From Flavobacterium aquiphilum (GTDB lineage Bacteria > Bacteroidota > Bacteroidia > Flavobacteriales > Flavobacteriaceae): a stretch of 64,000 bases of DNA. The notes under the pieces are model-generated. The model saw only the letters and a list, made by a program, of their open reading frames with translations. It was not told where the DNA came from and ran no database searches. The stretch is taken from positions 3,658,001 through 3,722,000 of the forward strand of contig NZ_CP114288.1 of NCBI RefSeq assembly GCF_027111335.1. Direction: 5' to 3'. The position numbers and the translations under genes were made by a program. This document shows, piece after piece, positions 1-64,000 of this stretch; the stretch's first letter is position 1, and each line of letters begins with the position of its first letter.

Positions 1-13
1 ATTTCGAAAAAAC

Positions 14-448
14 ATGAATCAAACTTTAACTTTCAAAAAAGCAACTGAAGAAGATATTGAATTTTTGCTTTGGCTTCGCAAAGAAACCATGGTTGAACAT
101 TATTTAAAAGCTGAAAAAGAAGTAAACGAAGAAAGTCTTTTAAGCCGAATAAACCACCATTTTGAACACGCCAAAATAATTCTGTTAAACGATCAAAAAA
201 TCGGACTCTTAAAAGTAGCTGAACAAGATAACGAAATTGAAATCTTCCAAATTCAGATAGCTCCAAACTATCAAAATAAAGGTCTCGGACGAGAAATAAT
301 AAAGTCTATCCTCGAAGAAGCTTCATCAAAAAAAATCCCTGTTAAACTAAGTGTTCTTAAAGTAAACAAAGCCCAAACTCTGTATAAGAATTTAGGCTTT
401 GAAATATACAATGAAAATGAATTTTCGTATTTTATGAGGACAACTTAA
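14..448 (+). CDS. GNAT family N-acetyltransferase
   Basis: A 144-residue protein with the GNAT fold. The acetyl-CoA binding motif A is visible around residues 80-97 (IAPNYQNKGLGREII, matching the Q/RxxGxG/A signature), followed by a typical C-terminal strand with LYKNLGFEI. The family transfers an acetyl group from acetyl-CoA to an amine; the substrate cannot be predicted from sequence. It ends 22 bp from the convergent threonine aldolase gene. The start lies only 13 bp inside the window, so a longer upstream start cannot be excluded, but the N-terminus looks complete for this family. Confidence 0.85.
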   Translation: MNQTLTFKKATEEDIEFLLWLRKETMVEHYLKAEKEVNEESLLSRINHHFEHAKIILLNDQKIGLLKVAEQDNEIEIFQIQIAPNYQNKGLGREIIKSILEEASSKKIPVKLSVLKVNKAQTLYKNLGFEIYNENEFSYFMRTT

Positions 449-470
449 ACGTTTAAACGATTTTTAAACC

Positions 471-1496
471 CTACAAAATAATCTTCTGTAAAGTTTCTAA
501 AACGTAGGTATGCATCACTTCTTTATAATCCAGATGCGTCACGATTCGTAGTTTCCCATGCCCCAAAGAACTAATCAAAATATTTTTCTCTTTCAATTTT
601 TCGATAAGTAGCCTTTCACTCAAACCTTCACCCACCGAAAAAATCAAAATATTAGTTTCTACTGGTTCAATCTTACCAATCCACGGCAATCTTGACAATA
701 CCGCTGCAATTTCTTTCGCTCTTCTGTGGTCATCGAGCAATTTGGCTATATTATGGTCCAAAGCAAAATTTCCGGCTGCCGCCAAATAACCCACTTGACG
801 CATACCTCCTCCCAATATCTTACGAACACGCAATGCTCTGTGAATAGTTTCTTTATCTCCCAAAAGAACTGAGCCAATAGGCGCTCCTAATCCTTTGGAC
901 AAACAAACTGAAATTGTATCGAACAGCGCTCCAAATTCTCTTGGATGTTGTTTTTTAGCTACGACCGCATTCCAAATTCGAGCGCCATCCAAATGGTATT
1001 TTAAAGCATTTGCATTACAAACCGCTTTTATTTTCTTTAATTCTTCCAAATCATAACAAGCTCCTCCCCCTTTATTCGTAGTGTTTTCAACACAAACCAA
1101 ACTTGTCTGTGGACTATGATAAAACTCAGGGTCATTTATAGCTCCGGCCACTTGTTCTGCAGTAATCATTCCCCTATCTCCATCCAGCAAACAACAGGAA
1201 ACACCGCTATTGAATGAAACCCCTCCTCCCTCATAATTAAATACATGGGCAAATTTATCAGCAATTAATTGTTCTCCAGGCTGCGTGTGTAGCTTTATTG
1301 CTGTTTGATTAGCCATAGTTCCCGATGGAAAAAAAAGTCCTGCTTCCATACCAAACATCCCTGCCAATCTCGCCTCAAGTGCAATAACGGTCGGGTCTTG
1401 TTTGTACACATCGTCACCCACTTGGGCATTAAACATGTACTGCAACATTTCTACCGATGGTTTGGTTATTGTATCGCTAATTAAATTTATTTCCAT
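471..1496 (-). CDS. ltaE: low-specificity L-threonine aldolase
   Basis: A 341-residue fold-type I PLP enzyme of the beta-eliminating lyase family. It cleaves L-threonine or allo-threonine to glycine and acetaldehyde. The N-terminus (NLISDTITKPSVEML) and the early glycine-rich segment (FFPSGTMANQ, about residues 56-64) are characteristic. The PLP lysine is K201 in SVCLSKGLGAPIGS, and the aspartate and arginine of YHLDGARIWNA (about 167-177) are the usual cofactor and substrate contacts. Length is normal for the family. The gene is monocistronic by layout: convergent with the GNAT gene and divergent from prfB. Confidence 0.9.
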   Translation of the reverse strand: MEINLISDTITKPSVEMLQYMFNAQVGDDVYKQDPTVIALEARLAGMFGMEAGLFFPSGTMANQTAIKLHTQPGEQLIADKFAHVFNYEGGGVSFNSGVSCCLLDGDRGMITAEQVAGAINDPEFYHSPQTSLVCVENTTNKGGGACYDLEELKKIKAVCNANALKYHLDGARIWNAVVAKKQHPREFGALFDTISVCLSKGLGAPIGSVLLGDKETIHRALRVRKILGGGMRQVGYLAAAGNFALDHNIAKLLDDHRRAKEIAAVLSRLPWIGKIEPVETNILIFSVGEGLSERLLIEKLKEKNILISSLGHGKLRIVTHLDYKEVMHTYVLETLQKIIL

Positions 1497-1526
1497 AATC
1501 TAAAAACTATATCCTATTTTTGCACT

Positions 1527-1534
1527 CAAAACTA
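1527..1534 (-). promoter_or_regulatory. putative -7 promoter box for the threonine aldolase gene
   Basis: On the minus strand this reads TAGTTTTG, an exact match to the Bacteroidota -7 consensus TAnnTTTG, about 30 bp before the start codon. No clear TTTG -33 box was seen, so the call is tentative. Confidence 0.35.
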
Positions 1535-1699
1535 GAAAATTATTGGACGCTAATCCAGCTACTCATTGCAATATTTTTGTTAAAAGATTTCCGCTTAAAA
1601 ACGAAATTTATTTAACACTTTTAAAAATAAAAATCAGTGAAGTTATCAGGACTAAAACAGCCAATCTAATAATTTCAAACGCAAAATTACTATAAATTT

Positions 1700-2798
1700 A
1701 TGACAACTACCGAACAAATAAAAGGTATTGTAGAACGCCTTGGTGCGTTGAGGAGGTATCTTTGACGTTGATGCCAAGCTTATCGAAATAGCCAACGAAG
1801 AAGAAAAAACCTTTGCCCCCGACTTTTGGAATAACGCAAAAGAAGCCGAAATTCTTGTAAAGAACCTTAGAAGTAAAAAAAAATGGATCGAAGATTACAA
1901 CAAAGCTGTTGATTTGACAGACGAATTGCAGCTTGCCTATGATTTTTACAAAGAAGGTGAACTTTCCGTTGATGAATTAGATCATCAGTATGCTGTTACA
2001 GTAAACCATATTGAAGCGATAGAATTCAAAAACATGCTTTCGGAAGAAGGTGATAGTTTGAGTGCTGTTCTTCAAATTACAGCCGGTGCCGGTGGTACTG
2101 AAAGTTGTGACTGGGCTTCGATGCTCATGCGTATGTACATGATGTGGGCTGAAAAATCGGGATACAAAATTAGGGAACTGAATTATCAGGAAGGCGATGT
2201 GGCGGGAATCAAAACCGTGACACTAGAAATTGAGGGTGATTATTCTTTTGGATACCTAAAAGGCGAAAACGGCGTACACCGATTGGTACGAATTTCCCCT
2301 TTTGACAGTAATGCAAAAAGACACACTTCGTTCGTTTCTGTTTACGTGTATCCGCTTGTTGACGATACCATTGAGATTGAAATCAACCCGGCCGATATCG
2401 AAATCACAACAGCCCGTTCCAGTGGTGCCGGAGGTCAAAACGTAAATAAGGTTGAAACCAAAGTACAGTTGACCCACAAACCAACAGGAATTCAGATTCA
2501 GTGTTCTGAAACCCGTTCGCAACATGACAATAGAACTCGTGCCATGCAGATGTTACGTTCTCAATTGTATGAAATTGAACTTAAAAAACGTCAAGAGCAA
2601 CGAAGCGATATTGAAGCCGGAAAAATGAAAATCGAATGGGGATCGCAAATCCGTAATTACGTAATGCAACCTTATAAACTGGTAAAAGATGTTCGAACAG
2701 GAGAAGAAACCAGCGATGTTGACAGCGTTATGAATGGAAACATTGATGAATTCCTTAAAGCCTATCTAATGATGATGGGACAACGTGAAGAAGAATAA
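1700..2798 (+). CDS. prfB: peptide chain release factor 2 (programmed +1 frameshift)
   Basis: RF2 recognises UAA and UGA and triggers peptide release. The gene is in two frames: codons 1-21 run from ATG at 1700 to CTT at 1760, followed by an in-frame TGA at 1763-1765; a +1 slip continues with GAC at 1764 and gives a protein of about 365 residues, the normal RF2 length. The slip site has the classical layout AGGAGG-TAT-CTT-TGA-C, with an internal Shine-Dalgarno-like hexamer at 1751-1756. The release motif GGQ is at about residues 244-246 and the stop-codon recognition motif SPF (RF2-specific, versus PxT in RF1) at about 199-201. The frameshift is autoregulatory in this family: low RF2 gives slow reading of UGA and more shifting. 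It is followed by a strong terminator. Confidence 0.95.
1751..1766 (+). promoter_or_regulatory. prfB programmed +1 frameshift site
   Basis: The site reads AGGAGGTATCTTTGAC: an SD-like hexamer, a three-base spacer, the slippery CUU codon and the UGA stop followed by C. This is the arrangement known from Escherichia coli prfB. The reading frame downstream is open for 344 codons only in the +1 frame. Confidence 0.93.
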
Positions 2799-2820
2799 CT
2801 TTACAGTATTCAACAAATAC

Positions 2821-2861
2821 AAATTGCCTTCCATTTCTTTTTGGAAGGCAATTTTTTTTTA
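2821..2861 (+). terminator. rho-independent terminator of prfB
   Basis: A perfect 13-bp stem (AAATTGCCTTCCA with its complement at 2842-2854), an 8-base loop and a run of T's, placed 23 bp after the prfB stop. Confidence 0.85.
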
Positions 2862-3047
2862 AACAAATATGAATAATCTAAAGGAAAAGCGAATAAATTA
2901 TGACATAATAGTTAAAAAATCCCTTTCATTTTCATTATATAAATCCTAAAACGTTATCGAAAAAGAAACTGATAAATCACACAATACAAGCACAATATAT
3001 AACCTTTTATAAACAATTTTAAAAAACTAATTATTTACTTTTGTTAA

Positions 3048-3207
3048 GAGCCTGTTTAAATTTTGTTTTTGAGATTTATTATTAGAGGAGTTTTGAGTGA
3101 AACGAGGCAAATTTTTACAAAATAGCAGAGCTACTGTATAAAAATTTAACGAAGTTGTAACCAAAAATAGTCATAAGAGAGCCAATAAATAAAACTTAAA
3201 CAGGCTC
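3048..3207. mobile_element. MITE-like non-autonomous element (160 bp)
   Basis: The ends are inverted repeats: GAGCCTGTTTAA is exact at both termini and the similarity extends imperfectly to about 20 bp. The element is flanked by a 3-bp direct repeat TAA (3045-3047 and 3208-3210), matching the TNA target duplication known for the IS1031 group of the IS5 family. The interior has no open reading frame of useful length. It lies alone between prfB and the phosphorylase-like gene. The parent transposase is not in this window, so assignment to an IS family is inference. Confidence 0.65.
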
Positions 3208-3237
3208 TAAGTATCAAACTTTAAATTCCTTAGTAAT

Positions 3238-4902
3238 ATGAGCAAAAGTTTACCAGAAAAATACAGGCATCCCTACACATTTGATAAAAAATACAAAAAA
3301 TCTGCCGTTTATTTCTCAATGGAATTTGCTATCGACCAAAGCCTCAAAATTTATTCAGGAGGATTAGGATTTTTGGCGGGTTCACACATGCGAAGTGCCT
3401 ATGATTTAAAACAAAACTTAATTGGAATTGGAATTTTATGGAAAAGAGGCTATTATGATCAATACTTAAAAGAAGATCTTTCCATGGGAGCACTTTTCAG
3501 AGAGAAGAATTACAGTTTTCTGGAAGACACAAACATTCGATTCACTATAAAAATAAACAATTACGATGTTTGGATTAAAGCATATTTCCTGAAACCGGAA
3601 ACCTTTGGAACTGTACCAATGTTTTTTCTCTCTACAGATGTGCCTGAAAATGATTATTTAGCCAAATCAACCACATTCAGATTATATGATTCCGATCCAA
3701 GTGCCAAGGTAGCACAAACTATGGTCTTGGGATTGGGTGGAGCCAAATTACTAGATGCCTTAGACTACGAACCGGACATTTACCATTTAAACGAAGCCCA
3801 TGCTGTTTCCTCAGTCTTTCATTTGTACAACAAATACAAAAGTGCTGAAAAAATCAGAGAAAAAATGGTTTTTACCACCCACACTCCTGAGGAAGCCGGA
3901 AATGAAAAACACGACATTTATTTTCTGGAAAATTTAAGTTTTTTTGATGGTATTCCATTAGAAACAGTTAGAGAAATAACAGGTATTCAGGACAACATTT
4001 TCAATCATTCGCTTGTTGCATTGCGATTAAGCCATAAAGCCAATGGAGTGTCCAAATTACATGGAGAAGTTTCCAGAGACATGTGGAAAGATTATTCGGG
4101 AATTTGCCCAATAACACATATTACCAACGCTCAAAGCAAAAAATACTGGGTAGATCCTTGGCTCGATGACGCTCATGCTGGCAAAGACAGGGAAGAATTA
4201 ATCAATAGAAAAAAGCGACTGAAAACGAAGCTATTTGAAGTGGTAGCCGATCAAACCGGGAAAATTTTCGATCCCGATATTCTAACAATCGTATGGGCAA
4301 GACGTTTTGCCGAATACAAAAGACCGGATTTAATTACCCGTGACTTTGAAAAATTCAAAAGTTTGATGACAGATACCAAAAGGCCTATTCAAATTATATT
4401 TGCGGGGAAACCTTATCCAACAGATTGTGGCGCGATTCATAATTTTGACAACCTTATGCATATCAGCAAAGAATTCAAAAATATGGCGGTACTTATTGGC
4501 CACGAATTAAAATTATCCCGACAACTAAAAAAAGGGTGTGATGTTTGGTTAAACAACCCAAGAGTAACGCGTGAAGCTTCGGGAACTTCCGGTATAACTG
4601 CCGCAATGAACGGAGCCATTAATTTCTCTACCAATGACGGATGGATTCGTGAATTCAAAGATTTAAACGAAACCAAAAATTCATTTGTATTACCTATAGT
4701 TGATCACAATTTGCCAACATACCAACAAGACCAAATGGATTTACATAATTTGTATAGTATGCTGGAAGAAGAAATTCTCCCACTCTATTACGACACTCCA
4801 GATGAATGGTGGGATTTGGTAGAAACCAGTATGCAGCAAGTTGTACCATTTTTTGATTCTGCCCGAATGGTTGATGAATATTACACCAAAATGTACAGCT
4901 AA
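3238..4902 (+). CDS. alpha-glucan phosphorylase-like GT35 protein lacking the PLP lysine
   Basis: A 554-residue protein of the short alpha-glucan phosphorylase type. Family hallmarks include YFSMEFAID near the N-terminus, IYSGGLGFLAGSH, DIYHLNEAHA, FTTHTPEEAGNE, IVWARRFAEYKRPDL (phosphate-contact R356 and K361 by alignment to muscle phosphorylase) and NNPRVTREASGTSG. In true phosphorylases the last motif continues G-M-K-A-A-L-N-G, with the lysine forming the Schiff base with PLP. Here it reads G-I-T-A-A-M-N-G, so T454 stands where the lysine should be. The fold assignment is secure; the reaction is not. It may be a non-PLP glycosyltransferase, an inactive homologue, or a clade-specific variant. 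It is monocistronic, with a terminator downstream and a MITE-like element upstream. Confidence 0.8.
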   Translation: MSKSLPEKYRHPYTFDKKYKKSAVYFSMEFAIDQSLKIYSGGLGFLAGSHMRSAYDLKQNLIGIGILWKRGYYDQYLKEDLSMGALFREKNYSFLEDTNIRFTIKINNYDVWIKAYFLKPETFGTVPMFFLSTDVPENDYLAKSTTFRLYDSDPSAKVAQTMVLGLGGAKLLDALDYEPDIYHLNEAHAVSSVFHLYNKYKSAEKIREKMVFTTHTPEEAGNEKHDIYFLENLSFFDGIPLETVREITGIQDNIFNHSLVALRLSHKANGVSKLHGEVSRDMWKDYSGICPITHITNAQSKKYWVDPWLDDAHAGKDREELINRKKRLKTKLFEVVADQTGKIFDPDILTIVWARRFAEYKRPDLITRDFEKFKSLMTDTKRPIQIIFAGKPYPTDCGAIHNFDNLMHISKEFKNMAVLIGHELKLSRQLKKGCDVWLNNPRVTREASGTSGITAAMNGAINFSTNDGWIREFKDLNETKNSFVLPIVDHNLPTYQQDQMDLHNLYSMLEEEILPLYYDTPDEWWDLVETSMQQVVPFFDSARMVDEYYTKMYS

Positions 4903-4969
4903 AAAAAACAATTTCAATGACAATGGCAAAATTGCAATGTCATAAATATTCAAACTAAAAAAAAGACTC

Positions 4970-5009
4970 AAAACCTCGTTATCTAAAAAAATGGCGAGGT
5001 TTTATTTTT
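4970..5009 (+). terminator. terminator after the phosphorylase-like gene
   Basis: Stem AAAACCTCG (4970-4978) pairs with CGAGGTTTT (4995-5003), followed by a T-rich tail. A second weaker palindrome just upstream (about 4917-4942) is built on TGACA...TGTCA. Confidence 0.7.
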
Positions 5010-5123
5010 ATATGATTTTAAAGAAGATTAAATTGCTAAATATTTAAAATAATTTAAGCAAATCGAATAATTTCAAACGTTTTCGTAAATTAGCACTCAT
5101 TACAAAAAACACATTTTAAACCT

Positions 5124-6752
5124 ATGGATTTAAACTTCAATAAAAACGAAGATCATAATAAACTTTTACTATCTGAACTCAGACAAAAATTTGCCAAAGT
5201 CAAACTTGGTGGCGGTGAAAAAAGAATCGAAAAACTCCATGCCGAAGGCAAAATGACCGCCCGGGAACGTATTGATTATCTTTTGGACGAAAATTCAAAA
5301 TCAATTGAAATTGGTGCTTTTGCAGGTAAAAATATGTACACCGAACACGGTGGATGTCCATCTGGCGGTGTTATTGTTAAAATTGGATATATCAAAGGAA
5401 AACAATGTATAGTTGTAGCCAATGATGCCACTGTAAAAGCGGGTGCATGGTTCCCAATTACTGCAAAGAAAAACCTGAGAGCTCAGGAAATAGCATTGGA
5501 AAATCGCATACCTATCATCTATTTGGTTGATAGTGCCGGTGTTTATTTACCATTACAAGACGAAATTTTTCCAGACAAAGAACATTTTGGGCGCATCTTT
5601 CGAAACAACGCTATCATGAGTAGTATGGGAATTACCCAGATTGCAGCCGTTATGGGTAGTTGTGTTGCCGGTGGTGCCTATCTTCCCATTATGAGCGATG
5701 AAGCCCTGATTGTAGACAAAACAGGAAGTATTTTCCTTGCAGGAAGTTATTTGGTAAAAGCTGCTATTGGCGAAAACATCGATAACGAAACTTTGGGCGG
5801 AGCGACCACCCATTGTGAAATATCAGGAGTGACTGATTATAAAGCCAAAGATGACAAAGACGCTTTGGACAAAATAAAAAACATAGTCGATAAAATTGGT
5901 GATTTTGACAAAGCTGGATTCAGCCGAATCAAAGCTGAAAAACCCGCCCTTGACGAAAAGGAAATCTACGGCATTTTGCCAACAACCAGAACCGAACAAT
6001 ACGACATGATGGAAATCATCAAACGATTGGTCGATAATTCTGAATTTGAAGCTTACAAAGAAGGATACGGACAATCACTGATTACCGGATATGCTAGAAT
6101 TGATGGCTGGGCTGTAGGTATCGTTGCCAATCAAAGAAAAGTGGCTAAAACAACCAAAGGTGAAATCCAATTTGGCGGTGTGATTTACTCTGATTCGGCA
6201 GACAAAGCAACACGTTTTATTGCTAATTGCAATCAAAAGAAAATTCCTTTGGTATTTGTTCAAGATGTTACCGGTTTTATGGTTGGCTCCAAATCGGAAC
6301 ATGGAGGTATCATAAAAGACGGTGCCAAGATGGTAAATGCTGTTTCAAATTCGGTTGTACCAAAATTCACTGTCGTAGTCGGTAATTCTTATGGTGCAGG
6401 AAACTATGCGATGTGCGGCAAAGCATTCGATCCGAGATTGATATTCGCCTGGCCAAGTGCTGAATTAGCTGTTATGGGCGGAACTCAAGCTGCAAAAGTA
6501 TTGGCACAAATCGAAGCCTCTTCTTTAAAAGGAAAAGGAGAAATTGTTGATGAAGCCAAAGAAGCAGAATTATTTGCCAAAATAAAAGCCCGCTACGATG
6601 ATCAGGTTTCACCTTATTACGCCGCTGCGCATCTATGGACAGATGCCATTATTGATCCATTAGAAACCCGAACTTGGATTTCAATGGGTATCGAAGCAGC
6701 CAATCATTCGCCTATCGAAAAGAAATTTAATTTGGGAGTAATCCAAGTTTAG
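5124..6752 (+). CDS. acyl-CoA carboxylase beta (carboxyltransferase) subunit, methylcrotonyl-CoA carboxylase type
   Basis: A 542-residue biotin-dependent carboxyltransferase of the crotonase fold. It moves carboxylate from carboxybiotin to an acyl-CoA. Visible family blocks are KMTARERIDYLLDE, GGCPSGGVIVKIGYIKGK, VDSAGVYLPLQDEIFPD, VAGGAYLPIMSDEALIV and, in the second half, FVQDVTGFMVGSKSEHGG and GNSYGAGNYAMCGKAFDPR. The LPLQDEIFPDKEHFGRIF stretch is closer to methylcrotonyl-CoA carboxylase (leucine breakdown) than to propionyl- or acetyl-CoA carboxylases, but substrate remains an inference. No biotin carboxylase subunit is adjacent, so the partner must be encoded elsewhere. A strong terminator follows. 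Confidence 0.85.
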   Translation: MDLNFNKNEDHNKLLLSELRQKFAKVKLGGGEKRIEKLHAEGKMTARERIDYLLDENSKSIEIGAFAGKNMYTEHGGCPSGGVIVKIGYIKGKQCIVVANDATVKAGAWFPITAKKNLRAQEIALENRIPIIYLVDSAGVYLPLQDEIFPDKEHFGRIFRNNAIMSSMGITQIAAVMGSCVAGGAYLPIMSDEALIVDKTGSIFLAGSYLVKAAIGENIDNETLGGATTHCEISGVTDYKAKDDKDALDKIKNIVDKIGDFDKAGFSRIKAEKPALDEKEIYGILPTTRTEQYDMMEIIKRLVDNSEFEAYKEGYGQSLITGYARIDGWAVGIVANQRKVAKTTKGEIQFGGVIYSDSADKATRFIANCNQKKIPLVFVQDVTGFMVGSKSEHGGIIKDGAKMVNAVSNSVVPKFTVVVGNSYGAGNYAMCGKAFDPRLIFAWPSAELAVMGGTQAAKVLAQIEASSLKGKGEIVDEAKEAELFAKIKARYDDQVSPYYAAAHLWTDAIIDPLETRTWISMGIEAANHSPIEKKFNLGVIQV

Positions 6753-6783
6753 ATACAACCAAAAACTGTTTGAATTTTCACAC

Positions 6784-6809
6784 ACTCCCGACAAAATCGG
6801 GAGTTTTTT
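6784..6809 (+). terminator. terminator of the acyl-CoA carboxylase gene
   Basis: Perfect 8-bp GC-rich stem ACTCCCGA/TCGGGAGT with a CAAAA loop and a run of T's. Confidence 0.88.
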
Positions 6810-6931
6810 CTATTATATCGTTAAATTTAGCTTTCAATCGTAAACATAAGACTTTATATTTACACGAAATAAGTATCTTTATCGTTGACCAATCGAAATT
6901 GATTCTCAAAAACTACCTCTTCTCGTCATTT

Positions 6932-8533
6932 ATGAAAAAAATATTTTTTCTTTTTTTATTCAGTCAATTATATATTCAATGTAAATCTGTAGAAGAGCAC
7001 AACGAACATTTAAACGACTTGATTGCAGAAAGCAGACTAAAACAGGATGTAGATTTTACATATGAGAAACTGCAACGTTTACACCCCAAATTAAATTGGT
7101 ATATATCAAAAAAAGAACTTGACTTTAAATTTGACAGCCTAAAAAACACAATTACAAAACCGATGACCAGTTTTGAATTTTATAAAAAACTGAGTCCTGT
7201 GGTAGCTTCTATTCGACAAGGACACTTGATTGTTTCTCCTGCATCGAAAATCCTAAGTAAATCAGAACAGAAAGCTATGAAAGACAAAGGTGCTGGTCCT
7301 TTTTCTCAATTTGAATTTGAATTTATTGATGATAAAATGTATGTTATAAAAAACAAATCTGACGAAAATTCAATAAAGCCAGGAGCTGAACTTATAGCCA
7401 TTAATAATAAAAAGACAAGCGAATTAATTGCCGAATACAACTCCTTATTCACATCGGACGGTTACAACAAGACGTTCAAAAGAAAAAGAATGCCAAATAT
7501 GTTTCCTGCATTTTATGCTTATGAAAATGATATTCAAGACAATTTATTTTTCAGCTTCAAACAAAATGACTCAATAGAAGTCCTTTGTATCAAAAGAAAA
7601 AAAGAATCTCCCTTAAAAAACAAAAAAAGTGCAGTCAAGATGAGCATGATGGCACCAGGGGACAACCAAATTATAACAAGTAAAAGAGACAAAAACACTT
7701 ATGGTTATGATGAAACTACAAAAAGAAATAACCGCAATTTAAAATTCATTGAAGAAGACAATAGTGTTGCATTACTTAAAATCAGACATTTTGCTATAGG
7801 AAACCCTTCCCGTTTCTATAAAGAAAGTTTTAAGAAAATGCAATTGAACAATACCAAGGTTTTAATCATCGATTTAAGAGACAATTCAGGAGGTTCAATA
7901 AGTGATGTTGAAAATTTATACAGCTATTTAGCCGACACAACTTATGTATTTACAGATCCTTTTCAAGTAGTTTCAAAAAATACTTTGATTAAAAAAACAC
8001 CTTTTAGCGACTCTCCCTTTTTAGCCAAAATCCTTATAGCTCCTTTTTATACTCCCTATACGTTTTTTAAAATCCATAAAAAGGAAGATGGTAACTATTA
8101 TGCCTCAACTTCAACTTCTAAGCCAAAATCAATAAACAAAAATGCTTTCAAAGGCAAAATATATGTAATGATAAACGGAGGTACATTTTCGGCTTCTAGT
8201 ATTATTTCAGCTAATTTGAAAGGCTCAAACAGAGCAACTTTCGTAGGCGAAGAAACAGGCGGAGCTTACAACGGAACTGTCGCAGGAGTAATGCCAACTA
8301 TTAAACTTCCAAATTCCGAAATAAAAATAAAAATTGGTCTAATGGTTGTTGCTCCTTTTTATAAAACTCCAATTGAAGGACGCGGCATTTTTCCAGATAA
8401 AGAAATCGTACATACCTTACCCGATTTAATCAATCGAGAAGATTTAGAATTGGAGTGGATTTTGAATGATATCAAAAAGAATTCTAAAATTCTTAATAAA
8501 AACGAAAACAACAAAAATATAACGTTAAAATAA
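6932..8533 (+). CDS. S41 family peptidase lipoprotein
   Basis: A 533-residue protein from the chosen ATG at 6932. That start gives a lipoprotein signal (MKKIFFLFLFSQLYIQC, lipobox ending in C17); the frame is open back to 6770 but that extension adds only hydrophobic noise upstream of the signal. The C-terminal half is a tail-specific (S41) protease domain: KVLIIDLRDNSGGSISD, then INGGTFSASSIISA with the likely nucleophile S420, then EETGGAYNGT. The central region resembles the PDZ-like segment (GAELIAINNKKTSELI). It is probably anchored in a periplasm-facing membrane and acts on misfolded or specific substrates. The 3' end is lysine and asparagine rich. Monocistronic. Confidence 0.8.
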   Translation: MKKIFFLFLFSQLYIQCKSVEEHNEHLNDLIAESRLKQDVDFTYEKLQRLHPKLNWYISKKELDFKFDSLKNTITKPMTSFEFYKKLSPVVASIRQGHLIVSPASKILSKSEQKAMKDKGAGPFSQFEFEFIDDKMYVIKNKSDENSIKPGAELIAINNKKTSELIAEYNSLFTSDGYNKTFKRKRMPNMFPAFYAYENDIQDNLFFSFKQNDSIEVLCIKRKKESPLKNKKSAVKMSMMAPGDNQIITSKRDKNTYGYDETTKRNNRNLKFIEEDNSVALLKIRHFAIGNPSRFYKESFKKMQLNNTKVLIIDLRDNSGGSISDVENLYSYLADTTYVFTDPFQVVSKNTLIKKTPFSDSPFLAKILIAPFYTPYTFFKIHKKEDGNYYASTSTSKPKSINKNAFKGKIYVMINGGTFSASSIISANLKGSNRATFVGEETGGAYNGTVAGVMPTIKLPNSEIKIKIGLMVVAPFYKTPIEGRGIFPDKEIVHTLPDLINREDLELEWILNDIKKNSKILNKNENNKNITLK

Positions 8534-8620
8534 CAGCGTTCGCAATTTAAATCACAAAAAATTATTCATATATCGTTAATTTTTAATAACTTAGTATTAC
8601 AAATTTAAACCGAAAATACT

Positions 8621-9055
8621 ATGAACAATGTGAAAGCTTTAAATAAGTGGGCCAATGCACACACTTATTTACCGATTGACTTACTCAGAATGGCCCTTGG
8701 TGTTTTTTTATTTATGAAAGGGGTTTATTTTTTTTCAAACTCACAATATTTGGTTGACATGCTATCGCCTATTGAAAGCTTAGACAGATTCGGAAGCGTT
8801 GAGATGTTTGCGATTCATTACATAGCCCCAGCTCATTTGATTGGAGGAATTTTAATCTTCTGTGGCTTATTAACTCGATGGGCCATTATATCACAATTAC
8901 CTATTTTAATCAGTGCCATTATCATCAACTTTATGGGACAAATGCACCATCAAAATTTATTAGTTGCGCTTCTTTGTTTAATTATTTCTCTCTTTTTCTT
9001 ATTATATGGAAGCGGAAAAAATTCAGCAGATTACTTTTTCAAAATGCAAGTATAA
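8621..9055 (+). CDS. DoxX family membrane protein
   Basis: A 144-residue inner-membrane protein with four predicted hydrophobic segments (about residues 18-40, 63-82, 84-104 and 110-130). The layout, with IDLLRMALGVFLFMKGVYFF near the start and HLIGGILIFCGLLTRWA in the middle, matches the DoxX/DoxD family. These proteins are implicated in redox balance or respiratory chain functions, but the biochemical role is unclear. It shares a large bidirectional terminator with the convergent menE gene. Confidence 0.8.
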   Translation: MNNVKALNKWANAHTYLPIDLLRMALGVFLFMKGVYFFSNSQYLVDMLSPIESLDRFGSVEMFAIHYIAPAHLIGGILIFCGLLTRWAIISQLPILISAIIINFMGQMHHQNLLVALLCLIISLFFLLYGSGKNSADYFFKMQV

Positions 9056-9072
9056 TAACAACTCAGAAATAT

Positions 9073-9133
9073 AAAATACTATAAACAAAAAAGAGAGGAA
9101 TGCACTTCCTCTCTTTTTTGTTTATAGTATTTT
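9073..9133. terminator. bidirectional terminator with 28-bp perfect stem
   Basis: Positions 9073-9100 are the exact reverse complement of 9106-9133 with a TGCAC loop. A- and T-runs flank the GC core (AAGAGAGGAA/TTCCTCTCTT), so it can terminate both doxX and the convergent menE gene. Confidence 0.88.
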
Positions 9134-9139
9134 ACAAGT

Positions 9140-10195
9140 TTATTTAACCGCAATAAGTTCTTTGCTTTCTTCTCTCATTATCTTACCAGTAGCGGTTTCC
9201 TTAAATTTAGGAATAAATACAATCTCTTTTGGTTTTTCATATTTATCCAAAACATCAAACACAGAATGATCTATTTCTATCGGTGATCCTTCAACATAAA
9301 GAACAACATGTTCTCCCAAGATATCATCTGGCAAACCGGTCACAAAATAACGTCTTGGTATCAAAGTAGATAATTTACTTTCCACTTGCTCAGGCATAAT
9401 TTTTATTCCTCCGCTATTGATTACATTATCAAAACGTCCTAACCAAACAAATTGAGTGTCCGAAATTAATTCTACGATATCATTCGTAACGATTTTTTCG
9501 TTTCCGATATTTTTAGCAACGATTTCCAAACATTGATTTTCATTAACAGAAACAGTCACATGAGGCAAAGTAGTAAAAGCTTTAACACCTACTCTCTTAG
9601 CTGCAATATGCGTAATTGTTTCAGTCATACCATAGGTTTCATAAATCTCAATTGGTAATTTAACCAACTCTTGCTCTAATGATTTATGAATTTTAACCCC
9701 TCCAATAATTAACTTTTTAATATTTTTTAATTTGTCAATTGAATTTTTTGCCTGAAGAGGCACCATTGCTGAAAAATCATACTTCTGATCATTATGATCC
9801 AAAGGATGTGAGCTTGGCGGAACAAAATCCATATCCAATCCCAAAATAAAAGCACGAATAAACATCATTTTACCGGCTACATAATTAGCAGGTAAACAAT
9901 GTAAAACTCTATCTCCTGGTTCAAGCCCAAAAAAGTCTCCCGTTGCCAAAGCAGATTGGACCATGGCGCTTTTTTCTATTCTAATTGGTTTTGGAGTTCC
10001 TGTTGTACCGGAAGTGTACATATCGATATATGATTTATCATCAAACCAGTCCAATAAAAAATCTCCTACTGACTGTTCAAATTCTTCTCCTTCTTTAATA
10101 AAACTATAAGCAATTCTACATAAATCTTCTTTTGTCAAATGATAGCCATTCAACTTAAAACGGTTGTGCACATTCTTGTGTGTTACTGCATCCAT
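9140..10195 (-). CDS. menE: o-succinylbenzoate-CoA ligase-like AMP-binding enzyme
   Basis: A 351-residue member of the ANL (acyl-CoA synthetase) superfamily. The ATP-binding P-loop YTSGTTGTPKPIRIEKS lies at about residues 60-76, the adenylate motif YETYGMTETITH near 190-200, and the hinge GRFDNVINSGGIKI near 255-268. At about 350 residues it is much shorter than typical ANL enzymes, as is usual for MenE in Flavobacteria, which lacks much of the N-terminal region. MenE activates o-succinylbenzoate in menaquinone synthesis, the sole quinone of these bacteria. It is the second gene after the CPBP gene (40-bp gap). No other men genes are in the window. Confidence 0.78.
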   Translation of the reverse strand: MDAVTHKNVHNRFKLNGYHLTKEDLCRIAYSFIKEGEEFEQSVGDFLLDWFDDKSYIDMYTSGTTGTPKPIRIEKSAMVQSALATGDFFGLEPGDRVLHCLPANYVAGKMMFIRAFILGLDMDFVPPSSHPLDHNDQKYDFSAMVPLQAKNSIDKLKNIKKLIIGGVKIHKSLEQELVKLPIEIYETYGMTETITHIAAKRVGVKAFTTLPHVTVSVNENQCLEIVAKNIGNEKIVTNDIVELISDTQFVWLGRFDNVINSGGIKIMPEQVESKLSTLIPRRYFVTGLPDDILGEHVVLYVEGSPIEIDHSVFDVLDKYEKPKEIVFIPKFKETATGKIMREESKELIAVK

Positions 10196-10235
10196 AATGA
10201 TAATTTTGATATTTTAGGCATTAATCTTAAGCTAT

Positions 10236-11150
10236 TTATACAACAGTCCCAGTCAATTTCTCCCTCCAACCAGTCCAGTTGTATTTTACTCCAAATATAA
10301 TCAAAAGTAAGGGATAAATCACAACAACAGGTAAGATAATATCCAGTCCTGCCTCAGGTTCTGACACATCTTTAAAAATAGAATACGTTTGAAAAGCGGA
10401 CCAATCCGAAGTCACTAATAATGCACCAATTAGGTTATTTGCAGCATGAAATCCGAAGGCCAATTCTAGTCCATCATCCATCAAAGTCATTACTCCTAAC
10501 ATCAATCCGGTTCCAATATAATAGACCATAATTATATTCCCCATCTTACCTACCTCTGGATTAGCAAAATGCATCAACCCAAAAATACTGGATATCAATA
10601 ATAAGGGAAGCCATTTATTCTTAAATAAATTGGCAAAGCCCTGCATCAAATAACCACGAAAAATCAATTCTTCAACACTGGTTTGTATTGGAACCAAAAG
10701 AGTAGAAATCACAACCAAAATCAAAAACGGAATTGGCTGAAAATTAAATTTAAAATCTGCCGGATTAAGATAATACATCACCAATGTCGAAATCGCAGTA
10801 AATAGTGACCAAATACAAAACGAATACCCCACTCTTTTCCAATCCATTTTTTCTCTGGAAGTAACTACTGAAAGAAACGTTTGTTTATGCAAAAAGCGAA
10901 CTACAAAATAAATCCCTCCCAAAGCAAATACAAAAGGGATAAGTAACAAAAACAAATTCAGATTTGGTTCAAAAAAATGCAATAATTCTTCATCAGTAGT
11001 TGGGTATTTTTTTCCATCAAATACTGTCTGAGCCATCAATAAACCCAACATAGGCATTTGACCCAAAAATGAAGCCCCAATCACAAATATGGAGCCTAAA
11101 ATATATTTCCAAAATTTATTTTCACTATTAATTCCCTGTTCTACAAACAT
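10236..11150 (-). CDS. CPBP family intramembrane glutamic endopeptidase
   Basis: A 304-residue polytopic membrane protein. The three conserved CPBP/CAAX motifs are present: VEELIFRGYLMQGF (paired glutamates and arginine, about residues 164-177), FGLMHFANPE (histidine, about 190-199) and GFHAANNLIGALL (histidine and asparagine, about 231-243). These build the membrane-embedded active site of Rce1/ABI-type proteases. The substrate is unknown. It lies upstream of menE on the same strand and may be co-transcribed with it. Confidence 0.85.
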   Translation of the reverse strand: MFVEQGINSENKFWKYILGSIFVIGASFLGQMPMLGLLMAQTVFDGKKYPTTDEELLHFFEPNLNLFLLLIPFVFALGGIYFVVRFLHKQTFLSVVTSREKMDWKRVGYSFCIWSLFTAISTLVMYYLNPADFKFNFQPIPFLILVVISTLLVPIQTSVEELIFRGYLMQGFANLFKNKWLPLLLISSIFGLMHFANPEVGKMGNIIMVYYIGTGLMLGVMTLMDDGLELAFGFHAANNLIGALLVTSDWSAFQTYSIFKDVSEPEAGLDIILPVVVIYPLLLIIFGVKYNWTGWREKLTGTVV

Positions 11151-11198
11151 TTGATCTTTTTTATAAACAAATTATACTTCAAATACTTTTTCAAATCT

Positions 11199-11206
11199 TA
11201 TTTTTG
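11199..11206 (+). promoter_or_regulatory. putative -7 promoter box for the ArsC-like gene
   Basis: TATTTTTG is an exact match to TAnnTTTG, 41 bp before the start codon of the ArsC-like gene. A convincing -33 TTTG is missing. Confidence 0.45.
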
Positions 11207-11247
11207 CCCGAATCAAAATAATTTTAATTTTCTAACTCTCATACAAA

Positions 11248-11589
11248 ATGATACAAATATACCATAATCAACGTTGCGGAAAATCAAGAAGTTGTTTACT
11301 TTTTTTAGAAGAATCCAACAAGGAAATCGAAATCATCAATTACCTAAAAACTCCACCAACTGCAACCGAATTAAGCACATTGCTTCAAAAATTAGATTTA
11401 TCACCAATTGAATTAGTTCGTCAAAAAGAAAGTATTTGGATAGAAAACTTCAAAGGAAAAACACTGACCGACGAACAAATTATTCAAGCAATGGCCGATA
11501 ACCCCATTCTCATCGAACGCCCAATAGTGGTTAATGGCGACAAAGCAATTATAGGCCGTGATCTTGAAAAAGTAATTCCTTTTATTTAG
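11248..11589 (+). CDS. ArsC family (arsenate reductase / Spx-type) protein
   Basis: A 113-residue thioredoxin-fold protein. The N-terminus MIQIYHNQRCGKSRSCL carries the ArsC active-site pattern HNxRCGKSR with C10, and the C-terminal block NPILIERPIVVNGDKAIIGR contains the arginine-proline motif of the family. Glutaredoxin-dependent arsenate reductases have this fold, but no arsR, arsB or acr3 gene is adjacent, so arsenate may not be the physiological substrate. The neighbouring receptor gene starts about 80 bp downstream on the same strand. Confidence 0.8.
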   Translation: MIQIYHNQRCGKSRSCLLFLEESNKEIEIINYLKTPPTATELSTLLQKLDLSPIELVRQKESIWIENFKGKTLTDEQIIQAMADNPILIERPIVVNGDKAIIGRDLEKVIPFI

Positions 11590-11670
11590 ACATTAACATT
11601 AATTTAGGATATCAACTTTAAACCTTTACAAGCTTTCTCTATCCAAAGAGAAACATTTATTTACTATTTA

Positions 11671-14118
11671 ATGAAAAATTTAAAATTCACACTGGTTCTT
11701 TTGTCCCTTTTTATTGGACTATCCAACTATGCACAACAAGGACCTCCTACGATATTCAAAGTAAAAGTAATAGGTAAAATTGTAGATAAAAAGAGCAACC
11801 AGCCCTTGGAAGATGCAACCGTTACCTTGAAAAATACTAAAAATCCAAAAGCCCTTTCCGGAGGAATTACTAATAATAAAGGAGAATTTAGTGCTGATGT
11901 TGTACCGGGAATTTATGATATTACGATTGAGTTTATTTCGTTTAAATCAGTCACAATAAAAGGGAAAAACATAACCGAAAGAACTTCTCTTGGCACTATC
12001 TCACTTGAAGATGATGCTTCGCAATTAAATGAGGTAGTTGTCCGTTCCGAAAAATCATCGGTCGAAATAAAACTGGACAAAAAAGTATACAATGTTGGTC
12101 AGGATATGATCGTAAAAGGAGGAACAGTAAGTGATGTTTTGGATAATGTTCCTTCTGTTTCTGTTGATACCGAAGGAAATGTAAGCTTAAGAGGAAGTGA
12201 TAATGTCCGAATTTTAATCGACGGAAGACCTTCTTATGCCGTAAATATAGCCGAAGCTTTAAGACAACTTCCTGCTGATGCCATCGATAAAGTTGAAGTT
12301 ATAACTAATCCTTCAGCAAGATATGATGCCGAAGGTGGTTCTGGGATTATCAATATTATCCTTAAAAAAGGGAAAAACCAAGGTTTCAACGGAACTTTTA
12401 TCGCCTCAACGGGTATTCCAGAAACTTACGGTTTAAGTGCAAATCTTAATTACAAAACAGAAAGATTAAACTACTTCACCACTGCAGGTTACAACCACAG
12501 AACAAATGAAGGAGGCGGTAAAACTAATTCTCAGTATTTTAATGACGACGGTTCTGTTAAAAATTATTTAGACGAAGACCGTGACACGAAAAGAACCAAT
12601 GATGGTTTTAACGGAAGAGCCGGTCTTGAATGGACAGTTGCTGAGAATACGTATTGGACAAATGCAATCAATTATGAAAAATATACAGGTGATTCCAATG
12701 ATATAATCAACTACAACAACTATGATGCCGCTCATAATTTCACTGGTTCCACTTATCGTTTGAACAATGGAGATACAGGTAGTGAAAACGTTTCATATAA
12801 TTCAAACCTGATTAAAAACTTCAACGATAAAGGTCACAAACTTACAATTGATGGTTCGCTTTCAAGAAATACTGATGACAGCCAAAGCATTATTACAGGT
12901 TCAAACAATTACAACAACACCTTAAACAATCAGGTTCAAAAACAAGCACAAATTCAAGCTGATTATGTACTGCCATTAGGAAAAGGTAGCCAATTTGAAG
13001 CAGGATACAAAGGAAGTTTTGGAGATTTAAACAACCAATATTACGTACTTGACGATCAAGGGGCAAGAATAGACAATTTATCAAATACTTTAGAATACAA
13101 AGAAAACATCAACGCTCTTTACACACAGTATGGCTTCAAAGTAAATAAATTCTCTTATTTATTTGGTTTGCGTTGGGAAGACACCAATATCCACGTAAAT
13201 TTATTGGACACTAACGATTTTAACACCAAAAAATACAATAATCTATTTCCAAGTGCCTTCGTTAGCTATGAAATTTCAGATCAAAGCAACTTGACTACAA
13301 GCTATAGCAAACGTCTAACAAGACCTAGAGGACGTTTTATGAACCCAGCTGTAAATTATTCTAGTAACGTTAATATTTTTCAAGGAAATCCAGATCTAGA
13401 CCCTTCTCTAACCGACAAATTTGACTTTGGATACATCAAGCGTTGGGATAAGGTAACATTTAATACATCAGCTTATTTTGAAAACACAAAAGACGTTTTC
13501 AGCTTTGTTCGATCTCAAACTGGTGATTTAGTAAATGGTGTCCCTGTAGTTAAGAGTCAACCGATTAACTTAGGACATGAACAAAAATATGGTTTTGAAT
13601 TTACCCTAAATTACACCCCATTCAAAATATGGAGAGTAAACAGTAATTTCAATTTATACAATGTAAAAACTACTGGAGAGCATACATACACAGATACTAA
13701 TGGCAATTATATTGTTCAGAATCTTGACAACCAAGCCAACAACTGGTTTGCCAGAGTGAATTCAAAATTGACTCTACCTTACAAAATCGACTGGCAATTG
13801 AATGCCATGTATAACGGAGCCCAAAAAACGGCACAAGGAAGAAGTTTGGACCAGTTTAGCATGAATACCGCTTTCAGCAAAGACCTAATGAAAGACAAAG
13901 CGACATTAGCGTTCAATATCAGCGATATTTTCAACACCAGAAAAATGAGATCCTATACTTACCTTGACAACCAAACATCGTATAGCGAAATGCAGTTCCG
14001 TAAACGTCAATTCAATTTATCGTTTACTTACCGTTTCAACAAACCTAAAAACGACAAAGAGAAGAATACACAACCCAAAAATGAAGGAGGGGGAGATAAC
14101 GGAGATTTTCCTGGATAA
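11671..14118 (+). CDS. TonB-dependent outer membrane receptor with carboxypeptidase-like N-terminal domain
   Basis: An 815-residue outer membrane protein. It begins with a signal peptide (MKNLKFTLVLLSLFIGLSNYAQ), then a CarboxypepD_reg-like domain at about residues 30-115 (VIGKIVDKKSNQPLEDATVTLKN), then a TonB plug at about 118-235 with VSLRGSDNVRILIDGRPSYA and the GSGIINIILKKGKNQG motif, and finally an outer membrane beta-barrel ending in a strand terminating RQFNLSFTYRF. The last 20 residues are a hydrophilic asparagine/lysine/glycine tail. This is the non-SusC type common in Bacteroidota for siderophore, metal or peptide uptake; the ligand is not evident. No SusD partner is present. Confidence 0.85.
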   Translation: MKNLKFTLVLLSLFIGLSNYAQQGPPTIFKVKVIGKIVDKKSNQPLEDATVTLKNTKNPKALSGGITNNKGEFSADVVPGIYDITIEFISFKSVTIKGKNITERTSLGTISLEDDASQLNEVVVRSEKSSVEIKLDKKVYNVGQDMIVKGGTVSDVLDNVPSVSVDTEGNVSLRGSDNVRILIDGRPSYAVNIAEALRQLPADAIDKVEVITNPSARYDAEGGSGIINIILKKGKNQGFNGTFIASTGIPETYGLSANLNYKTERLNYFTTAGYNHRTNEGGGKTNSQYFNDDGSVKNYLDEDRDTKRTNDGFNGRAGLEWTVAENTYWTNAINYEKYTGDSNDIINYNNYDAAHNFTGSTYRLNNGDTGSENVSYNSNLIKNFNDKGHKLTIDGSLSRNTDDSQSIITGSNNYNNTLNNQVQKQAQIQADYVLPLGKGSQFEAGYKGSFGDLNNQYYVLDDQGARIDNLSNTLEYKENINALYTQYGFKVNKFSYLFGLRWEDTNIHVNLLDTNDFNTKKYNNLFPSAFVSYEISDQSNLTTSYSKRLTRPRGRFMNPAVNYSSNVNIFQGNPDLDPSLTDKFDFGYIKRWDKVTFNTSAYFENTKDVFSFVRSQTGDLVNGVPVVKSQPINLGHEQKYGFEFTLNYTPFKIWRVNSNFNLYNVKTTGEHTYTDTNGNYIVQNLDNQANNWFARVNSKLTLPYKIDWQLNAMYNGAQKTAQGRSLDQFSMNTAFSKDLMKDKATLAFNISDIFNTRKMRSYTYLDNQTSYSEMQFRKRQFNLSFTYRFNKPKNDKEKNTQPKNEGGGDNGDFPG

Positions 14119-14135
14119 TCCCCTCCCAATACCAC

Positions 14136-14166
14136 AAAAAAAGGACTCGCAAGCGAGTCCTTTTTT
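14136..14166. terminator. bidirectional terminator
   Basis: AAGGACTCGC pairs with GCGAGTCCTT, flanked by an A-run on the left and a T-run on the right, between the convergent receptor gene and the small membrane protein gene. Confidence 0.85.
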
Positions 14167-14185
14167 ATTTGTAAAGTGAAAGAAA

Positions 14186-14353
14186 CTATGCTTCTTCCTC
14201 TTTTTGTTTTGCTTTCTTTTCTTTGTAAGCTTCCCAAGTTGCTCCTCCTACCCAGTAAGATACGAAACCAACCAAGAAAAACATTAACCAAAACCCCATT
14301 GTAAGGATGGTCAAGAAAAGTAAAAAGCCTAAATACTGGTGAAATTCAAACAT
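14186..14353 (-). CDS. small membrane protein of unknown function (55 aa)
   Basis: From the ATG at 14353 the product is 55 residues: a short N-terminus (MFEFHQY), one long or two closely spaced hydrophobic segments (about residues 8-40) and a charged C-terminal tail ending KKAKQKEEEA. The frame is open to an ATG at 14383, but an exact TAnnTTTG box (TACATTTG, minus strand, 14388-14381) would place transcription start near 14374, downstream of that codon, so the shorter start is preferred. The function is not recognised. Composition and codon use look like real coding sequence, and the gene sits between its own promoter box and a shared terminator. Confidence 0.6.
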   Translation of the reverse strand: MFEFHQYLGFLLFLTILTMGFWLMFFLVGFVSYWVGGATWEAYKEKKAKQKEEEA

Positions 14354-14380
14354 GTTTTCCGGAATTTTTGAATGTAGCGA

Positions 14381-14388
14381 CAAATGTA
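14381..14388 (-). promoter_or_regulatory. -7 promoter box of the small membrane protein gene
   Basis: TACATTTG on the minus strand matches TAnnTTTG exactly. Its position decides the start codon of the small gene downstream. Confidence 0.5.
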
Positions 14389-14499
14389 TGATTTAAATCT
14401 TTTAAAGCCAATAAAATCAGTAAAAACTATGAAATATTTGTTAAAACACTTATTAACATCAAAATTCAAAGTCAAATAACCTCAACTTGATTTTTTTAA

Positions 14500-14604
14500 G
14501 GAGCAGAACATTTGATTTTTTTTTACGAATATCCACCCGCTTTCCGTTGCAATCTCTTGTACTGAACCCCAGTACAAGAGGATTTCCACTTTAATCGGGG
14601 CTAA
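14500..14604 (+). repeat. dispersed structured intergenic element, copy A
   Basis: Starts GGAGCAGAA and ends ATCGGGGCTAAA. An outer pairing CCCG (14536-14539) with CGGG (14596-14599) encloses a perfect 11-bp hairpin CTCTTGTACTG/CAGTACAAGAG with loop AACCC. Two relatives are at 30738-30846 and 40219-40325. The shared frame (CCCGCT, TCCG.TGCAATC, GGATTTCCACTT, ATCGGGGCT) is conserved while the hairpin stem sequence changes and stays paired. It lies between the divergent small membrane protein gene and sdaA. It may be a Flavobacteria-type structured RNA or a REP-like element. Confidence 0.75.
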
Positions 14605-14735
14605 ACATCAACAATCTATTTTCTAAACCGTACCAAAATTATCAATACCTCAAACTAACAAATAATTTTTAAGATTAAATTATCAAATTATCATTATAAA
14701 GCACAAAATTTTCCATTATACTTGCAGTTAATAAT

Positions 14736-14743
14736 TATATTTG
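14736..14743 (+). promoter_or_regulatory. -7 promoter box for sdaA
   Basis: TATATTTG is an exact TAnnTTTG match 23 bp before the sdaA start codon, implying a leader of about 15 bases. Confidence 0.5.
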
Positions 14744-14766
14744 TTCATCTAATATTATAAAGATTT

Positions 14767-16194
14767 ATGGAAGCATGTATCTCGGTTTTTGATATGCTAA
14801 AAATTGGTGTTGGCCCATCCAGTTCACATACACTTGGCCCTTGGCGTGCTGCCGAGCGCTTCTTAAACGAACTGAAAAGTGAATTTGATATTAACAAAAT
14901 CACGAGAGTTAAAGTCGATTTATACGGTTCTCTTTCATTAACAGGAAAAGGACACGCCACCGATTTTGCAGTTATGCTCGGATTAAGTGGTCAAGACCCC
15001 GAATACATTCCTATCCAAAATATCGAAGGAATCATCAAATCGATCGAAACCAAAAATGAAATCCTTTTAGGAAACCAAACGCCTATTCCTTTTTTCATAC
15101 TTCAGGACATTGTTTTCAATAAAAACTTTCTTCCATTCCATGCCAACGGATTAACATTCACAGCTTACTTCAATGATGAAACCAAATATAGTTCTACATT
15201 TTACTCCATAGGAGGCGGATTTGTTGTTAAAGAAGAAAGAGAAGATGTACAGGCTAAAGAAGCCATAAAATGCGCTTTCCCCTATCCTATCGATAAAGCC
15301 AGCGAACTTTTGGCTTATTGCAAAAATGAAAACAAAACCATTTCGGAAATCATATATGATAACGAAAAATCCATGCGTCCCGAAGCGGAAATTCACCATG
15401 AATTAATGCGTATTTGGAAAACCATGTTGGAATGTATGTATATTGGCTGCCATTCCGAGGGAATACTTCCGGGCGGATTACACGTTCGAAGACGTGCCTT
15501 TGACATGCACCAAAATCTAATTGGTTTATCCAATTATTCCACACCACAGGAATGGCTCGAAGAAATCAGGAAAACCGAAGTTAAATTTCGCCAAATTCTA
15601 AAATGGGTTAGCTGTTTTGCATTGGCGGTAAACGAAGTAAACGCGGCTCTAGGACGAGTAGTCACCGCTCCTACCAATGGAAGCGCCGGAGTAATTCCTG
15701 CCGTTTTAATGTATTATTTGGTTATCGAAAACCATCAGGGCGGCGAAAACGAAATCAAAAAATTCTTGATGGTTGCCGGTGAAATAGGGAGTATTTTCAA
15801 AAAAGGCTCTACCATCTCTGCGGCAATGGGTGGCTGTCAAGCCGAAATAGGCGTTTCGAGCGCCATGGCTGCGGGTGCACTATGCGAATTGTTAGGCGGA
15901 AGCCCGGAACAAGTTTTAATGGCTGCTGAAATTGCTATGGAACACCACTTAGGCCTAACCTGTGATCCAATCGGTGGTTTAGTACAAATTCCTTGTATCG
16001 AAAGAAACACCATGGGAGCCATAAAAGCCATAAACGCTGCCGAACTCGCTCTAGAAACCGATGCCAAAAACGCCAAAGTTTCCCTTGACAAAGTTATAGA
16101 CACGATGTGGCAAACCGCCAAAGACATGAACTCAAAATACAAAGAAACTTCCGAAGGTGGACTGGCAGTTGCCGTGAATATGGCAGATTGCTAG
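14767..16194 (+). CDS. sdaA: L-serine ammonia-lyase, iron-sulfur dependent
   Basis: A 475-residue single-chain L-serine dehydratase converting L-serine to pyruvate and ammonia. The N-terminal beta domain ([25 protein letters not shown]) is followed by the catalytic alpha domain from about residue 190. The [4Fe-4S] cysteine positions are visible in [19 protein letters not shown] and IPCIERN, and the [13 protein letters not shown] segment is the conserved catalytic loop. Length is normal for the fused type. It is monocistronic, ending at a TTAGAA-rich hairpin. Confidence 0.93.
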
Positions 16195-16202
16195 TAAAAG
16201 TT

Positions 16203-16246
16203 GGAGGTTAGAAGTTAGAAATTAGAAATTCTAACCTCTAACTTCC
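16203..16246 (+). terminator. imperfect TTAGAA-rich hairpin after sdaA
   Basis: A long near-palindrome built from GGTTAGAA/TTCTAACC units; the arms pair with a few wobble or mismatched positions. It lacks a strong T-run, so it may be a repetitive palindrome that also serves as a terminator. Confidence 0.45.
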
Positions 16247-16250
16247 CATT

Positions 16251-16320
16251 TTCCTGTCCAATTCTAATTTTGCAATAGGATTATAAACTATTGGAATTTC
16301 TTCGATAACTACATCGCTTT
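16251..16320 (-). pseudogene. detached copy of the kup 3' end (kup remnant)
   Basis: This 70-bp segment matches the 3' end of the intact kup gene (26791-26860) at 66 of 70 positions in the same orientation. On the minus strand it encodes SDVVIEEIPIVYNPIAKLEL followed by DRK, exactly the Kup C-terminus, then diverges (MGS and a stop instead of LVN and a stop). Three differences inside the aligned codons (CCT/CCA, GAT/GAC, AGA/AGG) are synonymous. The frame is closed upstream by a TAA and has no start codon. It lies just beyond the last gene of the kdp locus, so kdp is bracketed by direct repeats of the kup end. Confidence 0.85.
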
Positions 16321-16370
16321 TACTTAACTCAGACCATTTTTTTGCTTACATATCCAAACTTCTGCAACAT

Positions 16371-18092
16371 CTAACTAATGTTTAACTGAACAGTAAATTT
16401 ACTGCCCGATCCTAATTCGCTTTCAACAGAAATTTTTCCTCCCTGCGCTTCAATAAACTCTTTGCTTATGGCAAGTCCAAGGCCAGTTCCTTCCTTTACC
16501 GTTCCCGGAACTCTGAAATATTTATCAAAAATCTTATCTTTATATTGTGATGATATACCAAGTCCATTATCTATCACACTTATAAAAATATTTTTTGAAT
16601 CCTTTTCTACTTCGATCCTAACAGAGGAGTTTTCATAGGAATAGCGAATAGCATTTGAAATTAAATTTGAAATCACCCATACTGTTTTCTCTTTATCAAC
16701 AAGTATTTCAGGTAAATTTTCTTCAGTTATCAGCTCCAGTTTTATTTTATTTTGTTCTGCAGTACTTTTTGTTGACTCTATTGCTTGCATCACAATTGGC
16801 TTAACAGCACAATGCTCAATGTTTATCTTGGTTTTTCCGGATTCTACTTGGGTAATATTCAATAGCTCACCTGTGGTCTTTAATAACCTATTGGCATCAT
16901 CATAGATACTGTGAACCAATTCTTTTTGTTCCTGATTGAGTTCGCCAATGCCTTCATTTTCCAATAATTGCAAACTCATTTTCATAGAAGCAATTGGTGT
17001 CTTGAATTCATGTGAAACGGTTGCTATAAAATTGGTCTTGGCTTCATCAAGCTCTTTATAAGCAGTTACATTACGCAGAATAATAAATGAACCAATGTTT
17101 ATCCTTTCTTTCTCACCTGTTGGAATTATCTCGATGGGAATAAATTGTTTTTCAAAATAACTTTCTTTTTTATCGGCATAAATTTTCAAAGTTTCAGGTT
17201 TACTTTTGATTTCATTATCAACCAAATGTTGTAACAAAGAGCGTATTAAATCATTTGAAATTGCTACTTCATTAGCAGATTTCCCTATAACTTCAATAGC
17301 TTTCAAACTGGAAATATTCAATGCTTGTTCGTTAACAAATAAAATGGTGTTCTTATCATCTAATCCTATAACCGGATCCCGCATATTGTTTATCAGTGTT
17401 TCAACACGCTTTTTCTCCATCATGAGTTTAGCCAAATTACTTTCATTGTATTCTTGCAATTTCATAGCCATTGTGTTGAAAGATCGGGCTAAATCACCAA
17501 ACTCATTATGACTTTCAAAATGAACACGTTGTTGGTAATTTCTATCTGCAATTTGACGAATACTATTAGTCAAGTCCCTGATAGGGTTAGCTATGTTGCT
17601 TGGCAAATTTATAAGAAGGGTAAAGGCTATGACAAAACAAGTGGTACCGGTTAAAGAGATCCATAGTATTGCATCCTGAGCTGTTTTGGAAGCTATATTG
17701 CTTTTTCGCTGAATAGCATCCATATTTACCTTCATAATATCAAAAATATCATTACGGATTTTACTAGCTAAAAGACTTGTATTTTGTTTTTTATACATTA
17801 CAATATCTTCGATAAGATTTTGAGTAAACTCGTCTTCACCGATTTCGGTTATATTTTGGGATTGCAATTTTAAAAACTTGTCAAATTTTTCAAAAGATTT
17901 TCCTTCCTTTTCAATTTTTCCTAATTCTTTAAGCATATTTCTGGAATAATCCAATGAATTGTAATTTGCTACAAGTATGTTTTCTGTGTCATTGGATAAT
18001 TTATATACTTGGCGGGTGGCTAATCCTACAAGTAATACAATCAGAAAAAATAGTAATCCAACGCCAAGCGTAAGTTTTGTTTTTATTTTCAT
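16371..18092 (-). CDS. sensor histidine kinase (HAMP-PAS-HisKA-HATPase), kdp-linked
   Basis: A 573-residue membrane kinase. Two transmembrane segments (about residues 7-26 and 143-163) enclose a periplasmic helical domain. A HAMP linker (about 164-216), a PAS domain (about 230-345), the HisKA box FIATVSHEFKTP with H361, and the ATPase domain follow (N box NLISNAIRYS, G boxes DNGLGIS and GTGLGLAIS). It is the last gene of the kdp block, after kdpD-N. By position it is the likely partner of the NtrC-type regulator at the other end of the locus, which would otherwise lack a kinase. That pairing is inference. Confidence 0.87.
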   Translation of the reverse strand: MKIKTKLTLGVGLLFFLIVLLVGLATRQVYKLSNDTENILVANYNSLDYSRNMLKELGKIEKEGKSFEKFDKFLKLQSQNITEIGEDEFTQNLIEDIVMYKKQNTSLLASKIRNDIFDIMKVNMDAIQRKSNIASKTAQDAILWISLTGTTCFVIAFTLLINLPSNIANPIRDLTNSIRQIADRNYQQRVHFESHNEFGDLARSFNTMAMKLQEYNESNLAKLMMEKKRVETLINNMRDPVIGLDDKNTILFVNEQALNISSLKAIEVIGKSANEVAISNDLIRSLLQHLVDNEIKSKPETLKIYADKKESYFEKQFIPIEIIPTGEKERINIGSFIILRNVTAYKELDEAKTNFIATVSHEFKTPIASMKMSLQLLENEGIGELNQEQKELVHSIYDDANRLLKTTGELLNITQVESGKTKINIEHCAVKPIVMQAIESTKSTAEQNKIKLELITEENLPEILVDKEKTVWVISNLISNAIRYSYENSSVRIEVEKDSKNIFISVIDNGLGISSQYKDKIFDKYFRVPGTVKEGTGLGLAISKEFIEAQGGKISVESELGSGSKFTVQLNIS

Positions 18093-18129
18093 CTATGTAA
18101 AATTTATTTGTCATCGGTCATATATGTTA

Positions 18130-18160
18130 TGCTTCGCCAATTCGCTACCGCTCGGGCCGC
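18130..18160 (-). repeat. GC-rich CCCGAGCG...CGAAGC element, copy 1
   Basis: On the minus strand: GCGGCCCGAGCGGTAGCG, then AATTGGCGAAGCA. About 24 of 30 bases match the segment at 40373-40403. It stands out as GC-rich in an AT-rich gap (18093-18263) between kdpD-N and the kinase; the same gap has two copies of ACACCGATA on the minus strand. Confidence 0.45.
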
Positions 18161-18263
18161 CTTTTATTTATCGGTGTTTATCTCACAACATTATATTTTC
18201 TATCGGTGTTCGATGATTTTCAATTGCTTGCGCAAACTTGTTGTCAATGGCGATTTCATTTTT

Positions 18264-19391
18264 TCAGCTTAAAATGATTAAATCGATATCACTCGAAGAT
18301 AATTTATTTAGCAACTCTTTGAAAATATTCGTAGAAAGAATGACTTTCATTATATTCATTCGCGGTTTTCCAATACAAACCGTTGTTACATTTTTTTGCT
18401 CCGCCTGTTCAATAATGGCTTTGGCTATTTTGGTATGTTCAATTTTGACAACTTCTGCTCCGAGTTCGGTGGCTAACTTGAAATTATTAATAAGGTGCCG
18501 TTGCTTATCAAGAGCAATTTTATCAACACTTTCATTAGGCAATTGAACATATAAAACATACCATTTACTGTTATAATAGTTAGCTAGTCTTGCTGTTTTT
18601 CGAATAACTCTTTTGGCGGTATTCTCATTGCTGCTAATGCAGGCAAGAAATTTTTCGTGTCTTATTGCTTTATTTTTTGGTACTTCAATTTCAACTTTTC
18701 GTTCCACCTGACTGGCCACCTCTTTAAGTGCCAATTCCCGAAGTTGTAATATATGTTCACTTTTAAAGAAATTTTTAAGTGCCATTTCTATTTTTTCGGC
18801 CTGATATATTTTACCTTCTTTTAGACGTGTTATTAATTCGTCTGCGGTCAAATCAATGTTTACCACTTCATCGGCCTGAGCCAAAACGATATCGGGAATC
18901 CGTTCTTTCACTTCAACATTGGTAATGCTTTTCACCTCTTCATTAAGGCTTTCAATATGTTGGATATTTACAGCACTGATTACATTTATTCCTGCTTCGA
19001 GAATTTCCATAACATCTTGCCAACGCTTTTCGTTTTTACTTCCTTCGATATTAGTGTGTGCCAATTCATCAACAATTACCACTTCAGGCCGTAAATTGAT
19101 AATTGCCTGCACATCCATTTCCTCAAGTTCCTTGCCTTTATAAAAAAGTTTTCTTCTTGGAATCAAAGGAAGGCCTTCCAATAAATCTTGAGTCTCTTTA
19201 CGGTTATGAGTTTCGATATAGCCAATTTTAATATCAATTCCGTTTTTTAGTAGAGAATGCGCTTCTTGAAGCATACGAAAACTTTTGCCTACACCGGCAC
19301 TCATACCGATGTAGACTTTAAATTTCCCTCTACGTGATTTTTTTATTAAATCGAGAAAGTGCTGTACATTATCTTCCCTTTTATTTTCCAA
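18264..19391 (-). CDS. kdpD: KdpD N-terminal sensor protein (KdpD domain plus Usp domain, no kinase)
   Basis: A 375-residue protein equal to the cytoplasmic N-terminal part of KdpD. The Walker A-like GMSAGVGKSFRM is at residues 29-40 and the Walker B-like VVIVDELAHTN near 105; a universal stress protein (Usp) domain covers about residues 245-375 (FLACISSNENTAKRVIRKTA...). The membrane DUF4118 region and the kinase are absent. They are found in a separate gene at 29513-30625. In the full-length sensor this region responds to ATP and cyclic di-AMP or K+ signals. The gene follows the porin by 21 bp and belongs to the kdp operon. Confidence 0.9.
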   Translation of the reverse strand: MENKREDNVQHFLDLIKKSRRGKFKVYIGMSAGVGKSFRMLQEAHSLLKNGIDIKIGYIETHNRKETQDLLEGLPLIPRRKLFYKGKELEEMDVQAIINLRPEVVIVDELAHTNIEGSKNEKRWQDVMEILEAGINVISAVNIQHIESLNEEVKSITNVEVKERIPDIVLAQADEVVNIDLTADELITRLKEGKIYQAEKIEMALKNFFKSEHILQLRELALKEVASQVERKVEIEVPKNKAIRHEKFLACISSNENTAKRVIRKTARLANYYNSKWYVLYVQLPNESVDKIALDKQRHLINNFKLATELGAEVVKIEHTKIAKAIIEQAEQKNVTTVCIGKPRMNIMKVILSTNIFKELLNKLSSSDIDLIILS

Positions 19392-19412
19392 AATACAACT
19401 TTTTTAGTTGGG

Positions 19413-20498
19413 TTAAAATGAAATAGCCAAAGCTGTTACCATTGCAAAATTTTGCCTGGACAGCTCATTGCCATCAGTAAAAATTTCATCCTTGCTACTC
19501 AAATTTCGGACTTCAATACGCCAAACTACATTGTCATAAAAATTATAATCTAAATTTACGGAATATCCATAAGTTTGAAAGCCATTTGGTGTACCGGTTG
19601 CAATTATTACCTGATTTTTATCTGAATAATACTCTTCCCTAGCTGCAATATCTATTTTGTCGGTGACTTTATATTTTGCAACTAAAACGGGTGAGTACCA
19701 ACAGTTATAACTTTCACTTCCTGTGCTTTTTTGCTCTACCCCAATGTCAAAACCTGTAGTCACCCCCCATTTTTCATTAAGTTGGAATTGTCCATAAAGG
19801 TTATGAAAATAGCGCATCTGTTTTGAATCGTCCGGCTTATCATTGCCAATAAACGAGCTGCTGTTCAAGGTTATTATTGTGTTGGGTTTATAGGTTAACT
19901 GGTGCCCAAAAGCTAAGGTTTTATTTCCGTCAACACGCTGAATGCGCTGCCAACCGTTTAAAACCAATCCGCTTAAAAACCATTTGCCATTATTGGAAGT
20001 GTAGGATATTTTTACACCACTTTCATAATAAGGCGAATTCTCAGCAGGAATACTTCGGGTTAAATTCCAACAGTCTTTACCAATTGCGCTTTCAAAACCT
20101 ATATGTGAAGAAAATATTCCCGCATCTACCCAAAGATTTTGGGTATTTGAAAGTTTTACCCCGGCATTGGCTTCATAAATATTTTTTAAAACACCTTCTT
20201 CGGCAGCTAAATTCGCGTTACTGTAGGTTCCTGTCATTAAAGCTAAGTTTGCCCTAACATTGTCTTTTTCATACGCTGCCTTGATAAAACCTAAATTTAA
20301 ATTCACTTCGTTATGACGATTGTAAGAATAGAGGAAAGCGGGACGGGTATTGTTTTCCGGCTGACCAAAATCATAAGCATAGTATGTTTCTATATATCCA
20401 CTTATTTTTAAGGGATTTGCTTTTTTTACAGTATCAGTTTGCGCTTGTAAACCAAATGAGGAAAGAGCTGCTAACAGGCTTGCTATTTTTGAATTCAT
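19413..20498 (-). CDS. outer membrane beta-barrel porin of the kdp operon
   Basis: A 361-residue protein with a signal peptide (cleavage likely after LQAQ, residue 20) and many alternating amphipathic strands rich in aromatic residues, ending in a strand with the C-terminal aromatic residue (NFAMVTALAISF) typical of outer membrane barrels. It opens with LKISGYIETYYAYDFGQP, the start seen in Bacteroidota putative porins. It is 1 bp from kdpC and 21 bp from kdpD-N, so it is clearly part of the kdp operon; a role in passing K+ across the outer membrane is inferred from context. Confidence 0.82.
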   Translation of the reverse strand: MNSKIASLLAALSSFGLQAQTDTVKKANPLKISGYIETYYAYDFGQPENNTRPAFLYSYNRHNEVNLNLGFIKAAYEKDNVRANLALMTGTYSNANLAAEEGVLKNIYEANAGVKLSNTQNLWVDAGIFSSHIGFESAIGKDCWNLTRSIPAENSPYYESGVKISYTSNNGKWFLSGLVLNGWQRIQRVDGNKTLAFGHQLTYKPNTIITLNSSSFIGNDKPDDSKQMRYFHNLYGQFQLNEKWGVTTGFDIGVEQKSTGSESYNCWYSPVLVAKYKVTDKIDIAAREEYYSDKNQVIIATGTPNGFQTYGYSVNLDYNFYDNVVWRIEVRNLSSKDEIFTDGNELSRQNFAMVTALAISF

Positions 20499-20499
20499 T

Positions 20500-21060
20500 T
20501 TATTTTAATTTATCTAAAGCGATGTTTAATTTAAGGACATTAATTTTTTCGGGACCAAAAATTCCCAACAAAGGGTTTTCAGTATTTTTGCTAATTAACT
20601 GTACCAATTTTTCTTGTTCGATGTTTCTAATTTTGGCGATTCGTTTAATCTGAACTTTTGCTGCCTGTACCGAAATATTCGGATCTAGTCCACTGCCACT
20701 TGCCGTAACTAATTCGGCAGGGATTTCACTTTTTTTAATTTCGGGATTCTGAATCAAGAAAGTGTCGATTCTTTTTTGGACTTCGGCCAAATACTGCGGA
20801 TTGCTTGGTCCTTTATTACTTCCTCCGGAACCTGCCGCGTTATAGTTTACGGCAGATGGTCTTGAATTAAAGTATTTGAGATCGGTAAAAGATTGACCTA
20901 TGTTGGCATACTGCTTTTTACCATTTACTTCAAGGATTTCCCCTTTTCCGCTATTGGGAGTAATTTGAGCAATTCCTAAAATGAACATGGTGTAAATTAC
21001 AGAGAAAAAAACCAAGCATAAGGCTGTCAATTTTATTCCTGATATAATGTGTGTTTTCAT
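20500..21060 (-). CDS. kdpC: potassium-transporting ATPase KdpC subunit
   Basis: A 186-residue protein with one N-terminal membrane segment (about residues 10-32) and a periplasmic domain containing FNSRPSAVNYNAAGSGGSNKGPSNP and TASGSGLDPNISVQAAKVQ, both diagnostic of KdpC. KdpC stabilises the KdpFABC complex and helps couple ATP use to K+ binding. It lies 16 bp after kdpB and directly before the porin gene. Confidence 0.96.
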   Translation of the reverse strand: MKTHIISGIKLTALCLVFFSVIYTMFILGIAQITPNSGKGEILEVNGKKQYANIGQSFTDLKYFNSRPSAVNYNAAGSGGSNKGPSNPQYLAEVQKRIDTFLIQNPEIKKSEIPAELVTASGSGLDPNISVQAAKVQIKRIAKIRNIEQEKLVQLISKNTENPLLGIFGPEKINVLKLNIALDKLK

Positions 21061-21076
21061 CTTTATTATTTTTATT

Positions 21077-23122
21077 TTACATGAATAATGCTACTACAAT
21101 ATCTATTGCTTTAATCCCAATAAAAGGGACAATGATACCTCCAAGTCCGTACCAAAGTAAATTTCTTCTCAATAAAGCCGATGCCCCAATCGGTTTGTAA
21201 GCAACTCCTTTTAAAGCTAGCGGAATCAAAAACGGAATCACAATAGCATTGAAGATAACTGCCGATAAAATGGCGGTTTCAGGACTATGCAGCTGCATGA
21301 TGTTCAATCCCTGCAATGAAGGAATAGCTGTTATGAAAAGTGCAGGGATGATGGCAAAATACTTAGCAACGTCATTGGCAATGCTAAAAGTGGTCAAAGT
21401 CCCCCTTGTCATTAACAATTGTTTCCCGATTTCGACAATTTCAATCAGTTTGGTTGGGTCGTTATCCAAATCCACCATATTACCGGCTTCTTTGGCAGCT
21501 TGAGTTCCACTGTTCATAGCAACTCCAACATCGGCCTGAGCCAAGGCGGGAGCATCATTGGTACCGTCACCCATCATCGCAACCAACTTACCAAGCTGCT
21601 GCTCATTTTTGATGTAATTCATTTTGTCTTCGGGTTTTGCCTCGGCGATAAAATCATCTACACCTGCTTTTTCTGCAATAAACTTGGCTGTTAGCGGATT
21701 ATCTCCTGTTACCATCACGGTTTTTACCCCCATTTTGTGCAAACGCTCAAAACGTTCCTGAATTCCCGGTTTTATAATATCCTGTAATTCGATAACCCCC
21801 ATGACTTTTTCATTAACTGAAACAACCAAAGGTGTTCCTCCATTTTTAGATATATTGATGACATTTCCCTCAATATCTTTTGGAAAATTGTTACCCGCTT
21901 TTTCGCTTATTCCCTTAATGGAATCGGAGGCTCCTTTTCGGATTCTTGTGCCGTCGGGTAAATTGACACCGCTGCATCTCGTCTCGGCTGTAAATTTGAT
22001 AAGTGTTGCTCCATCAATAGAGAGCTTTTCTTTGATACTCTCACCCGCTAATTCAACAATCGATTTCCCTTCGGGAGTTTCATCTGCCAAGGAAGAAAGC
22101 ATACAGTATTTAACGAAGTCTTTTTGATCTACATTCTCCGTCGTATAGAACCTTGTAGCTTTTCTGTTTCCTATAGTTATTGTACCTGTTTTATCGAGTA
22201 ACAATACATCAATATCACCGGCAGTTTCAACTGCTTTACCTGATTTTGTAATTACATTGGCGCGCAAAGCCCTGTCCATACCGGCAATACCAATTGCAGA
22301 TAAAAGCCCTCCGATTGTTGTAGGTATCAAACAGACAAACAACGAAATAAAAGCCGCTATGGTGATTGGAATATGGGCATAATCGGCAAAAGGTTTTAAG
22401 GTAACACAGACAATTATGAAGATTAAGGTAAAGCCTGCTAGAAGTATCGTTAATGCGATTTCATTAGGTGTCTTTTGTCGTGAAGCACCTTCGACCAAGG
22501 CAATCATTTTATCCAAAAAGCTCTCCCCAGGCTCGGTTGTAACTTGTACCTTAATTTTATCGGATAATACTTTTGTCCCTCCGGTCACGGAACTTTTGTC
22601 CCCTCCTGCTTCTCTAATAACCGGCGCACTTTCTCCTGTAATTGCACTTTCATCAATGGTAGCCAAGCCTTCAATGATTTCGCCGTCTGTTGGAATAATA
22701 TCCCCTGTTTCACAAATGAAAACATCTCCTTTTCTTAGACTTGATGACGGAACAACGACTAGTTCATTTACATACATGTCCCCCACTTGTTCTATTTTTT
22801 TGGCAGGAGTTTCTTCACGGGTTTTTCTCAAACTGTCCGCTTGAGCTTTACCTCTGGCTTCGGCTATTGCTTCCGCAAAATTGGCAAAAAGTAATGTAAA
22901 TAATAGAATTAGAAAGATTGCAAAATTATAAGCAAAACTTCCTTGGGACTGTTCTCCGGATAAAATCCAAAGACAAACACAAAACATTACTGCTGTACCG
23001 ATTTCTACGGTAAACATAATTGGATTTCTAAAAAGTGTGGCAGGGTTCAGCTTTAAAAAAGATTGTTTTAAAGCTTCTAGCATTAACTCTTTCTGAAACA
23101 ATGATTTATTTTTAGTTTTCAT
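21077..23122 (-). CDS. kdpB: potassium-transporting P-type ATPase KdpB subunit
   Basis: A 681-residue P-type ATPase. The phosphorylation motif DKTGT has its aspartate at D310; the actuator motif TGES ([11 protein letters not shown]) and the hinge [22 protein letters not shown] are intact. KdpB hydrolyses ATP and drives K+ uptake through KdpA. Length and motifs match the family. It is 7 bp after kdpA. Confidence 0.97.
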
Positions 23123-23129
23123 TATAGTT

Positions 23130-24818
23130 TTATTTTATAGAAAAAAATTCAGCAATCGGCCCTAAAGCCAAGGCAGGAAAGAAAGACAAAGCAGCGATGA
23201 TAGCAATGACAGAGAAAATCATCAGTCCAAAGGTTGCAGTATCCGTTTTTAAGGTTCCAGCACTTTCAGGAATATGTTTTTTATTGGCCAAAATTCCTGC
23301 GATTGCAATCGGCCCTATTATTGGTAAGAATCTTGATAAAATAAGCACAATTCCTGTTGTGATATTCCACCATGGATTGTTATCACCAAGACCTTCAAAC
23401 CCACTACCATTGTTTGCCGCCGAAGAAGTGAATTCATACAGTATTTCGCTAAATCCATGAAATCCCGGATTATTCAATGTACTGGCTCCTTGTTCCGGAA
23501 ATGCTGTTGAAAGTGCCGTTCCGGCTAAAATCAATACTGTGTGCAATAAAGCGACTATCATGGCAATTTTCATTTCCCGGGCTTCAATTTTCTTTCCTAG
23601 AAATTCAGGTGTACGCCCCACCATCAATCCGCTAATGAATACTGCAAGAATGATGAAAATGTAAAAATTCAATATTCCGACACCACAGCCACCGTAAAAA
23701 CAGTTGACCATCATGGCTAACAATTGATTCATACCCGAGAGCGGCATAGCACTGTCATGCATTGAATTTACTGAACCTGTTGAGATTACTGTCGTGGCAA
23801 TACTCCAATATCCCGAAGCTGCTGCCCCAAATCGCACTTCTTTTCCTTCAGTAGCTCCTTTAGAAGTATCTATTCCCATAGCGGCAATCTTTGGATTACC
23901 ATTCATTTCTGTAATTACTGTAGGAATGGTCAAAGCCAGAAAGCCTATAGTCATCACACTGAAAATCATCCAGGAAAGTTTACGACGTTTCAAATAAAAT
24001 CCAAGGGCAAAAATCATGGCAAAAGGAATAATTATTTGCGCCACCATTTCGACCATATTGGTAAAATAATTGGGATTTTCAAAAGGATGTGCCGAGTTGG
24101 CCCCAAAAAAACCTCCCCCGTTCGTACCAACATGTTTAATTGCAGTAAATGCGGCAACAGGCCCTTGAGAAACCTGAACAGTGTCTCCTTGTAGTGTCGT
24201 CATTGTTTGTTTTCCCTCAAAAGTCATTGGAGTACCGTTAAACAACAAAATAACGGCTACAATTATTGAAATAGGAAGCAAAATTCGAGTGCATGATTTG
24301 ATAAAATAGTTGTAGAAATTCCCCAGATTCTCGGTAGTCCTTTCTTTTAAAGCGTTAAACAATACTGCTGCGGCTGCCAATCCGATTCCGGCTGAAACGA
24401 ACTGTAAAAACATTAAAAACAATTGTCCCAAATAACTTAAACCGGTTTCCCCAGAATAATGCTGAAGATTGCAATTCACAATAAAAGAAATAGCGGTATT
24501 AAAAGCCAAATCAGCTGTCATGTTCGGATTATTGTCGGGATTAAGCGGAAACCATCCTTGGCACATTAAAACGAACATAGCCAATAAAAACCAGATCATG
24601 TTCAATGTTAGCAAAACAACCATGTGTTGTTTCCAGTTCATTTCTTTTGTAACATCAATCCCGCTAATCTTATAAAACAACTTCTCAATTGGATTGAAAA
24701 TAGGATCTAAAAATGTCTTTTGACCCAAATAAACTTTAGCAATGTATTTTCCTAATGGGATTGACAATCCCAGTGTAATGAGGAACATTGCAATAATTCC
24801 TAAAATTTCTGTATTCAT
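23130..24818 (-). CDS. kdpA: potassium-transporting ATPase KdpA subunit
   Basis: A 562-residue, strongly hydrophobic channel-like subunit of the superfamily of K+ transporters. Conserved filter regions are seen in [41 protein letters not shown], and [19 protein letters not shown] near the C-terminus. It binds and conducts K+ in the KdpFABC complex. The start codon is 2 bp after kdpF. Confidence 0.97.
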
Positions 24819-24820
24819 GA

Positions 24821-24898
24821 TTAAAATTTATCAGGTTTTACCAACACATAGCAGATATATACAAATACTGCTATCGCAATTATAAATAAGGCTATCAT
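24821..24898 (-). CDS. kdpF: potassium-transporting ATPase KdpF subunit (25 aa)
   Basis: A 25-codon gene: MIALFIIAIAVFVYICYVLV followed by KPDKF, a single membrane helix with the KPDKF ending typical of KdpF. KdpF stabilises the KdpABC complex in the inner membrane. It starts 3 bp after the preceding micro-ORF and ends 2 bp before kdpA. Confidence 0.9.
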   Translation of the reverse strand: MIALFIIAIAVFVYICYVLVKPDKF

Positions 24899-24901
24899 AT
24901 C

Positions 24902-24985
24902 TTAAATTTTTTCGAAATAATTAATCGATGCAAATAGGAGTGCAAAGCATAGCAGTCCAGCTCCAACTAAAATTAGTGTCATCAT
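24902..24985 (-). CDS. 27-residue single-helix membrane peptide upstream of kdpF
   Basis: The frame begins ATGATG and encodes MMTLILVGAGLLCFALLF, then ASINYFEKI and a stop. It is one hydrophobic helix with a charged FEKI end, of the same size and type as KdpF, and stops 3 bp before the kdpF start. It would be the first gene of the kdp operon, about 50 bp after the predicted sigma-54 start point. The function is not known; it may be an additional small Kdp subunit or a leader peptide. No strong Shine-Dalgarno is seen, which is normal for this phylum. Confidence 0.65.
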   Translation of the reverse strand: MMTLILVGAGLLCFALLFASINYFEKI

Positions 24986-25046
24986 AAAAGTGTTCTGTTT
25001 TTCATTTTGGTTTATGTTTACTTTTTTTGTTCATTTTTAGAATACA

Positions 25047-25062
25047 TGCCAAAAGCAAGCCA
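25047..25062 (-). promoter_or_regulatory. sigma-54-type promoter of the kdp operon
   Basis: On the minus strand: TGGCTTGCTTTTGGCA. The invariant GG (-24) and GC (-12) are 10 bp apart as required, and 9 of 12 informative positions match TGGCACG-N4-TTGCA. It is about 62 bp before the first kdp micro-ORF, and the adjacent divergently placed information (an NtrC-type activator gene with GAFTGA) supports sigma-54 control. Confidence 0.55.
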
Positions 25063-25134
25063 AATTCCAAGACTAATTTCTAACCCTTTGATTTCACACG
25101 TTTTATTTTTATTTCTGAATTTCGGGCAATAAAA

Positions 25135-25157
25135 AACCCTATCGAAACGATAGGGTT
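25135..25157 (-). terminator. terminator of the NtrC-type regulator gene
   Basis: AACCCTATCG and CGATAGGGTT pair perfectly around a 3-base loop; on the minus strand the stem is followed by a T-run. A third copy of CGATAGGGTT (25170-25179) lies between this and the stop codon and could form an alternative stem. Confidence 0.8.
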
Positions 25158-25180
25158 GATACTTTCAAAACGATAGGGTT

Positions 25181-26533
25181 TTAACTTATTTTGTATTCTT
25201 CAAGCTTTCTATAAAGCGTTGTTAAGGCGATTCCGAGCAGTCGGGCTGTTTCTGTTTTGTTGCCATTAGTGTAGTTCAATACTTTTTGAATATGCAGTTT
25301 TTCGGTCGAAGCCAATGAAAAAGCAGAAAGTATTTTATTCGAATTTTCGGTATTGGAAGGCTCCAATTGCTGAATTTCGATTGGAAGACTGTCAGGCATA
25401 AGCGCTTCATTCGTTTCTAAAATAACACTTCTTTCGATTACATTTTTTAGTTCACGAATATTCCCGGGCCAAGTATGCATTTTAAGTAAATGAACAAATT
25501 CATTTGATAAGGTTTTGATTCTTTTATTGGTTTTTAAAGCGAAGAAATGCAAAAAGTGCTTCGCAAGGGTTTCAATATCTGCAACACGTTCTCTTAATGA
25601 TGGCAAAGGAATTTGAAATACTGACAACCGATAATACAAGTCTTGGCGAAAATTCCCTGCTCCAATTTCTTTTAATAAATCGCGATTGGTCGCTGCAATA
25701 ATTCTGATATTTACTTTGGTTATTTTGCTTTCGCCAATTTTAATAAATTCCCCATTTTCAATGACACGCAACAGTTTTGCTTGCAGATCTATAGGTAATT
25801 CACCTACCTCATCCATAAAAATGGTTCCATTATTGGCTTCCTCGAATAAACCTTTTTTGTCTTTTGTTGCCCCTGTGAATGCTCCTGAAGTATGCCCAAA
25901 CATTTCACTTTCTAACAAATCATGACTAAAAGCGGAACAATTGATTGCTACAAAATTTTCGTTTTTTCTATTACTTGATTGATGGATTGCCTGAGCAAAA
26001 ACCTCTTTTCCTGTTCCGGTTTCACCTGTTAGCAAAACCGTTGTATCGGTGGGAGCCACTTTTTTGGCTAATTCAATTCCTTGTTGCAATGCTTTGGAAT
26101 TCCCGATAATTCCTTCGAATGAAAATTTAGCATCTAGTTGTGCTTCGTATTGCGCAACTTTTTTGGTCAGTTTTACTTTTTCAACGGCTCTGTGAAGCAA
26201 TGGGATTATTTTGTTATTGTCATCACCTTTAACTATATAATCGAAAGCTCCGTTTTTGATAGCCTGAACTCCATCGGGGATATTTCCATATGCGGTCAAT
26301 AGAATTACCTCGGTATATGGATTCTTTTCTTTTATAATTGCTGTTAAATCAACGCCATTTCCGTCAGGAAGCTTAACATCACAAAGCACTATATCAATAT
26401 TGCTTTGTTCTAGTTTTTTCAAACCTGTTTTGCAATCTCCTGCTTCTATAACTTCAAAACCTTCCAAATGGATAATTCTGGCTATAAGCTTACGAAGTTT
26501 CTCTTCGTCGTCTATGATAAGTACTTTTTTCAA
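25181..26533 (-). CDS. sigma-54-dependent response regulator (NtrC family), kdp-linked
   Basis: A 450-residue regulator with three domains: a receiver (phospho-acceptor D52, acidic pair D8 and D9), an AAA+ domain with Walker A GETGTGKE (170-177) and the intact sigma-54 contact loop GAFTGA (217-222), and a C-terminal Fis-type helix-turn-helix (about 425-447, GNKTETARLLGIALTTLYRK). The apparent start is TTG at 26533; no in-frame ATG lies nearby upstream. An exact TAATTTTG box at 26557-26550 sits close upstream. It lies directly before the kdp operon on the same strand and is its likely activator, replacing the usual KdpE in that role. Confidence 0.9.
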   Translation of the reverse strand: MKKVLIIDDEEKLRKLIARIIHLEGFEVIEAGDCKTGLKKLEQSNIDIVLCDVKLPDGNGVDLTAIIKEKNPYTEVILLTAYGNIPDGVQAIKNGAFDYIVKGDDNNKIIPLLHRAVEKVKLTKKVAQYEAQLDAKFSFEGIIGNSKALQQGIELAKKVAPTDTTVLLTGETGTGKEVFAQAIHQSSNRKNENFVAINCSAFSHDLLESEMFGHTSGAFTGATKDKKGLFEEANNGTIFMDEVGELPIDLQAKLLRVIENGEFIKIGESKITKVNIRIIAATNRDLLKEIGAGNFRQDLYYRLSVFQIPLPSLRERVADIETLAKHFLHFFALKTNKRIKTLSNEFVHLLKMHTWPGNIRELKNVIERSVILETNEALMPDSLPIEIQQLEPSNTENSNKILSAFSLASTEKLHIQKVLNYTNGNKTETARLLGIALTTLYRKLEEYKIS

Positions 26534-26549
26534 TGGAGTAGAATTTGTA

Positions 26550-26557
26550 CAAAATTA
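26550..26557 (-). promoter_or_regulatory. -7 promoter box of the NtrC-type regulator gene
   Basis: TAATTTTG on the minus strand fits TAnnTTTG exactly; the transcript would have a leader of only about 10 bases before the TTG start. Confidence 0.45.
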
Positions 26558-26714
26558 CAGTTTTGATAAATGAAATAGCGATTAATGAGGATAAATCGTT
26601 GGTTTTAAAAAAAATGATTAAACTATAAGAATTAGAAATCGATGCTAAAAACGACAAAATTTCTATGTAAAAATATTAGATAATTAAAAAATTTGATTTC
26701 TACTTCTAATAAAG

Positions 26715-26759
26715 AAAGATTTCAGATTAGAAGTATATTATTTCTAATCTGAAATCTTT
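26715..26759 (-). terminator. hairpin after kup
   Basis: AAAGATTTCAGATTAGAA (26715-26732) and its exact complement (26742-26759) form an 18-bp stem with a 9-base loop, 19 bp past the kup stop. On the minus strand the following tract is T-rich but interrupted. Confidence 0.65.
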
Positions 26760-26777
26760 TTTAACCTAAAACATTAT

Positions 26778-28721
26778 CTAATTAACAAGCTTTCTATCCA
26801 ATTCTAATTTTGCAATAGGATTATAAACTATAGGAATTTCTTCGATAACTACATCGCTTCTGTCCAATCCGAAAGCCCTTGTATCCGACAGTGACATGTT
26901 TTTCAACATATAGTAGGAATTCAACAGGATTCCATCTCTAACAGAAAACTCATTTTCTACCGACAAAAATTTCTCTATAATTATAAATTTAAAATCAGGT
27001 TCCGAATTATATTTTGTTGAACCATCGGGACGAATATGCAAATTAAGTTCCTTATTGTCAACAAGATTTTGAACAATTCGTTTAAAATACAATTCCACTT
27101 TTGGTTGGATTCTAAAACCTATATTCAAGACAATCTTAATTACTTTATCATCCAATAACTCTAAAACTTCATAATTCAAATCAAAAGGAGAATTAGTCCT
27201 GTTAATATGAAAAAACCAATATACATCCGCTCTTTTTGGATTTTTAGAAAAGATAGAATTCAATATTTTCTCTTCAATTTCATAATTCCTGTCCGCTTTT
27301 GATAAATATATTAAATGAGTCGAATACTTTGGAATAGTCACATCATTGCTTAATTCACTCAACTTAGCCGTATGTTCCGTTAAATTGGTAAATTTCACTA
27401 ACTTATTGTTGATTTTTCTTGAAAAATACCAAACATACATCGTCATAAATATAAACAACTCAAAGAATAAAAACATCCAACGTTCTTTGATTTTTACAAT
27501 ATTGGCGGCGAAAAATGCTAGTTCGATAACCACAAAAACGGTGATGATTGCAGCAATGAGAATCCTGTTCATTTTTTTGATGTAAATCAAATAATAATTT
27601 AAAAGAACAGTGGTCATCAGCATCGCTATGGTAATCGAAAATCCATAAGCCGCTTCCATATTGGATGAAGTCCTAAAATACAAAACCATCAAAATACAGC
27701 CAACCCATAAAATAGTGTTCACCGACGGAATGTAAATCTGACCTTTCAAATTGGTTGGGTTTTTCATCGTCACACGAGGCCAAAAATTAAGTGATACCGC
27801 TTCATTAATCAATGTAAATGAACCGCTTATCAATGCTTGGGAAGCAATAATTGCTGCAAATGTCGAAATCACAACACCCGAAAACAAAAACCATTGCGGC
27901 ATGATGCCATAAAAAGGATTTTTACCTTCAAGAAAAGGTTTGCTCTGATTCATCAGCCAGGAAGCCTGTCCCAAATAATTGACAACCAAAGCTATTTTTA
28001 CAAAAACCCAAGTGATCCTGATATTTCCCTTTCCACAATGTCCCAAATCCGAATACAATGCCTCGGCTCCCGTTGTGCAAAGAAAAACAGCTCCCAAAAG
28101 CCAAAATCCATGAGGATACTCAACCAATAATTCATAGGCATACACAGGATTCAAAGCAGTCAAAATCGCAGGATGTTCCAAAATTTGGATAAATCCCAAT
28201 ACCAAAAGCATCGAAAACCAAACGACCATGGCAGGGCCAAAAAAGAAACCTACTTTTTGAGTTCCAAAACGCTGAAAAAAGAAAAGTCCAGACAGGATTA
28301 CGAGAACTATCGGAAGAATTGGAATACCCGGAACTACATCACCCAATCCCTCTACTGCCGAAGCCACAGAAATTGGTGGTGTTATAATTCCATCTGCCAA
28401 AAGCGTTGTCGCTCCCAAAATAGTTGGGATTACCAATTTTCCTTTTCCAAATCGTTTAACCAAAGCATAAAGTGAAAACACACCACCTTCCCCATGATTA
28501 TCTGCGGAAAGAGTCATTAAAACATATTTAAAAGTCGTTTGAAAAGTAAGTGTCCAAAATATACACGAAATCCCTCCATACACCAATAATTTTGATATTT
28601 CCCTTTGCCCAACAATGGCTTTCATAACATATAACGGACTGGTTCCTATATCTCCGTAAATAATTCCGAGTGCAACCAAAAGTGATGCTGCCGTAACTTT
28701 TTGAACCGTTGATTTATTCAT
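26778..28721 (-). CDS. kup: KUP family low-affinity potassium transporter
   Basis: A 647-residue K+ uptake protein with 12 predicted membrane segments up to about residue 445 and a cytoplasmic C-terminal domain. Diagnostic blocks are GIIYGDIGTSPLYV near the start, DNHGEGGVFSLYALV, and TTLLADGIITPPISVASAVEGL. It transports K+ probably with H+. The last 23 codons are duplicated as a remnant at 16251-16320. It lies between the kdp locus and the KdpE/KdpD-C pair, all on the minus strand. Confidence 0.95.
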   Translation of the reverse strand: MNKSTVQKVTAASLLVALGIIYGDIGTSPLYVMKAIVGQREISKLLVYGGISCIFWTLTFQTTFKYVLMTLSADNHGEGGVFSLYALVKRFGKGKLVIPTILGATTLLADGIITPPISVASAVEGLGDVVPGIPILPIVLVILSGLFFFQRFGTQKVGFFFGPAMVVWFSMLLVLGFIQILEHPAILTALNPVYAYELLVEYPHGFWLLGAVFLCTTGAEALYSDLGHCGKGNIRITWVFVKIALVVNYLGQASWLMNQSKPFLEGKNPFYGIMPQWFLFSGVVISTFAAIIASQALISGSFTLINEAVSLNFWPRVTMKNPTNLKGQIYIPSVNTILWVGCILMVLYFRTSSNMEAAYGFSITIAMLMTTVLLNYYLIYIKKMNRILIAAIITVFVVIELAFFAANIVKIKERWMFLFFELFIFMTMYVWYFSRKINNKLVKFTNLTEHTAKLSELSNDVTIPKYSTHLIYLSKADRNYEIEEKILNSIFSKNPKRADVYWFFHINRTNSPFDLNYEVLELLDDKVIKIVLNIGFRIQPKVELYFKRIVQNLVDNKELNLHIRPDGSTKYNSEPDFKFIIIEKFLSVENEFSVRDGILLNSYYMLKNMSLSDTRAFGLDRSDVVIEEIPIVYNPIAKLELDRKLVN

Positions 28722-28833
28722 TTTATTTAAAATTTAATTCTATTTATTCATTAATTTTTGGACATAAAAAGTCCTGTACGAAGTACCTAAATCACTCCAT
28801 ATCATATCATTTATTATAAACTTTTTACTTGAT

Positions 28834-29520
28834 TTAAGTGGTATTGAATCGGTAACCTACACCGGATTCAGTAATAATAAACTTAGGGCGGTTTGGATCT
28901 TCTTCTATTTTTTTTCTAAGTTGCGCAACAAAAACACGTAAATATTGTGTCTGATCGGCATAGCTGTTTCCCCAAACCTCTTTCAGTAAATATTGATGAG
29001 TCAAAACCCTGCCATCATTTCTTATAAAAATGGAAAGTAAATTATATTCGGTCGTTGTGAGCTTTAAAATTTCATTATTCAATCTCACAATACGAGAAGC
29101 CAAATCTATTGAAACCGGGCCAAATTCAATTATTGGTTCTTTTTCTTCGGTTGCAGAATTTCGCAATGCAGTTCGAATCCTAGCTAGTAATTCCTGCGTG
29201 CGAAAAGGTTTTGTCAAATAATCATTTGCCCCATTATCAAGTGCTTTTACAATTTCATCTTCGGCACTTTTTACCGTCAAAATAATAATTGGATTTTTAT
29301 ACCATTCGCGTAAGCGTTTCAAAACAACTTGCCCGTCTTCATCTGGCAAACCCAAATCAAGAATAACCAAATCAGGCTGATGATTGGCAACCATCGATAA
29401 TCCTTCTTTTGCATTCACGGCAAAGAATGTTCTGTAATCATTAGATTCCAATGTGATTTCAAGTAGTTTCCTAATTTGAACCTCATCATCAATTACCAAG
29501 ATTTGAGCACTATTATTCAT
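28834..29520 (-). CDS. kdpE: KdpE-like OmpR-family response regulator
   Basis: A 228-residue regulator with a receiver domain (D55 in LVILDLGLPD, K in LTKPF) and a winged-helix DNA-binding domain (LTTTEYNLLSIFIRNDGRVLTH...SGVGYRF). The LGLPDEDG and QYLRVFVAQLRKKIEEDP stretches are closest to KdpE. It overlaps the preceding kinase gene by 8 bp, so the two are translationally coupled. It probably controls kup, kdp or both; kup starts 112 bp downstream on the same strand. Confidence 0.88.
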   Translation of the reverse strand: MNNSAQILVIDDEVQIRKLLEITLESNDYRTFFAVNAKEGLSMVANHQPDLVILDLGLPDEDGQVVLKRLREWYKNPIIILTVKSAEDEIVKALDNGANDYLTKPFRTQELLARIRTALRNSATEEKEPIIEFGPVSIDLASRIVRLNNEILKLTTTEYNLLSIFIRNDGRVLTHQYLLKEVWGNSYADQTQYLRVFVAQLRKKIEEDPNRPKFIITESGVGYRFNTT

Positions 29521-30625
29521 TTGAAATCTCTTTTGTATTCATAGTTAATGTGTGAAAACGTAGCGTAAAAACTGAACCTCCTTCTTCCCTATTCTCAAGT
29601 GTTACTTTCCCATGTTGCGCTTCGACAAATCCTTTTACGATTGATAACCCAAGCCCTGTCCCTCCGGTTTTGGAATTTTGAAGGCGATAAAATTTATCAA
29701 ACACTTTATCAATTTCATTTTCCGGAAAGCCTATGCCATCATCGGCAATTGTAATCACACATGGAAATGTTTTATCCGGATTATATTCAAAATCAACATC
29801 TACATTATAAGAAACCTTAATTTCTATTTTGGCTCCTTTGGGTGTGTATTGCGAAGCGTTAAAAACCAAATTATAAATAATCTGCTGCATCAAACCATAG
29901 TCTAATTTGAAAAGAGGCAAATTTTCATCGGTTTTAACAACTACTTTATGAAACTGCAAATCCTCTTTTAGATGATCCAAAACATTATAAATCAGTTCTT
30001 CCAAATCGCACCAATCCATTTTGGGTTCAATAACACCCGATTCCAACCGGGACATATTCAATAAATTTTCGACTTGATGATTTAATCGCAAAGAAGCTTT
30101 CTCAATCTCTGCATACAGATTCTCCTTATTTTCTTCAGAAATAGGTACTGATTTGGTCTGAATAGTATCAATCGCCCCCATAATAGTCGAAATCGGTGTT
30201 CGCAATTCATGGGACAACGAATCCAATAAAGCATTGTAAAGTTTCATCGTATTGATTCTAACCTCTTTTACCTGTAATATTTTCTCAGCTCTTCTTATTT
30301 TGTGGGTCAAAACAGCATTTACAAGAGCAATGATAAAAAACAAAAACAATAACAAAGAGTCTTCGGCATTACTGATATGGAACGTATAATAAGGTTCTAT
30401 AAATAAGAAATTCAAAATCAACGCACTCAAAACTGCACTGAGCAACAACGGTAAAATTGCTAGAAACATCGACAACACCGAGACTACGACCAAGAGCAGA
30501 TAACCCACAATTTTATAGTCTAAATAGTCTCTTATAAACAAACATAATGCAGCGACTGTACCGACTGATAATACGCTTATTAAATATTGATTTTTAATCT
30601 TTATTTGATTTAAAATAGTGCTCAT
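29513..30625 (-). CDS. KdpD C-terminal half: DUF4118 membrane domain and histidine kinase
   Basis: A 370-residue kinase. Four closely packed membrane segments (about residues 15-108) include the KdpD-specific DUF4118 signature FLFIEPYYTFHISNAED (about 74-89). Then come HisKA (SLSHELRTPISTIMGA with H139) and the ATPase domain (NLVFNASQYT, DDGIGF, GGTGLGLSIVKGF). This is the part of KdpD missing from the 375-residue protein at 18264-19391. No KdpD nucleotide domain or Usp domain is present here. It forms an operon with the KdpE-like gene. Confidence 0.9.
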   Translation of the reverse strand: MSTILNQIKIKNQYLISVLSVGTVAALCLFIRDYLDYKIVGYLLLVVVSVLSMFLAILPLLLSAVLSALILNFLFIEPYYTFHISNAEDSLLLFLFFIIALVNAVLTHKIRRAEKILQVKEVRINTMKLYNALLDSLSHELRTPISTIMGAIDTIQTKSVPISEENKENLYAEIEKASLRLNHQVENLLNMSRLESGVIEPKMDWCDLEELIYNVLDHLKEDLQFHKVVVKTDENLPLFKLDYGLMQQIIYNLVFNASQYTPKGAKIEIKVSYNVDVDFEYNPDKTFPCVITIADDGIGFPENEIDKVFDKFYRLQNSKTGGTGLGLSIVKGFVEAQHGKVTLENREEGGSVFTLRFHTLTMNTKEISNE

Positions 30626-30650
30626 GATTCTGGCGTTTATTTTATTAAGA

Positions 30651-30658
30651 CAAAGTTA
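30651..30658 (-). promoter_or_regulatory. -7 promoter box of the KdpD-C/KdpE operon
   Basis: TAACTTTG on the minus strand is an exact TAnnTTTG match 26 bp before the kinase start codon. Confidence 0.45.
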
Positions 30659-30737
30659 AATCATATCGTATAAGTATTTTATAATATAACGAAGCAGGAT
30701 ATAAAGATTTTATAAAGATTTCACTTAACAGTTTTCA

Positions 30738-30846
30738 GGAGCAGAAAAATTAGGATTTTTTGGAAATATGGGTCCCGCTTTCGCCTTTATCTCTCCTCTC
30801 GTACCAAAAGACGAGAGGAGAGGATATCGTCTCAATCGGGGCTAAA
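30738..30846 (+). repeat. dispersed structured intergenic element, copy B
   Basis: Begins GGAGCAGAA and ends ATCGGGGCTAAAA. Its hairpin is a perfect 12-bp stem CTCTCCTCTCGT/ACGAGAGGAGAG with an 8-base loop. CCCG (30774-30777) pairs with CGGG (30837-30840). It lies in the gap between the divergent KdpD-C kinase and panB genes. Compared with copies A and C the stem sequence is entirely different. Confidence 0.72.
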
Positions 30847-31096
30847 AGCAAGCAATTAGCATTTTTGGTTTCAATTCAGACCTGACAGCTCAAATTAGTC
30901 TAACCATAAACATTTCAAAACGTCATTTTTAATAAAATTTATCAAAACCACATAATAAATTACCAATGTCACAATTTGACTAGCTCTCAACCACACATTC
31001 TTTCCAAAAACTCAATTTAGAAAAATTCTATTTATTACTTTTACACTTTCAAAACAAATTCAATCCCGAGCAAATCGGAAATAAAATAATAAGTAC

Positions 31097-31915
31097 ATGT
31101 CTGCAATTAAAAAAGATTACAAAAAAGTTACCACCAAGTCACTAATTGACATGAAATCCAATGGCGAAAAAATCTCCATGCTTACGGCTTATGACTACAC
31201 TATGGCCAAAATTGTGGATACCGCAGGGGTTGACGTAATTCTTGTTGGTGACTCGGCCTCCAATGTCATGGCTGGTCATGAAACAACATTGCCAATCACT
31301 TTGGACCAAATGATTTACCACGCCTCATCAGTGGTTAGAGCTGTTGAAAGAGCTTTGATTGTTGTTGATTTGCCTTTTGGAAGTTACCAATCCGATTCCA
31401 AAGAAGCATTACGCTCATCGATACGCATCATGAAAGAAAGTGGCGCACACGCCGTAAAATTAGAAGGAGGAAAAGAAATTGAAACATCCATCAAAAAAAT
31501 CCTGAATGCAGGAATCCCGGTTATGGGACACCTAGGACTGACTCCACAATCTATTTATAAATTTGGAACTTATACCGTTCGTGCCAAAGAAGAACAAGAA
31601 GCCGAAAAATTGGTCGAAGATGCTATTTTATTGGAACAATTGGGTTGTTTTGCATTGGTACTTGAAAAAATTCCGGCTCATTTGGCAGAAAAAGTGGCTA
31701 AAAGCATTTCCATTCCCGTAATCGGAATTGGAGCTGGAGGTGGCGTTGACGGACAAGTTTTAGTCATTCACGATATGTTGGGAATGAACAATGAGTTTAG
31801 CCCACGTTTCTTAAGACGTTATATGAATCTTTACGAAGGAATGACTTCGGCAATAAGCCAATATGTAACCGATGTAAAATCACAGGATTTTCCGAACGAG
31901 AAAGAACAATATTAA
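31097..31915 (+). CDS. panB: 3-methyl-2-oxobutanoate hydroxymethyltransferase
   Basis: A 272-residue TIM-barrel enzyme that makes ketopantoate from 2-oxoisovalerate and methylene-tetrahydrofolate, the first step to pantothenate and coenzyme A. Characteristic blocks: [35 protein letters not shown] (metal-binding aspartate), [26 protein letters not shown], and [22 protein letters not shown]. Length is normal. It is followed 90 bp later by a pseudouridine synthase gene on the same strand. Confidence 0.96.
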
Positions 31916-31936
31916 GCTGCTAAGTTTCTGAGGTAC

Positions 31937-31970
31937 TAAGTTTCTAAGACAAGACAAACTTAGAAACTTT
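31937..31970 (+). terminator. TAAGTTTC-type palindrome after panB
   Basis: AAGTTTCTAAG (31938-31948) pairs exactly with CTTAGAAACTT (31959-31969). Weaker pairing extends outward to GCTGCTAAG/CTTAGCGGC. It resembles the repetitive palindromes found after sdaA and the PH-domain gene and may terminate panB. Confidence 0.5.
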
Positions 31971-32005
31971 GTATCTTAGCGGCTTAGAATCTATAAAATG
32001 CCTTA

Positions 32006-32695
32006 ATGAAAGTAGTTTCAAACAAATCCAATCTTCAAATCCTGCACGAAGACAATCACCTGATTGTGGTCAATAAACGTGTTGGTGATATTGTTCAGGG
32101 AGACAAAACGGGCGATAAACCGTTGAGCGATGTTGTAAAAGAGTACATTAAAGAAAAATATAACAAACCCGGTGAGGTATTTTTGGGAGTCGTGCATCGA
32201 TTGGACAGACCTACTACCGGAATTGTGGTTTTTGCCCGCACAAGCAAGGCTTTGACACGCATGAATGAATTGTTCAGCAACAGGGAAACCCAAAAAACCT
32301 ATTGGGCGGTTGTCAAAAACAGACCTTCCAAAAACGAAGATACACTTGTTCATTACATCAAAAGAAACGAGAAAAACAATACTTCAAAAGCACATTCTAA
32401 AGAAGTTCCCGACAGCAAAAAGGCTAGCTTGGAATATAAAATCATTAAAGAACTGGACAATTATTTCGGGCTCGAAATTCTGTTACATACAGGAAGACAT
32501 CACCAAATCAGGGCTCAATTATCCGCCATTGGTTCTCCCATAAAAGGAGATTTAAAATATGGTTTTGACCGAAGCAATCCCGACGGCGGAATCCATCTGC
32601 ACGCTAGAAAACTGGTATTTGTCCATCCCGTTTCGAAAGAGGAAATTACCATTGTAGCTCCAACTCCGGACGAGGTAGTTTGGAATGCGATTTAA
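32006..32695 (+). CDS. RluA family RNA pseudouridine synthase
   Basis: A 229-residue protein with the RluA catalytic motif HRLDRPTTG (residues 64-72, catalytic D67) and the conserved TGRHHQIRAQL segment near residue 165. It isomerises uridines in rRNA or tRNA. No S4 domain is present and length is that of the short RluA/RluC-like group, so the exact target base cannot be assigned. Confidence 0.9.
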   Translation: MKVVSNKSNLQILHEDNHLIVVNKRVGDIVQGDKTGDKPLSDVVKEYIKEKYNKPGEVFLGVVHRLDRPTTGIVVFARTSKALTRMNELFSNRETQKTYWAVVKNRPSKNEDTLVHYIKRNEKNNTSKAHSKEVPDSKKASLEYKIIKELDNYFGLEILLHTGRHHQIRAQLSAIGSPIKGDLKYGFDRSNPDGGIHLHARKLVFVHPVSKEEITIVAPTPDEVVWNAI

Positions 32696-32768
32696 TTTTT
32701 TCAAGAAAAAAAAGTATATATTAATTTTAAATTTTAACTTGCAGCATACATAAGTAATCTGTTTTGCA

Positions 32769-34097
32769 ATGAATTACAAATTAAACATTAATTCAAGAAA
32801 AGAAGCTTTAATTAAATTGTTGGATGTAATTATCAAGCATGAGAATGAAATTATCGAAGCCCTGTATGATGATTTCAGAAAGCCTCCTTTTGAGTCTATT
32901 GCAACGGAAATCAGCTATGTCATCTCTGAGTTAAAATACACTATAAAAAACATAGAGAAATGGTCTAAAACCAGGTGGGTATTCCCTTCTCTGCTCAATT
33001 TCCCTTCGACCGATTATATCGTAAAAGAACCTTACGGTAAAGTTTTGATTATTTCTCCATGGAATTATCCTTTCCAATTAGCCTTTTGTCCCATGATATC
33101 TGCTGTGGCAGCGGGAAATCAGGTAGTTTTAAAACCCTCAGAGTTAGCCCCAAAGACTTCGTCCCAAATAGTCAAAATTATCGAAAAAGTATTTCATCAC
33201 CACCATGTAAAGGTAATTGAAGGAGGAATTGAAGCTGCCAAAAATTTACTGGCGCAACGTTGGGATTATATTTTCTTTACCGGAAGTGCCACCGTTGGGA
33301 AAATTGTTGCCAAGGCTGCCGCAGAACATCTCACCCCAACAACTCTTGAATTGGGAGGAAAAAATCCATGTATTATAGATGAAACTGCTAATTTGAAATT
33401 AGCCGCCAAAAGAATTGTCTGGGGAAAATTTTTGAACGCAGGACAAACCTGCATCGCACCCGATTATATTTTGATTCAAGAAGATATGAAAAGCCATTTT
33501 GTGGATTTTTTGAAAAAAGAAATTACAAATGCTTATGGCAAAAACCCACAAGAATCGCCGGATTTCGCCAGAATTATAAACGAAAAAAACTGCTACCGAT
33601 TAATGAGCCTGATTGAACCCAAAAAAGTGATTTTTGGAGGAGAGACAGATATTGATAGTTGCTACATTTCCCCTACACTAATTGAAGAAGACTCACTTGA
33701 CACCTCACTTATGTCCGAAGAAATATTTGGACCAATCCTACCAATAATTACTTATAAAGACGAAAAAAAAATTGAACTAACCCTTTCCAAATACGGAAAA
33801 CCACTCGCTCTATATGTATTCACAGATGATAGAAAATTTGCAAAAAAAATAATTACTCAATTTGCATTCGGTGGCGGCTGTGTGAATGATACGGTTATTC
33901 ATTTTGCCAACAAAAGACTTCCCTTTGGTGGTGTTGGCCATAGCGGAATGGGTGCCTATCATGGACAACTGAGTTTTGACACATTTTCACACAAAAAAGC
34001 AATAGTCAAAAAAGCAAATTGGTTGGATTTAAATATTCGATATGCTCCTTACTCAAAAAAATTAGATACCTTAAAAAATATATTAAAATGGTTTTAG
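32769..34097 (+). CDS. NAD(P)-dependent aldehyde dehydrogenase
   Basis: A 442-residue aldehyde dehydrogenase of the short class 3 type (no signal, C-terminal membrane-associated basic tail). Active-site residues are E194 (TTLELGGKNP) and C228 (NAGQTCIAPDY); the cofactor-binding block TGSATVGKIV is at about 171-180, and the oxyanion residue N99 is in ISPWNYPF. It oxidises medium or long-chain aldehydes to acids in most relatives. Monocistronic with a strong terminator. Confidence 0.9.
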   Translation: MNYKLNINSRKEALIKLLDVIIKHENEIIEALYDDFRKPPFESIATEISYVISELKYTIKNIEKWSKTRWVFPSLLNFPSTDYIVKEPYGKVLIISPWNYPFQLAFCPMISAVAAGNQVVLKPSELAPKTSSQIVKIIEKVFHHHHVKVIEGGIEAAKNLLAQRWDYIFFTGSATVGKIVAKAAAEHLTPTTLELGGKNPCIIDETANLKLAAKRIVWGKFLNAGQTCIAPDYILIQEDMKSHFVDFLKKEITNAYGKNPQESPDFARIINEKNCYRLMSLIEPKKVIFGGETDIDSCYISPTLIEEDSLDTSLMSEEIFGPILPIITYKDEKKIELTLSKYGKPLALYVFTDDRKFAKKIITQFAFGGGCVNDTVIHFANKRLPFGGVGHSGMGAYHGQLSFDTFSHKKAIVKKANWLDLNIRYAPYSKKLDTLKNILKWF

Positions 34098-34140
34098 TCT
34101 AAGATAAAACTAGAGGAATAATAAACCTAAATCCTTATCA

Positions 34141-34192
34141 AAAAATAAGCAATTGTTTCAGTTTTTTACTTAGAACAATTGCTTATTTTTTT
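34141..34192 (+). terminator. terminator of the aldehyde dehydrogenase gene
   Basis: A 17-bp perfect stem AAAAATAAGCAATTGTT (34141-34157) with its complement at 34174-34190 and a T-run. Confidence 0.83.
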
Positions 34193-34265
34193 AATTTATA
34201 AATAACCAAACACCACAACTTCAACCTTTACAAGTATTTGATTCTTTATAGATTAAAAAAAACTG

Positions 34266-34273
34266 TAAATTTG
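34266..34273 (+). promoter_or_regulatory. -7 promoter box for the membrane protein gene at 34347
   Basis: TAAATTTG matches TAnnTTTG exactly. A TTTG at about 34237 is somewhat too far upstream (25 bp spacing) for an ideal -33 box. Confidence 0.45.
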
Positions 34274-34346
34274 CAAACCGATTAAAAAATCAAAAAAAAC
34301 AATTTGTAAGACATAACTCAATATAACCAAAATTCTGCTGACCAAA

Positions 34347-35117
34347 ATGAACCAAACACTACAAAGATTAAAAGATATCGAGAAAAATGGCTACCAATTA
34401 GATTTTGGAAACGTATTTAACGATGCCTTCGAGAATTATAAAAAAATTGCTTTATATGCCGGATTAGTACTTATCATTTTTGGAATTTTATTTACTGCTA
34501 TCATTGCTGGATTTGTAATTGCTGCAGTAGGTAGCTCCTTAATATCGGGGGGACTTAACCCTGAAAAATTAAAAGTTGAAAATTTTACCGAATCCCAAAT
34601 GTTAATTTTCAATATCTCTGCAATAGTAATATCATGTATAATGAGTCCTTTTCAGGCATCTTTCTTAAAAATGGCACTTTATGGAGAACGAGATAATGAG
34701 TTTCGTATTTCGGATTTATTCAGTTATTATAAACTTCCATATCTTACAAAAATCGTAGGTTCTACATTAACAATTTCAGTCATTGGTTTAGTACAAGCAA
34801 CTTTATTTTCGAATATACATTTCGAACTTCTAGGAGGCATTATCACCTACTTTATCTCTTTTATCACGATACTAACTGTTCCGCTTATCATTTTTGGCGA
34901 ATTAGATACATTCAATGCCATAAAATACAGCATACTTATCATTTTTAAACAACCCATAGTTATCCTTGGATTAATAATTATAGCATTCATTGGCTCATTT
35001 GTTGGAATCATGGGATGCTGTATTGGTATCTTTTTTACTTTACCCTTTATCTATTCTATGAATTATGTTATCTATTCTTCCATTGTTGGTATTGATTTCC
35101 AAGAAGAAATTCAATAA
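34347..35117 (+). CDS. multi-pass membrane protein of unknown function
   Basis: A 256-residue protein with a soluble N-terminus of about 30 residues and six or so membrane segments (about 36-60, 85-105, 130-155, 160-185, 205-225 and 228-248). The arrangement resembles the DUF975/YciC-like membrane proteins, with the N-terminal LDFGNVFNDAFENYKKI segment, but no catalytic motif is visible. No close functional partner; the hybrid kinase gene starts 60 bp downstream and could be co-transcribed. Confidence 0.65.
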   Translation: MNQTLQRLKDIEKNGYQLDFGNVFNDAFENYKKIALYAGLVLIIFGILFTAIIAGFVIAAVGSSLISGGLNPEKLKVENFTESQMLIFNISAIVISCIMSPFQASFLKMALYGERDNEFRISDLFSYYKLPYLTKIVGSTLTISVIGLVQATLFSNIHFELLGGIITYFISFITILTVPLIIFGELDTFNAIKYSILIIFKQPIVILGLIIIAFIGSFVGIMGCCIGIFFTLPFIYSMNYVIYSSIVGIDFQEEIQ

Positions 35118-35177
35118 AAAAGAAATAATAAAGTCAATCAGATGAATATATAAGGACATAAAATCCCCCCACAAACG

Positions 35178-38100
35178 ATGTCATTATTATGTAACATACT
35201 GTATTTTTTAAACTTAGGCTTTTCTTTATTAGACTTAGTCCACATTCCTGTGCAATTAAGTCAGACATCACAGCATTTAATAATGACCAGCCCTAGAAAT
35301 ATCTTTTTATTGGCAATGTCCTTTATTTTATTAGTTGTTATCATTTATTCTAACTCCAAAATAAATGCCATTTTAAGAAATAAAGACAACCTTCCAACTC
35401 AGGATTCAGACAAAAAAGAATACCAGCTCTATTTGTTGTTTTTGGGTTTACTGATCCCGTTTTTAGAAATTATATTCGAATTTTTTCAAGTTAGGCCAAA
35501 AAGCTTATTGATAAACAACTTTTCAATAGGGTGCTTTTTTCTATTAATATTTTTGATTAGCGAAAAATCAAAGTATCTGTACAATAGAATTCAAAATATT
35601 TTTATTCTCTTATTTTATATTTATTTCGCAAACGTAATCTACAATATCATATTCTTACCTGAAGATCCTCTTCCGGCTTATGCGTTTATAGTAACTCTAT
35701 TCTTTGCGTATATTATCATCAAACCGATACAAAGATATCGGTATTTCATGGCTATTGTTTTTTTCTTACTGTTAACAATTTATGCTTTCAATTGGATTAC
35801 TTTCAAAAAAAATTTAATCCTTCTTAATTTTTACATTCTTGTTTTTGTCATAAATCATATCAGACATATTTCGATAACAAAAATCCAAGAAAAATTTAAT
35901 TTCACCAATGAAATTGTAAACAAGGGAAATTCCCTCACTATAGCCACTAATAAAGAAGGGAAAGTTACTTTTTGCAGTGATACCATTACTTCTATTTTAG
36001 GGTATACTCCTAATGAGGTATTGGGATTAGAATTTTGGAAACTAACAGAAGTGTCTGAATATCTGGGTATTGATTATCGCGAAAATTTTGAACAAAATCG
36101 TGTATATGTCCGAAAATTAAAATGCAAAAACGGAGAATATAAATTTATTCAATGGATTGGCAAACGATTCTCCGAAGACTCCATCATCGGAATTGGACAG
36201 GATATTACAAACGAAATAAAAATAAGAAACCAGTACGAAACCTTAATTCAAACTGCTGTAGACATCATTTTTGAAGCAGATCATGAAGGTAATTTTACTT
36301 TTATAAATGACTATGGAATTAAAATTTTGGGATACCAAAAAGAAGAATTTTTATCCAAAAACTTTTCGTCAATAATCAGAAAAGATTACATCACTAATAC
36401 GATGAGTTTTTATCAGGACATCTTGGATATTGAAGAAAATTTTACAACTCTCGAATTCCCTATCATCAAAAAAGACGGAAAGGAGATCTGGATTTCACAA
36501 AATGTATTCATCCGCAGAAATAGTTTTGGTGAAATCGAAGGCTATTCCGGTATTGCAAGGGATATTACTTTGTTGAAAAACATTGAGAAAGAAAAAACCA
36601 AAAGACAGGAAAAAATTAAAAAATACAGCAAAACGCTAAAAGACATTGCTCTTTCCAACCATTCCAATTCTGAAAATTTTGAAAATACTATTTATAAAAT
36701 TCTCAAGCAAACAGCTTTGACAATGGGAGTTAATAGAGCCTGTTATTGGACTTATGAAGCCGATCACATCTTTAACACCAAAATGTACGATTCTAAAACT
36801 AATGCTTTTGATGGTACTGTTCATTGTTCTTATCAGTTTTATAAAAATGAAAATCTGGATTATTTTGAAAAAATAGAGAACAAACATCAGGTAGTATTAT
36901 CTGATATTAGGGCTCACTCTTCCAATAATCAAAAAAATGACAGTTATATTTATAAATACGATGTTTACTCAACACTGGATACTCCTGTTTTTATTGATGG
37001 AGAGATAAAGGGTATTATTTCTTTTGAAGCGACTCAAAAAATTAAAAACTGGGATAATGAAGACATCAATTTTGCCAAATCAATAGCCGATTTAATTGTA
37101 ATTGCATTGACCTCACAAATGCGCCTAGAAATAGAGCAAAAACTTGCATACAAGAGTGAATTACTTTTGGTCATTAATCAAAATACGAATCAGTTTTTAT
37201 TACAAAAAAACACAGAAGCCCTCATTAAAGGAGTAATCAATGAACTTGGAAAAGTTACACAGTCTGAACGTATTTCATATTTCAAAAAAAATCCAAATAC
37301 GAATCTATTTGACCAAAAATGCATGTGGACAAATAAGTTGCAAGATTTTGATACAGTTCATCCTAAATTGCAGGGACTTGCATTTTCTGAATTTGACAAT
37401 AGTAGCATAAAAGATTTAACCCCTTTGCAATTCTTTCAATGCATCACTGACAAAATTCAGGATGAACCAATAAAATCATTTTTGACCAAATTGAATCCTC
37501 ATTCAATGCTAATTTTTCCAGTTTTCACCAAAAATGAATTTAACGGCTTTTTTGCCTTTGATGACACTACTAAAAATCGCATCTGGAGCAACGATGAAAT
37601 CTCCATTTTACAATTAATGGTCAAAAACATATCTTCATCAATTGAAAGAAACATAAACGAAGCTATAATCGAAGAAAGTGAAGAGCGCTTCCGATTGCTG
37701 GCTAACAACATACCGGGTACTGTACATTTATCCAAATATGATGAAAAATTTACCAAAATTTATCTTAATGATGAAATAGAAAAATTAACTGGTTATCCAA
37801 AATCAGATTTTCTGGAAAACAAAATATACTTCATGGATTTAATCCTTCCAGAAGATTTAGAAAATGTCTTATCGGAAAATAAAATTGCTTTAGAACAAAA
37901 AAAACCACTTCATATTATCTATCGAATCATGCATAAAAATGGTTCCACTGTTTGGGTGGAAGAGTTTGGTGACTCCATTGTAAAAAATGGGGAAATAAAT
38001 TTTATGGAGGGGATATTAATTGATATCACCGAGAAAAAAAACAATGAATCTATTATCAAGGAAAAAGAATTTGCGGAAGCTGCAAATAGAGCCAAATCAG

Positions 38101-39245
38101 AATTCCTGGCCAATATGAGCCATGAAATACGAACTCCCCTTAACGGAATAATTGGCTACACTGATCTATTGATGAATTCAAAACTGGAAAAAACCCAGAA
38201 ACAGTATATGAATACCATTAACCAATCGGCCAATATTTTAATGGAAGTAGTTAATGATATTCTGGATTTTTCCAAAATAGAATCGGGAAAACTAGAACTC
38301 AACATAGAAAGATGTCGTATTGACAGTATTATTCTCCAAATAAAAGAACTAATTAATTATCAGGCTCATTCTAAAAATTTAGAGATAAATTATATCATCA
38401 ATGAGGATGTACCAAAATACATTTGGATTGATTATATCCGCTTAAAACAAATATTGATTAATCTATTGACCAATGCTGTTAAATTTACCAATCGCGGAAA
38501 AATTGAGTTCCGCATTTCGGCATTAGAAACTCAAAAAGGACAGACTACATTACGTTTTTCGGTAAAAGATACCGGAATCGGAATTCGAAAAAACAATCAA
38601 AAGATAATTTTTCAAGCTTTTTCACAAGAAGACAGTTCAACCACCAAAAAGTTTGGAGGAACAGGATTAGGATTAACCATTTCCAACCAATTGTTGGGAT
38701 TGATGAACAGTAAACTACAAATTGACAGTAAATTCAATATTGGAAGTACTTTCTTCTTCGACATCACGCTAAAGAGCAGCAATAAGTCAAAACAAGAGAA
38801 AAAGATTGAACAGGAAAAAAGTATTTCGGAAAATCGAATATTAACTATGGACAATGAAGAACCAAAAATATTGATTGTTGAAGACAATAAAATCAATATG
38901 CTTCTGACTAAAACATTAGTCAAACAAATTATCCCAAAAAGTATTATTTATGAATCTACTGATGGGGAAAAAGCATTAGAAAAAACACTGGAAGTCAATC
39001 CAGACATCATTTTAATGGATATTCAGATGCCTTTGATCAACGGTTATGAAGCCACGAAACAAATTAGAGAAATTGACCATTTCAAAGACATCATTATTAT
39101 CGCCCTAACAGCGGGAACAGTAATAGGTGAAAAAGAAAAATGTCTCGAAGCAGGTATGAATGATTATGTACCAAAACCTATCGTAAAGAAAACACTTGAA
39201 GATGTTTTGGAAAAATGGCTTAATGCCAAAAATAATGTATTATAA
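35178..39245 (+). CDS. hybrid sensor histidine kinase, multi-PAS/GAF with receiver
   Basis: A 1355-residue signalling protein. The order seen is: about seven hydrophobic segments (to residue 235), PAS 1 (about 250-350, FCSDTITSILGYTPNEV), PAS 2 (about 355-475, FTFINDYGIKILGYQKEEF), GAF-like 1 (about 490-650), GAF-like 2 (about 660-830), PAS 3 (about 840-955), HisKA (FLANMSHEIRTPLNGIIGYT), HATPase (LTNAVKFTNRG, DTGIGIRK, FGGTGLGLTIS) and a C-terminal receiver (ILMDIQMPLINGYEAT). There is no Hpt or output domain, so the signal must pass to other proteins. Input is unknown; no response regulator is adjacent. The N-terminal start is the first ATG and gives an early membrane helix. Confidence 0.85.
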   Translation: MSLLCNILYFLNLGFSLLDLVHIPVQLSQTSQHLIMTSPRNIFLLAMSFILLVVIIYSNSKINAILRNKDNLPTQDSDKKEYQLYLLFLGLLIPFLEIIFEFFQVRPKSLLINNFSIGCFFLLIFLISEKSKYLYNRIQNIFILLFYIYFANVIYNIIFLPEDPLPAYAFIVTLFFAYIIIKPIQRYRYFMAIVFFLLLTIYAFNWITFKKNLILLNFYILVFVINHIRHISITKIQEKFNFTNEIVNKGNSLTIATNKEGKVTFCSDTITSILGYTPNEVLGLEFWKLTEVSEYLGIDYRENFEQNRVYVRKLKCKNGEYKFIQWIGKRFSEDSIIGIGQDITNEIKIRNQYETLIQTAVDIIFEADHEGNFTFINDYGIKILGYQKEEFLSKNFSSIIRKDYITNTMSFYQDILDIEENFTTLEFPIIKKDGKEIWISQNVFIRRNSFGEIEGYSGIARDITLLKNIEKEKTKRQEKIKKYSKTLKDIALSNHSNSENFENTIYKILKQTALTMGVNRACYWTYEADHIFNTKMYDSKTNAFDGTVHCSYQFYKNENLDYFEKIENKHQVVLSDIRAHSSNNQKNDSYIYKYDVYSTLDTPVFIDGEIKGIISFEATQKIKNWDNEDINFAKSIADLIVIALTSQMRLEIEQKLAYKSELLLVINQNTNQFLLQKNTEALIKGVINELGKVTQSERISYFKKNPNTNLFDQKCMWTNKLQDFDTVHPKLQGLAFSEFDNSSIKDLTPLQFFQCITDKIQDEPIKSFLTKLNPHSMLIFPVFTKNEFNGFFAFDDTTKNRIWSNDEISILQLMVKNISSSIERNINEAIIEESEERFRLLANNIPGTVHLSKYDEKFTKIYLNDEIEKLTGYPKSDFLENKIYFMDLILPEDLENVLSENKIALEQKKPLHIIYRIMHKNGSTVWVEEFGDSIVKNGEINFMEGILIDITEKKNNESIIKEKEFAEAANRAKSEFLANMSHEIRTPLNGIIGYTDLLMNSKLEKTQKQYMNTINQSANILMEVVNDILDFSKIESGKLELNIERCRIDSIILQIKELINYQAHSKNLEINYIINEDVPKYIWIDYIRLKQILINLLTNAVKFTNRGKIEFRISALETQKGQTTLRFSVKDTGIGIRKNNQKIIFQAFSQEDSSTTKKFGGTGLGLTISNQLLGLMNSKLQIDSKFNIGSTFFFDITLKSSNKSKQEKKIEQEKSISENRILTMDNEEPKILIVEDNKINMLLTKTLVKQIIPKSIIYESTDGEKALEKTLEVNPDIILMDIQMPLINGYEATKQIREIDHFKDIIIIALTAGTVIGEKEKCLEAGMNDYVPKPIVKKTLEDVLEKWLNAKNNVL

Positions 39246-39328
39246 AACTCCTCTGATTTCAAAACCTAAAAATTAAAAACCACATAATTAAATATTCATA
39301 TATTTATAGAAACTAAAACTATAGAACT

Positions 39329-40189
39329 ATGAAATGGATTGGCAGAAGACAAAGCGATAATGTGGAAGACCGCAGAGGCATGTCTGCTGGAGGTAAAACC
39401 GTTGTTGGCGGAGGAATTATCGGTATTATAATTTTGCTTCTAAATGTTTTTGGAGGTGAAAATGCCAAAATGATAACTCCTGTTTTGGAGCAATTCAATC
39501 AACAACAAAACACCCAAACTGAAAACAGGTCTTTGACCGAAGCCGAAAAAGTGGAAGGTGAATTTGTAAAAACCTTGTTGGCAGACAACGAAGATGTTTG
39601 GACAAAAATTTTTGAAGAAAATAACCTGACTTTTGAAGCTCCAAAACTTATTCTTTTTAGTGGTCAGGTTGAAACAGCTTGCGGGGGAGCGAGTTCAGCC
39701 TCGGGACCTTTTTATTGCCCCGGTGACAGAACCATTTATATGGACATGACCTTTTTTGATGAACTCAGAACCAAATTTGGTGCCGAAGGCGGTGATTTTG
39801 CGGTCGCCTACGTGATGGCCCACGAATTTGGACACCACATTCAAACCCTATTGGGGACTTCGGGAAAAGTGCATCAATTACAACAAAACAGAAACGAAAC
39901 AGAAGGCAATAAACTTTCAGTAGCTTTGGAATTACAGGCCGATTTCTACGCGGGGCTTTGGACGCATTACAACGAAAAGCAAAACAAAATGCTCGAACCC
40001 GGTGATATTGAGGAAGCCTTAAGCGCCGCAAATGCCGTTGGTGATGATGCGATTCAGAAAAAAATGCAGGGTCAGGTTGTTCCGGATTCCTTTACCCACG
40101 GCACCTCCGAACAAAGAATGTATTGGTTTAACAGAGGATTTGAAAGCGGCGATATCAAAAAAGGAGATACTTTCTCGGAGCTGAAATGA
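39329..40189 (+). CDS. neutral zinc metallopeptidase, YpfJ family
   Basis: A 286-residue single-pass membrane protein. Residues 1-24 carry the family start (WIGRRQSDNVEDRRG), a membrane helix covers about 24-40, and the zinc motif HEFGHH is at 165-170. The cysteine pair and ACGGASSASGPFYCPGDRTIYMD block are also conserved. The protein is predicted to be a membrane-anchored peptidase; substrate unknown. Monocistronic, and followed by repeat-rich DNA. Confidence 0.9.
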   Translation: MKWIGRRQSDNVEDRRGMSAGGKTVVGGGIIGIIILLLNVFGGENAKMITPVLEQFNQQQNTQTENRSLTEAEKVEGEFVKTLLADNEDVWTKIFEENNLTFEAPKLILFSGQVETACGGASSASGPFYCPGDRTIYMDMTFFDELRTKFGAEGGDFAVAYVMAHEFGHHIQTLLGTSGKVHQLQQNRNETEGNKLSVALELQADFYAGLWTHYNEKQNKMLEPGDIEEALSAANAVGDDAIQKKMQGQVVPDSFTHGTSEQRMYWFNRGFESGDIKKGDTFSELK

Positions 40190-40218
40190 TTCAGCAAAAC
40201 CTGAGATTACTATTTTTT

Positions 40219-40325
40219 GGAGCAGAAAGATTAGGCATTTTCAGTAAGCATACTTCCCGCTGTCCGCTGCAATCTTATGCCCCAAACCCTGGGGCATAAG
40301 GATTTCCACTTCCATCGGGGCTCAA
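40219..40325 (+). repeat. dispersed structured intergenic element, copy C
   Basis: Begins GGAGCAGAA and ends ATCGGGGCTCAAA. The hairpin is a perfect 11-bp stem CTTATGCCCCA/TGGGGCATAAG (40274-40284 and 40290-40300) with loop AACCC, the same loop as copy A. CCCG (40256-40259) pairs with CGGG near 40316-40319. It lies just after the zinc peptidase gene. Confidence 0.75.
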
Positions 40326-40372
40326 AGAGAAACATTTTTCCTTTTTTGCAATGATCTCAAAAAAAAAAATCT

Positions 40373-40403
40373 GCGACCCGAGCGAAAGCGAACAGACGAA
40401 GCA
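40373..40403 (+). repeat. GC-rich CCCGAGCG...CGAAGC element, copy 2
   Basis: GCGACCCGAGCGAAAGCG, then AACAGACGAAGCA; about 24 of 30 bases match the minus-strand copy at 18130-18160. It directly precedes the ATCTGCGTAAA palindrome. Confidence 0.45.
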
Positions 40404-40405
40404 AA

Positions 40406-40462
40406 ATCTGCGTAAATCTGCGTGCTGATTTTTTCACGCTGATTTCGCAGATTTACGCAGAT
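40406..40462. repeat. 17-bp ATCTGCGTAAATCTGCG palindrome
   Basis: ATCTGCGTAAATCTGCG (40406-40422) is the exact reverse complement of 40446-40462, with a 23-base loop. AATCTGCG occurs again just upstream at 40368-40375. It looks like a repetitive extragenic palindrome rather than a terminator. Confidence 0.6.
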
Positions 40463-40544
40463 AGGCCTAGGATTAAACCTTGAACTATGTAAAAATTCAA
40501 AAAAGAGAATCAATTTAATCGAGTTCAAAAGTTTTTCTAAAAAA

Positions 40545-40571
40545 ATAATGGGTCCTTTTCAGACCCATTAT
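40545..40571 (-). terminator. terminator of the NAD(P)-binding protein gene
   Basis: ATAATGGGTC and GACCCATTAT form a 10-bp stem with a 7-base loop; on the minus strand a T-run follows. Confidence 0.85.
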
Positions 40572-40578
40572 ATAGTTT

Positions 40579-41223
40579 TTAAATATTTGAAAGAAACGGC
40601 GCTTTCCGTACAAAAGTATCATCAAACAATTGTTCAATTAGAAAATGCGCCAAATCGGTTGCGCTGATTTTGTCCCCCAAACAATCTTCCAAACTGACAT
40701 TCGTTTCAAACCGTTCATCCGTCTGCTCAATCAACGGAAGACGAACCAATGTCCAATCAATATTGCTCGCCTTAAGCAACTCATATTCAACTTGCTTGTT
40801 TTCGGTCGAAATCGGAAAGTTTTTTTTCATCCAATCGGTTGCAAAAATAACTTTTGGACTTTTCTTATCCAAAGCCGTATCAACATTAAGTCCTGTCGTA
40901 ACAATATAACGACGAATATGCAACGCCTTCATTGCCTTGATAACATTGGAACTAGATTGAGAAAAAAGAGTGGGTTCACTTGCGGGAATCCCTAAACCCA
41001 AAGTACTGATCACGGCCTGACTGTCCGTAAACAACCAATAAACGGAATCATAATCGGCCACGTTACCGACAACGATTTCCACTAGATTGCTTTTAATTGA
41101 AAAATTATCGGGATTTCTGAGAAGAAGTTTAATGTGAAAACCTTGTCTGATTAATTCTTTTACAAGGTATTTTCCCGACTTTCCGGTACCGCCTATGACG
41201 GCAACTTTTATATTTTGTTTCAT
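40579..41223 (-). CDS. NAD(P)-binding atypical SDR (NmrA-like) protein
   Basis: A 214-residue Rossmann-fold protein. It starts with VAVIGGTGKSGKYLVKELIRQG, the glycine-rich nucleotide-binding motif of atypical short-chain dehydrogenases, and has ASNIDWTLVRLPL, conserved in NAD(P)H-binding flavin-reductase-like relatives. The catalytic tyrosine pattern YxxxK is not evident, so it may bind NADPH without a classical reductase reaction. Monocistronic. Confidence 0.8.
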   Translation of the reverse strand: MKQNIKVAVIGGTGKSGKYLVKELIRQGFHIKLLLRNPDNFSIKSNLVEIVVGNVADYDSVYWLFTDSQAVISTLGLGIPASEPTLFSQSSSNVIKAMKALHIRRYIVTTGLNVDTALDKKSPKVIFATDWMKKNFPISTENKQVEYELLKASNIDWTLVRLPLIEQTDERFETNVSLEDCLGDKISATDLAHFLIEQLFDDTFVRKAPFLSNI

Positions 41224-41395
41224 TTTTTTCTTTATAAAATTTTAAACATAAATTTTCTGTTCGTCTTTTCCGAAAGAGAAAATCGAACAGGCAAAAGCTA
41301 ATATGCTTTTGCAGACTTTGCTGTTATTTTATAAAGAGATTTTAATGCTGTAAAATTATACAAATTAAATGGCAATGACAATGGCAAAATCAAAC

Positions 41396-41423
41396 TCAAT
41401 ATCAATATCAATATCAATATCAA
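41396..41423. repeat. ATCAAT microsatellite
   Basis: About four and a half tandem ATCAAT hexamers in the gap between the NmrA-like gene and the ComM-like gene. An 18-mer (CAATGACAATGGCAAAAT) at 41373-41390 also occurs at 4915-4932. Confidence 0.7.
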
Positions 41424-41454
41424 AAATCAATCTAAAGTTTAAAATCTTAAATCA

Positions 41455-42990
41455 TTACCCCAACCACCCGTCACGATCCAAACTTCGGTATTGAATCGCT
41501 TCGGCTATATGTCCTGAAACAACTTGGGAAGAATCATCCAAATCGGCAATGGTTCTGGCTACTTTCAGGATTCTGTCGTAGGCACGAGCCGAAAGATTTA
41601 GCCGTTCCATGGCGGTTTTTAGTAACTCTTTGGAAGCATCATCAAGAGCGCAATGTTCCCTAATATGCTTAGTACTCATTTGAGCATTGTAATGAATATG
41701 TTCCATTTCTTCAAATCGTTTAGACTGTATTTCTCGGGCAGAAGTTACTCTTTTGCGAATATCAACACTGCTTTCCGCTTTGCGGTCATCGGATAATTTT
41801 TCAAAAGGAACGGGAGTCACTTCAATATGAATATCAATTCTGTCCAATAAAGGTCCCGAAATCTTACTCAAATATCTTTGCATTTCGTGGGGAGAAGAAA
41901 CTTGCGGTGAATCAGGATCATTAAAGAAACCACTCGGACTAGGATTCATGCTCGCCACCAACATGAATGACGACGGATAAGTCACTGTAAACTTGGCTCT
42001 CGAAATAGTTACTTCCCTGTCCTCAAGAGGCTGACGCATTACTTCCAAAACGTCTCGTTTAAACTCAGGCAATTCGTCCAGAAACAAGACTCCATTATGT
42101 GCCATCGAAATTTCTCCAGGTTGCGGATAACTTCCTCCCCCGACAAGTGCTACATTCGAAATCGTATGATGCGGACTGCGAAACGGCCGTTGGTTCATCA
42201 ATCCCACTTCCTTCAACTTTCCGGCTACGCTATGAATTTTAGTAGTTTCCAGTGCTTCCCGCAAAGTCATAGGAGGCAAAATACTAGGCAATCTTTTTGC
42301 CAACATCGTTTTTCCCGCTCCGGGTGGACCAATCAAAATAATATTATGTCCTCCAGCAGCAGCTATTTCCATACAGCGCTTAATACTTTCTTGTCCTTTT
42401 ACATCGCTAAAATCAAATTCAGGAAAATCAAGTGTTTTGTAAAATTCAGCTCTAGTATCGATAATTGTAGGCTCAAGCGTTCCTTTTCCTTCTAAAAAAT
42501 CAATCACTTCTTTCACATTCGAAACGCCATACACATCCAAACCGGACACAATTGCTGCTTCATTAACATTTTCCAAAGGAAGAAAAAAACCTTTAAAACC
42601 TTCTTCTTTTGCTTTTATCGCGATCGGTAACGCACCACGGATAGGCTGTAAACTCCCATCAAGAGACAACTCTCCCATGATAACATACTGCTCATAAATA
42701 TCCGATTTAATTTGTGACGAAGCTACCAAAATCCCAATTGCCAATGTAAGATCATAAGCTGAACCTTCTTTACGCAAATCGGCAGGTGCCATGTTGATAA
42801 TGATTTTTTTGCCGGGCATTTCATAGCCGTTATTCTTGAGTGCGGCTGCAATTCGATAGCTACTTTCCTTAATAGCATTGTCTGGCAATCCGACCAAATG
42901 ATAGCCAATTCCCTTGTCCATATTCACCTCGACAGTAATAGTCGTAGCTTCTACCCCAAAAACAGCACTTCCATAAACTTTGATTAACAT
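41455..42990 (-). CDS. YifB/ComM family Mg-chelatase-like AAA+ ATPase
   Basis: A 511-residue protein. The N-terminal ChlI-like domain (MLIKVYGSAVFGVEA...VGLPDNAIKESSYRIAAAL) is followed by the AAA+ core with Walker A GPPGAGKTML (221-230) and Walker B LFLDELPEF, and a C-terminal Mg-chelatase helical domain with LSARAYDRILKVARTIADL. ComM in other bacteria is a hexameric branch-migration helicase that promotes integration of DNA taken up by natural transformation. Monocistronic by spacing. Confidence 0.92.
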   Translation of the reverse strand: MLIKVYGSAVFGVEATTITVEVNMDKGIGYHLVGLPDNAIKESSYRIAAALKNNGYEMPGKKIIINMAPADLRKEGSAYDLTLAIGILVASSQIKSDIYEQYVIMGELSLDGSLQPIRGALPIAIKAKEEGFKGFFLPLENVNEAAIVSGLDVYGVSNVKEVIDFLEGKGTLEPTIIDTRAEFYKTLDFPEFDFSDVKGQESIKRCMEIAAAGGHNIILIGPPGAGKTMLAKRLPSILPPMTLREALETTKIHSVAGKLKEVGLMNQRPFRSPHHTISNVALVGGGSYPQPGEISMAHNGVLFLDELPEFKRDVLEVMRQPLEDREVTISRAKFTVTYPSSFMLVASMNPSPSGFFNDPDSPQVSSPHEMQRYLSKISGPLLDRIDIHIEVTPVPFEKLSDDRKAESSVDIRKRVTSAREIQSKRFEEMEHIHYNAQMSTKHIREHCALDDASKELLKTAMERLNLSARAYDRILKVARTIADLDDSSQVVSGHIAEAIQYRSLDRDGWLG

Positions 42991-43070
42991 ATAAATAGTT
43001 TTGACTAAATATATATACTATTTTACTTTCAACCAAAAATATTTAATCAAATTCCTACTTAAAATTAAAA

Positions 43071-44048
43071 TCACGAATAAACCAATCCAATTTGTTCTCT
43101 CACATCTTCAACAATTTTTATCAAATCCAAACTGTTTTGATGTGACCAAAGCTCGCTTTCAATTTTGTCAGACCAAAGGCAAGCATGGCATTCCTCTATT
43201 TCATGGGCATACCCTTTTCCGAGTTTTGGTCTCTTGATTTTTTCTTTGTCCTCACCTTGAATCAAAGTATAAGACTCTGCCATATACCACTGCGGATTAA
43301 TATTTATGCGGCCTTGCGTACCACTTATAGTCGCTTTATGATTGGAAGAAGATAAAAAACTCGAATGTAAAATCGCCTGAGCAGACTCATACTGCAAAAT
43401 AATGGAAGTCTGAAGATCGGCTCCTGTAGCATGAAAATTAGATTTGGCAGCAATTTCCTTTGGAATTCCCAGTATCAAATAAGCCAAAAACAATGGATAA
43501 ACACCAATATCCATCAATGAACCACCACCAAGTTTCATATCGGTCGTTCTGTTTCCTTCTAAATTTTCGACTACAAAAGCAAAATCAGCATTCACATATT
43601 TCACTTCTCCTATGAATCCGTTTTGAACGTGTTGCAACACTTCCTTCACTGAAGGATTAAAACGGGTCCAAAAAGCTTCCATCAAAAATTTATTATATTC
43701 TTTCGCCGTTTTGACCATTTGCAACGTATCTTGATAATTTAAAGCAATTGGTTTTTCACAAAGTACATGCTTGTTATTTTGCAATGCCTTGATGGTAAGT
43801 TCGGCATGCGAATCATGTGGCGTAGCTATATAGAGAATATCGACACTGTCATCTTGAAAAAGCTCATCATAAGAACCGTAAGCTTTTGGACATTGAAATT
43901 TGTTGGCAAACTCTTGGGCTTTCTCCAAATTTCTGGAAGCCACAGCACTAAGTTCAGCCGATTCAATTAATTGCAGATCTTTGGCGAATTCGTCTGCAAT
44001 TCTTCCTAAACCAACAATTCCCCATTTTATTTTTTTGTTATTATCCAT
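43071..44048 (-). CDS. Gfo/Idh/MocA family oxidoreductase
   Basis: A 325-residue NAD(P)-dependent dehydrogenase. The Rossmann motif GIVGLGRIADEFAKDL is at residues 10-25, the catalytic-site pattern CEKPIALN is near residue 97, and the C-terminal alpha/beta domain (GGGSLMDIGVYPL) is typical. The family oxidises or reduces sugars and related polyols or dihydrodiols. The substrate cannot be assigned. It is 36 bp downstream of the DUF1905-type gene on the same strand. Confidence 0.88.
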   Translation of the reverse strand: MDNNKKIKWGIVGLGRIADEFAKDLQLIESAELSAVASRNLEKAQEFANKFQCPKAYGSYDELFQDDSVDILYIATPHDSHAELTIKALQNNKHVLCEKPIALNYQDTLQMVKTAKEYNKFLMEAFWTRFNPSVKEVLQHVQNGFIGEVKYVNADFAFVVENLEGNRTTDMKLGGGSLMDIGVYPLFLAYLILGIPKEIAAKSNFHATGADLQTSIILQYESAQAILHSSFLSSSNHKATISGTQGRININPQWYMAESYTLIQGEDKEKIKRPKLGKGYAHEIEECHACLWSDKIESELWSHQNSLDLIKIVEDVREQIGLVYS

Positions 44049-44084
44049 TATTGTCTCACTTTTTAATAGAGTAAATATAATATA

Positions 44085-44582
44085 TCATGGTTTGTCTCTC
44101 CCGATAAATCTTTCTTTTCCCAGCAAAAAATTTACCGCTCTCAAAACATTTTTATCGATTGATTCTTCTGTCTTTAAAAAAGATATATATCTAATAATTT
44201 CCAACTGCAGTGATGGTCGCAAACTATCAAATATTCTTTGAGTGTCCAGATTTTCATTTAAAGCTTTTACAAGTTTAGGATGCATCGGAATCACTCTTTC
44301 TTCCGAATCGAAAGCAATTTCAAAATTGGCTGTGTCTCCTACTTCCTTCTGAGCCATTTTTCTCATGGGAGTATTCAGGTACAAACGCCAGTGCCCACTA
44401 TACTTTATCAAAGTCTGGATAAATTGGTGACCTTCAATTTTTATTTTCACCGGAATCTTCCCTTTGTTTTTGTTTGCATCACGAAAAACAGATTCCAAAA
44501 CAGCATCAGGAATAAAAACAAAGGGGTTAACTCCTATTATATATATTTCTGCTGAAAATTTATAAATCTTGCTGTTGTCCAT
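44085..44582 (-). CDS. DUF1905 / YdeI (OmdA)-type protein
   Basis: A 165-residue protein. The N-terminal half is a DUF1905-like barrel (KFSAEIYIIGVNPFVFIPDAVL...HWRLYLNTPMRK) and the C-terminal half a YdeI/OmpD-associated helical domain (FDSLRPSLQLEIIRYISFLKTEES). Family members are linked to bacteriocin or stress resistance, but the function is poorly known. Probably co-transcribed with the downstream oxidoreductase. Confidence 0.7.
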   Translation of the reverse strand: MDNSKIYKFSAEIYIIGVNPFVFIPDAVLESVFRDANKNKGKIPVKIKIEGHQFIQTLIKYSGHWRLYLNTPMRKMAQKEVGDTANFEIAFDSEERVIPMHPKLVKALNENLDTQRIFDSLRPSLQLEIIRYISFLKTEESIDKNVLRAVNFLLGKERFIGRDKP

Positions 44583-44822
44583 TTATTATCATTTTTCAAA
44601 TCGAAAATACAAAATATAAAAACAAAAATCATTTAAACTAAGGTACACGAAAATTATACTTTTAAAAGTTTACGGCTTAAATTTATTATATTCGAAAAAC
44701 ATTATAGCACCTAGAAAAAAAAATTAACAACTAATTATCAAATATTTAATCACAATATCTCAGAAAAACCAGCGTTTTTAAAATAAGAATTATCGACGAT
44801 AACTAATTTAAAACCAACCATT

Positions 44823-45431
44823 ATGAAAAACAAAATGAAATTTTTAGCAGTTTTAGGTGTTTTAGGAATTTTTATTTCATTTTCCTTCAGTTCATTGAAT
44901 ACTAAAAAAATAATAGTTATTGATGCGGGACATGGAGGAGAAGATTTTGGTGCACAATTTGGTGATGCTCAAGAAAAGAAAATAGTTGAAAGTATTGCGA
45001 ACAAAATAAGTCAACTAAATAGTAAAGGCGATACTGAAATTATTCTGCTAAGAGAAGATGATAGTTTTATTGAATTAAGCGAAAGAGTCAATAAAATAAA
45101 CAAAATAAATCCCAGTTTATTAATTTCTATTCATATAAATGCTTCTAAAAATTCAAACGAAAATGGAGTAAACGCTTATGTTTCGAAAGAAAATGATTTT
45201 TACAAAAAGTCAGTTAAAAACGCTAAAGATTTGATTGAAAAAATTTCGAATGACAAATTAGCAAAAGGGGAAGTTAAAGATTCAAACTTATTTTTAACTA
45301 AAAAATCAAAATGCCCAGCATTGGTATTAGAAGTTGGCTATTTATCAAATGAAAAAGACAGAAGCTATATTACAAGCGAAAATGGACAAAATGAAATTGC
45401 GAATAAAATATATGAATTCATAAAAAAATAA
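44823..45431 (+). CDS. N-acetylmuramoyl-L-alanine amidase (Amidase_3)
   Basis: A 202-residue exported enzyme that cuts the amide between MurNAc and L-alanine of peptidoglycan. A signal peptide or membrane anchor covers residues 1-25. Zinc ligands are in VIDAGHGGEDFG (about 32-43), E near residue 50 (QEKKIVESIA), SIHINASK (about 101) and the catalytic glutamate of LEVGYLSN (about 175). No peptidoglycan-binding domain is present. Monocistronic, AT-rich. Confidence 0.9.
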   Translation: MKNKMKFLAVLGVLGIFISFSFSSLNTKKIIVIDAGHGGEDFGAQFGDAQEKKIVESIANKISQLNSKGDTEIILLREDDSFIELSERVNKINKINPSLLISIHINASKNSNENGVNAYVSKENDFYKKSVKNAKDLIEKISNDKLAKGEVKDSNLFLTKKSKCPALVLEVGYLSNEKDRSYITSENGQNEIANKIYEFIKK

Positions 45432-45552
45432 AAGCCTATCTATCGTAGCTTCCTAACCTCGTTTAAAAGTCTTTAAACGAGGTTTTCTTTTGCAATTTCC
45501 ACACAAGTTTTAATTTCAATTATTAACCGGATTCACAAAAAACAAACATAAA

Positions 45553-45584
45553 TTTGCGTAGTCAAATGACTTCATATATATTTG
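45553..45584 (+). promoter_or_regulatory. promoter of the arsR operon
   Basis: A -33 TTTG (45553-45556) and an exact -7 box TATATTTG (45577-45584) are separated by 20 bp, close to the Bacteroidota optimum. This is the best-formed promoter in the window. Transcription would start near 45591. Confidence 0.72.
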
Positions 45585-45603
45585 TAGTCAAATAACTTCA
45601 TAT
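45558..45603 (+). promoter_or_regulatory. tandem operator of the ArsR-type regulator
   Basis: Two 20-bp direct repeats starting GTAGTCAAAT (45558-45577 and 45584-45603), 26 bp apart and 19 of 20 identical. Each contains AGTCA-AA-TGACT or a one-base variant, a palindrome suited to a dimeric winged-helix repressor. One copy lies between the -33 and -7 boxes, the other over the start of transcription and translation. Confidence 0.68.
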
Positions 45604-45604
45604 T

Positions 45605-45925
45605 GTGAATTTAAGACGAGACGTATTTCAAGCCATTGCAGATCCAACAAGACGAGCAATACTACTGATGGTAACTTCACAAGCCATGACAGCGGGAGCG
45701 ATAGCTTCAAACTTTGATACAGCAAGACCAACTGTTTCAAAACATTTGCAAATACTAACTGAATGCGAATTGCTAAGACAAGAGCAAAACGGAAGAGAAA
45801 TTTTCTATCACCTCAATGCAACAAAAATGAAAGAAGTAGCCGATTTCATAGAGCCGTTCCGTAAAATTTGGGATGATCGATTTAATAAACTCGAAGATTT
45901 AATGAAAAACTATAAAAAGAAATAA
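45605..45925 (+). CDS. ArsR family (winged helix) transcriptional regulator
   Basis: A 106-residue dimeric repressor-type protein starting with GTG. The recognition helix region [19 protein letters not shown] and wing [13 protein letters not shown] match the SmtB/ArsR fold; LQIL...DRFNKLEDL at the C-terminus is that of the group linked to SRPBCC genes. It lacks the metal-binding ELCVCDL cysteines, so a metal sensor role is unlikely. It is first in an operon with an SRPBCC gene (3-bp gap) and a DoxX-like gene, and is likely autoregulated through the tandem repeats just upstream. Confidence 0.9.
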
Positions 45926-45928
45926 TAT

Positions 45929-46393
45929 ATGGAGTCAAAAACGAAAGTCAATGCACAAGACGACAAACAGGAATTAATAATCACAAGAAAATTTGACCTG
46001 CCATTGGAACTACTTTTTAAAGCCTACGAAGAACCTGAGCTTTTTGAGCAATGGATGGGAACTAAAGTATTAAAAATGGAAAACAAAAAACATGGCGCTT
46101 ATGCTTTTGAAACCTCACATGAAGGCAATGTCGTGTTTAAAGCAAATGGAACAATACATGAATTTGTCCCGAACCAAAAAATCACGAGAACATTTGAAAT
46201 GGAAAATACACCATTCCCAGTTCAATTGGAATTTCTTGAATTCGAAAAAATAACAGACAACACCAGTAAACTTACTATGCAAATCGTTTTTAAATCTGTT
46301 GAACACAGAAATCAATTGCTCCAAATGCCATTTGCGCAAGGCATAAATATGGCTCACAACAGGTTACAAGACATCATTAACAAATTAAAATAA
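45929..46393 (+). CDS. SRPBCC (AHSA1-like) domain protein
   Basis: A 154-residue protein with the Bet v1-like lipid or hydrophobic ligand-binding fold: ITRKFDLPLELLFKAYEEPELFEQWMG at the start and a C-terminal helix (AQGINMAHNRLQDIINKL). Such proteins are very often encoded next to ArsR regulators and may bind a hydrophobic effector. Second gene of the arsR operon. Confidence 0.85.
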   Translation: MESKTKVNAQDDKQELIITRKFDLPLELLFKAYEEPELFEQWMGTKVLKMENKKHGAYAFETSHEGNVVFKANGTIHEFVPNQKITRTFEMENTPFPVQLEFLEFEKITDNTSKLTMQIVFKSVEHRNQLLQMPFAQGINMAHNRLQDIINKLK

Positions 46394-46400
46394 ATTTATC

Positions 46401-46784
46401 ATGACAAAAAGAATTAAAATTACCTATTGGGTTGCTACCCTTTGGTTATCATTGGGAATGGTTTCTACTGCTATTGTACAGCTTATAAAAATGAAAGAAG
46501 AAGTCACTAAAACCTCTATAACTTTGGGATATCCACTCTATTTTTTAACCATCATTGGCGTATGGAAATTATTGGGAGTTATAGCTATCCTCATACCTAA
46601 ATTTCCTTTGCTTAAAGAATGGGCATATGCCGGCTTCTTTTTTGCAATGACCGGAGCAATAGTTTCACATTTGGCAGTTGGAGATGAACTAAAAGAATAT
46701 TTCGGACCAACATTATTGCTAATCCTAATAATTGTTTCTTGGTATTTTAGACCTAATGACAGAAAAATCGGTTTACAAAACTGA
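46401..46784 (+). CDS. DoxX-like membrane protein
   Basis: A 127-residue protein with four membrane helices (about 8-28, 45-65, 72-90, 96-115) and GYPLYFLTIIGVWKLLG plus FAMTGAIVSHLAVGD, as in the DoxX-like (DoxX_2) family. Third gene of the arsR operon, 7 bp after the SRPBCC gene. Confidence 0.82.
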   Translation: MTKRIKITYWVATLWLSLGMVSTAIVQLIKMKEEVTKTSITLGYPLYFLTIIGVWKLLGVIAILIPKFPLLKEWAYAGFFFAMTGAIVSHLAVGDELKEYFGPTLLLILIIVSWYFRPNDRKIGLQN

Positions 46785-46806
46785 TGAAATCTAACTTTTT
46801 AGAATT

Positions 46807-46846
46807 AACCTCTTTTAAAGCAATTTGAAAGAGGTTCTTTTTTTTG
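46807..46846 (+). terminator. terminator of the arsR operon
   Basis: AACCTCTTT (46807-46815) pairs with AAAGAGGTT (46828-46836), followed by CTTTTTTTTG. Confidence 0.82.
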
Positions 46847-46935
46847 TCTTTCTTTTAATTGTAACCAAAATCCAATATATTTACATACAACATAATAAAG
46901 AATTTCAGCAAAATTGTTTTTCAAAACAACCAATA

Positions 46936-47307
46936 ATGACTCACAGAGAAAAAATAAATCAAGCGATAACTCAATTTGTTAAAGGTGGAGATACTAGTGA
47001 TTTCCAATTACTAGACAAAGTATTTCATCATGATTTTAGAGTTACCAATAATGGTTTTATGGGAACGCCCGGAGTTACTATTATTGACAAACAAAAATAC
47101 TTATCAAATATCAAAGAGGGTATTTTTGGCGGATTACCCAGAACTATGATTATTGAAAGTATAGACGAAAGTGATACAATTGCAATGGTAAAACTACGTT
47201 TAGAAAGTTCAGAAAATCATTTTATTTCATACAACTCACTCATTTTAGACACTGATGATGAATGGAAACTCATCAATAATCTAGCTGTGGTTGAACCAAA
47301 AAAGTAA
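46936..47307 (+). CDS. NTF2-like (SnoaL/DUF4440-type) protein
   Basis: A 123-residue protein from the ATG at 46936; the frame is open further upstream but only with a TTG inside the preceding terminator. It has a cone-shaped NTF2-like pattern: INQAITQFVKGGDTSDFQLLDKVFHHDFRVTNN with later strands ending in DEWKLINNLAVVEPK. No enzymatic residues can be assigned. It is followed 23 bp later by a CPBP protease gene on the same strand. Confidence 0.7.
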   Translation: MTHREKINQAITQFVKGGDTSDFQLLDKVFHHDFRVTNNGFMGTPGVTIIDKQKYLSNIKEGIFGGLPRTMIIESIDESDTIAMVKLRLESSENHFISYNSLILDTDDEWKLINNLAVVEPKK

Positions 47308-47330
47308 GCCTTAAATATTTTACTAAAATT

Positions 47331-48125
47331 ATGTCATCACAAAACTCTCCTTCAAAATCATTTTATTCATTGTGCAGGATTGTACTGTTTTATATTTTGA
47401 GTGTTGTAATCTTTGCTATTATTTCCGGATTAAGCAAAAATTTTCATCTAGCCGATTATCTGTCCATTTTAGTCACATCAGTCATAACCTTTTTCTTAGT
47501 CTTATTGTTTTCTAAATGGGACAAACTCACTTTAGCTGATATAGGATTGAAAATTCAAAATACAAGCTTACTAAGGTTTATGAGTGGCTTTGGAATTGGT
47601 ATTTTATTGGTAATCATACAAGCTGCCATTGCTTCGACTTTTGCTGAAATACAATTCACTTTATCTGCAGATGTTCCAGTCATGAGCATCATTTCTTCTT
47701 TAGCTCTTTATTTTGTTGTTGCATTAAGAGAAGAACTCGTTTTTCGTTCCTACGCATTACGAAATTTATCCAATTCGACAAATCCAATCTTCGCTTTAAT
47801 ATTTATAACCATAATCTTTATACTTGAACATGTAATTTCCGGAATGTCATGGAAAATGTCAATTATAGGAAGTGGACTTGGAGGAATTCTATTTGGTTTA
47901 GCTGCCCTTAAAACAAAAGGATTAGCATTGCCACTGGGAATTCATTTTTCATGGAATTTTACACAATGGATGTTAGGTTTTAAGAACAACACTGGCATCT
48001 GGAAAGAAGTAGTTAAAAAAGGTCACGAAGCTCATGCCGAAAATATTGCCTTGATCGGTTTTGTCATCGCTATGTTTATTGGAATCAGTGTCATACTTAT
48101 AATTTATAAAAAACAAAAAATATAA
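47331..48125 (+). CDS. CPBP family intramembrane protease
   Basis: A 264-residue membrane protein with about seven hydrophobic segments. Conserved motifs are LREELVFRSYALRNL (about residues 132-146), the histidine-containing FILEHVISG (about 163-171) and HFSWNFTQWM (about 207-216). It belongs to the same broad family as the protein at 10236-11150 but the two are only distantly alike. Confidence 0.82.
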   Translation: MSSQNSPSKSFYSLCRIVLFYILSVVIFAIISGLSKNFHLADYLSILVTSVITFFLVLLFSKWDKLTLADIGLKIQNTSLLRFMSGFGIGILLVIIQAAIASTFAEIQFTLSADVPVMSIISSLALYFVVALREELVFRSYALRNLSNSTNPIFALIFITIIFILEHVISGMSWKMSIIGSGLGGILFGLAALKTKGLALPLGIHFSWNFTQWMLGFKNNTGIWKEVVKKGHEAHAENIALIGFVIAMFIGISVILIIYKKQKI

Positions 48126-48190
48126 ATAATTATCGCCTATCTACTTATTTGTCAACAACTAACAATCAATTACTATTTCGAAAACAACGT

Positions 48191-48784
48191 ATGACAATAG
48201 CTGTATTACTTTTTGATGATTTTGAAACTTTAGATGTATTTGGCCCGGTTGAAATATTTGGAAGACTTGTTGATCTATACTCCATCAAATTCTATTCGCT
48301 TAATGGCGGACAAATAAAAAACAGACACGGAGTTTCTGTTTTAACTGAAAAGTTAGATACAATTAATAGCTCCTTGGAAATTTTCCTGATTCCCGGTGGA
48401 TTAGGAACACGAACAGAAGTTAACAACAAATTACTCATCCACAAAATCAAAGAAATAGCAGACTTTAGCAAATATGTATTAACTATCTGCACAGGAAGTG
48501 CTTTATTAGCAAAAACGGGTTTATTGGATAACAAAAATGCGACATCTAACAAAAGGGCTTTTGCCTGGGTAACAACTAATGGAATCAATGTAATTTGGAA
48601 CAAAAAAGCCAGATGGACTGTAGACGCAAAGTTCTACACTTCCTCAGGTGTAAGTGCAGGAATGGATATGTCTCTTGGCTTTTTGAGTGACCGCCATGGA
48701 ATTGATTTTGCCCGAAAGGTCGCATTCGAAATTGAATACAATTGGGTAGAAGATAAAGATAGTGACAGTTTCAAAGCTGTGTAA
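48191..48784 (+). CDS. DJ-1/PfpI family protein
   Basis: A 197-residue protein from ATG at 48191; the frame extends 14 codons upstream to a TTG but MTIAVLLFDDFETLDVFGPVEI is the natural start of the family. The nucleophile elbow is LTICTGSALLAKTGLL with the cysteine near residue 103. It resembles isonitrile-hydratase and the N-terminal domain of some AraC regulators, but has no DNA-binding domain. The reaction is not assignable. Confidence 0.85.
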   Translation: MTIAVLLFDDFETLDVFGPVEIFGRLVDLYSIKFYSLNGGQIKNRHGVSVLTEKLDTINSSLEIFLIPGGLGTRTEVNNKLLIHKIKEIADFSKYVLTICTGSALLAKTGLLDNKNATSNKRAFAWVTTNGINVIWNKKARWTVDAKFYTSSGVSAGMDMSLGFLSDRHGIDFARKVAFEIEYNWVEDKDSDSFKAV

Positions 48785-48910
48785 AACAACATTTTTCAAA
48801 ATTTCAACTCGATTGACAAGAAGACAGAAGCTTATGATTTTGTCTTAAATTATAACGCCAAAACAAGTAATTTCTTTAAATTTGATTCAAATAATATATA
48901 AAAAAATACC

Positions 48911-49288
48911 ATGGGACTATTTAATGCCATTATGGGCAATGCTTCAGAAGTAAATATTGAAAATCTTTCGAAAGAATTTGAACCTTTATTGATTGAGGGC
49001 GAAAAAATCGAAAGAGGGTATAAAGTAATTAAGGATATGTTTGTTTTTACCAATAAAAGAATGATTTTGGTAGAAAAACAATTGGTAGGAAGTAAAGTGG
49101 ATTATCTTTCGATTCCTTATTCTTCTATTAAAAAATTCTCCAAAGAAAGTGCAGGAATTCTAGATATGGATGCCGAATTAAAAATTTGGCTAACTGGTGA
49201 ATCTGAACCAATTTCCAAACAATTTGGCAAAAGTGGCAACAACATCAATGAAGTATATCAAATCTTGAGTCAGCATATTTTAAAATAA
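48911..49288 (+). CDS. PH domain-containing protein (bacterial PH)
   Basis: A 125-residue soluble protein with the bacterial pleckstrin-homology pattern: IERGYKVIKDMFVFTNKRMILVEKQ, then a second beta half ending in a C-terminal helix (NINEVYQILSQHIL). Members of this family (YvbH-like) have no known function. It has a palindromic terminator downstream. Confidence 0.75.
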   Translation: MGLFNAIMGNASEVNIENLSKEFEPLLIEGEKIERGYKVIKDMFVFTNKRMILVEKQLVGSKVDYLSIPYSSIKKFSKESAGILDMDAELKIWLTGESEPISKQFGKSGNNINEVYQILSQHILK

Positions 49289-49301
49289 GTATTAAGAAGT
49301 G

Positions 49302-49359
49302 AGTATTGAGTATTAAGATTTTTTTTGTGCAAGCTGAATAAATCTTAATACTTGATACT
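49302..49359 (+). terminator. AGTATTAAGATTT-type palindrome
   Basis: Positions 49302-49321 pair with 49340-49359 at 18 of 20 bases, with a T-run inside the loop. It is one more member of the simple TTAAG/TTAGAA palindromes found between genes here. Confidence 0.5.
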
Positions 49360-49377
49360 TTTAAAAACCTACATTCT

Positions 49378-50394
49378 ATGAAAATAATCATACGCACTTT
49401 TAAGCTTCAACTCAAGCACACTTTCACGATTTCGAGAGAGTCTCATGATATACAGCCAACACTGATTGTTGAATTGCAAAGTGATGGTTTTTCGGGTTTT
49501 GGTGAAGCAACTTCAAATCCATATTACAATATCACAGTGGATAGCATGAGGGCAAATTTGGAATCAATAATTCCGTTCATAGAATCTCATAATGACGAAA
49601 CTCCAGAGGAATTCTGGGATAGTGCTCATGCATTATTGAAACATGATATGTTTGCATTGTGTGCGTTGGATATGGCTTATAATGATTTGTACGCCAAGAA
49701 AAAAGGCAAAAAATTATATGAACTTTGGGGCAACTCTCCTTTACACAACCCTAAAACCGATTATACTATCGGGATTGACAAAATTGATAAAATGGTGATG
49801 AAGCTGAAAGAAATGCCTTGGCCAATTTATAAAATCAAATTGGGCACCAAAGACGACATTGCTATTGTTACTGAATTGCGTAAACATACCGATGCCCGTT
49901 TTCGAATTGATGCCAATTGCAGTTGGACAGTTTCGGAAACAATTAACAATGCAATTGCCTTGAAAAAATTAGGAGTTGAATTTCTGGAACAACCGATGAA
50001 AGCGGACCAATGGGCAGCACATAAAGAGGTTTTTAAACATTCTGTTTTGCCAATCATTGCAGATGAAAGCTGTATAGTTGAGGAAGATGTTGCCAAATGT
50101 CACAACCATTTTCACGGAGTAAACATAAAACTGGTTAAATGTGGCGGACTCACTCCTGCCCGAAGAATGATTGCCGAAGCCAAACAACTTGGCATGAAAA
50201 CAATGGTAGGTTGTATGACAGAATCTACAATCGGAATTTCGGCCATTGCACATTTATTGCCTGAGTTGGATTATGTAGATATGGATGGTGCTTTGTTATT
50301 GTCTGAAGATATTGCCACAGGCGTTACAATTACTGATGGAATAATTCATTACGCTGATGGAAATGGAATAGGTGCCGAATTAATAAAACACTAA
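49378..50394 (+). CDS. dipeptide epimerase (enolase superfamily)
   Basis: A 338-residue enzyme of the muconate lactonising subgroup. The catalytic lysine pair is KIK (K152, K154), the metal ligands are D178 (RIDANCSW), E204 (FLEQPM) and D229 (IADESC), and the second catalytic lysine region is VNIKLVKCGGL. This is the L-Ala-D/L-Glu epimerase type that recycles peptidoglycan peptides. It overlaps an operon with the next gene (5-bp gap). Confidence 0.9.
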   Translation: MKIIIRTFKLQLKHTFTISRESHDIQPTLIVELQSDGFSGFGEATSNPYYNITVDSMRANLESIIPFIESHNDETPEEFWDSAHALLKHDMFALCALDMAYNDLYAKKKGKKLYELWGNSPLHNPKTDYTIGIDKIDKMVMKLKEMPWPIYKIKLGTKDDIAIVTELRKHTDARFRIDANCSWTVSETINNAIALKKLGVEFLEQPMKADQWAAHKEVFKHSVLPIIADESCIVEEDVAKCHNHFHGVNIKLVKCGGLTPARRMIAEAKQLGMKTMVGCMTESTIGISAIAHLLPELDYVDMDGALLLSEDIATGVTITDGIIHYADGNGIGAELIKH

Positions 50395-50399
50395 ACCAA

Positions 50400-51470
50400 A
50401 TGCAAGTAAACGAGATTCCCAACAGAACGTTTTACAAAGACGGAGAAGAATTTTTATACTTCGGCGGAACCAATTATCTTGGAGTGACAACCCTGCCTGA
50501 GTTTCAAAAAATACTGTTGGCTGCATTTCAAAAATGGGGAACAAGCTATGGAAGCTCCCGTTCGGCTAATATTCAATTGGAGATTTACGAAATAGCAGAA
50601 AACCTTCTTACCCAACAAATCGGAACAGAGGCAGTCGTTACGGTTTCATCCGGTATGTTGGCTGGAAAACTGGCTTTGGAACAATTAGAACATACAAGCG
50701 ACTTGGTTTTTCATTTTCCCAATACCCATCCTGCATTACTTCATCCTTTTTCATTACCGTTAATTCAAAACGGAAAATTAAATCCTTTTCTTTTTGATGT
50801 AACTGTTTCAAAAATTGGAATTGTTGCCGATGCCATTCCTTCTTTGGAAGTTACTCCAATTAATTTGGACATCTTAAAAGATATTCCAAACGACAAAGAA
50901 ATCACTTTACTACTAGATGAATCACACAGTATCGGAATTTTGGGCAGCAAAGGACAAGGCGTTTTGAAGCAATACGAACTTCCAAATGTTCGCTGTAAAA
51001 TAAGTATTGCATCCCTTGGAAAAGCCATGGGACTTTCAGGCGGAATAATTGCTGGAGATTTCCAATTTATAAACGAAATAAAAAAACAGCGGAATTTTGT
51101 TGGAGCTTCCGGAATGAATCCTGCTTTTTTGGAGACCTTTGTTAACGCACAATCTATCTATAAAAAACAAAGACAGCAACTTAAAAACAATTTAAATTAT
51201 GTTGCCAATAATTTAATTCCGAACAGTTGCTTTACTTTTAACGAAGAATATCCAGCGATTTACTTTGATAATGACGAACTGCTCCAATTACTTTTAGAAA
51301 ACAATATTATCCCAACTTCCTTCCCCTATCCTACCGCATCAGGAAAATTAAGCCGAATTGTAATCAGTGCTCATCATACAGAAACCGACTTGAACAAAAT
51401 GATTCAACAACTAAATATTTTTACGCAAATGGATTCAGGATTAGAAGGAGACATCCGATTTACGCTATAG
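50400..51470 (+). CDS. aminotransferase class I/II-fold PLP enzyme (AONS/KBL-like)
   Basis: A 356-residue PLP-dependent alpha-oxoamine synthase-like protein. DESHSIGILGSKGQG (about 173-187) carries the aspartate contacting PLP and SLGKAMGLSGG contains the PLP lysine K208. It resembles 8-amino-7-oxononanoate synthase and 2-amino-3-ketobutyrate CoA ligase but is somewhat short and no biotin genes are near. Its tight pairing with the dipeptide epimerase suggests a role in processing the resulting amino acids or muropeptides. Confidence 0.82.
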   Translation: MQVNEIPNRTFYKDGEEFLYFGGTNYLGVTTLPEFQKILLAAFQKWGTSYGSSRSANIQLEIYEIAENLLTQQIGTEAVVTVSSGMLAGKLALEQLEHTSDLVFHFPNTHPALLHPFSLPLIQNGKLNPFLFDVTVSKIGIVADAIPSLEVTPINLDILKDIPNDKEITLLLDESHSIGILGSKGQGVLKQYELPNVRCKISIASLGKAMGLSGGIIAGDFQFINEIKKQRNFVGASGMNPAFLETFVNAQSIYKKQRQQLKNNLNYVANNLIPNSCFTFNEEYPAIYFDNDELLQLLLENNIIPTSFPYPTASGKLSRIVISAHHTETDLNKMIQQLNIFTQMDSGLEGDIRFTL

Positions 51471-51685
51471 CCAAAAAACATAACTTCTAAAGATGGGAAT
51501 CAATTAAAGTTTCATTTATTTTTTTATAACAAAAACCAATATTCTTATTGTATTTACAACTCAAAAACAGGTAATTCTTAATAAATCAAAACAAACTGAT
51601 ATAATTCACACATACAATCTTCAAAATTCAAGCCTAAAAAATATCTTAAATTAAATTATTGTTACTTTTTAATGATTTTTACATC

Positions 51686-51708
51686 ACCCCCTAAAATTAT
51701 AGTGGGGT
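51686..51708. promoter_or_regulatory. ACCCC...GGGGT palindrome upstream of amt 1 (distal)
   Basis: ACCCCCTA at the left and TAGTGGGGT at the right, with an AT-rich centre. It is about 54 bp (centre to centre) upstream of the second, smaller palindrome. Confidence 0.5.
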
Positions 51709-51742
51709 CAAAATACAAAATTGATAAAAATGAATATCAAAC

Positions 51743-51759
51743 ACCCTAATTGGAAGGGT
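51743..51759. promoter_or_regulatory. ACCC...GGGT operator-like palindrome next to the amt 1 promoter
   Basis: ACCCTAATTGGAAGGGT, ending 16 bp before the -7 box. A related palindrome occupies nearly the same position upstream of amt 2 (53666-53688), which makes a shared activator likely. Confidence 0.55.
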
Positions 51760-51775
51760 AATTAAAATGATTTTT

Positions 51776-51783
51776 TATTTTTG
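51776..51783 (+). promoter_or_regulatory. -7 promoter box of amt 1
   Basis: TATTTTTG, exact TAnnTTTG, 29 bp before the start codon. No TTTG -33 box is present, consistent with activator dependence through the adjacent palindrome. Confidence 0.55.
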
Positions 51784-51811
51784 CATAAAAAAAATAAAAA
51801 TATAAACTAAA

Positions 51812-53128
51812 ATGCGGAAAATAGTTTTAAGTGTGATTCTTGTCACCGTTCTGGTGCTATCCTATTGCTCAAATTTCTTTTTAACAAAAAATCCAACAAA
51901 CCCTACTGAAATTGCAAAATTCGATACTGGAGATATAGCATGGATGCTTGTATCTTCGGCATTAGTATTATTAATGACACCGGGATTAGGTTTCTTTTAC
52001 GGTGGTATGGTCGGAAAGAAAAACGTAATCAGCACCATGCTTCAAAGTTTCATGGCAATGATTATAGTAACCGTTTTATGGGTACTTATTGCTTTCGGAC
52101 TATCATTTGGACCTTCAATTGGAGGAGTAATAGGAAATCCTTTGCCTAACATCTTTTTTCAAGGAGTAGGTTTTGGTACTTCATGGAAACTGGCACCAAC
52201 AATCCCTTTTTTACTTTTTGCACTATTCCAGGCTAAATTTGCCATCATAACTCCCGCAATTGTAACTGGAGCTTTCGCAGAACGTATTCGTTTTTGGGCG
52301 TACCTATTATTTATGGTATTGTTCATTTTATTTGTTTACACCCCTTTATGCCATATGACTTGGCATCCTGATGGATTATTATACAATTTTGGAGTATTGG
52401 ATTTTGCCGGAGGAACTGTAGTACACATGAGCGCAGGATGGGCAGCTCTTGCCGGAGCAATGTTCCTTGGAAGAAGAAAAGTACCAAAATGCAATCCTGC
52501 CCGTATTACATACGTATTATTAGGAACCGGTTTATTATGGTTCGGATGGTTTGGGTTTAACGCCGGTTCTGCAATGGGAGCCAATGGCATTGCAAGTCAG
52601 GCACTTGGAACAACAACTGTAGCTGCCGCAGCTGCCTCAATGGCATGGGTATTTATTGATAAAATTATGGGGCATAAACTTTCAGCAATGGGAGCTTGTA
52701 TTGGAGCTGTAGTTGGATTGGTAACAATTACTCCTGCTGCAGGATTTGTCAGCATACCTCACGCAATAACCATTGGAATCTTGGGAAGTATTGTTAGCAA
52801 TGTTATGGTTAGCAAATTTCCAAAAGGAAAAATCGATGATGCTTTAGATGTATTTGCCTGCCACGGCGTTGGTGGAATGGTTGGAATGTTATTGACCGGA
52901 GTTTTTGCTTCCAAAGATATCAATCCCGCTGTAGTCAATCAAGGACTTGCTTTTGGAGAAACCACATTATTTATTCATCAATTGATTGCTTTAATCGGAG
53001 TTTCCATTTTTGCATTTGTTACATCTTATTTCCTTTTTTATATAGTTAATAAAATAACACCCCTAAGAGTCTCTGAAGAAAAAGAACATCTTGGACTGGA
53101 TATTTCACAACACGGAGAATATCTATAG
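51812..53128 (+). CDS. amtB: ammonium transporter (Amt family), paralogue 1
   Basis: A 438-residue transporter with an N-terminal signal-like helix (about residues 5-23) plus eleven membrane segments. The substrate-pore residues are visible: GFFYGGMVGKKN, the first pore histidine in PLCHMTWHPDG, FAGGTVVHMSAG, and the second histidine in FACHGVGGMVGML. It carries NH4+ or NH3 into the cell for assimilation. No glnK/PII gene is linked. It shares about three-quarters of its residues by eye with the next gene, so the two arose by tandem duplication. Confidence 0.94.
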   Translation: MRKIVLSVILVTVLVLSYCSNFFLTKNPTNPTEIAKFDTGDIAWMLVSSALVLLMTPGLGFFYGGMVGKKNVISTMLQSFMAMIIVTVLWVLIAFGLSFGPSIGGVIGNPLPNIFFQGVGFGTSWKLAPTIPFLLFALFQAKFAIITPAIVTGAFAERIRFWAYLLFMVLFILFVYTPLCHMTWHPDGLLYNFGVLDFAGGTVVHMSAGWAALAGAMFLGRRKVPKCNPARITYVLLGTGLLWFGWFGFNAGSAMGANGIASQALGTTTVAAAAASMAWVFIDKIMGHKLSAMGACIGAVVGLVTITPAAGFVSIPHAITIGILGSIVSNVMVSKFPKGKIDDALDVFACHGVGGMVGMLLTGVFASKDINPAVVNQGLAFGETTLFIHQLIALIGVSIFAFVTSYFLFYIVNKITPLRVSEEKEHLGLDISQHGEYL

Positions 53129-53150
53129 AACACTTTCAATTCACAAATCA

Positions 53151-53177
53151 AACACCCACTCGCGGGTGTTTTTTTTT
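53151..53177 (+). terminator. terminator of amt 1
   Basis: AACACCC (53151-53157) pairs with GGGTGTT (53164-53170), followed by eight T's. Confidence 0.83.
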
Positions 53178-53660
53178 GCCTAAAACTCACCTATCCCTAA
53201 ATTCTTTCCAACCAGATATTGCAACGCTATTTATCACAAATAAAAAACAAATTTTAAAAAGAAACAATCAGTTATAAATCCCCGCAAAAAACTCAAATAC
53301 CAACAAATCATTACATAATTTGTAAATATTACATTTATTTTTAATAAATTTAACAAAACGATTCAAAATGAGAACGATACCCAAATCCTCAAAGAGACAT
53401 CTGCAACCACAAAAACCTCCTTAGGCAACTAAACACAAGTCCTAAATATAAAATCAACAGTGAATAAAATTTTAAGTAATCGTTAACAAAAAGACCGCTC
53501 ATCTGCCAAAATATCCGATAATTCAGCAAATAATACATTAATTTAAAAATAAAACTTAAAGAAAACTTAAAACTTTATTGACACATTCTATTTTTTAGCT
53601 TCAAAAAATAAATACCCCTCAAAACAGATAGGTCGTAAATCAGATTTTCGTAAAAATAAC
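53178..53660. other. gene-free AT-rich region between the amt genes
   Basis: No convincing gene, terminator or RNA was seen. A lone ACCCC half-site (about 53613) sits at a position similar to the distal palindrome of amt 1. Confidence 0.55.
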
Positions 53661-53665
53661 CAAGA

Positions 53666-53688
53666 TACCCCATAATTTTTGGAGGGTA
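53666..53688. promoter_or_regulatory. TACCC...GGGTA palindrome upstream of amt 2
   Basis: TACCCCATAATT on the left and TTTTGGAGGGTA on the right, ending 13-14 bp before a -7-like box (TACTTTTA, 53702-53709). The sequence after both amt palindromes contains ATGATTT, reinforcing that they are related. Confidence 0.55.
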
Positions 53689-53733
53689 TGCAATGATTTA
53701 ATACTTTTATAAAAAATTAAAAAACTAAAAACT

Positions 53734-55059
53734 ATGCGAAAAATTATTTTAAGTGTGATACTAATCACAATCCTAGTATTATCAATTTTTTCAATTCATT
53801 TTCTTGCTGAATCACCAAAGTTAGGAGCTCACGTTGTTGAATTAAAATTAGACACTGGAGATACGGCTTGGATGATAGTTGCCACTGCCCTTGTATTATT
53901 AATGACCCCGGGTCTTGGATTCTTTTATGGTGGAATGGTAGGCAAAAAGAACGTCATTAGTACCATGTTACAAAGCTATATGGCTATGGTTATCGTAACC
54001 ATCTTATGGGTTTTAATTGGTTTTGGTCTTTGTTTTGGACCTTCAATCGGAGGTTTTATAGGTGACCCTAGCTCAAATTTATTTTTCAATGGAGTAAACG
54101 CTAACTCAGCTTGGGAATTGGCTCCAACTATTCCTTTTATTCTATTTGCTTTATTCCAAGCAAAATTTGCCATCATCACTCCTGCTTTAGTAACTGGAGC
54201 ATTTGCTGAAAGAGTTCGTTTTTGGGCTTACTTATTATTCATGGTATTATTCATATTATTTGTATACGCTCCATTATGTCACATGACTTGGCATCCTGAT
54301 GGAATGTTCTTCAAATGGGGAGTATTAGATTTTGCTGGTGGAACTGTAGTACACATGAGTGCTGGTTGGGCTGCATTGGCAGGAGCTATCTTCTTAGGAA
54401 AAAGAAAAGTTCAAAAAACAAACCCAGCTCGTATTACTTATGTATTATTAGGAACTGGTTTATTATGGTTCGGATGGTTTGGTTTCAATGCCGGATCTGC
54501 TGTAGGTTCTGGAAGCCTTGCTGCTCAAGCTTTGGGAACTACTACTGTTGCTGCTGCCGCCGCTGCAATGGGATGGGTATTCCTTGATAAAATTATGGGA
54601 CACAAACTTTCAGCAATGGGAGCTTCAATCGGAGCTGTAGTTGGACTGGTTGCTATTACTCCAGCTGCTGGATTCGTAAGTATTCCTCACGCTATCGCAA
54701 TTGGTATCATCGCTAGTATCGTTAGTAACCTTGCCGTTAGCAAATTCCCTAAAGGAAAAATCGACGATGCTTTGGACGTATTTGCTTGCCACGGTATAGG
54801 TGGTATGGTTGGTATGCTTCTAACAGGTGTATTTGCATCAAAAGCAATTAATCCAATCGTTGGTGACAACCAAGGTTTAATTTTTGGTGACGCCACTTTA
54901 TTCTTAATTCAATTAAAAGCTTTAGTTTTAGTTTCGATATTTGCTTTCACAGTTTCTTATGTTTTGTTCTTTATCGTTAACAAAATCACTCCTTTAAGAG
55001 TTACTGAAGAAAGAGAAGAACTTGGATTAGACATCTCTCAACACGGAGAATACTTGTAA
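53734..55059 (+). CDS. amtB: ammonium transporter (Amt family), paralogue 2
   Basis: A 441-residue Amt protein closely similar to the preceding gene, including the identical ending (LGLDISQHGEYL). It has the same histidine pair (PLCHMTWHPDG and FACHGIGGMVGML). Codon use is richer in the frequent AT-ending codons than in paralogue 1 (for example GCT-rich alanine runs), suggesting that this copy is the more strongly expressed one. It has its own promoter region and terminator. Confidence 0.94.
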   Translation: MRKIILSVILITILVLSIFSIHFLAESPKLGAHVVELKLDTGDTAWMIVATALVLLMTPGLGFFYGGMVGKKNVISTMLQSYMAMVIVTILWVLIGFGLCFGPSIGGFIGDPSSNLFFNGVNANSAWELAPTIPFILFALFQAKFAIITPALVTGAFAERVRFWAYLLFMVLFILFVYAPLCHMTWHPDGMFFKWGVLDFAGGTVVHMSAGWAALAGAIFLGKRKVQKTNPARITYVLLGTGLLWFGWFGFNAGSAVGSGSLAAQALGTTTVAAAAAAMGWVFLDKIMGHKLSAMGASIGAVVGLVAITPAAGFVSIPHAIAIGIIASIVSNLAVSKFPKGKIDDALDVFACHGIGGMVGMLLTGVFASKAINPIVGDNQGLIFGDATLFLIQLKALVLVSIFAFTVSYVLFFIVNKITPLRVTEEREELGLDISQHGEYL

Positions 55060-55080
55060 GACTCAATTTCCAAATACAAA

Positions 55081-55119
55081 AAAAAACACTCTAGATTCAT
55101 TTCTAGAGTGTTTTTTTTT
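55081..55119 (+). terminator. terminator of amt 2
   Basis: AAACACTCTAGA (ending 55095) pairs with TCTAGAGTGTTT (starting 55102), followed by a T-run. Confidence 0.85.
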
Positions 55120-55288
55120 CATCAATTATCTATCCAAAATATATGATGTCTTTAACAGAAAGTAAGTCATTATATTCTTAAATTTATTATCCTTTTTACA
55201 ATCCAATTTTTTTTTCAATCCACGCCATTTCTCAGCTCTAAATCTTATTGTCCAGAATAATAATTATAACCAAAAAAATAATACTATT

Positions 55289-56134
55289 ATGGAATTAGAA
55301 ATTGAACAAATCAGAGACCAACAGAAAGAAACATGGAATAAATTTTCTCCCGGTTGGAAAAAATGGGACGAACTCACAATGGATTTCCTAAAACCAATGG
55401 GAGATGAAATAATTAAACTGCTCAACCCAAAAAGTGACGCTATCGTTCTGGATGTCGCTGCCGGCACCGGGGAACCTGGATTGACTATTGCTTCTCATTT
55501 AAACGGAGGAAAAGTCATTTCTACAGACTTAGCCGAAGGTATGCTCGAAGTAGCACAGGAAAACGCAAAAAAGAGGGGCATCAAGAATTTCGAAACTATC
55601 GTTTGTGATGTTTGTGAACTACCCTTTGAAGATAATACTTTTGATGCTGTTAGTTGTCGTTTCGGATTCATGTTCTTTCCTGATATGGAATTAGCTATAA
55701 AAGAAATGAAACGCGTCCTTAAACCCGGAGGCAAAATAGCAACTGCCGTTTGGAACATCCCGGATAAAAATTTCTGGATTACAGCAACTATGGAAACCAT
55801 AAGTAAAAATATAGAAATAACTCCTCCTCCACCTAGAGCTCCCGGAATGTTTCGCTGCGCAAAAGAAGGTTTTATGACTGATTTATTCTCACAAGCTGGC
55901 CTAAAAAACGTTTCAGCAAAAGAAGTCACAGGAAAATTAAATTGCAAAACTACTGACGTTTATTGGAGCCTAATGAATGAGGTTGCCGCTCCCGTTGTTG
56001 CTGCGCTTAGTAAAGCCGATGAAGCATTAAAACAAAAAATAAAAACCGAAGTATATTCATTAGTGAATGAAAGATATCCTGAAGGCGCAGTTGCTATAGA
56101 TTCCAGTGCACTTGTAATTTATGGAGAAAAATAG
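55289..56134 (+). CDS. class I SAM-dependent methyltransferase (Methyltransf_11/25)
   Basis: A 281-residue enzyme. Motif I is VLDVAAGTGEPGLTIA (about residues 54-69), the acidic loop after strand 2 is STDLAEGMLE, and VSCRFGFMFFPDMELAIKEMKRVLKPGGKIA is the standard UbiE-like segment. It resembles the UbiE/Coq5 group by motif but lacks a full-family match, and the substrate is unknown. Monocistronic. Confidence 0.85.
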   Translation: MELEIEQIRDQQKETWNKFSPGWKKWDELTMDFLKPMGDEIIKLLNPKSDAIVLDVAAGTGEPGLTIASHLNGGKVISTDLAEGMLEVAQENAKKRGIKNFETIVCDVCELPFEDNTFDAVSCRFGFMFFPDMELAIKEMKRVLKPGGKIATAVWNIPDKNFWITATMETISKNIEITPPPPRAPGMFRCAKEGFMTDLFSQAGLKNVSAKEVTGKLNCKTTDVYWSLMNEVAAPVVAALSKADEALKQKIKTEVYSLVNERYPEGAVAIDSSALVIYGEK

Positions 56135-56217
56135 CACCTCAAAAAGAATCAAAATTAAATCAAACAACTCTTAAAACAACAAATCATAAACAAGCACATC
56201 GCTTAAAAAAGCAAACC

Positions 56218-56991
56218 ATGACATCTATACAAATTACCTTAACCATACTTATTTTATTATTTATAGGAGGCATTCGTATCGCCCAAGAATATCAACGTGC
56301 AGTAGTGTTTAGACTTGGTCGTTTCAAAAACATAAAAGGTCCAGGGATTTATTGGATTATTCCTTTTATAGAGAGACAACAACGGGTAGACATTCGAACA
56401 AAAACTGTCGATCTGGAACAACAGGAAACCATTACAAAAGACAGCGTAACCATTAAGGTTAACGCCGTGCTTTGGTTTAAAATAACGAGTCCTGAAAATG
56501 CAATTATCAAAGTGGCCGACTATAACAAAGCTGTTTATCAATTTTCTGTCACTGCATTACGAAATATTATCGGGCAACATTCTCTTGATGAAGTATTGCG
56601 AGAAAGAGAACAAATCAATGGGACGCTTCAAAAAATTGTTGACTCGGCGACCGAGCCATGGGGAATTAAAATAGAGATGGTAGAGATGAAAGATGTCGAA
56701 ATTCCAGAAGCAATGCAAAGAGCCATGGCACGTGAAGCAGAAGCCATAAGAGAAAAAAGAGCACGTATTGTAAAAGCGGAAGCCGAACTAGAAGCATCCA
56801 TAAAACTAACCCAAGGAGCAAAAAAAATGGAAGAAAGCCCAATTGCACTCGAATTAAGACGTATGCAAATGCTGGCGGAAATAGGGATAGACAATAATAC
56901 GACTACTGTAATCCTCATCCCATCAGACTTCACAAACGCCGCAAAAAGTTTAACAAAACTGGTTGATGAAAATAAATTGAACAAACCTTAA
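56218..56991 (+). CDS. slipin (stomatin/prohibitin-like SPFH protein)
   Basis: A 257-residue membrane-anchored protein: an N-terminal membrane segment (about residues 5-22), then the SPFH/band 7 domain (EYQRAVVFRLGRFKNIKGPGIYWIIPFIERQQRVDIRTKTVDL), and a coiled-coil C-terminal helix rich in alanine and glutamate (AMAREAEAIREKRARIVKAEAELEAS) that mediates oligomerisation. Slipins organise membrane domains. It is followed 5 bp later by a flavin reductase gene, an unusual partner. Confidence 0.9.
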   Translation: MTSIQITLTILILLFIGGIRIAQEYQRAVVFRLGRFKNIKGPGIYWIIPFIERQQRVDIRTKTVDLEQQETITKDSVTIKVNAVLWFKITSPENAIIKVADYNKAVYQFSVTALRNIIGQHSLDEVLREREQINGTLQKIVDSATEPWGIKIEMVEMKDVEIPEAMQRAMAREAEAIREKRARIVKAEAELEASIKLTQGAKKMEESPIALELRRMQMLAEIGIDNNTTTVILIPSDFTNAAKSLTKLVDENKLNKP

Positions 56992-56996
56992 GCTAT

Positions 56997-57665
56997 ATGG
57001 AAACTCATGTTGTAAAAATATTAAAAGCATTTTACATCAACCACGATGTAAAATGCTTTGTAACAGAAAAACCCTCTGGGTACGATTTCATACCTGGGCA
57101 AGCTACTGATGTTTCCATAAACCTTCCTGAATGGGAGGATAAATTACGTCCTTTTACTTTTACTAATTTAAAGGAACAAAATTATCTCGAATTCATGATT
57201 AAGATTTACAAAGATCACGAAGGGGTTACTAATAAATTAGGTAGTATCAATGCGGGAAGCGAATTAATTCTCCATGATGTTTTTGGAGCTATTCAATACA
57301 AAGAAAAAGGAACTTTTATAGCAGGAGGAGCTGGTATTACCCCATTCATTTCCATCTTTCGTGATTTGTACAAAAAACAAGAAATACATGGAAACAAACT
57401 CATTTTTAGCAATAAAACAGCAGAAGATGTAATCATGCCCGAAGAATTACAAAAAATGCTGAAGAAAGACTTCTTAAACGTATTTACACGAGAAAATGTC
57501 ATTGGTTTTCAAGAAAAAAGAATCGACCGAAATTTCCTAATTGACACCATTGCCGATTTCAGTCAAAACTTTTATGTATGCGGCCCCTCAGATTTTGTAA
57601 AAAACATTACAAACCATCTATTCGATCTTGGCGCAAATGTGGATACAGTAGTTTTTGAAAAATAA
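56997..57665 (+). CDS. FAD-binding ferredoxin-NADP reductase-type oxidoreductase
   Basis: A 222-residue flavoprotein. The FAD-binding motif RPFTFTNLKEQ is at about residues 56-66, and the NAD(P)-binding block GTFIAGGAGITPFISIFRDL is at about 103-122, with a terminal CGP motif (YVCGPSDFVKN, cysteine near residue 197). It lacks an iron-sulfur domain, so it may transfer electrons between NAD(P)H and an unknown acceptor. Directly downstream of the stomatin-like gene. Confidence 0.84.
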   Translation: METHVVKILKAFYINHDVKCFVTEKPSGYDFIPGQATDVSINLPEWEDKLRPFTFTNLKEQNYLEFMIKIYKDHEGVTNKLGSINAGSELILHDVFGAIQYKEKGTFIAGGAGITPFISIFRDLYKKQEIHGNKLIFSNKTAEDVIMPEELQKMLKKDFLNVFTRENVIGFQEKRIDRNFLIDTIADFSQNFYVCGPSDFVKNITNHLFDLGANVDTVVFEK

Positions 57666-57690
57666 TTTCCTTAGATTATTACAAAACAAC

Positions 57691-57717
57691 AAAGCCATCA
57701 CATATTGCGATGGCTTT
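57691..57717. terminator. bidirectional terminator
   Basis: AAAGCCATC pairs with GATGGCTTT around an 8-9-base centre that itself pairs partly, between the convergent flavin reductase and T9SS protein genes. Confidence 0.75.
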
Positions 57718-57742
57718 ATTGCTTCAATTATATTAAATCCTT

Positions 57743-60700
57743 TTATTTTTTAATCACATTTACTGCTTTCTGATTTTCTCCTTGACGAACTAAAACTAGG
57801 TATTCTCCAGCAGGTAAATCCTCACCAAACAGAATAGTTTTCTCATTGCTTTTTTCTATTCTTTTAATTAGTCTAGCCGACATATTATAAACTAAAACTT
57901 CCACTTTTTCATTACTTCCACTTGTTACTGCTAATGAAAACTGATAATTGGATGGATTAGGATAAGCAATAACATTAAATTCGACAATCTCATCAGCTGT
58001 ATCCTCTATAAGTGTTTTACCCGTTCCCAAATGTTTCGCATTTGCAACTGGAGGCAAACAGTTATTGGTACATTTTCCTAAAAAATCCCCATGATTAAGG
58101 TGCTCCTGCACAGCTGATTGATCAACGCAAATCTCCATACAAGGATTCTTAGCACTTCCTGTTTTATGACAAAGAGTAACTTTCTCTACGCCGCTTTTAC
58201 CCGCAAAACAGCGTGCATCTTCAGCATCAACCCTAGCAGCCGATTCAACTGGTATTGTATAAGAACACCCATTAGCATCTGTCACTGTTGCAACAAATCG
58301 TGCATCTGTAAGCAAAGTAGCATTAACAGAATAACTACCCCCCATCGATATATTCGCATTTGAAGTAGAAGTTGGCTGATTGTCACAACTATTGCCTGTT
58401 GTACTATTCGTATTAGCTCCGGGAATCCAAACTTCATCTCCCGCAGCATTGATATAATCACATATTAACTTACCATCTACTCGTTCTTTTATACGACCTG
58501 GCAATACAGTCTGTGGATTTACCATAGTAATAGAAACTCTGTAAGGTGCTTGTCCCCCTGTCGGTTTTACTGTAATAGTTGCAGTATCACCACCCGAAAA
58601 ACCAAAATAAAGATTAGATTTATTGGTCGCAATTGTTGCCGATAAAGTAGAATTAATAATTATAATTGCTGTTGATGACGAACCATTATAATTAGAATTA
58701 CCAACAAATGTCGCAGTCGCGGTATAAGTTCCTGGAGCCGAAGGCGCAGTAGCAGAATTATAAGCTCCTGCACAATTTGTTCCAACATAACTAAAAGTAA
58801 ATGGAGTTACAATATGATCTCCTTCGACACCAACAGCATACGCTGTCACTGCATGTGCAATATTATCAAAATTAAAAGTGCCACCTCCTGTCACACTAAC
58901 TGTTGTATTGGCTTTGCTTATCGCAATAGTAACGCTACCTGATTGATCGTTATAATTTGTTCCTCCTGTAAATGTCCAGTTGGCTGTTCCGCCGGGAACA
59001 TTGGTAAATGAAGAACCTAGGTTCAAAGTGCTGCCCGTTGCAGAAAGGTCTCCTGCAACTCCAACAGCCGAACCTGTTGCTCCATGCGCGGCAGCATCAT
59101 AAACACCTGTATACCCCGTTACTGTTACAACCGCATTGGCTTTGTTGATCGTAATGTCAACAGTTCCACTTTGTGGTGCATAGTTGTTGTTTGCAAATGA
59201 CCATCCAACTGTACCTCCCGGATAATTGGTATATGTTGTTGGAGCAATAGTTACAGAAGATGAAAGATCTGCATCGGCAACGCCTGTGGCTGAAACCAAG
59301 CTCGCACCGTGCGCGGTTGCATCGTATGTTCCGACATATCCGTTGACAACAATATTGGCTGTGGCTTGGCTGATTACAATCGCTGCACTTCCGCTCTGGT
59401 CGTTATAATTTGTTCCTCCTGTAAATATCCAGTTGGCCGTTCCCCCGGGAACATTGGTAAATGAAGAACCAAGGTTCAAAGTGCTGCCCGTTGCAGAAAG
59501 GTCTCCGGCAACTCCAACAGCCGTACCTGTTGCTCCATGCGCAGCAGCATCATAAACACCTGTATAACCGTTTACTGTTACAACCGCATTGGCTTTGTTG
59601 ATCGTAATGTCAACAGTTCCACTTTGTGGTGCATAGTTGTTGTTTGCAAATGACCATCCAACTGTACCTCCCGGATAATTGGTATATGTTGTTGGAACAA
59701 TAGTTACAGAAGATGAAAGATCTGCATCGGCAACGCCTGTGGCTGAAACCAAGCTCGCACCGTGCGCGGTTGCATCGTATGTTCCGGCATATCCGTTGAC
59801 AACAATACTGGCTGTGGCTTTGCTTATCGCAATAGTAACGCTACCTGATTGATCGTTATAATTTGTTCCTCCTGTAAATGTCCAGTTGGCTGTTCCGCCG
59901 GGAACATTGGTAAATGAAGAACCTAGGTTCAAAGTGCTGCCCGTTGCAGAAAGGTCTCCTGCAACTCCAACAGCCGAACCTGTTGCTCCATGCGCGGCAG
60001 CATCATAAACACCTGTATAACCGTTTACTGTTACAACCGCATCGGCTTTATTGATCGTAATGTCAACACTTCCACTCTGTGGTGCATAGTTGTTGTTTGC
60101 AAATGACCATCCAACTGTACCTCCCGGATAATTGGTATATGTTGTTGGAGCAATAATTACAGAAGATGAAAGATCTGCGCTGGCAACGCCTGTGGCTGAA
60201 ACCAAGCTCGCACCGTGCGCGGTTACATCGTATGTTCCGGCATATCCGTTGACAACAATACTGGCTGTGGCTTGGCTGATTACAATCGCTACACTTCCAC
60301 TCTGATCGTTATAATTTGTCCCTCCGGTAAATGTCCAGTTGGCTGTTCCCCCGGGAACATTGGTAAATGAAGAACCAAGGTTCAAGGTACTGCCCGTTGC
60401 AGAAAGATCTCCTGCAACTCCAACAGCCGAACCTGTTGCTCCATGCGCGGCAGCATCATAAACACCTGTATAACCGTTTACTGTTACAACTGCATCGGCT
60501 TTATTGATTACGAAGGTTTTGCTGTCGCTACTGGTTTCATGGTTGGCGTCCCCAGCATAAGTATAACTAGCTGTAGCGGTTCCTGCATTGGTGTTGTTGG
60601 CATAATCTGCTGTTGGGGTCAAACTCAGTCCACCAACACCTGTAACACTTACTGTGGCTGGGGTTTGTGCCGATCCGCTATACGTAAACGATCCGCCAAC

Positions 60701-63088
60701 TATGGTCACTGTCGTAGTGGAAGATGCTTTGCCGATATCAAACGTTTTACTGTCGCTGCTGCCTTCATGGTTCGCATCTCCGGCATAAGTATAACTAGCT
60801 GTAGCGGTTCCCGCATTGGTGTTATTGGCATAATCTGCTGTTGGACTCAAACTCAATCCGCCGACACCGGAAACACTAACTGTGGCTGGGGTTTGTGCCG
60901 ATCCGGTATACATAAACGGTTCGCCAACTATGGTCACTGTCGTAGTGGAAGATGCTTTGCCGATATCAAACGTTTTACTGTCGCTGCTGCCTTCATGGTT
61001 CGCGTCTCCTGCATATGTATAACTAGCCGTAGCCGTGCCTGCATTCGTGTTGTTGGCATAATCTGCCGTTGGGGACAAACTCAATCCGCCAACACCTGAA
61101 ACACTTACCGTGGCTGGGGTTTGTGCCGAACCGGTATACGTAAACGGTCCGCCAACTATGGTCACTGTTGTAGTGGAAGAAGCTTTGCCGATATCAAACG
61201 TTTTACTGTCGCTACTGCCTTCATGGTTCGCATCTCCAGCATATGTATAACTAGCCGTAGCCGTACCCGCATTGGTGTTGTTGGCATAATCTGCCGTTGG
61301 GGACAAACTCAATCCGCCAACACCGGAAACACTAACCGTGGCCGGGGTTTGTGCCGATCCGGTATATGCAAACGGTCCGCCAACTATACTTACTGTTGTA
61401 GTGGAAGAAGCTTTGTCGATATCAAACGTTTTACTGTCGCTGCTGCCTTCATGGTTCGCATCTCCGGCATAAGTATAACTAGCTGTAGCCGTACCCGCAT
61501 TGGTGTTGTTGGCATAATCTGCCGTTGGGGACAAACTCAATCCGCCAACACCGGAAACACTAACCGTGGCCGGGGTTTGTGCCGAACCGGTATACGTAAA
61601 CGGTCCGCCAACTATGGTCACTGTTGTAGTGGAAGAAGCTTTGGCGATATCAAACGTTTTACTGTCGCTGCTACCCAAATAATTGTCATCTCCGGCATAA
61701 GTATAACTAGCTGTAGCGGTTCCTGCATTGGTGTTGTTGGCATAATCTGCTGTTGGGGTCAAACTCAGTCCGCCAACACCTGTAACACTTACTGTGGCCG
61801 GGGTTTGAGCCGATCCGGTATATGTGAACGGTCCGCCAACTATACTTACCGTTGTAGTGGAAAAAGCTTTGCCGATGGTAAAAGCTAAAGGCACAGAACT
61901 AGCGCCATTATAATTAACATCACTAGCTACAGTTGCAACAACTTGATACGCCCCCGCATTAGTAGGTGGTGTTGCGCTGGCACTATAAACAGTTGGAGAC
62001 ACTCCTGAGTAACTATAAGTAACTACCCCTGTTGATCCAGTTACTATCGATGAAATTGGCCCTTGTGCTGAACCGTTATATATAAAAGAAGTTGTTCCTG
62101 TTGCTGTTATTGCAGATTCTGCTTTGTTGATAACAAAATTTCCTGCGGACAATCCTGTCAGTGTATTGTAATTGGCACTATCTGTTGGAACAAAACTTGC
62201 CATAACAGGGTAAGTCCCTGCAGCCGTTTGCGTAGCGGAACCTCCTGTTAAAACATTACTTACCGTTCCTGGCACAGAACTAGTAGAAATACCTACTATA
62301 GCACTTTGTCCTGAACCTGTATAACTAACTGGTGAATTATTTACAATCAATGTTGCCGTTGGTGTTGCTTTGTTGATAACAAGCGTTGCATCTATTAATT
62401 TTGTTACTCCACCTCCAACAGCTTTAACTTTAAAACTATATGTTCCTGCATTAAGTGTATTTAATGTTGAAATAGATAAATTAGATGTTTTGGAGGTTGG
62501 AGTGTTACCACTAAAGGAAACGGTGGCAGGATTAAAACTTACAAGAATAGCACCAATAGGGAGTAAATTTAAAGGATCTATTGAAAGCGTTACATCTAAA
62601 TTTCCGTTCCCTGATCTATCAATTTCTATTGTATACGTTACAGTTCCACCTGTTCCATAGGTCAGACTTGTAGATTGTGGCGTAATTGATGCACTGTCAA
62701 AGTTTGAGGCATCCGTAAAAAACACCTCATAAGTATACCCTGACAATAACCCGTCAGCATTAAGCAAAAGGTTAGCTCCCAATTCATAGTCCGTGACAAA
62801 CCATGAAGCGGTAAAATTACCCGAGCTATCCGCTACAACTGTCCATGGTTGATGTGGGTCAGGTGTTCCATGATCGGGAATGGGTTGCGTAAGATGATCA
62901 ACCTGCAAATTAATTATTTCATTTGGATACCAGCCCGTTCCTGTAATATAAACTGTTTCTCCCGGAGCATAATCCAAATCAGCTTGATCAAGTGATACAG
63001 TCTGTCCAAAACTTGCATTTGCAAAAAACAAATTTGCAATCAAAAAAATAAACGTTAAAAATGGCGATTTAGGTAAAAGTAGTCTCAT
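57743..63088 (-). CDS. giant T9SS-secreted protein with tandem MBG-type repeats
   Basis: A 1781-residue surface or secreted protein. A signal peptide (MRLLLPKSPFLTFIFLIANL...ANASFG, about residues 1-28) precedes an N-terminal domain (residues 30-130), a divergent MBG-like section, then six near-identical 76-residue MBG-type units (residues about 407-862), then seven alternating 77- and 74-residue MBG-like units (862-1391), a further MBG unit, a calcium-binding-like and CHKTGS domain (about residues 1600-1690) and the type A sorting signal (YPNPSNYQFSLAVTSG...VEVLVYNMSARLIKRI) that directs T9SS export. The tandem repeats suggest an adhesion or matrix role. The antisense strand is free of long real genes. 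Confidence 0.85.
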   Translation of the reverse strand: MRLLLPKSPFLTFIFLIANLFFANASFGQTVSLDQADLDYAPGETVYITGTGWYPNEIINLQVDHLTQPIPDHGTPDPHQPWTVVADSSGNFTASWFVTDYELGANLLLNADGLLSGYTYEVFFTDASNFDSASITPQSTSLTYGTGGTVTYTIEIDRSGNGNLDVTLSIDPLNLLPIGAILVSFNPATVSFSGNTPTSKTSNLSISTLNTLNAGTYSFKVKAVGGGVTKLIDATLVINKATPTATLIVNNSPVSYTGSGQSAIVGISTSSVPGTVSNVLTGGSATQTAAGTYPVMASFVPTDSANYNTLTGLSAGNFVINKAESAITATGTTSFIYNGSAQGPISSIVTGSTGVVTYSYSGVSPTVYSASATPPTNAGAYQVVATVASDVNYNGASSVPLAFTIGKAFSTTTVSIVGGPFTYTGSAQTPATVSVTGVGGLSLTPTADYANNTNAGTATASYTYAGDDNYLGSSDSKTFDIAKASSTTTVTIVGGPFTYTGSAQTPATVSVSGVGGLSLSPTADYANNTNAGTATASYTYAGDANHEGSSDSKTFDIDKASSTTTVSIVGGPFAYTGSAQTPATVSVSGVGGLSLSPTADYANNTNAGTATASYTYAGDANHEGSSDSKTFDIGKASSTTTVTIVGGPFTYTGSAQTPATVSVSGVGGLSLSPTADYANNTNAGTATASYTYAGDANHEGSSDSKTFDIGKASSTTTVTIVGEPFMYTGSAQTPATVSVSGVGGLSLSPTADYANNTNAGTATASYTYAGDANHEGSSDSKTFDIGKASSTTTVTIVGGSFTYSGSAQTPATVSVTGVGGLSLTPTADYANNTNAGTATASYTYAGDANHETSSDSKTFVINKADAVVTVNGYTGVYDAAAHGATGSAVGVAGDLSATGSTLNLGSSFTNVPGGTANWTFTGGTNYNDQSGSVAIVISQATASIVVNGYAGTYDVTAHGASLVSATGVASADLSSSVIIAPTTYTNYPGGTVGWSFANNNYAPQSGSVDITINKADAVVTVNGYTGVYDAAAHGATGSAVGVAGDLSATGSTLNLGSSFTNVPGGTANWTFTGGTNYNDQSGSVTIAISKATASIVVNGYAGTYDATAHGASLVSATGVADADLSSSVTIVPTTYTNYPGGTVGWSFANNNYAPQSGTVDITINKANAVVTVNGYTGVYDAAAHGATGTAVGVAGDLSATGSTLNLGSSFTNVPGGTANWIFTGGTNYNDQSGSAAIVISQATANIVVNGYVGTYDATAHGASLVSATGVADADLSSSVTIAPTTYTNYPGGTVGWSFANNNYAPQSGTVDITINKANAVVTVTGYTGVYDAAAHGATGSAVGVAGDLSATGSTLNLGSSFTNVPGGTANWTFTGGTNYNDQSGSVTIAISKANTTVSVTGGGTFNFDNIAHAVTAYAVGVEGDHIVTPFTFSYVGTNCAGAYNSATAPSAPGTYTATATFVGNSNYNGSSSTAIIIINSTLSATIATNKSNLYFGFSGGDTATITVKPTGGQAPYRVSITMVNPQTVLPGRIKERVDGKLICDYINAAGDEVWIPGANTNSTTGNSCDNQPTSTSNANISMGGSYSVNATLLTDARFVATVTDANGCSYTIPVESAARVDAEDARCFAGKSGVEKVTLCHKTGSAKNPCMEICVDQSAVQEHLNHGDFLGKCTNNCLPPVANAKHLGTGKTLIEDTADEIVEFNVIAYPNPSNYQFSLAVTSGSNEKVEVLVYNMSARLIKRIEKSNEKTILFGEDLPAGEYLVLVRQGENQKAVNVIKK
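58916..60505 (-). repeat. alternating 77/74-residue repeat array (B-C-B-C-B-C-B)
   Basis: Within the giant protein: four copies of a 77-residue unit (NKADAVVTVNGYTGVYDAAA...) alternate with three copies of a 74-residue unit (QATASIVVNGYAGTYD...). The B-C superunit is 453 bp and is nearly identical at the DNA level, e.g. the block around 59235 recurs at 59688 and 60141. Confidence 0.88.
60503..61870 (-). repeat. six tandem 228-bp repeats
   Basis: Exactly 1368 bp, six units of 76 codons each starting KASSTTTV(S/T)IVGGPF. Units 2-5 are almost identical at the DNA level; the first and last differ slightly (DDNYLG, ANHETS), as expected for an array growing by unequal crossing over. Confidence 0.88.
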
Positions 63089-63420
63089 AATCTATCAGGT
63101 TTTAAAGATTAAAATATAGAATATTAGTTATGTCAATCGTAAAACATAAACCAATAGGTGGGGCTTCCTATTTTCCTGATTCATTAAAAAAAGTACGTCT
63201 GAACAAAATGATTTTAACACGAAAAACACATCAATAACCATCTATTCCTCAAATACTTATTGTCTAATTTATGGAATTAAGAATACATTAATCTGCTTTT
63301 TTTTACATTTTCGATTAAACGAATAAAAAAAACTACCAACTACACATTCACTATTTTTTAAAGAAAAACAACAACTACAAAACCACATCCAGAGCAAAAA
63401 AATTAAAAAGAGCATAAGAA
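63089..63420. other. gene-free region upstream of the giant protein gene
   Basis: AT-rich, no gene, RNA or strong promoter box recognised. It should hold the giant gene's promoter on the minus strand, but no TAnnTTTG match was seen. Confidence 0.5.
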
Positions 63421-63442
63421 TTTCTAAAAATTGGTCACAAAA

Positions 63443-63471
63443 AAACCTGTCCATTTTGAATGAACAGGTTT
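63443..63471 (-). terminator. terminator of the DsbD-like gene
   Basis: AAACCTGT (63443-63450) pairs with ACAGGTTT (63464-63471), extended by CATT/AATG; on the minus strand a T-run follows. Confidence 0.8.
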
Positions 63472-63495
63472 GCTATTTTAATTTAATCTTTATGT

Positions 63496-64000
63496 TTATT
63501 TCTTGAATTTAGAAATCCCTTCCTTCAACCAAGCTTCATATTCTTCAACGCTCACATAACTTATCGTTGATTGTTTCTGATTGAGATTATTTCCTTGCAA
63601 ATCGGTTAAAACATACAAAGGCTGAGTGTTGGTATTGTATTTTGAAATCATGAAATCGGTCCACTTATCGCCTATTGTTTCAATTTCGGCTCCTGTTGAT
63701 TTTGAAATAAACTGTTCACTTTTCGGTAATGGTCTTTTGTCATCCACATAGAGAGAAATAACCACAACGTCATTTTTCAGAATCGGGAGCACATTTTCAG
63801 TTGACCAAACGTTATTTTCCATTTTTCGGCAATTTACACAAGCATGCCCAGTAAAATCAAGCATTATCGGCTTATTTATTGTTTTGGCGTAAGCCAATCC
63901 TTTATCGTAATCATTAAAAACTGGAATTTGGTTTGGGCCTAAAACTGCACCTTCCGGCAAAGCAGCAGTTGAAGTATTTCCACTATTTAAATTCCCTAAG
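63496..64000 (-). CDS. DsbD-like thiol:disulfide interchange protein, C-terminal part (truncated by window)
   Basis: The frame is open through the right edge of the window. Seen is the C-terminal thioredoxin domain: VFNDYDKGLAYAKTINKPIMLDFTGHACVNCRKMENNVWS, with a CVNC active site, then a segment ending TQPLYVLTDLQGNNL. DsbD passes electrons from cytoplasmic thioredoxin to periplasmic thiols; in Bacteroidota it also supports cytochrome c maturation. The membrane and N-terminal parts lie outside the window. Confidence 0.85.
   Translation of the reverse strand, partial: LGNLNSGNTSTAALPEGAVLGPNQIPVFNDYDKGLAYAKTINKPIMLDFTGHACVNCRKMENNVWSTENVLPILKNDVVVISLYVDDKRPLPKSEQFISKSTGAEIETIGDKWTDFMISKYNTNTQPLYVLTDLQGNNLNQKQSTISYVSVEEYEAWLKEGISKFKK

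Follow-up and report, generated by a model that had tools for sequence, protein, structure and literature searches.

How did a kdp block come to lie between kup and sdaA in Flavobacterium aquiphilum, with a second, truncated kup 3' end at its far border? The locus lies in a stretch of 64,000 nucleotides, hereafter the window (contig NZ_CP114288.1, positions 3,658,001 to 3,722,000), and an earlier note on this DNA had proposed that the block arrived by recombination at the kup 3' end in the manner of an integrative element. The name sdaA is taken over from that note; sdaA, panB, rlu and yifB/comM are all used here as presumed identities (Table 1).

The orphan kup end

The segment 16251-16320 matches 26791-26860 in the same orientation at 66 of 70 bases, exactly as first described, and 16258-16319 is identical at 61 of 62. 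The 70 bp are not the last codons of kup for which they had been taken: they stop short of the gene end, and the homology continues beyond them, through the stop codon (16238-16240). An nhmmer profile of ten kup ends, one of them that of the window, places this homology at 16239-16322 with an E-value of 2.5e-17, outranked in the 64-kb window only by kup itself, and the next-best match after these two has an E-value of 0.025. The repeat DNA occurs at two places in the 5.05-Mb genome (DNA search, E <= 0.001), and a search with the Kup protein recovers two kup genes and the orphan fragment; neither the DNA nor the protein search of the genome yields a third copy of the tail, the further 3'-end fragment that the earlier note had suggested looking for.

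All four mismatches of the 70 bp fall within the kup coding sequence. Three of them (16253, 16256 and 16292) are synonymous, as had been reported, but the fourth (16320/26860) exchanges lysine and arginine. The terminal codons differ strongly (RKMGS-stop in the orphan tail, RKLVN-stop in kup), and, with core and outer boundaries set after the alignment had been inspected, there is 1 mismatch in the 60 bases of the core against 9 in the 24 outer bases, where the codons diverge from kup as far as those of another species. Given that near-identity is limited to the 60-bp core, gene conversion appears likelier than a young copy, and the synonymous differences do not mark the tail as a recent copy of a functional kup. 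Since gene conversion is able to hold a short core identical, close identity between direct repeats is no sure sign of a young or integrase-made insertion.

Table 1. Features of the sdaA-panB region in the window, with identities to the relatives G218, G191 and G173
Feature	Position	Strand	Basis
sdaA (L-serine dehydratase, presumed), intact left neighbour	14767..16194	+	ORF; in close relatives the ortholog and kup are convergent
Short left spacer with palindromic repeat	16195..16237		Repeat found at many other places in the genome
Orphan tail of kup (27 codons plus stop)	16238..16322	-	nhmmer, codon table, core/outer mismatch counts
Histidine kinase HK573 (HAMP-PAS-HisKA-HATPase), xenologous block	16371..18092	-	Pfam
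KdpD N-terminal sensor domain protein	18264..19391	-	PF02702, E 2.7e-92; 94% G218, 79% G191
Outer-membrane beta-barrel porin (BBP2)	19413..20498	-	PF07642, E 5.8e-110; 84% G218, 56% G191
kdpC	20500..21060	-	PF02669; 86% G218, 62% G191
kdpB	21077..23122	-	P-type ATPase domains; 90% G218, 82% G191
kdpA	23130..24818	-	PF03814 and tree; 94% G218, 75% G191
NtrC-type sigma-54 response regulator	25181..26533	-	Pfam; 84% G218, 64% G191
Candidate remnant of sdaA 3' part	26632..26667	+	nhmmer 3.5 bits, E 0.8 (64 kb), third match counting sdaA
Spacer of the kup-sdaA type on kup, bearing the clade's hairpin	26669..26777 (about)		Similarity to G173 spacer
kup, full length, native to clade	26778..28721	-	PF02705, PF22776; 94% G173
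KdpE-like response regulator, kup-linked, native	28834..29520	-	Pfam; 92% G173
KdpD C-terminal-half-like kinase HK370 (DUF4118-HisKA-HATPase), native	29513..30625	-	Pfam; 94% G173
HK370-panB spacer, kdp site in G191, G283 and G117	30626..31096		No kdp in window here

Vacant site and foreign origin of the kdp block

In seven of seven close relatives (G173, G030, G191, G283, G117 and G135 of the window's rpoB clade, and G421) kdp is absent between kup and the convergent sdaA, the gap measures 115-239 bp and there is a single kup end, as the earlier note anticipated for relatives without kdp at this locus. The gap is 72-75 bp in G382 and G003, and in G293 a frame-broken kup stands 97 bp from sdaA, again without kdp between. 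No second kup end occurs in the 20 kup-sdaA loci scanned (sdaA lying within 15 of them); the kup of G117 is split over two frames, and this locus, re-examined, holds no second copy. The two patterns that were to speak against an arrival at the kup end were not seen: in the loci read sdaA has no full second kup at its side, and the fragment without kdp is absent from the kup-tail matches across 398 genomes, where all nine listed (to about E 2e-8) are the genome's own kup end and none presents the same junction in another genome. A 25-bp match in L065 does not represent a kup end. Among 41 loci from named relatives only L130 (Flavobacterium limnosediminis JC2902) is close.

The block contains the kdp genes and regulators that had been described between the repeats, and also a porin, recognized by Pfam, that had been overlooked; the ORF list holds no further minus-strand ORFs of at least 80 aa between 16371 and 26533. 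All seven block genes are nearer to G218 (84-94%) than to G191 (56-82%), with HK573 at 85% to G218 and at 55-57% to the kinases linked to kdp in G191, G117 and G283, and G218-like DNA extends in the window from about 16347 to about 26567. An rpoB tree of 27 full-length sequences from 30 genomes (G003 and G085 gave none and G184 a short piece only) pairs the window with G173 (100/98), whereas the kdpA tree pairs it with G218 and G009 (99/95, 100/98), far from its own clade's kdp; yifB, broken or divergent in some genomes, was set aside as species marker in favor of rpoB. Given this strongly supported conflict between the trees, the kdp block is, as judged by phylogeny, a xenolog from another, G218/G009-like branch of Flavobacterium, and the earlier view that it arrived from outside holds good. 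Base composition was uninformative as a mark of transfer (G+C 0.361 in the block, 0.343-0.351 in the flanks). A derivation of either flank from another clade member was likewise discarded, since sdaA and kup, compared with six relatives by sliding identity, display no mosaic.

The position of kdp varies across the genus. It lies between kup and sdaA in the window and in G275, between HK370 and panB in G191, G283 and G117 (order kup-kdpE-HK370-kdp-panB), and between panB and sdaA in G009, G357 and G134. In G275 and G333, as in the window, an NtrC-kdp-HK573 block sits directly downstream of kup-kdpE-HK370; unlike in the window, the spacers on kup are 37 and 21 bp respectively, no kup tail is found at the far kdp end, and the kdp of G275 is of another lineage. 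Thus, contiguity of kup and kdp arises by other routes too.

Spacers at the borders

The right spacer, between the NtrC-type regulator gene and kup, scores 122 against the kup-sdaA spacer of G173 in Smith-Waterman comparison, with a maximum of 72 among 300 shuffles and 82 for the reverse strand. It can be aligned with five relatives, and a similar hairpin is present in G421; however, against G191, G030, G117 and G283 the forward strand scores no higher than the reverse, since the match is a palindromic hairpin, and the same comparison gives no signal with G382 and G003, which leaves G173 as the only genome to support a collinear right spacer. Because the spacer beside full-length kup matches the G173 kup-sdaA spacer, kup is, on this comparison, seen to have kept its own end, and the extra copy is the tail beside sdaA. 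This arrangement does not support the earlier idea of a kup end rebuilt by the incoming block with displacement of the old end.

The left spacer aligns to the spacers of none of five relatives and does not resemble the right spacer, and therefore one copy must have been replaced or have decayed. Its palindromic repeat has 57 matches at E <= 10 in its own genome, itself counted, the best other at 2.4e-6. As for the candidate sdaA remnant, its Smith-Waterman score of 47 was exceeded by none of 300 shuffles but by 3 of 842 unrelated segments; its E-value, when rescaled by hand to the 244-bp spacer that holds it, is about 0.003, and its identity as sdaA is suggestive only. A duplication proven on both sides was dropped in view of those 842 segments and the window-wide E-value: the kup tail is clear, the spacer is recognizable on one side only and the sdaA piece is marginal. 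The HK370-panB spacer of the window resembles both border spacers of the G191 kdp block, with scores of 121 and 159, where 200 shuffles reach at most 55 and 57 respectively.

Proposed route of insertion and comparison with known systems

We propose, with somewhat better than even confidence, that the kdp block was added between sdaA and kup by an additive insertion that duplicated the kup tail. The block, running from HK573 through the KdpD N-terminal part, porin, kdpC, kdpB and kdpA to the NtrC-type regulator, would have come from a G218/G009-like Flavobacterium in an additive homologous event. Incoming DNA with a short piece of the kup/sdaA region would have paired with the chromosome, whether in a single crossover of the Campbell kind or in an integration of the transformation type. 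The 60-bp core may have been homogenized by gene conversion during the event or later, the outer parts keeping their species-level divergence. The empty site, the foreign kdp, the G173-like spacer on kup and the extra tail beside sdaA together mean that the kup tail at least was duplicated at the block flanks, most likely with the spacer and perhaps with a small part of sdaA. Points that weigh against this reading are the unlike left spacer, the support of a collinear right spacer by G173 only, the marginal sdaA piece, which would complete a duplication on both sides, the lack of the same junction in the other genomes listed, the setting of the core limits after inspection, and the contiguity of kup and kdp in G275 and G333. 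Since the kdp found between HK370 and panB in G191, G283 and G117 is missing there in the window, the acquired block probably restored a lost high-affinity potassium uptake system. The 60-bp cores could, by recombining with each other, delete the block and leave a full-length kup, as a matter of geometry and not of observation.

An additive homologous or transformation-type insertion fits better than integration by an integrase. A site-specific integrase, since lost, with its attachment site in the 3' end of kup would account for the direct gene-end repeat that borders the horizontally acquired block on each side and for a 60-bp core of near identity. Integration in the kup end should, however, have left the old spacer beside sdaA; it is the orphan tail that adjoins sdaA, and the G173-like spacer is on the wrong side, beside full-length kup, contrary to the integrative-element geometry first envisaged. 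The earlier failure to find an integrase is matched here for the Phage_integrase family: the block ORFs include no integrase, and of the 8 Phage_integrase genes in the genome none lies nearer than 0.57 Mb. There is also no cargo besides the kdp block, and around the G218 copy the ten ORFs scanned, out of twelve, contain no mobile-element domain. The spacer and the want of a nearby Phage_integrase gene removed site-specific integration as first choice, and we rank it as the least probable of the readings.

A tandem duplication of sdaA, kup-kdpE-HK370, kdp and panB, followed by loss of the first kup-kdpE-HK370 apart from the kup tail and of the second kdp, is unlikely. It explains why a kup tail abuts HK573 and why a spacer of the kup-sdaA type, possibly with a piece of sdaA, lies between the NtrC-type gene and kup, and its starting order is the one found in G191, G283 and G117; but the kdp is not of the clade's kind and a separate replacement is therefore needed, both inner junctions are unlike the expected spacers (scores at shuffle level), and the central part of the HK370-panB spacer showed no kdp relic. 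That an older complete second kup beside sdaA decayed to a tail independently of the arrival of kdp we regard as very unlikely: the species-level distance between the fragment's outer codons and kup would agree with it, but no such gene stands beside sdaA in the relatives read and the fragment ends near the block border.

Returning to the additive insertion, the locus is an ordinary but well-documented gene-transfer scar, in which the place of entry of a regained operon, its probable donor lineage and the mark it left behind can all be identified. For potassium biology it adds to a picture of kdp at several positions in one neighborhood across one genus. It is quite unlikely, in our estimate, that the sdaA-panB region is a recurrent home of potassium genes in the wider sense that kdp was lost and a foreign kdp regained a few kb away, with repeats held identical by gene conversion and strains able to switch between kdp-plus and kdp-minus.

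A literature search gave no title on the kdp/kup locus of the window, which is no proof of absence. Genomic islands moved by integrases use gene 3' ends; the window differs from them in having no integrase and in carrying the old spacer on the full gene and not on the orphan end. The 10K island of Riemerella anatipestifer, reported to be moved by an integrase (PMC6764341), is like the kdp locus in the direct repeat that flanks a block of about 10 kb. Another parallel is the pneumococcal transformant R3022, which is reported to combine additive insertion of a cassette with a 3,276-bp duplication that has no repeats at its flanks, by a mechanism that its authors call unclear (PMC3784515). R3022 was a laboratory event of 3.3 kb in Streptococcus, and the window would record an old natural one in Flavobacterium whose duplicate has mostly decayed; on the proposed reading both join a foreign cassette to a direct duplication of recipient sequence without pre-existing repeats (PMC3784515).

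Organization of the locus

On the minus strand the gene order is HK370, a KdpE-like regulator, kup, an NtrC-type regulator, kdpA, kdpB, kdpC, a porin, the KdpD N-part, HK573 and an orphan 3' end of kup (kup tail), with sdaA following next on the plus strand. Pfam backs the names of the ten proteins from HK370 through HK573; the flanking genes are taken to be sdaA and panB. KdpD is split, with its sensor domain (PF02702) encoded within the kdp block and the DUF4118-kinase half located with the KdpE-like regulator next to kup. The interval between the NtrC gene and kdpA contains a 23-bp motif in two adjacent copies (78% alike), possibly a regulator-binding site. About 200 bp of the HK370-panB spacer are unmatched above the shuffle maximum by the same spacer of the sister species G173, and include an inverted repeat seen by eye.

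Features of the sdaA-panB region in window coordinates
Feature	Position	Strand	Remark
Left spacer	16195-16237		common genomic repeat
kup tail	16238-16322	-	profile match 16239-16322
G218-like DNA	~16347 to ~26567		from just past the HK573 stop to the NtrC side
kdp block	16371-26533	-	seven genes
KdpD sensor protein	18264-19391		foreign
Paired 23-bp motif	25139-25184		
sdaA-like stretch	26632-26667		36 bp
Right spacer	26669-26777		contains hairpin
Full-length kup	26778-28721	-	
KdpD kinase half	29513-30625		native
HK370-panB spacer stretch	30726-30960		inverted repeat

Ancestry of the kdp block and the empty site

Orthologs of kup (E <= 1e-235) are present in 74 of the 398 genomes of the genus, the window's own counted. 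As the earlier note had predicted for sites lacking kdp, sdaA and kup are convergent neighbors separated by 115-239 bp that hold no kdp genes, in G421 and in all six relatives that form the window's rpoB clade (G173, G030, G191, G283, G117 and G135); G382 and G003 share this arrangement (75 and 72 bp). Among more distant kup genomes, the sdaA-kup interval is occupied by other genes: G028, G090 and G138 carry a porin-like gene, and in G247, G394, G248 and G367 the insert measures two to nine kilobases; in G176, G349, G415 and G144 sdaA lies outside the stretch read.

The rpoB tree (27 sequences) pairs the window with G173 (100/98) within the clade of G117, G191, G135, G030 and G283, whereas the kdpA tree (26 sequences) pairs it with G218 (99/95), then G009 (100/98), and places G191, G283, G117 and G135 across a long branch (0.26, 100/100). 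All seven block genes are nearer to G218 (84-94%) than to G191 (56-82%). kdpA (E <= 1e-100) occurs in 164 of the 398 genomes, G173 and G030 not among them, and kdp lies between HK370 and panB in G191, G283 and G117 but not in G173, G030, G421 or the window. The conflicting trees and the empty site support the proposed arrival of the block next to kup by horizontal transfer.

Several other loci merit description. In G275 (L187) a kdp block also lies between sdaA and kup, yet belongs to the common kdp lineage, and an additional kup (47%) is found between kdpA and the NtrC gene. In G144 a remnant of an NtrC receiver domain (119 aa, 64%; L080, 15996-16352) lies directly downstream of the minus-strand kup, whereas the kdp genes are on a different contig; this kup probably once had a kdp block downstream too. 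The kup of G117 (L081, 16361-18293) is in two frames and that of G293 (L282) in several pieces, through either mutation or sequencing error. In G173, yifB (comM-like) is in two far-apart pieces (C1:2693765-2694613 and 3416675-3417379), as if split by insertion or rearrangement.

The duplicated kup end and its junctions

The reported 70-bp repeat is confirmed: its copies, 10,540 bp apart in the same orientation, share 66 of 70 bases, three of the differences being synonymous and the fourth Lys/Arg. A DNA profile of ten kup ends (the window's and nine relatives') recognized the tail with E 2.5e-17 (next best place in the window, E 0.025), and no third copy emerged when the whole genome was searched as DNA with a cutoff of E <= 0.001.

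Just before the stop, outside these 70 bp, the copies diverge strongly. With limits set after the alignment had been seen, they differ at 1 position in a 60-bp core and 9 in the outer 24 bp, as against 8-15 and 6-9 between the window's kup and five relatives, and 7-15 and 3-8 among the relatives (Fisher tests against each kup-relative pair, 0.008-0.033, the relatives not being independent). The fragment's outer codons show one to four fewer differences to each of the five relatives than kup's own. A recent copy accounts for this pattern less well than gene conversion or the tract of the recombination itself.

The right spacer matches the kup-sdaA spacer of G173 from ~26669 to kup with a score of 122, against at most 72 in 300 shuffles and 82 on the reverse strand. 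Against G191, G030, G117 and G283 it scores 78, 69, 65 and 65, above all shuffles, and as high on the reverse strand (79, 70, 68 and 65) because the matched part is a palindromic hairpin. A similar hairpin occurs in G421; G135 gives 62 (reverse 55), and G382 and G003 give no score above shuffles. Elsewhere in the window's genome no close copy of the hairpin occurs, the best match apart from its own inverted arm having E 0.34. The left spacer is palindromic and intergenic, with dozens of partial matches genome-wide. Given the G173-like spacer and hairpin on kup and the common repeat on the left, it is most likely from these sequences that full-length kup retained its original end together with its spacer, and that the extra copy is the tail adjoining sdaA. 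This is the reverse of the earlier proposal that a rebuilt kup end had displaced the old one.

Possible routes of insertion

The anatomy fits an additive homologous insertion, whereby a foreign kdp block would have been placed between sdaA and kup, because the foreign block is bordered by a kup-sdaA type spacer on one side and a recipient gene end on the other. The sdaA-like stretch resembles the sdaA 3' part in the orientation and place that a two-sided duplication would give, and is suggestive of such a piece; it scores above 300 shuffles, yet is outscored by 3 of 842 unrelated segments (E 0.8 over the window). The main rival is that neighboring blocks were swapped via tandem duplication followed by loss, but the junction bases do not resemble the spacers that such a swap predicts. 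Site-specific integration at the kup end, the integrase-like route envisaged earlier, is not supported, as two of its expected features are missing: the G173-like spacer adjoins full-length kup instead of the orphan end, and the nearest gene of the Phage_integrase family is 0.57 Mb away. For additive homologous insertion, a laboratory analogue is found in pneumococcal transformation, where a cassette was inserted additively with a small duplication by a mechanism that the authors leave open (PMC3784515).
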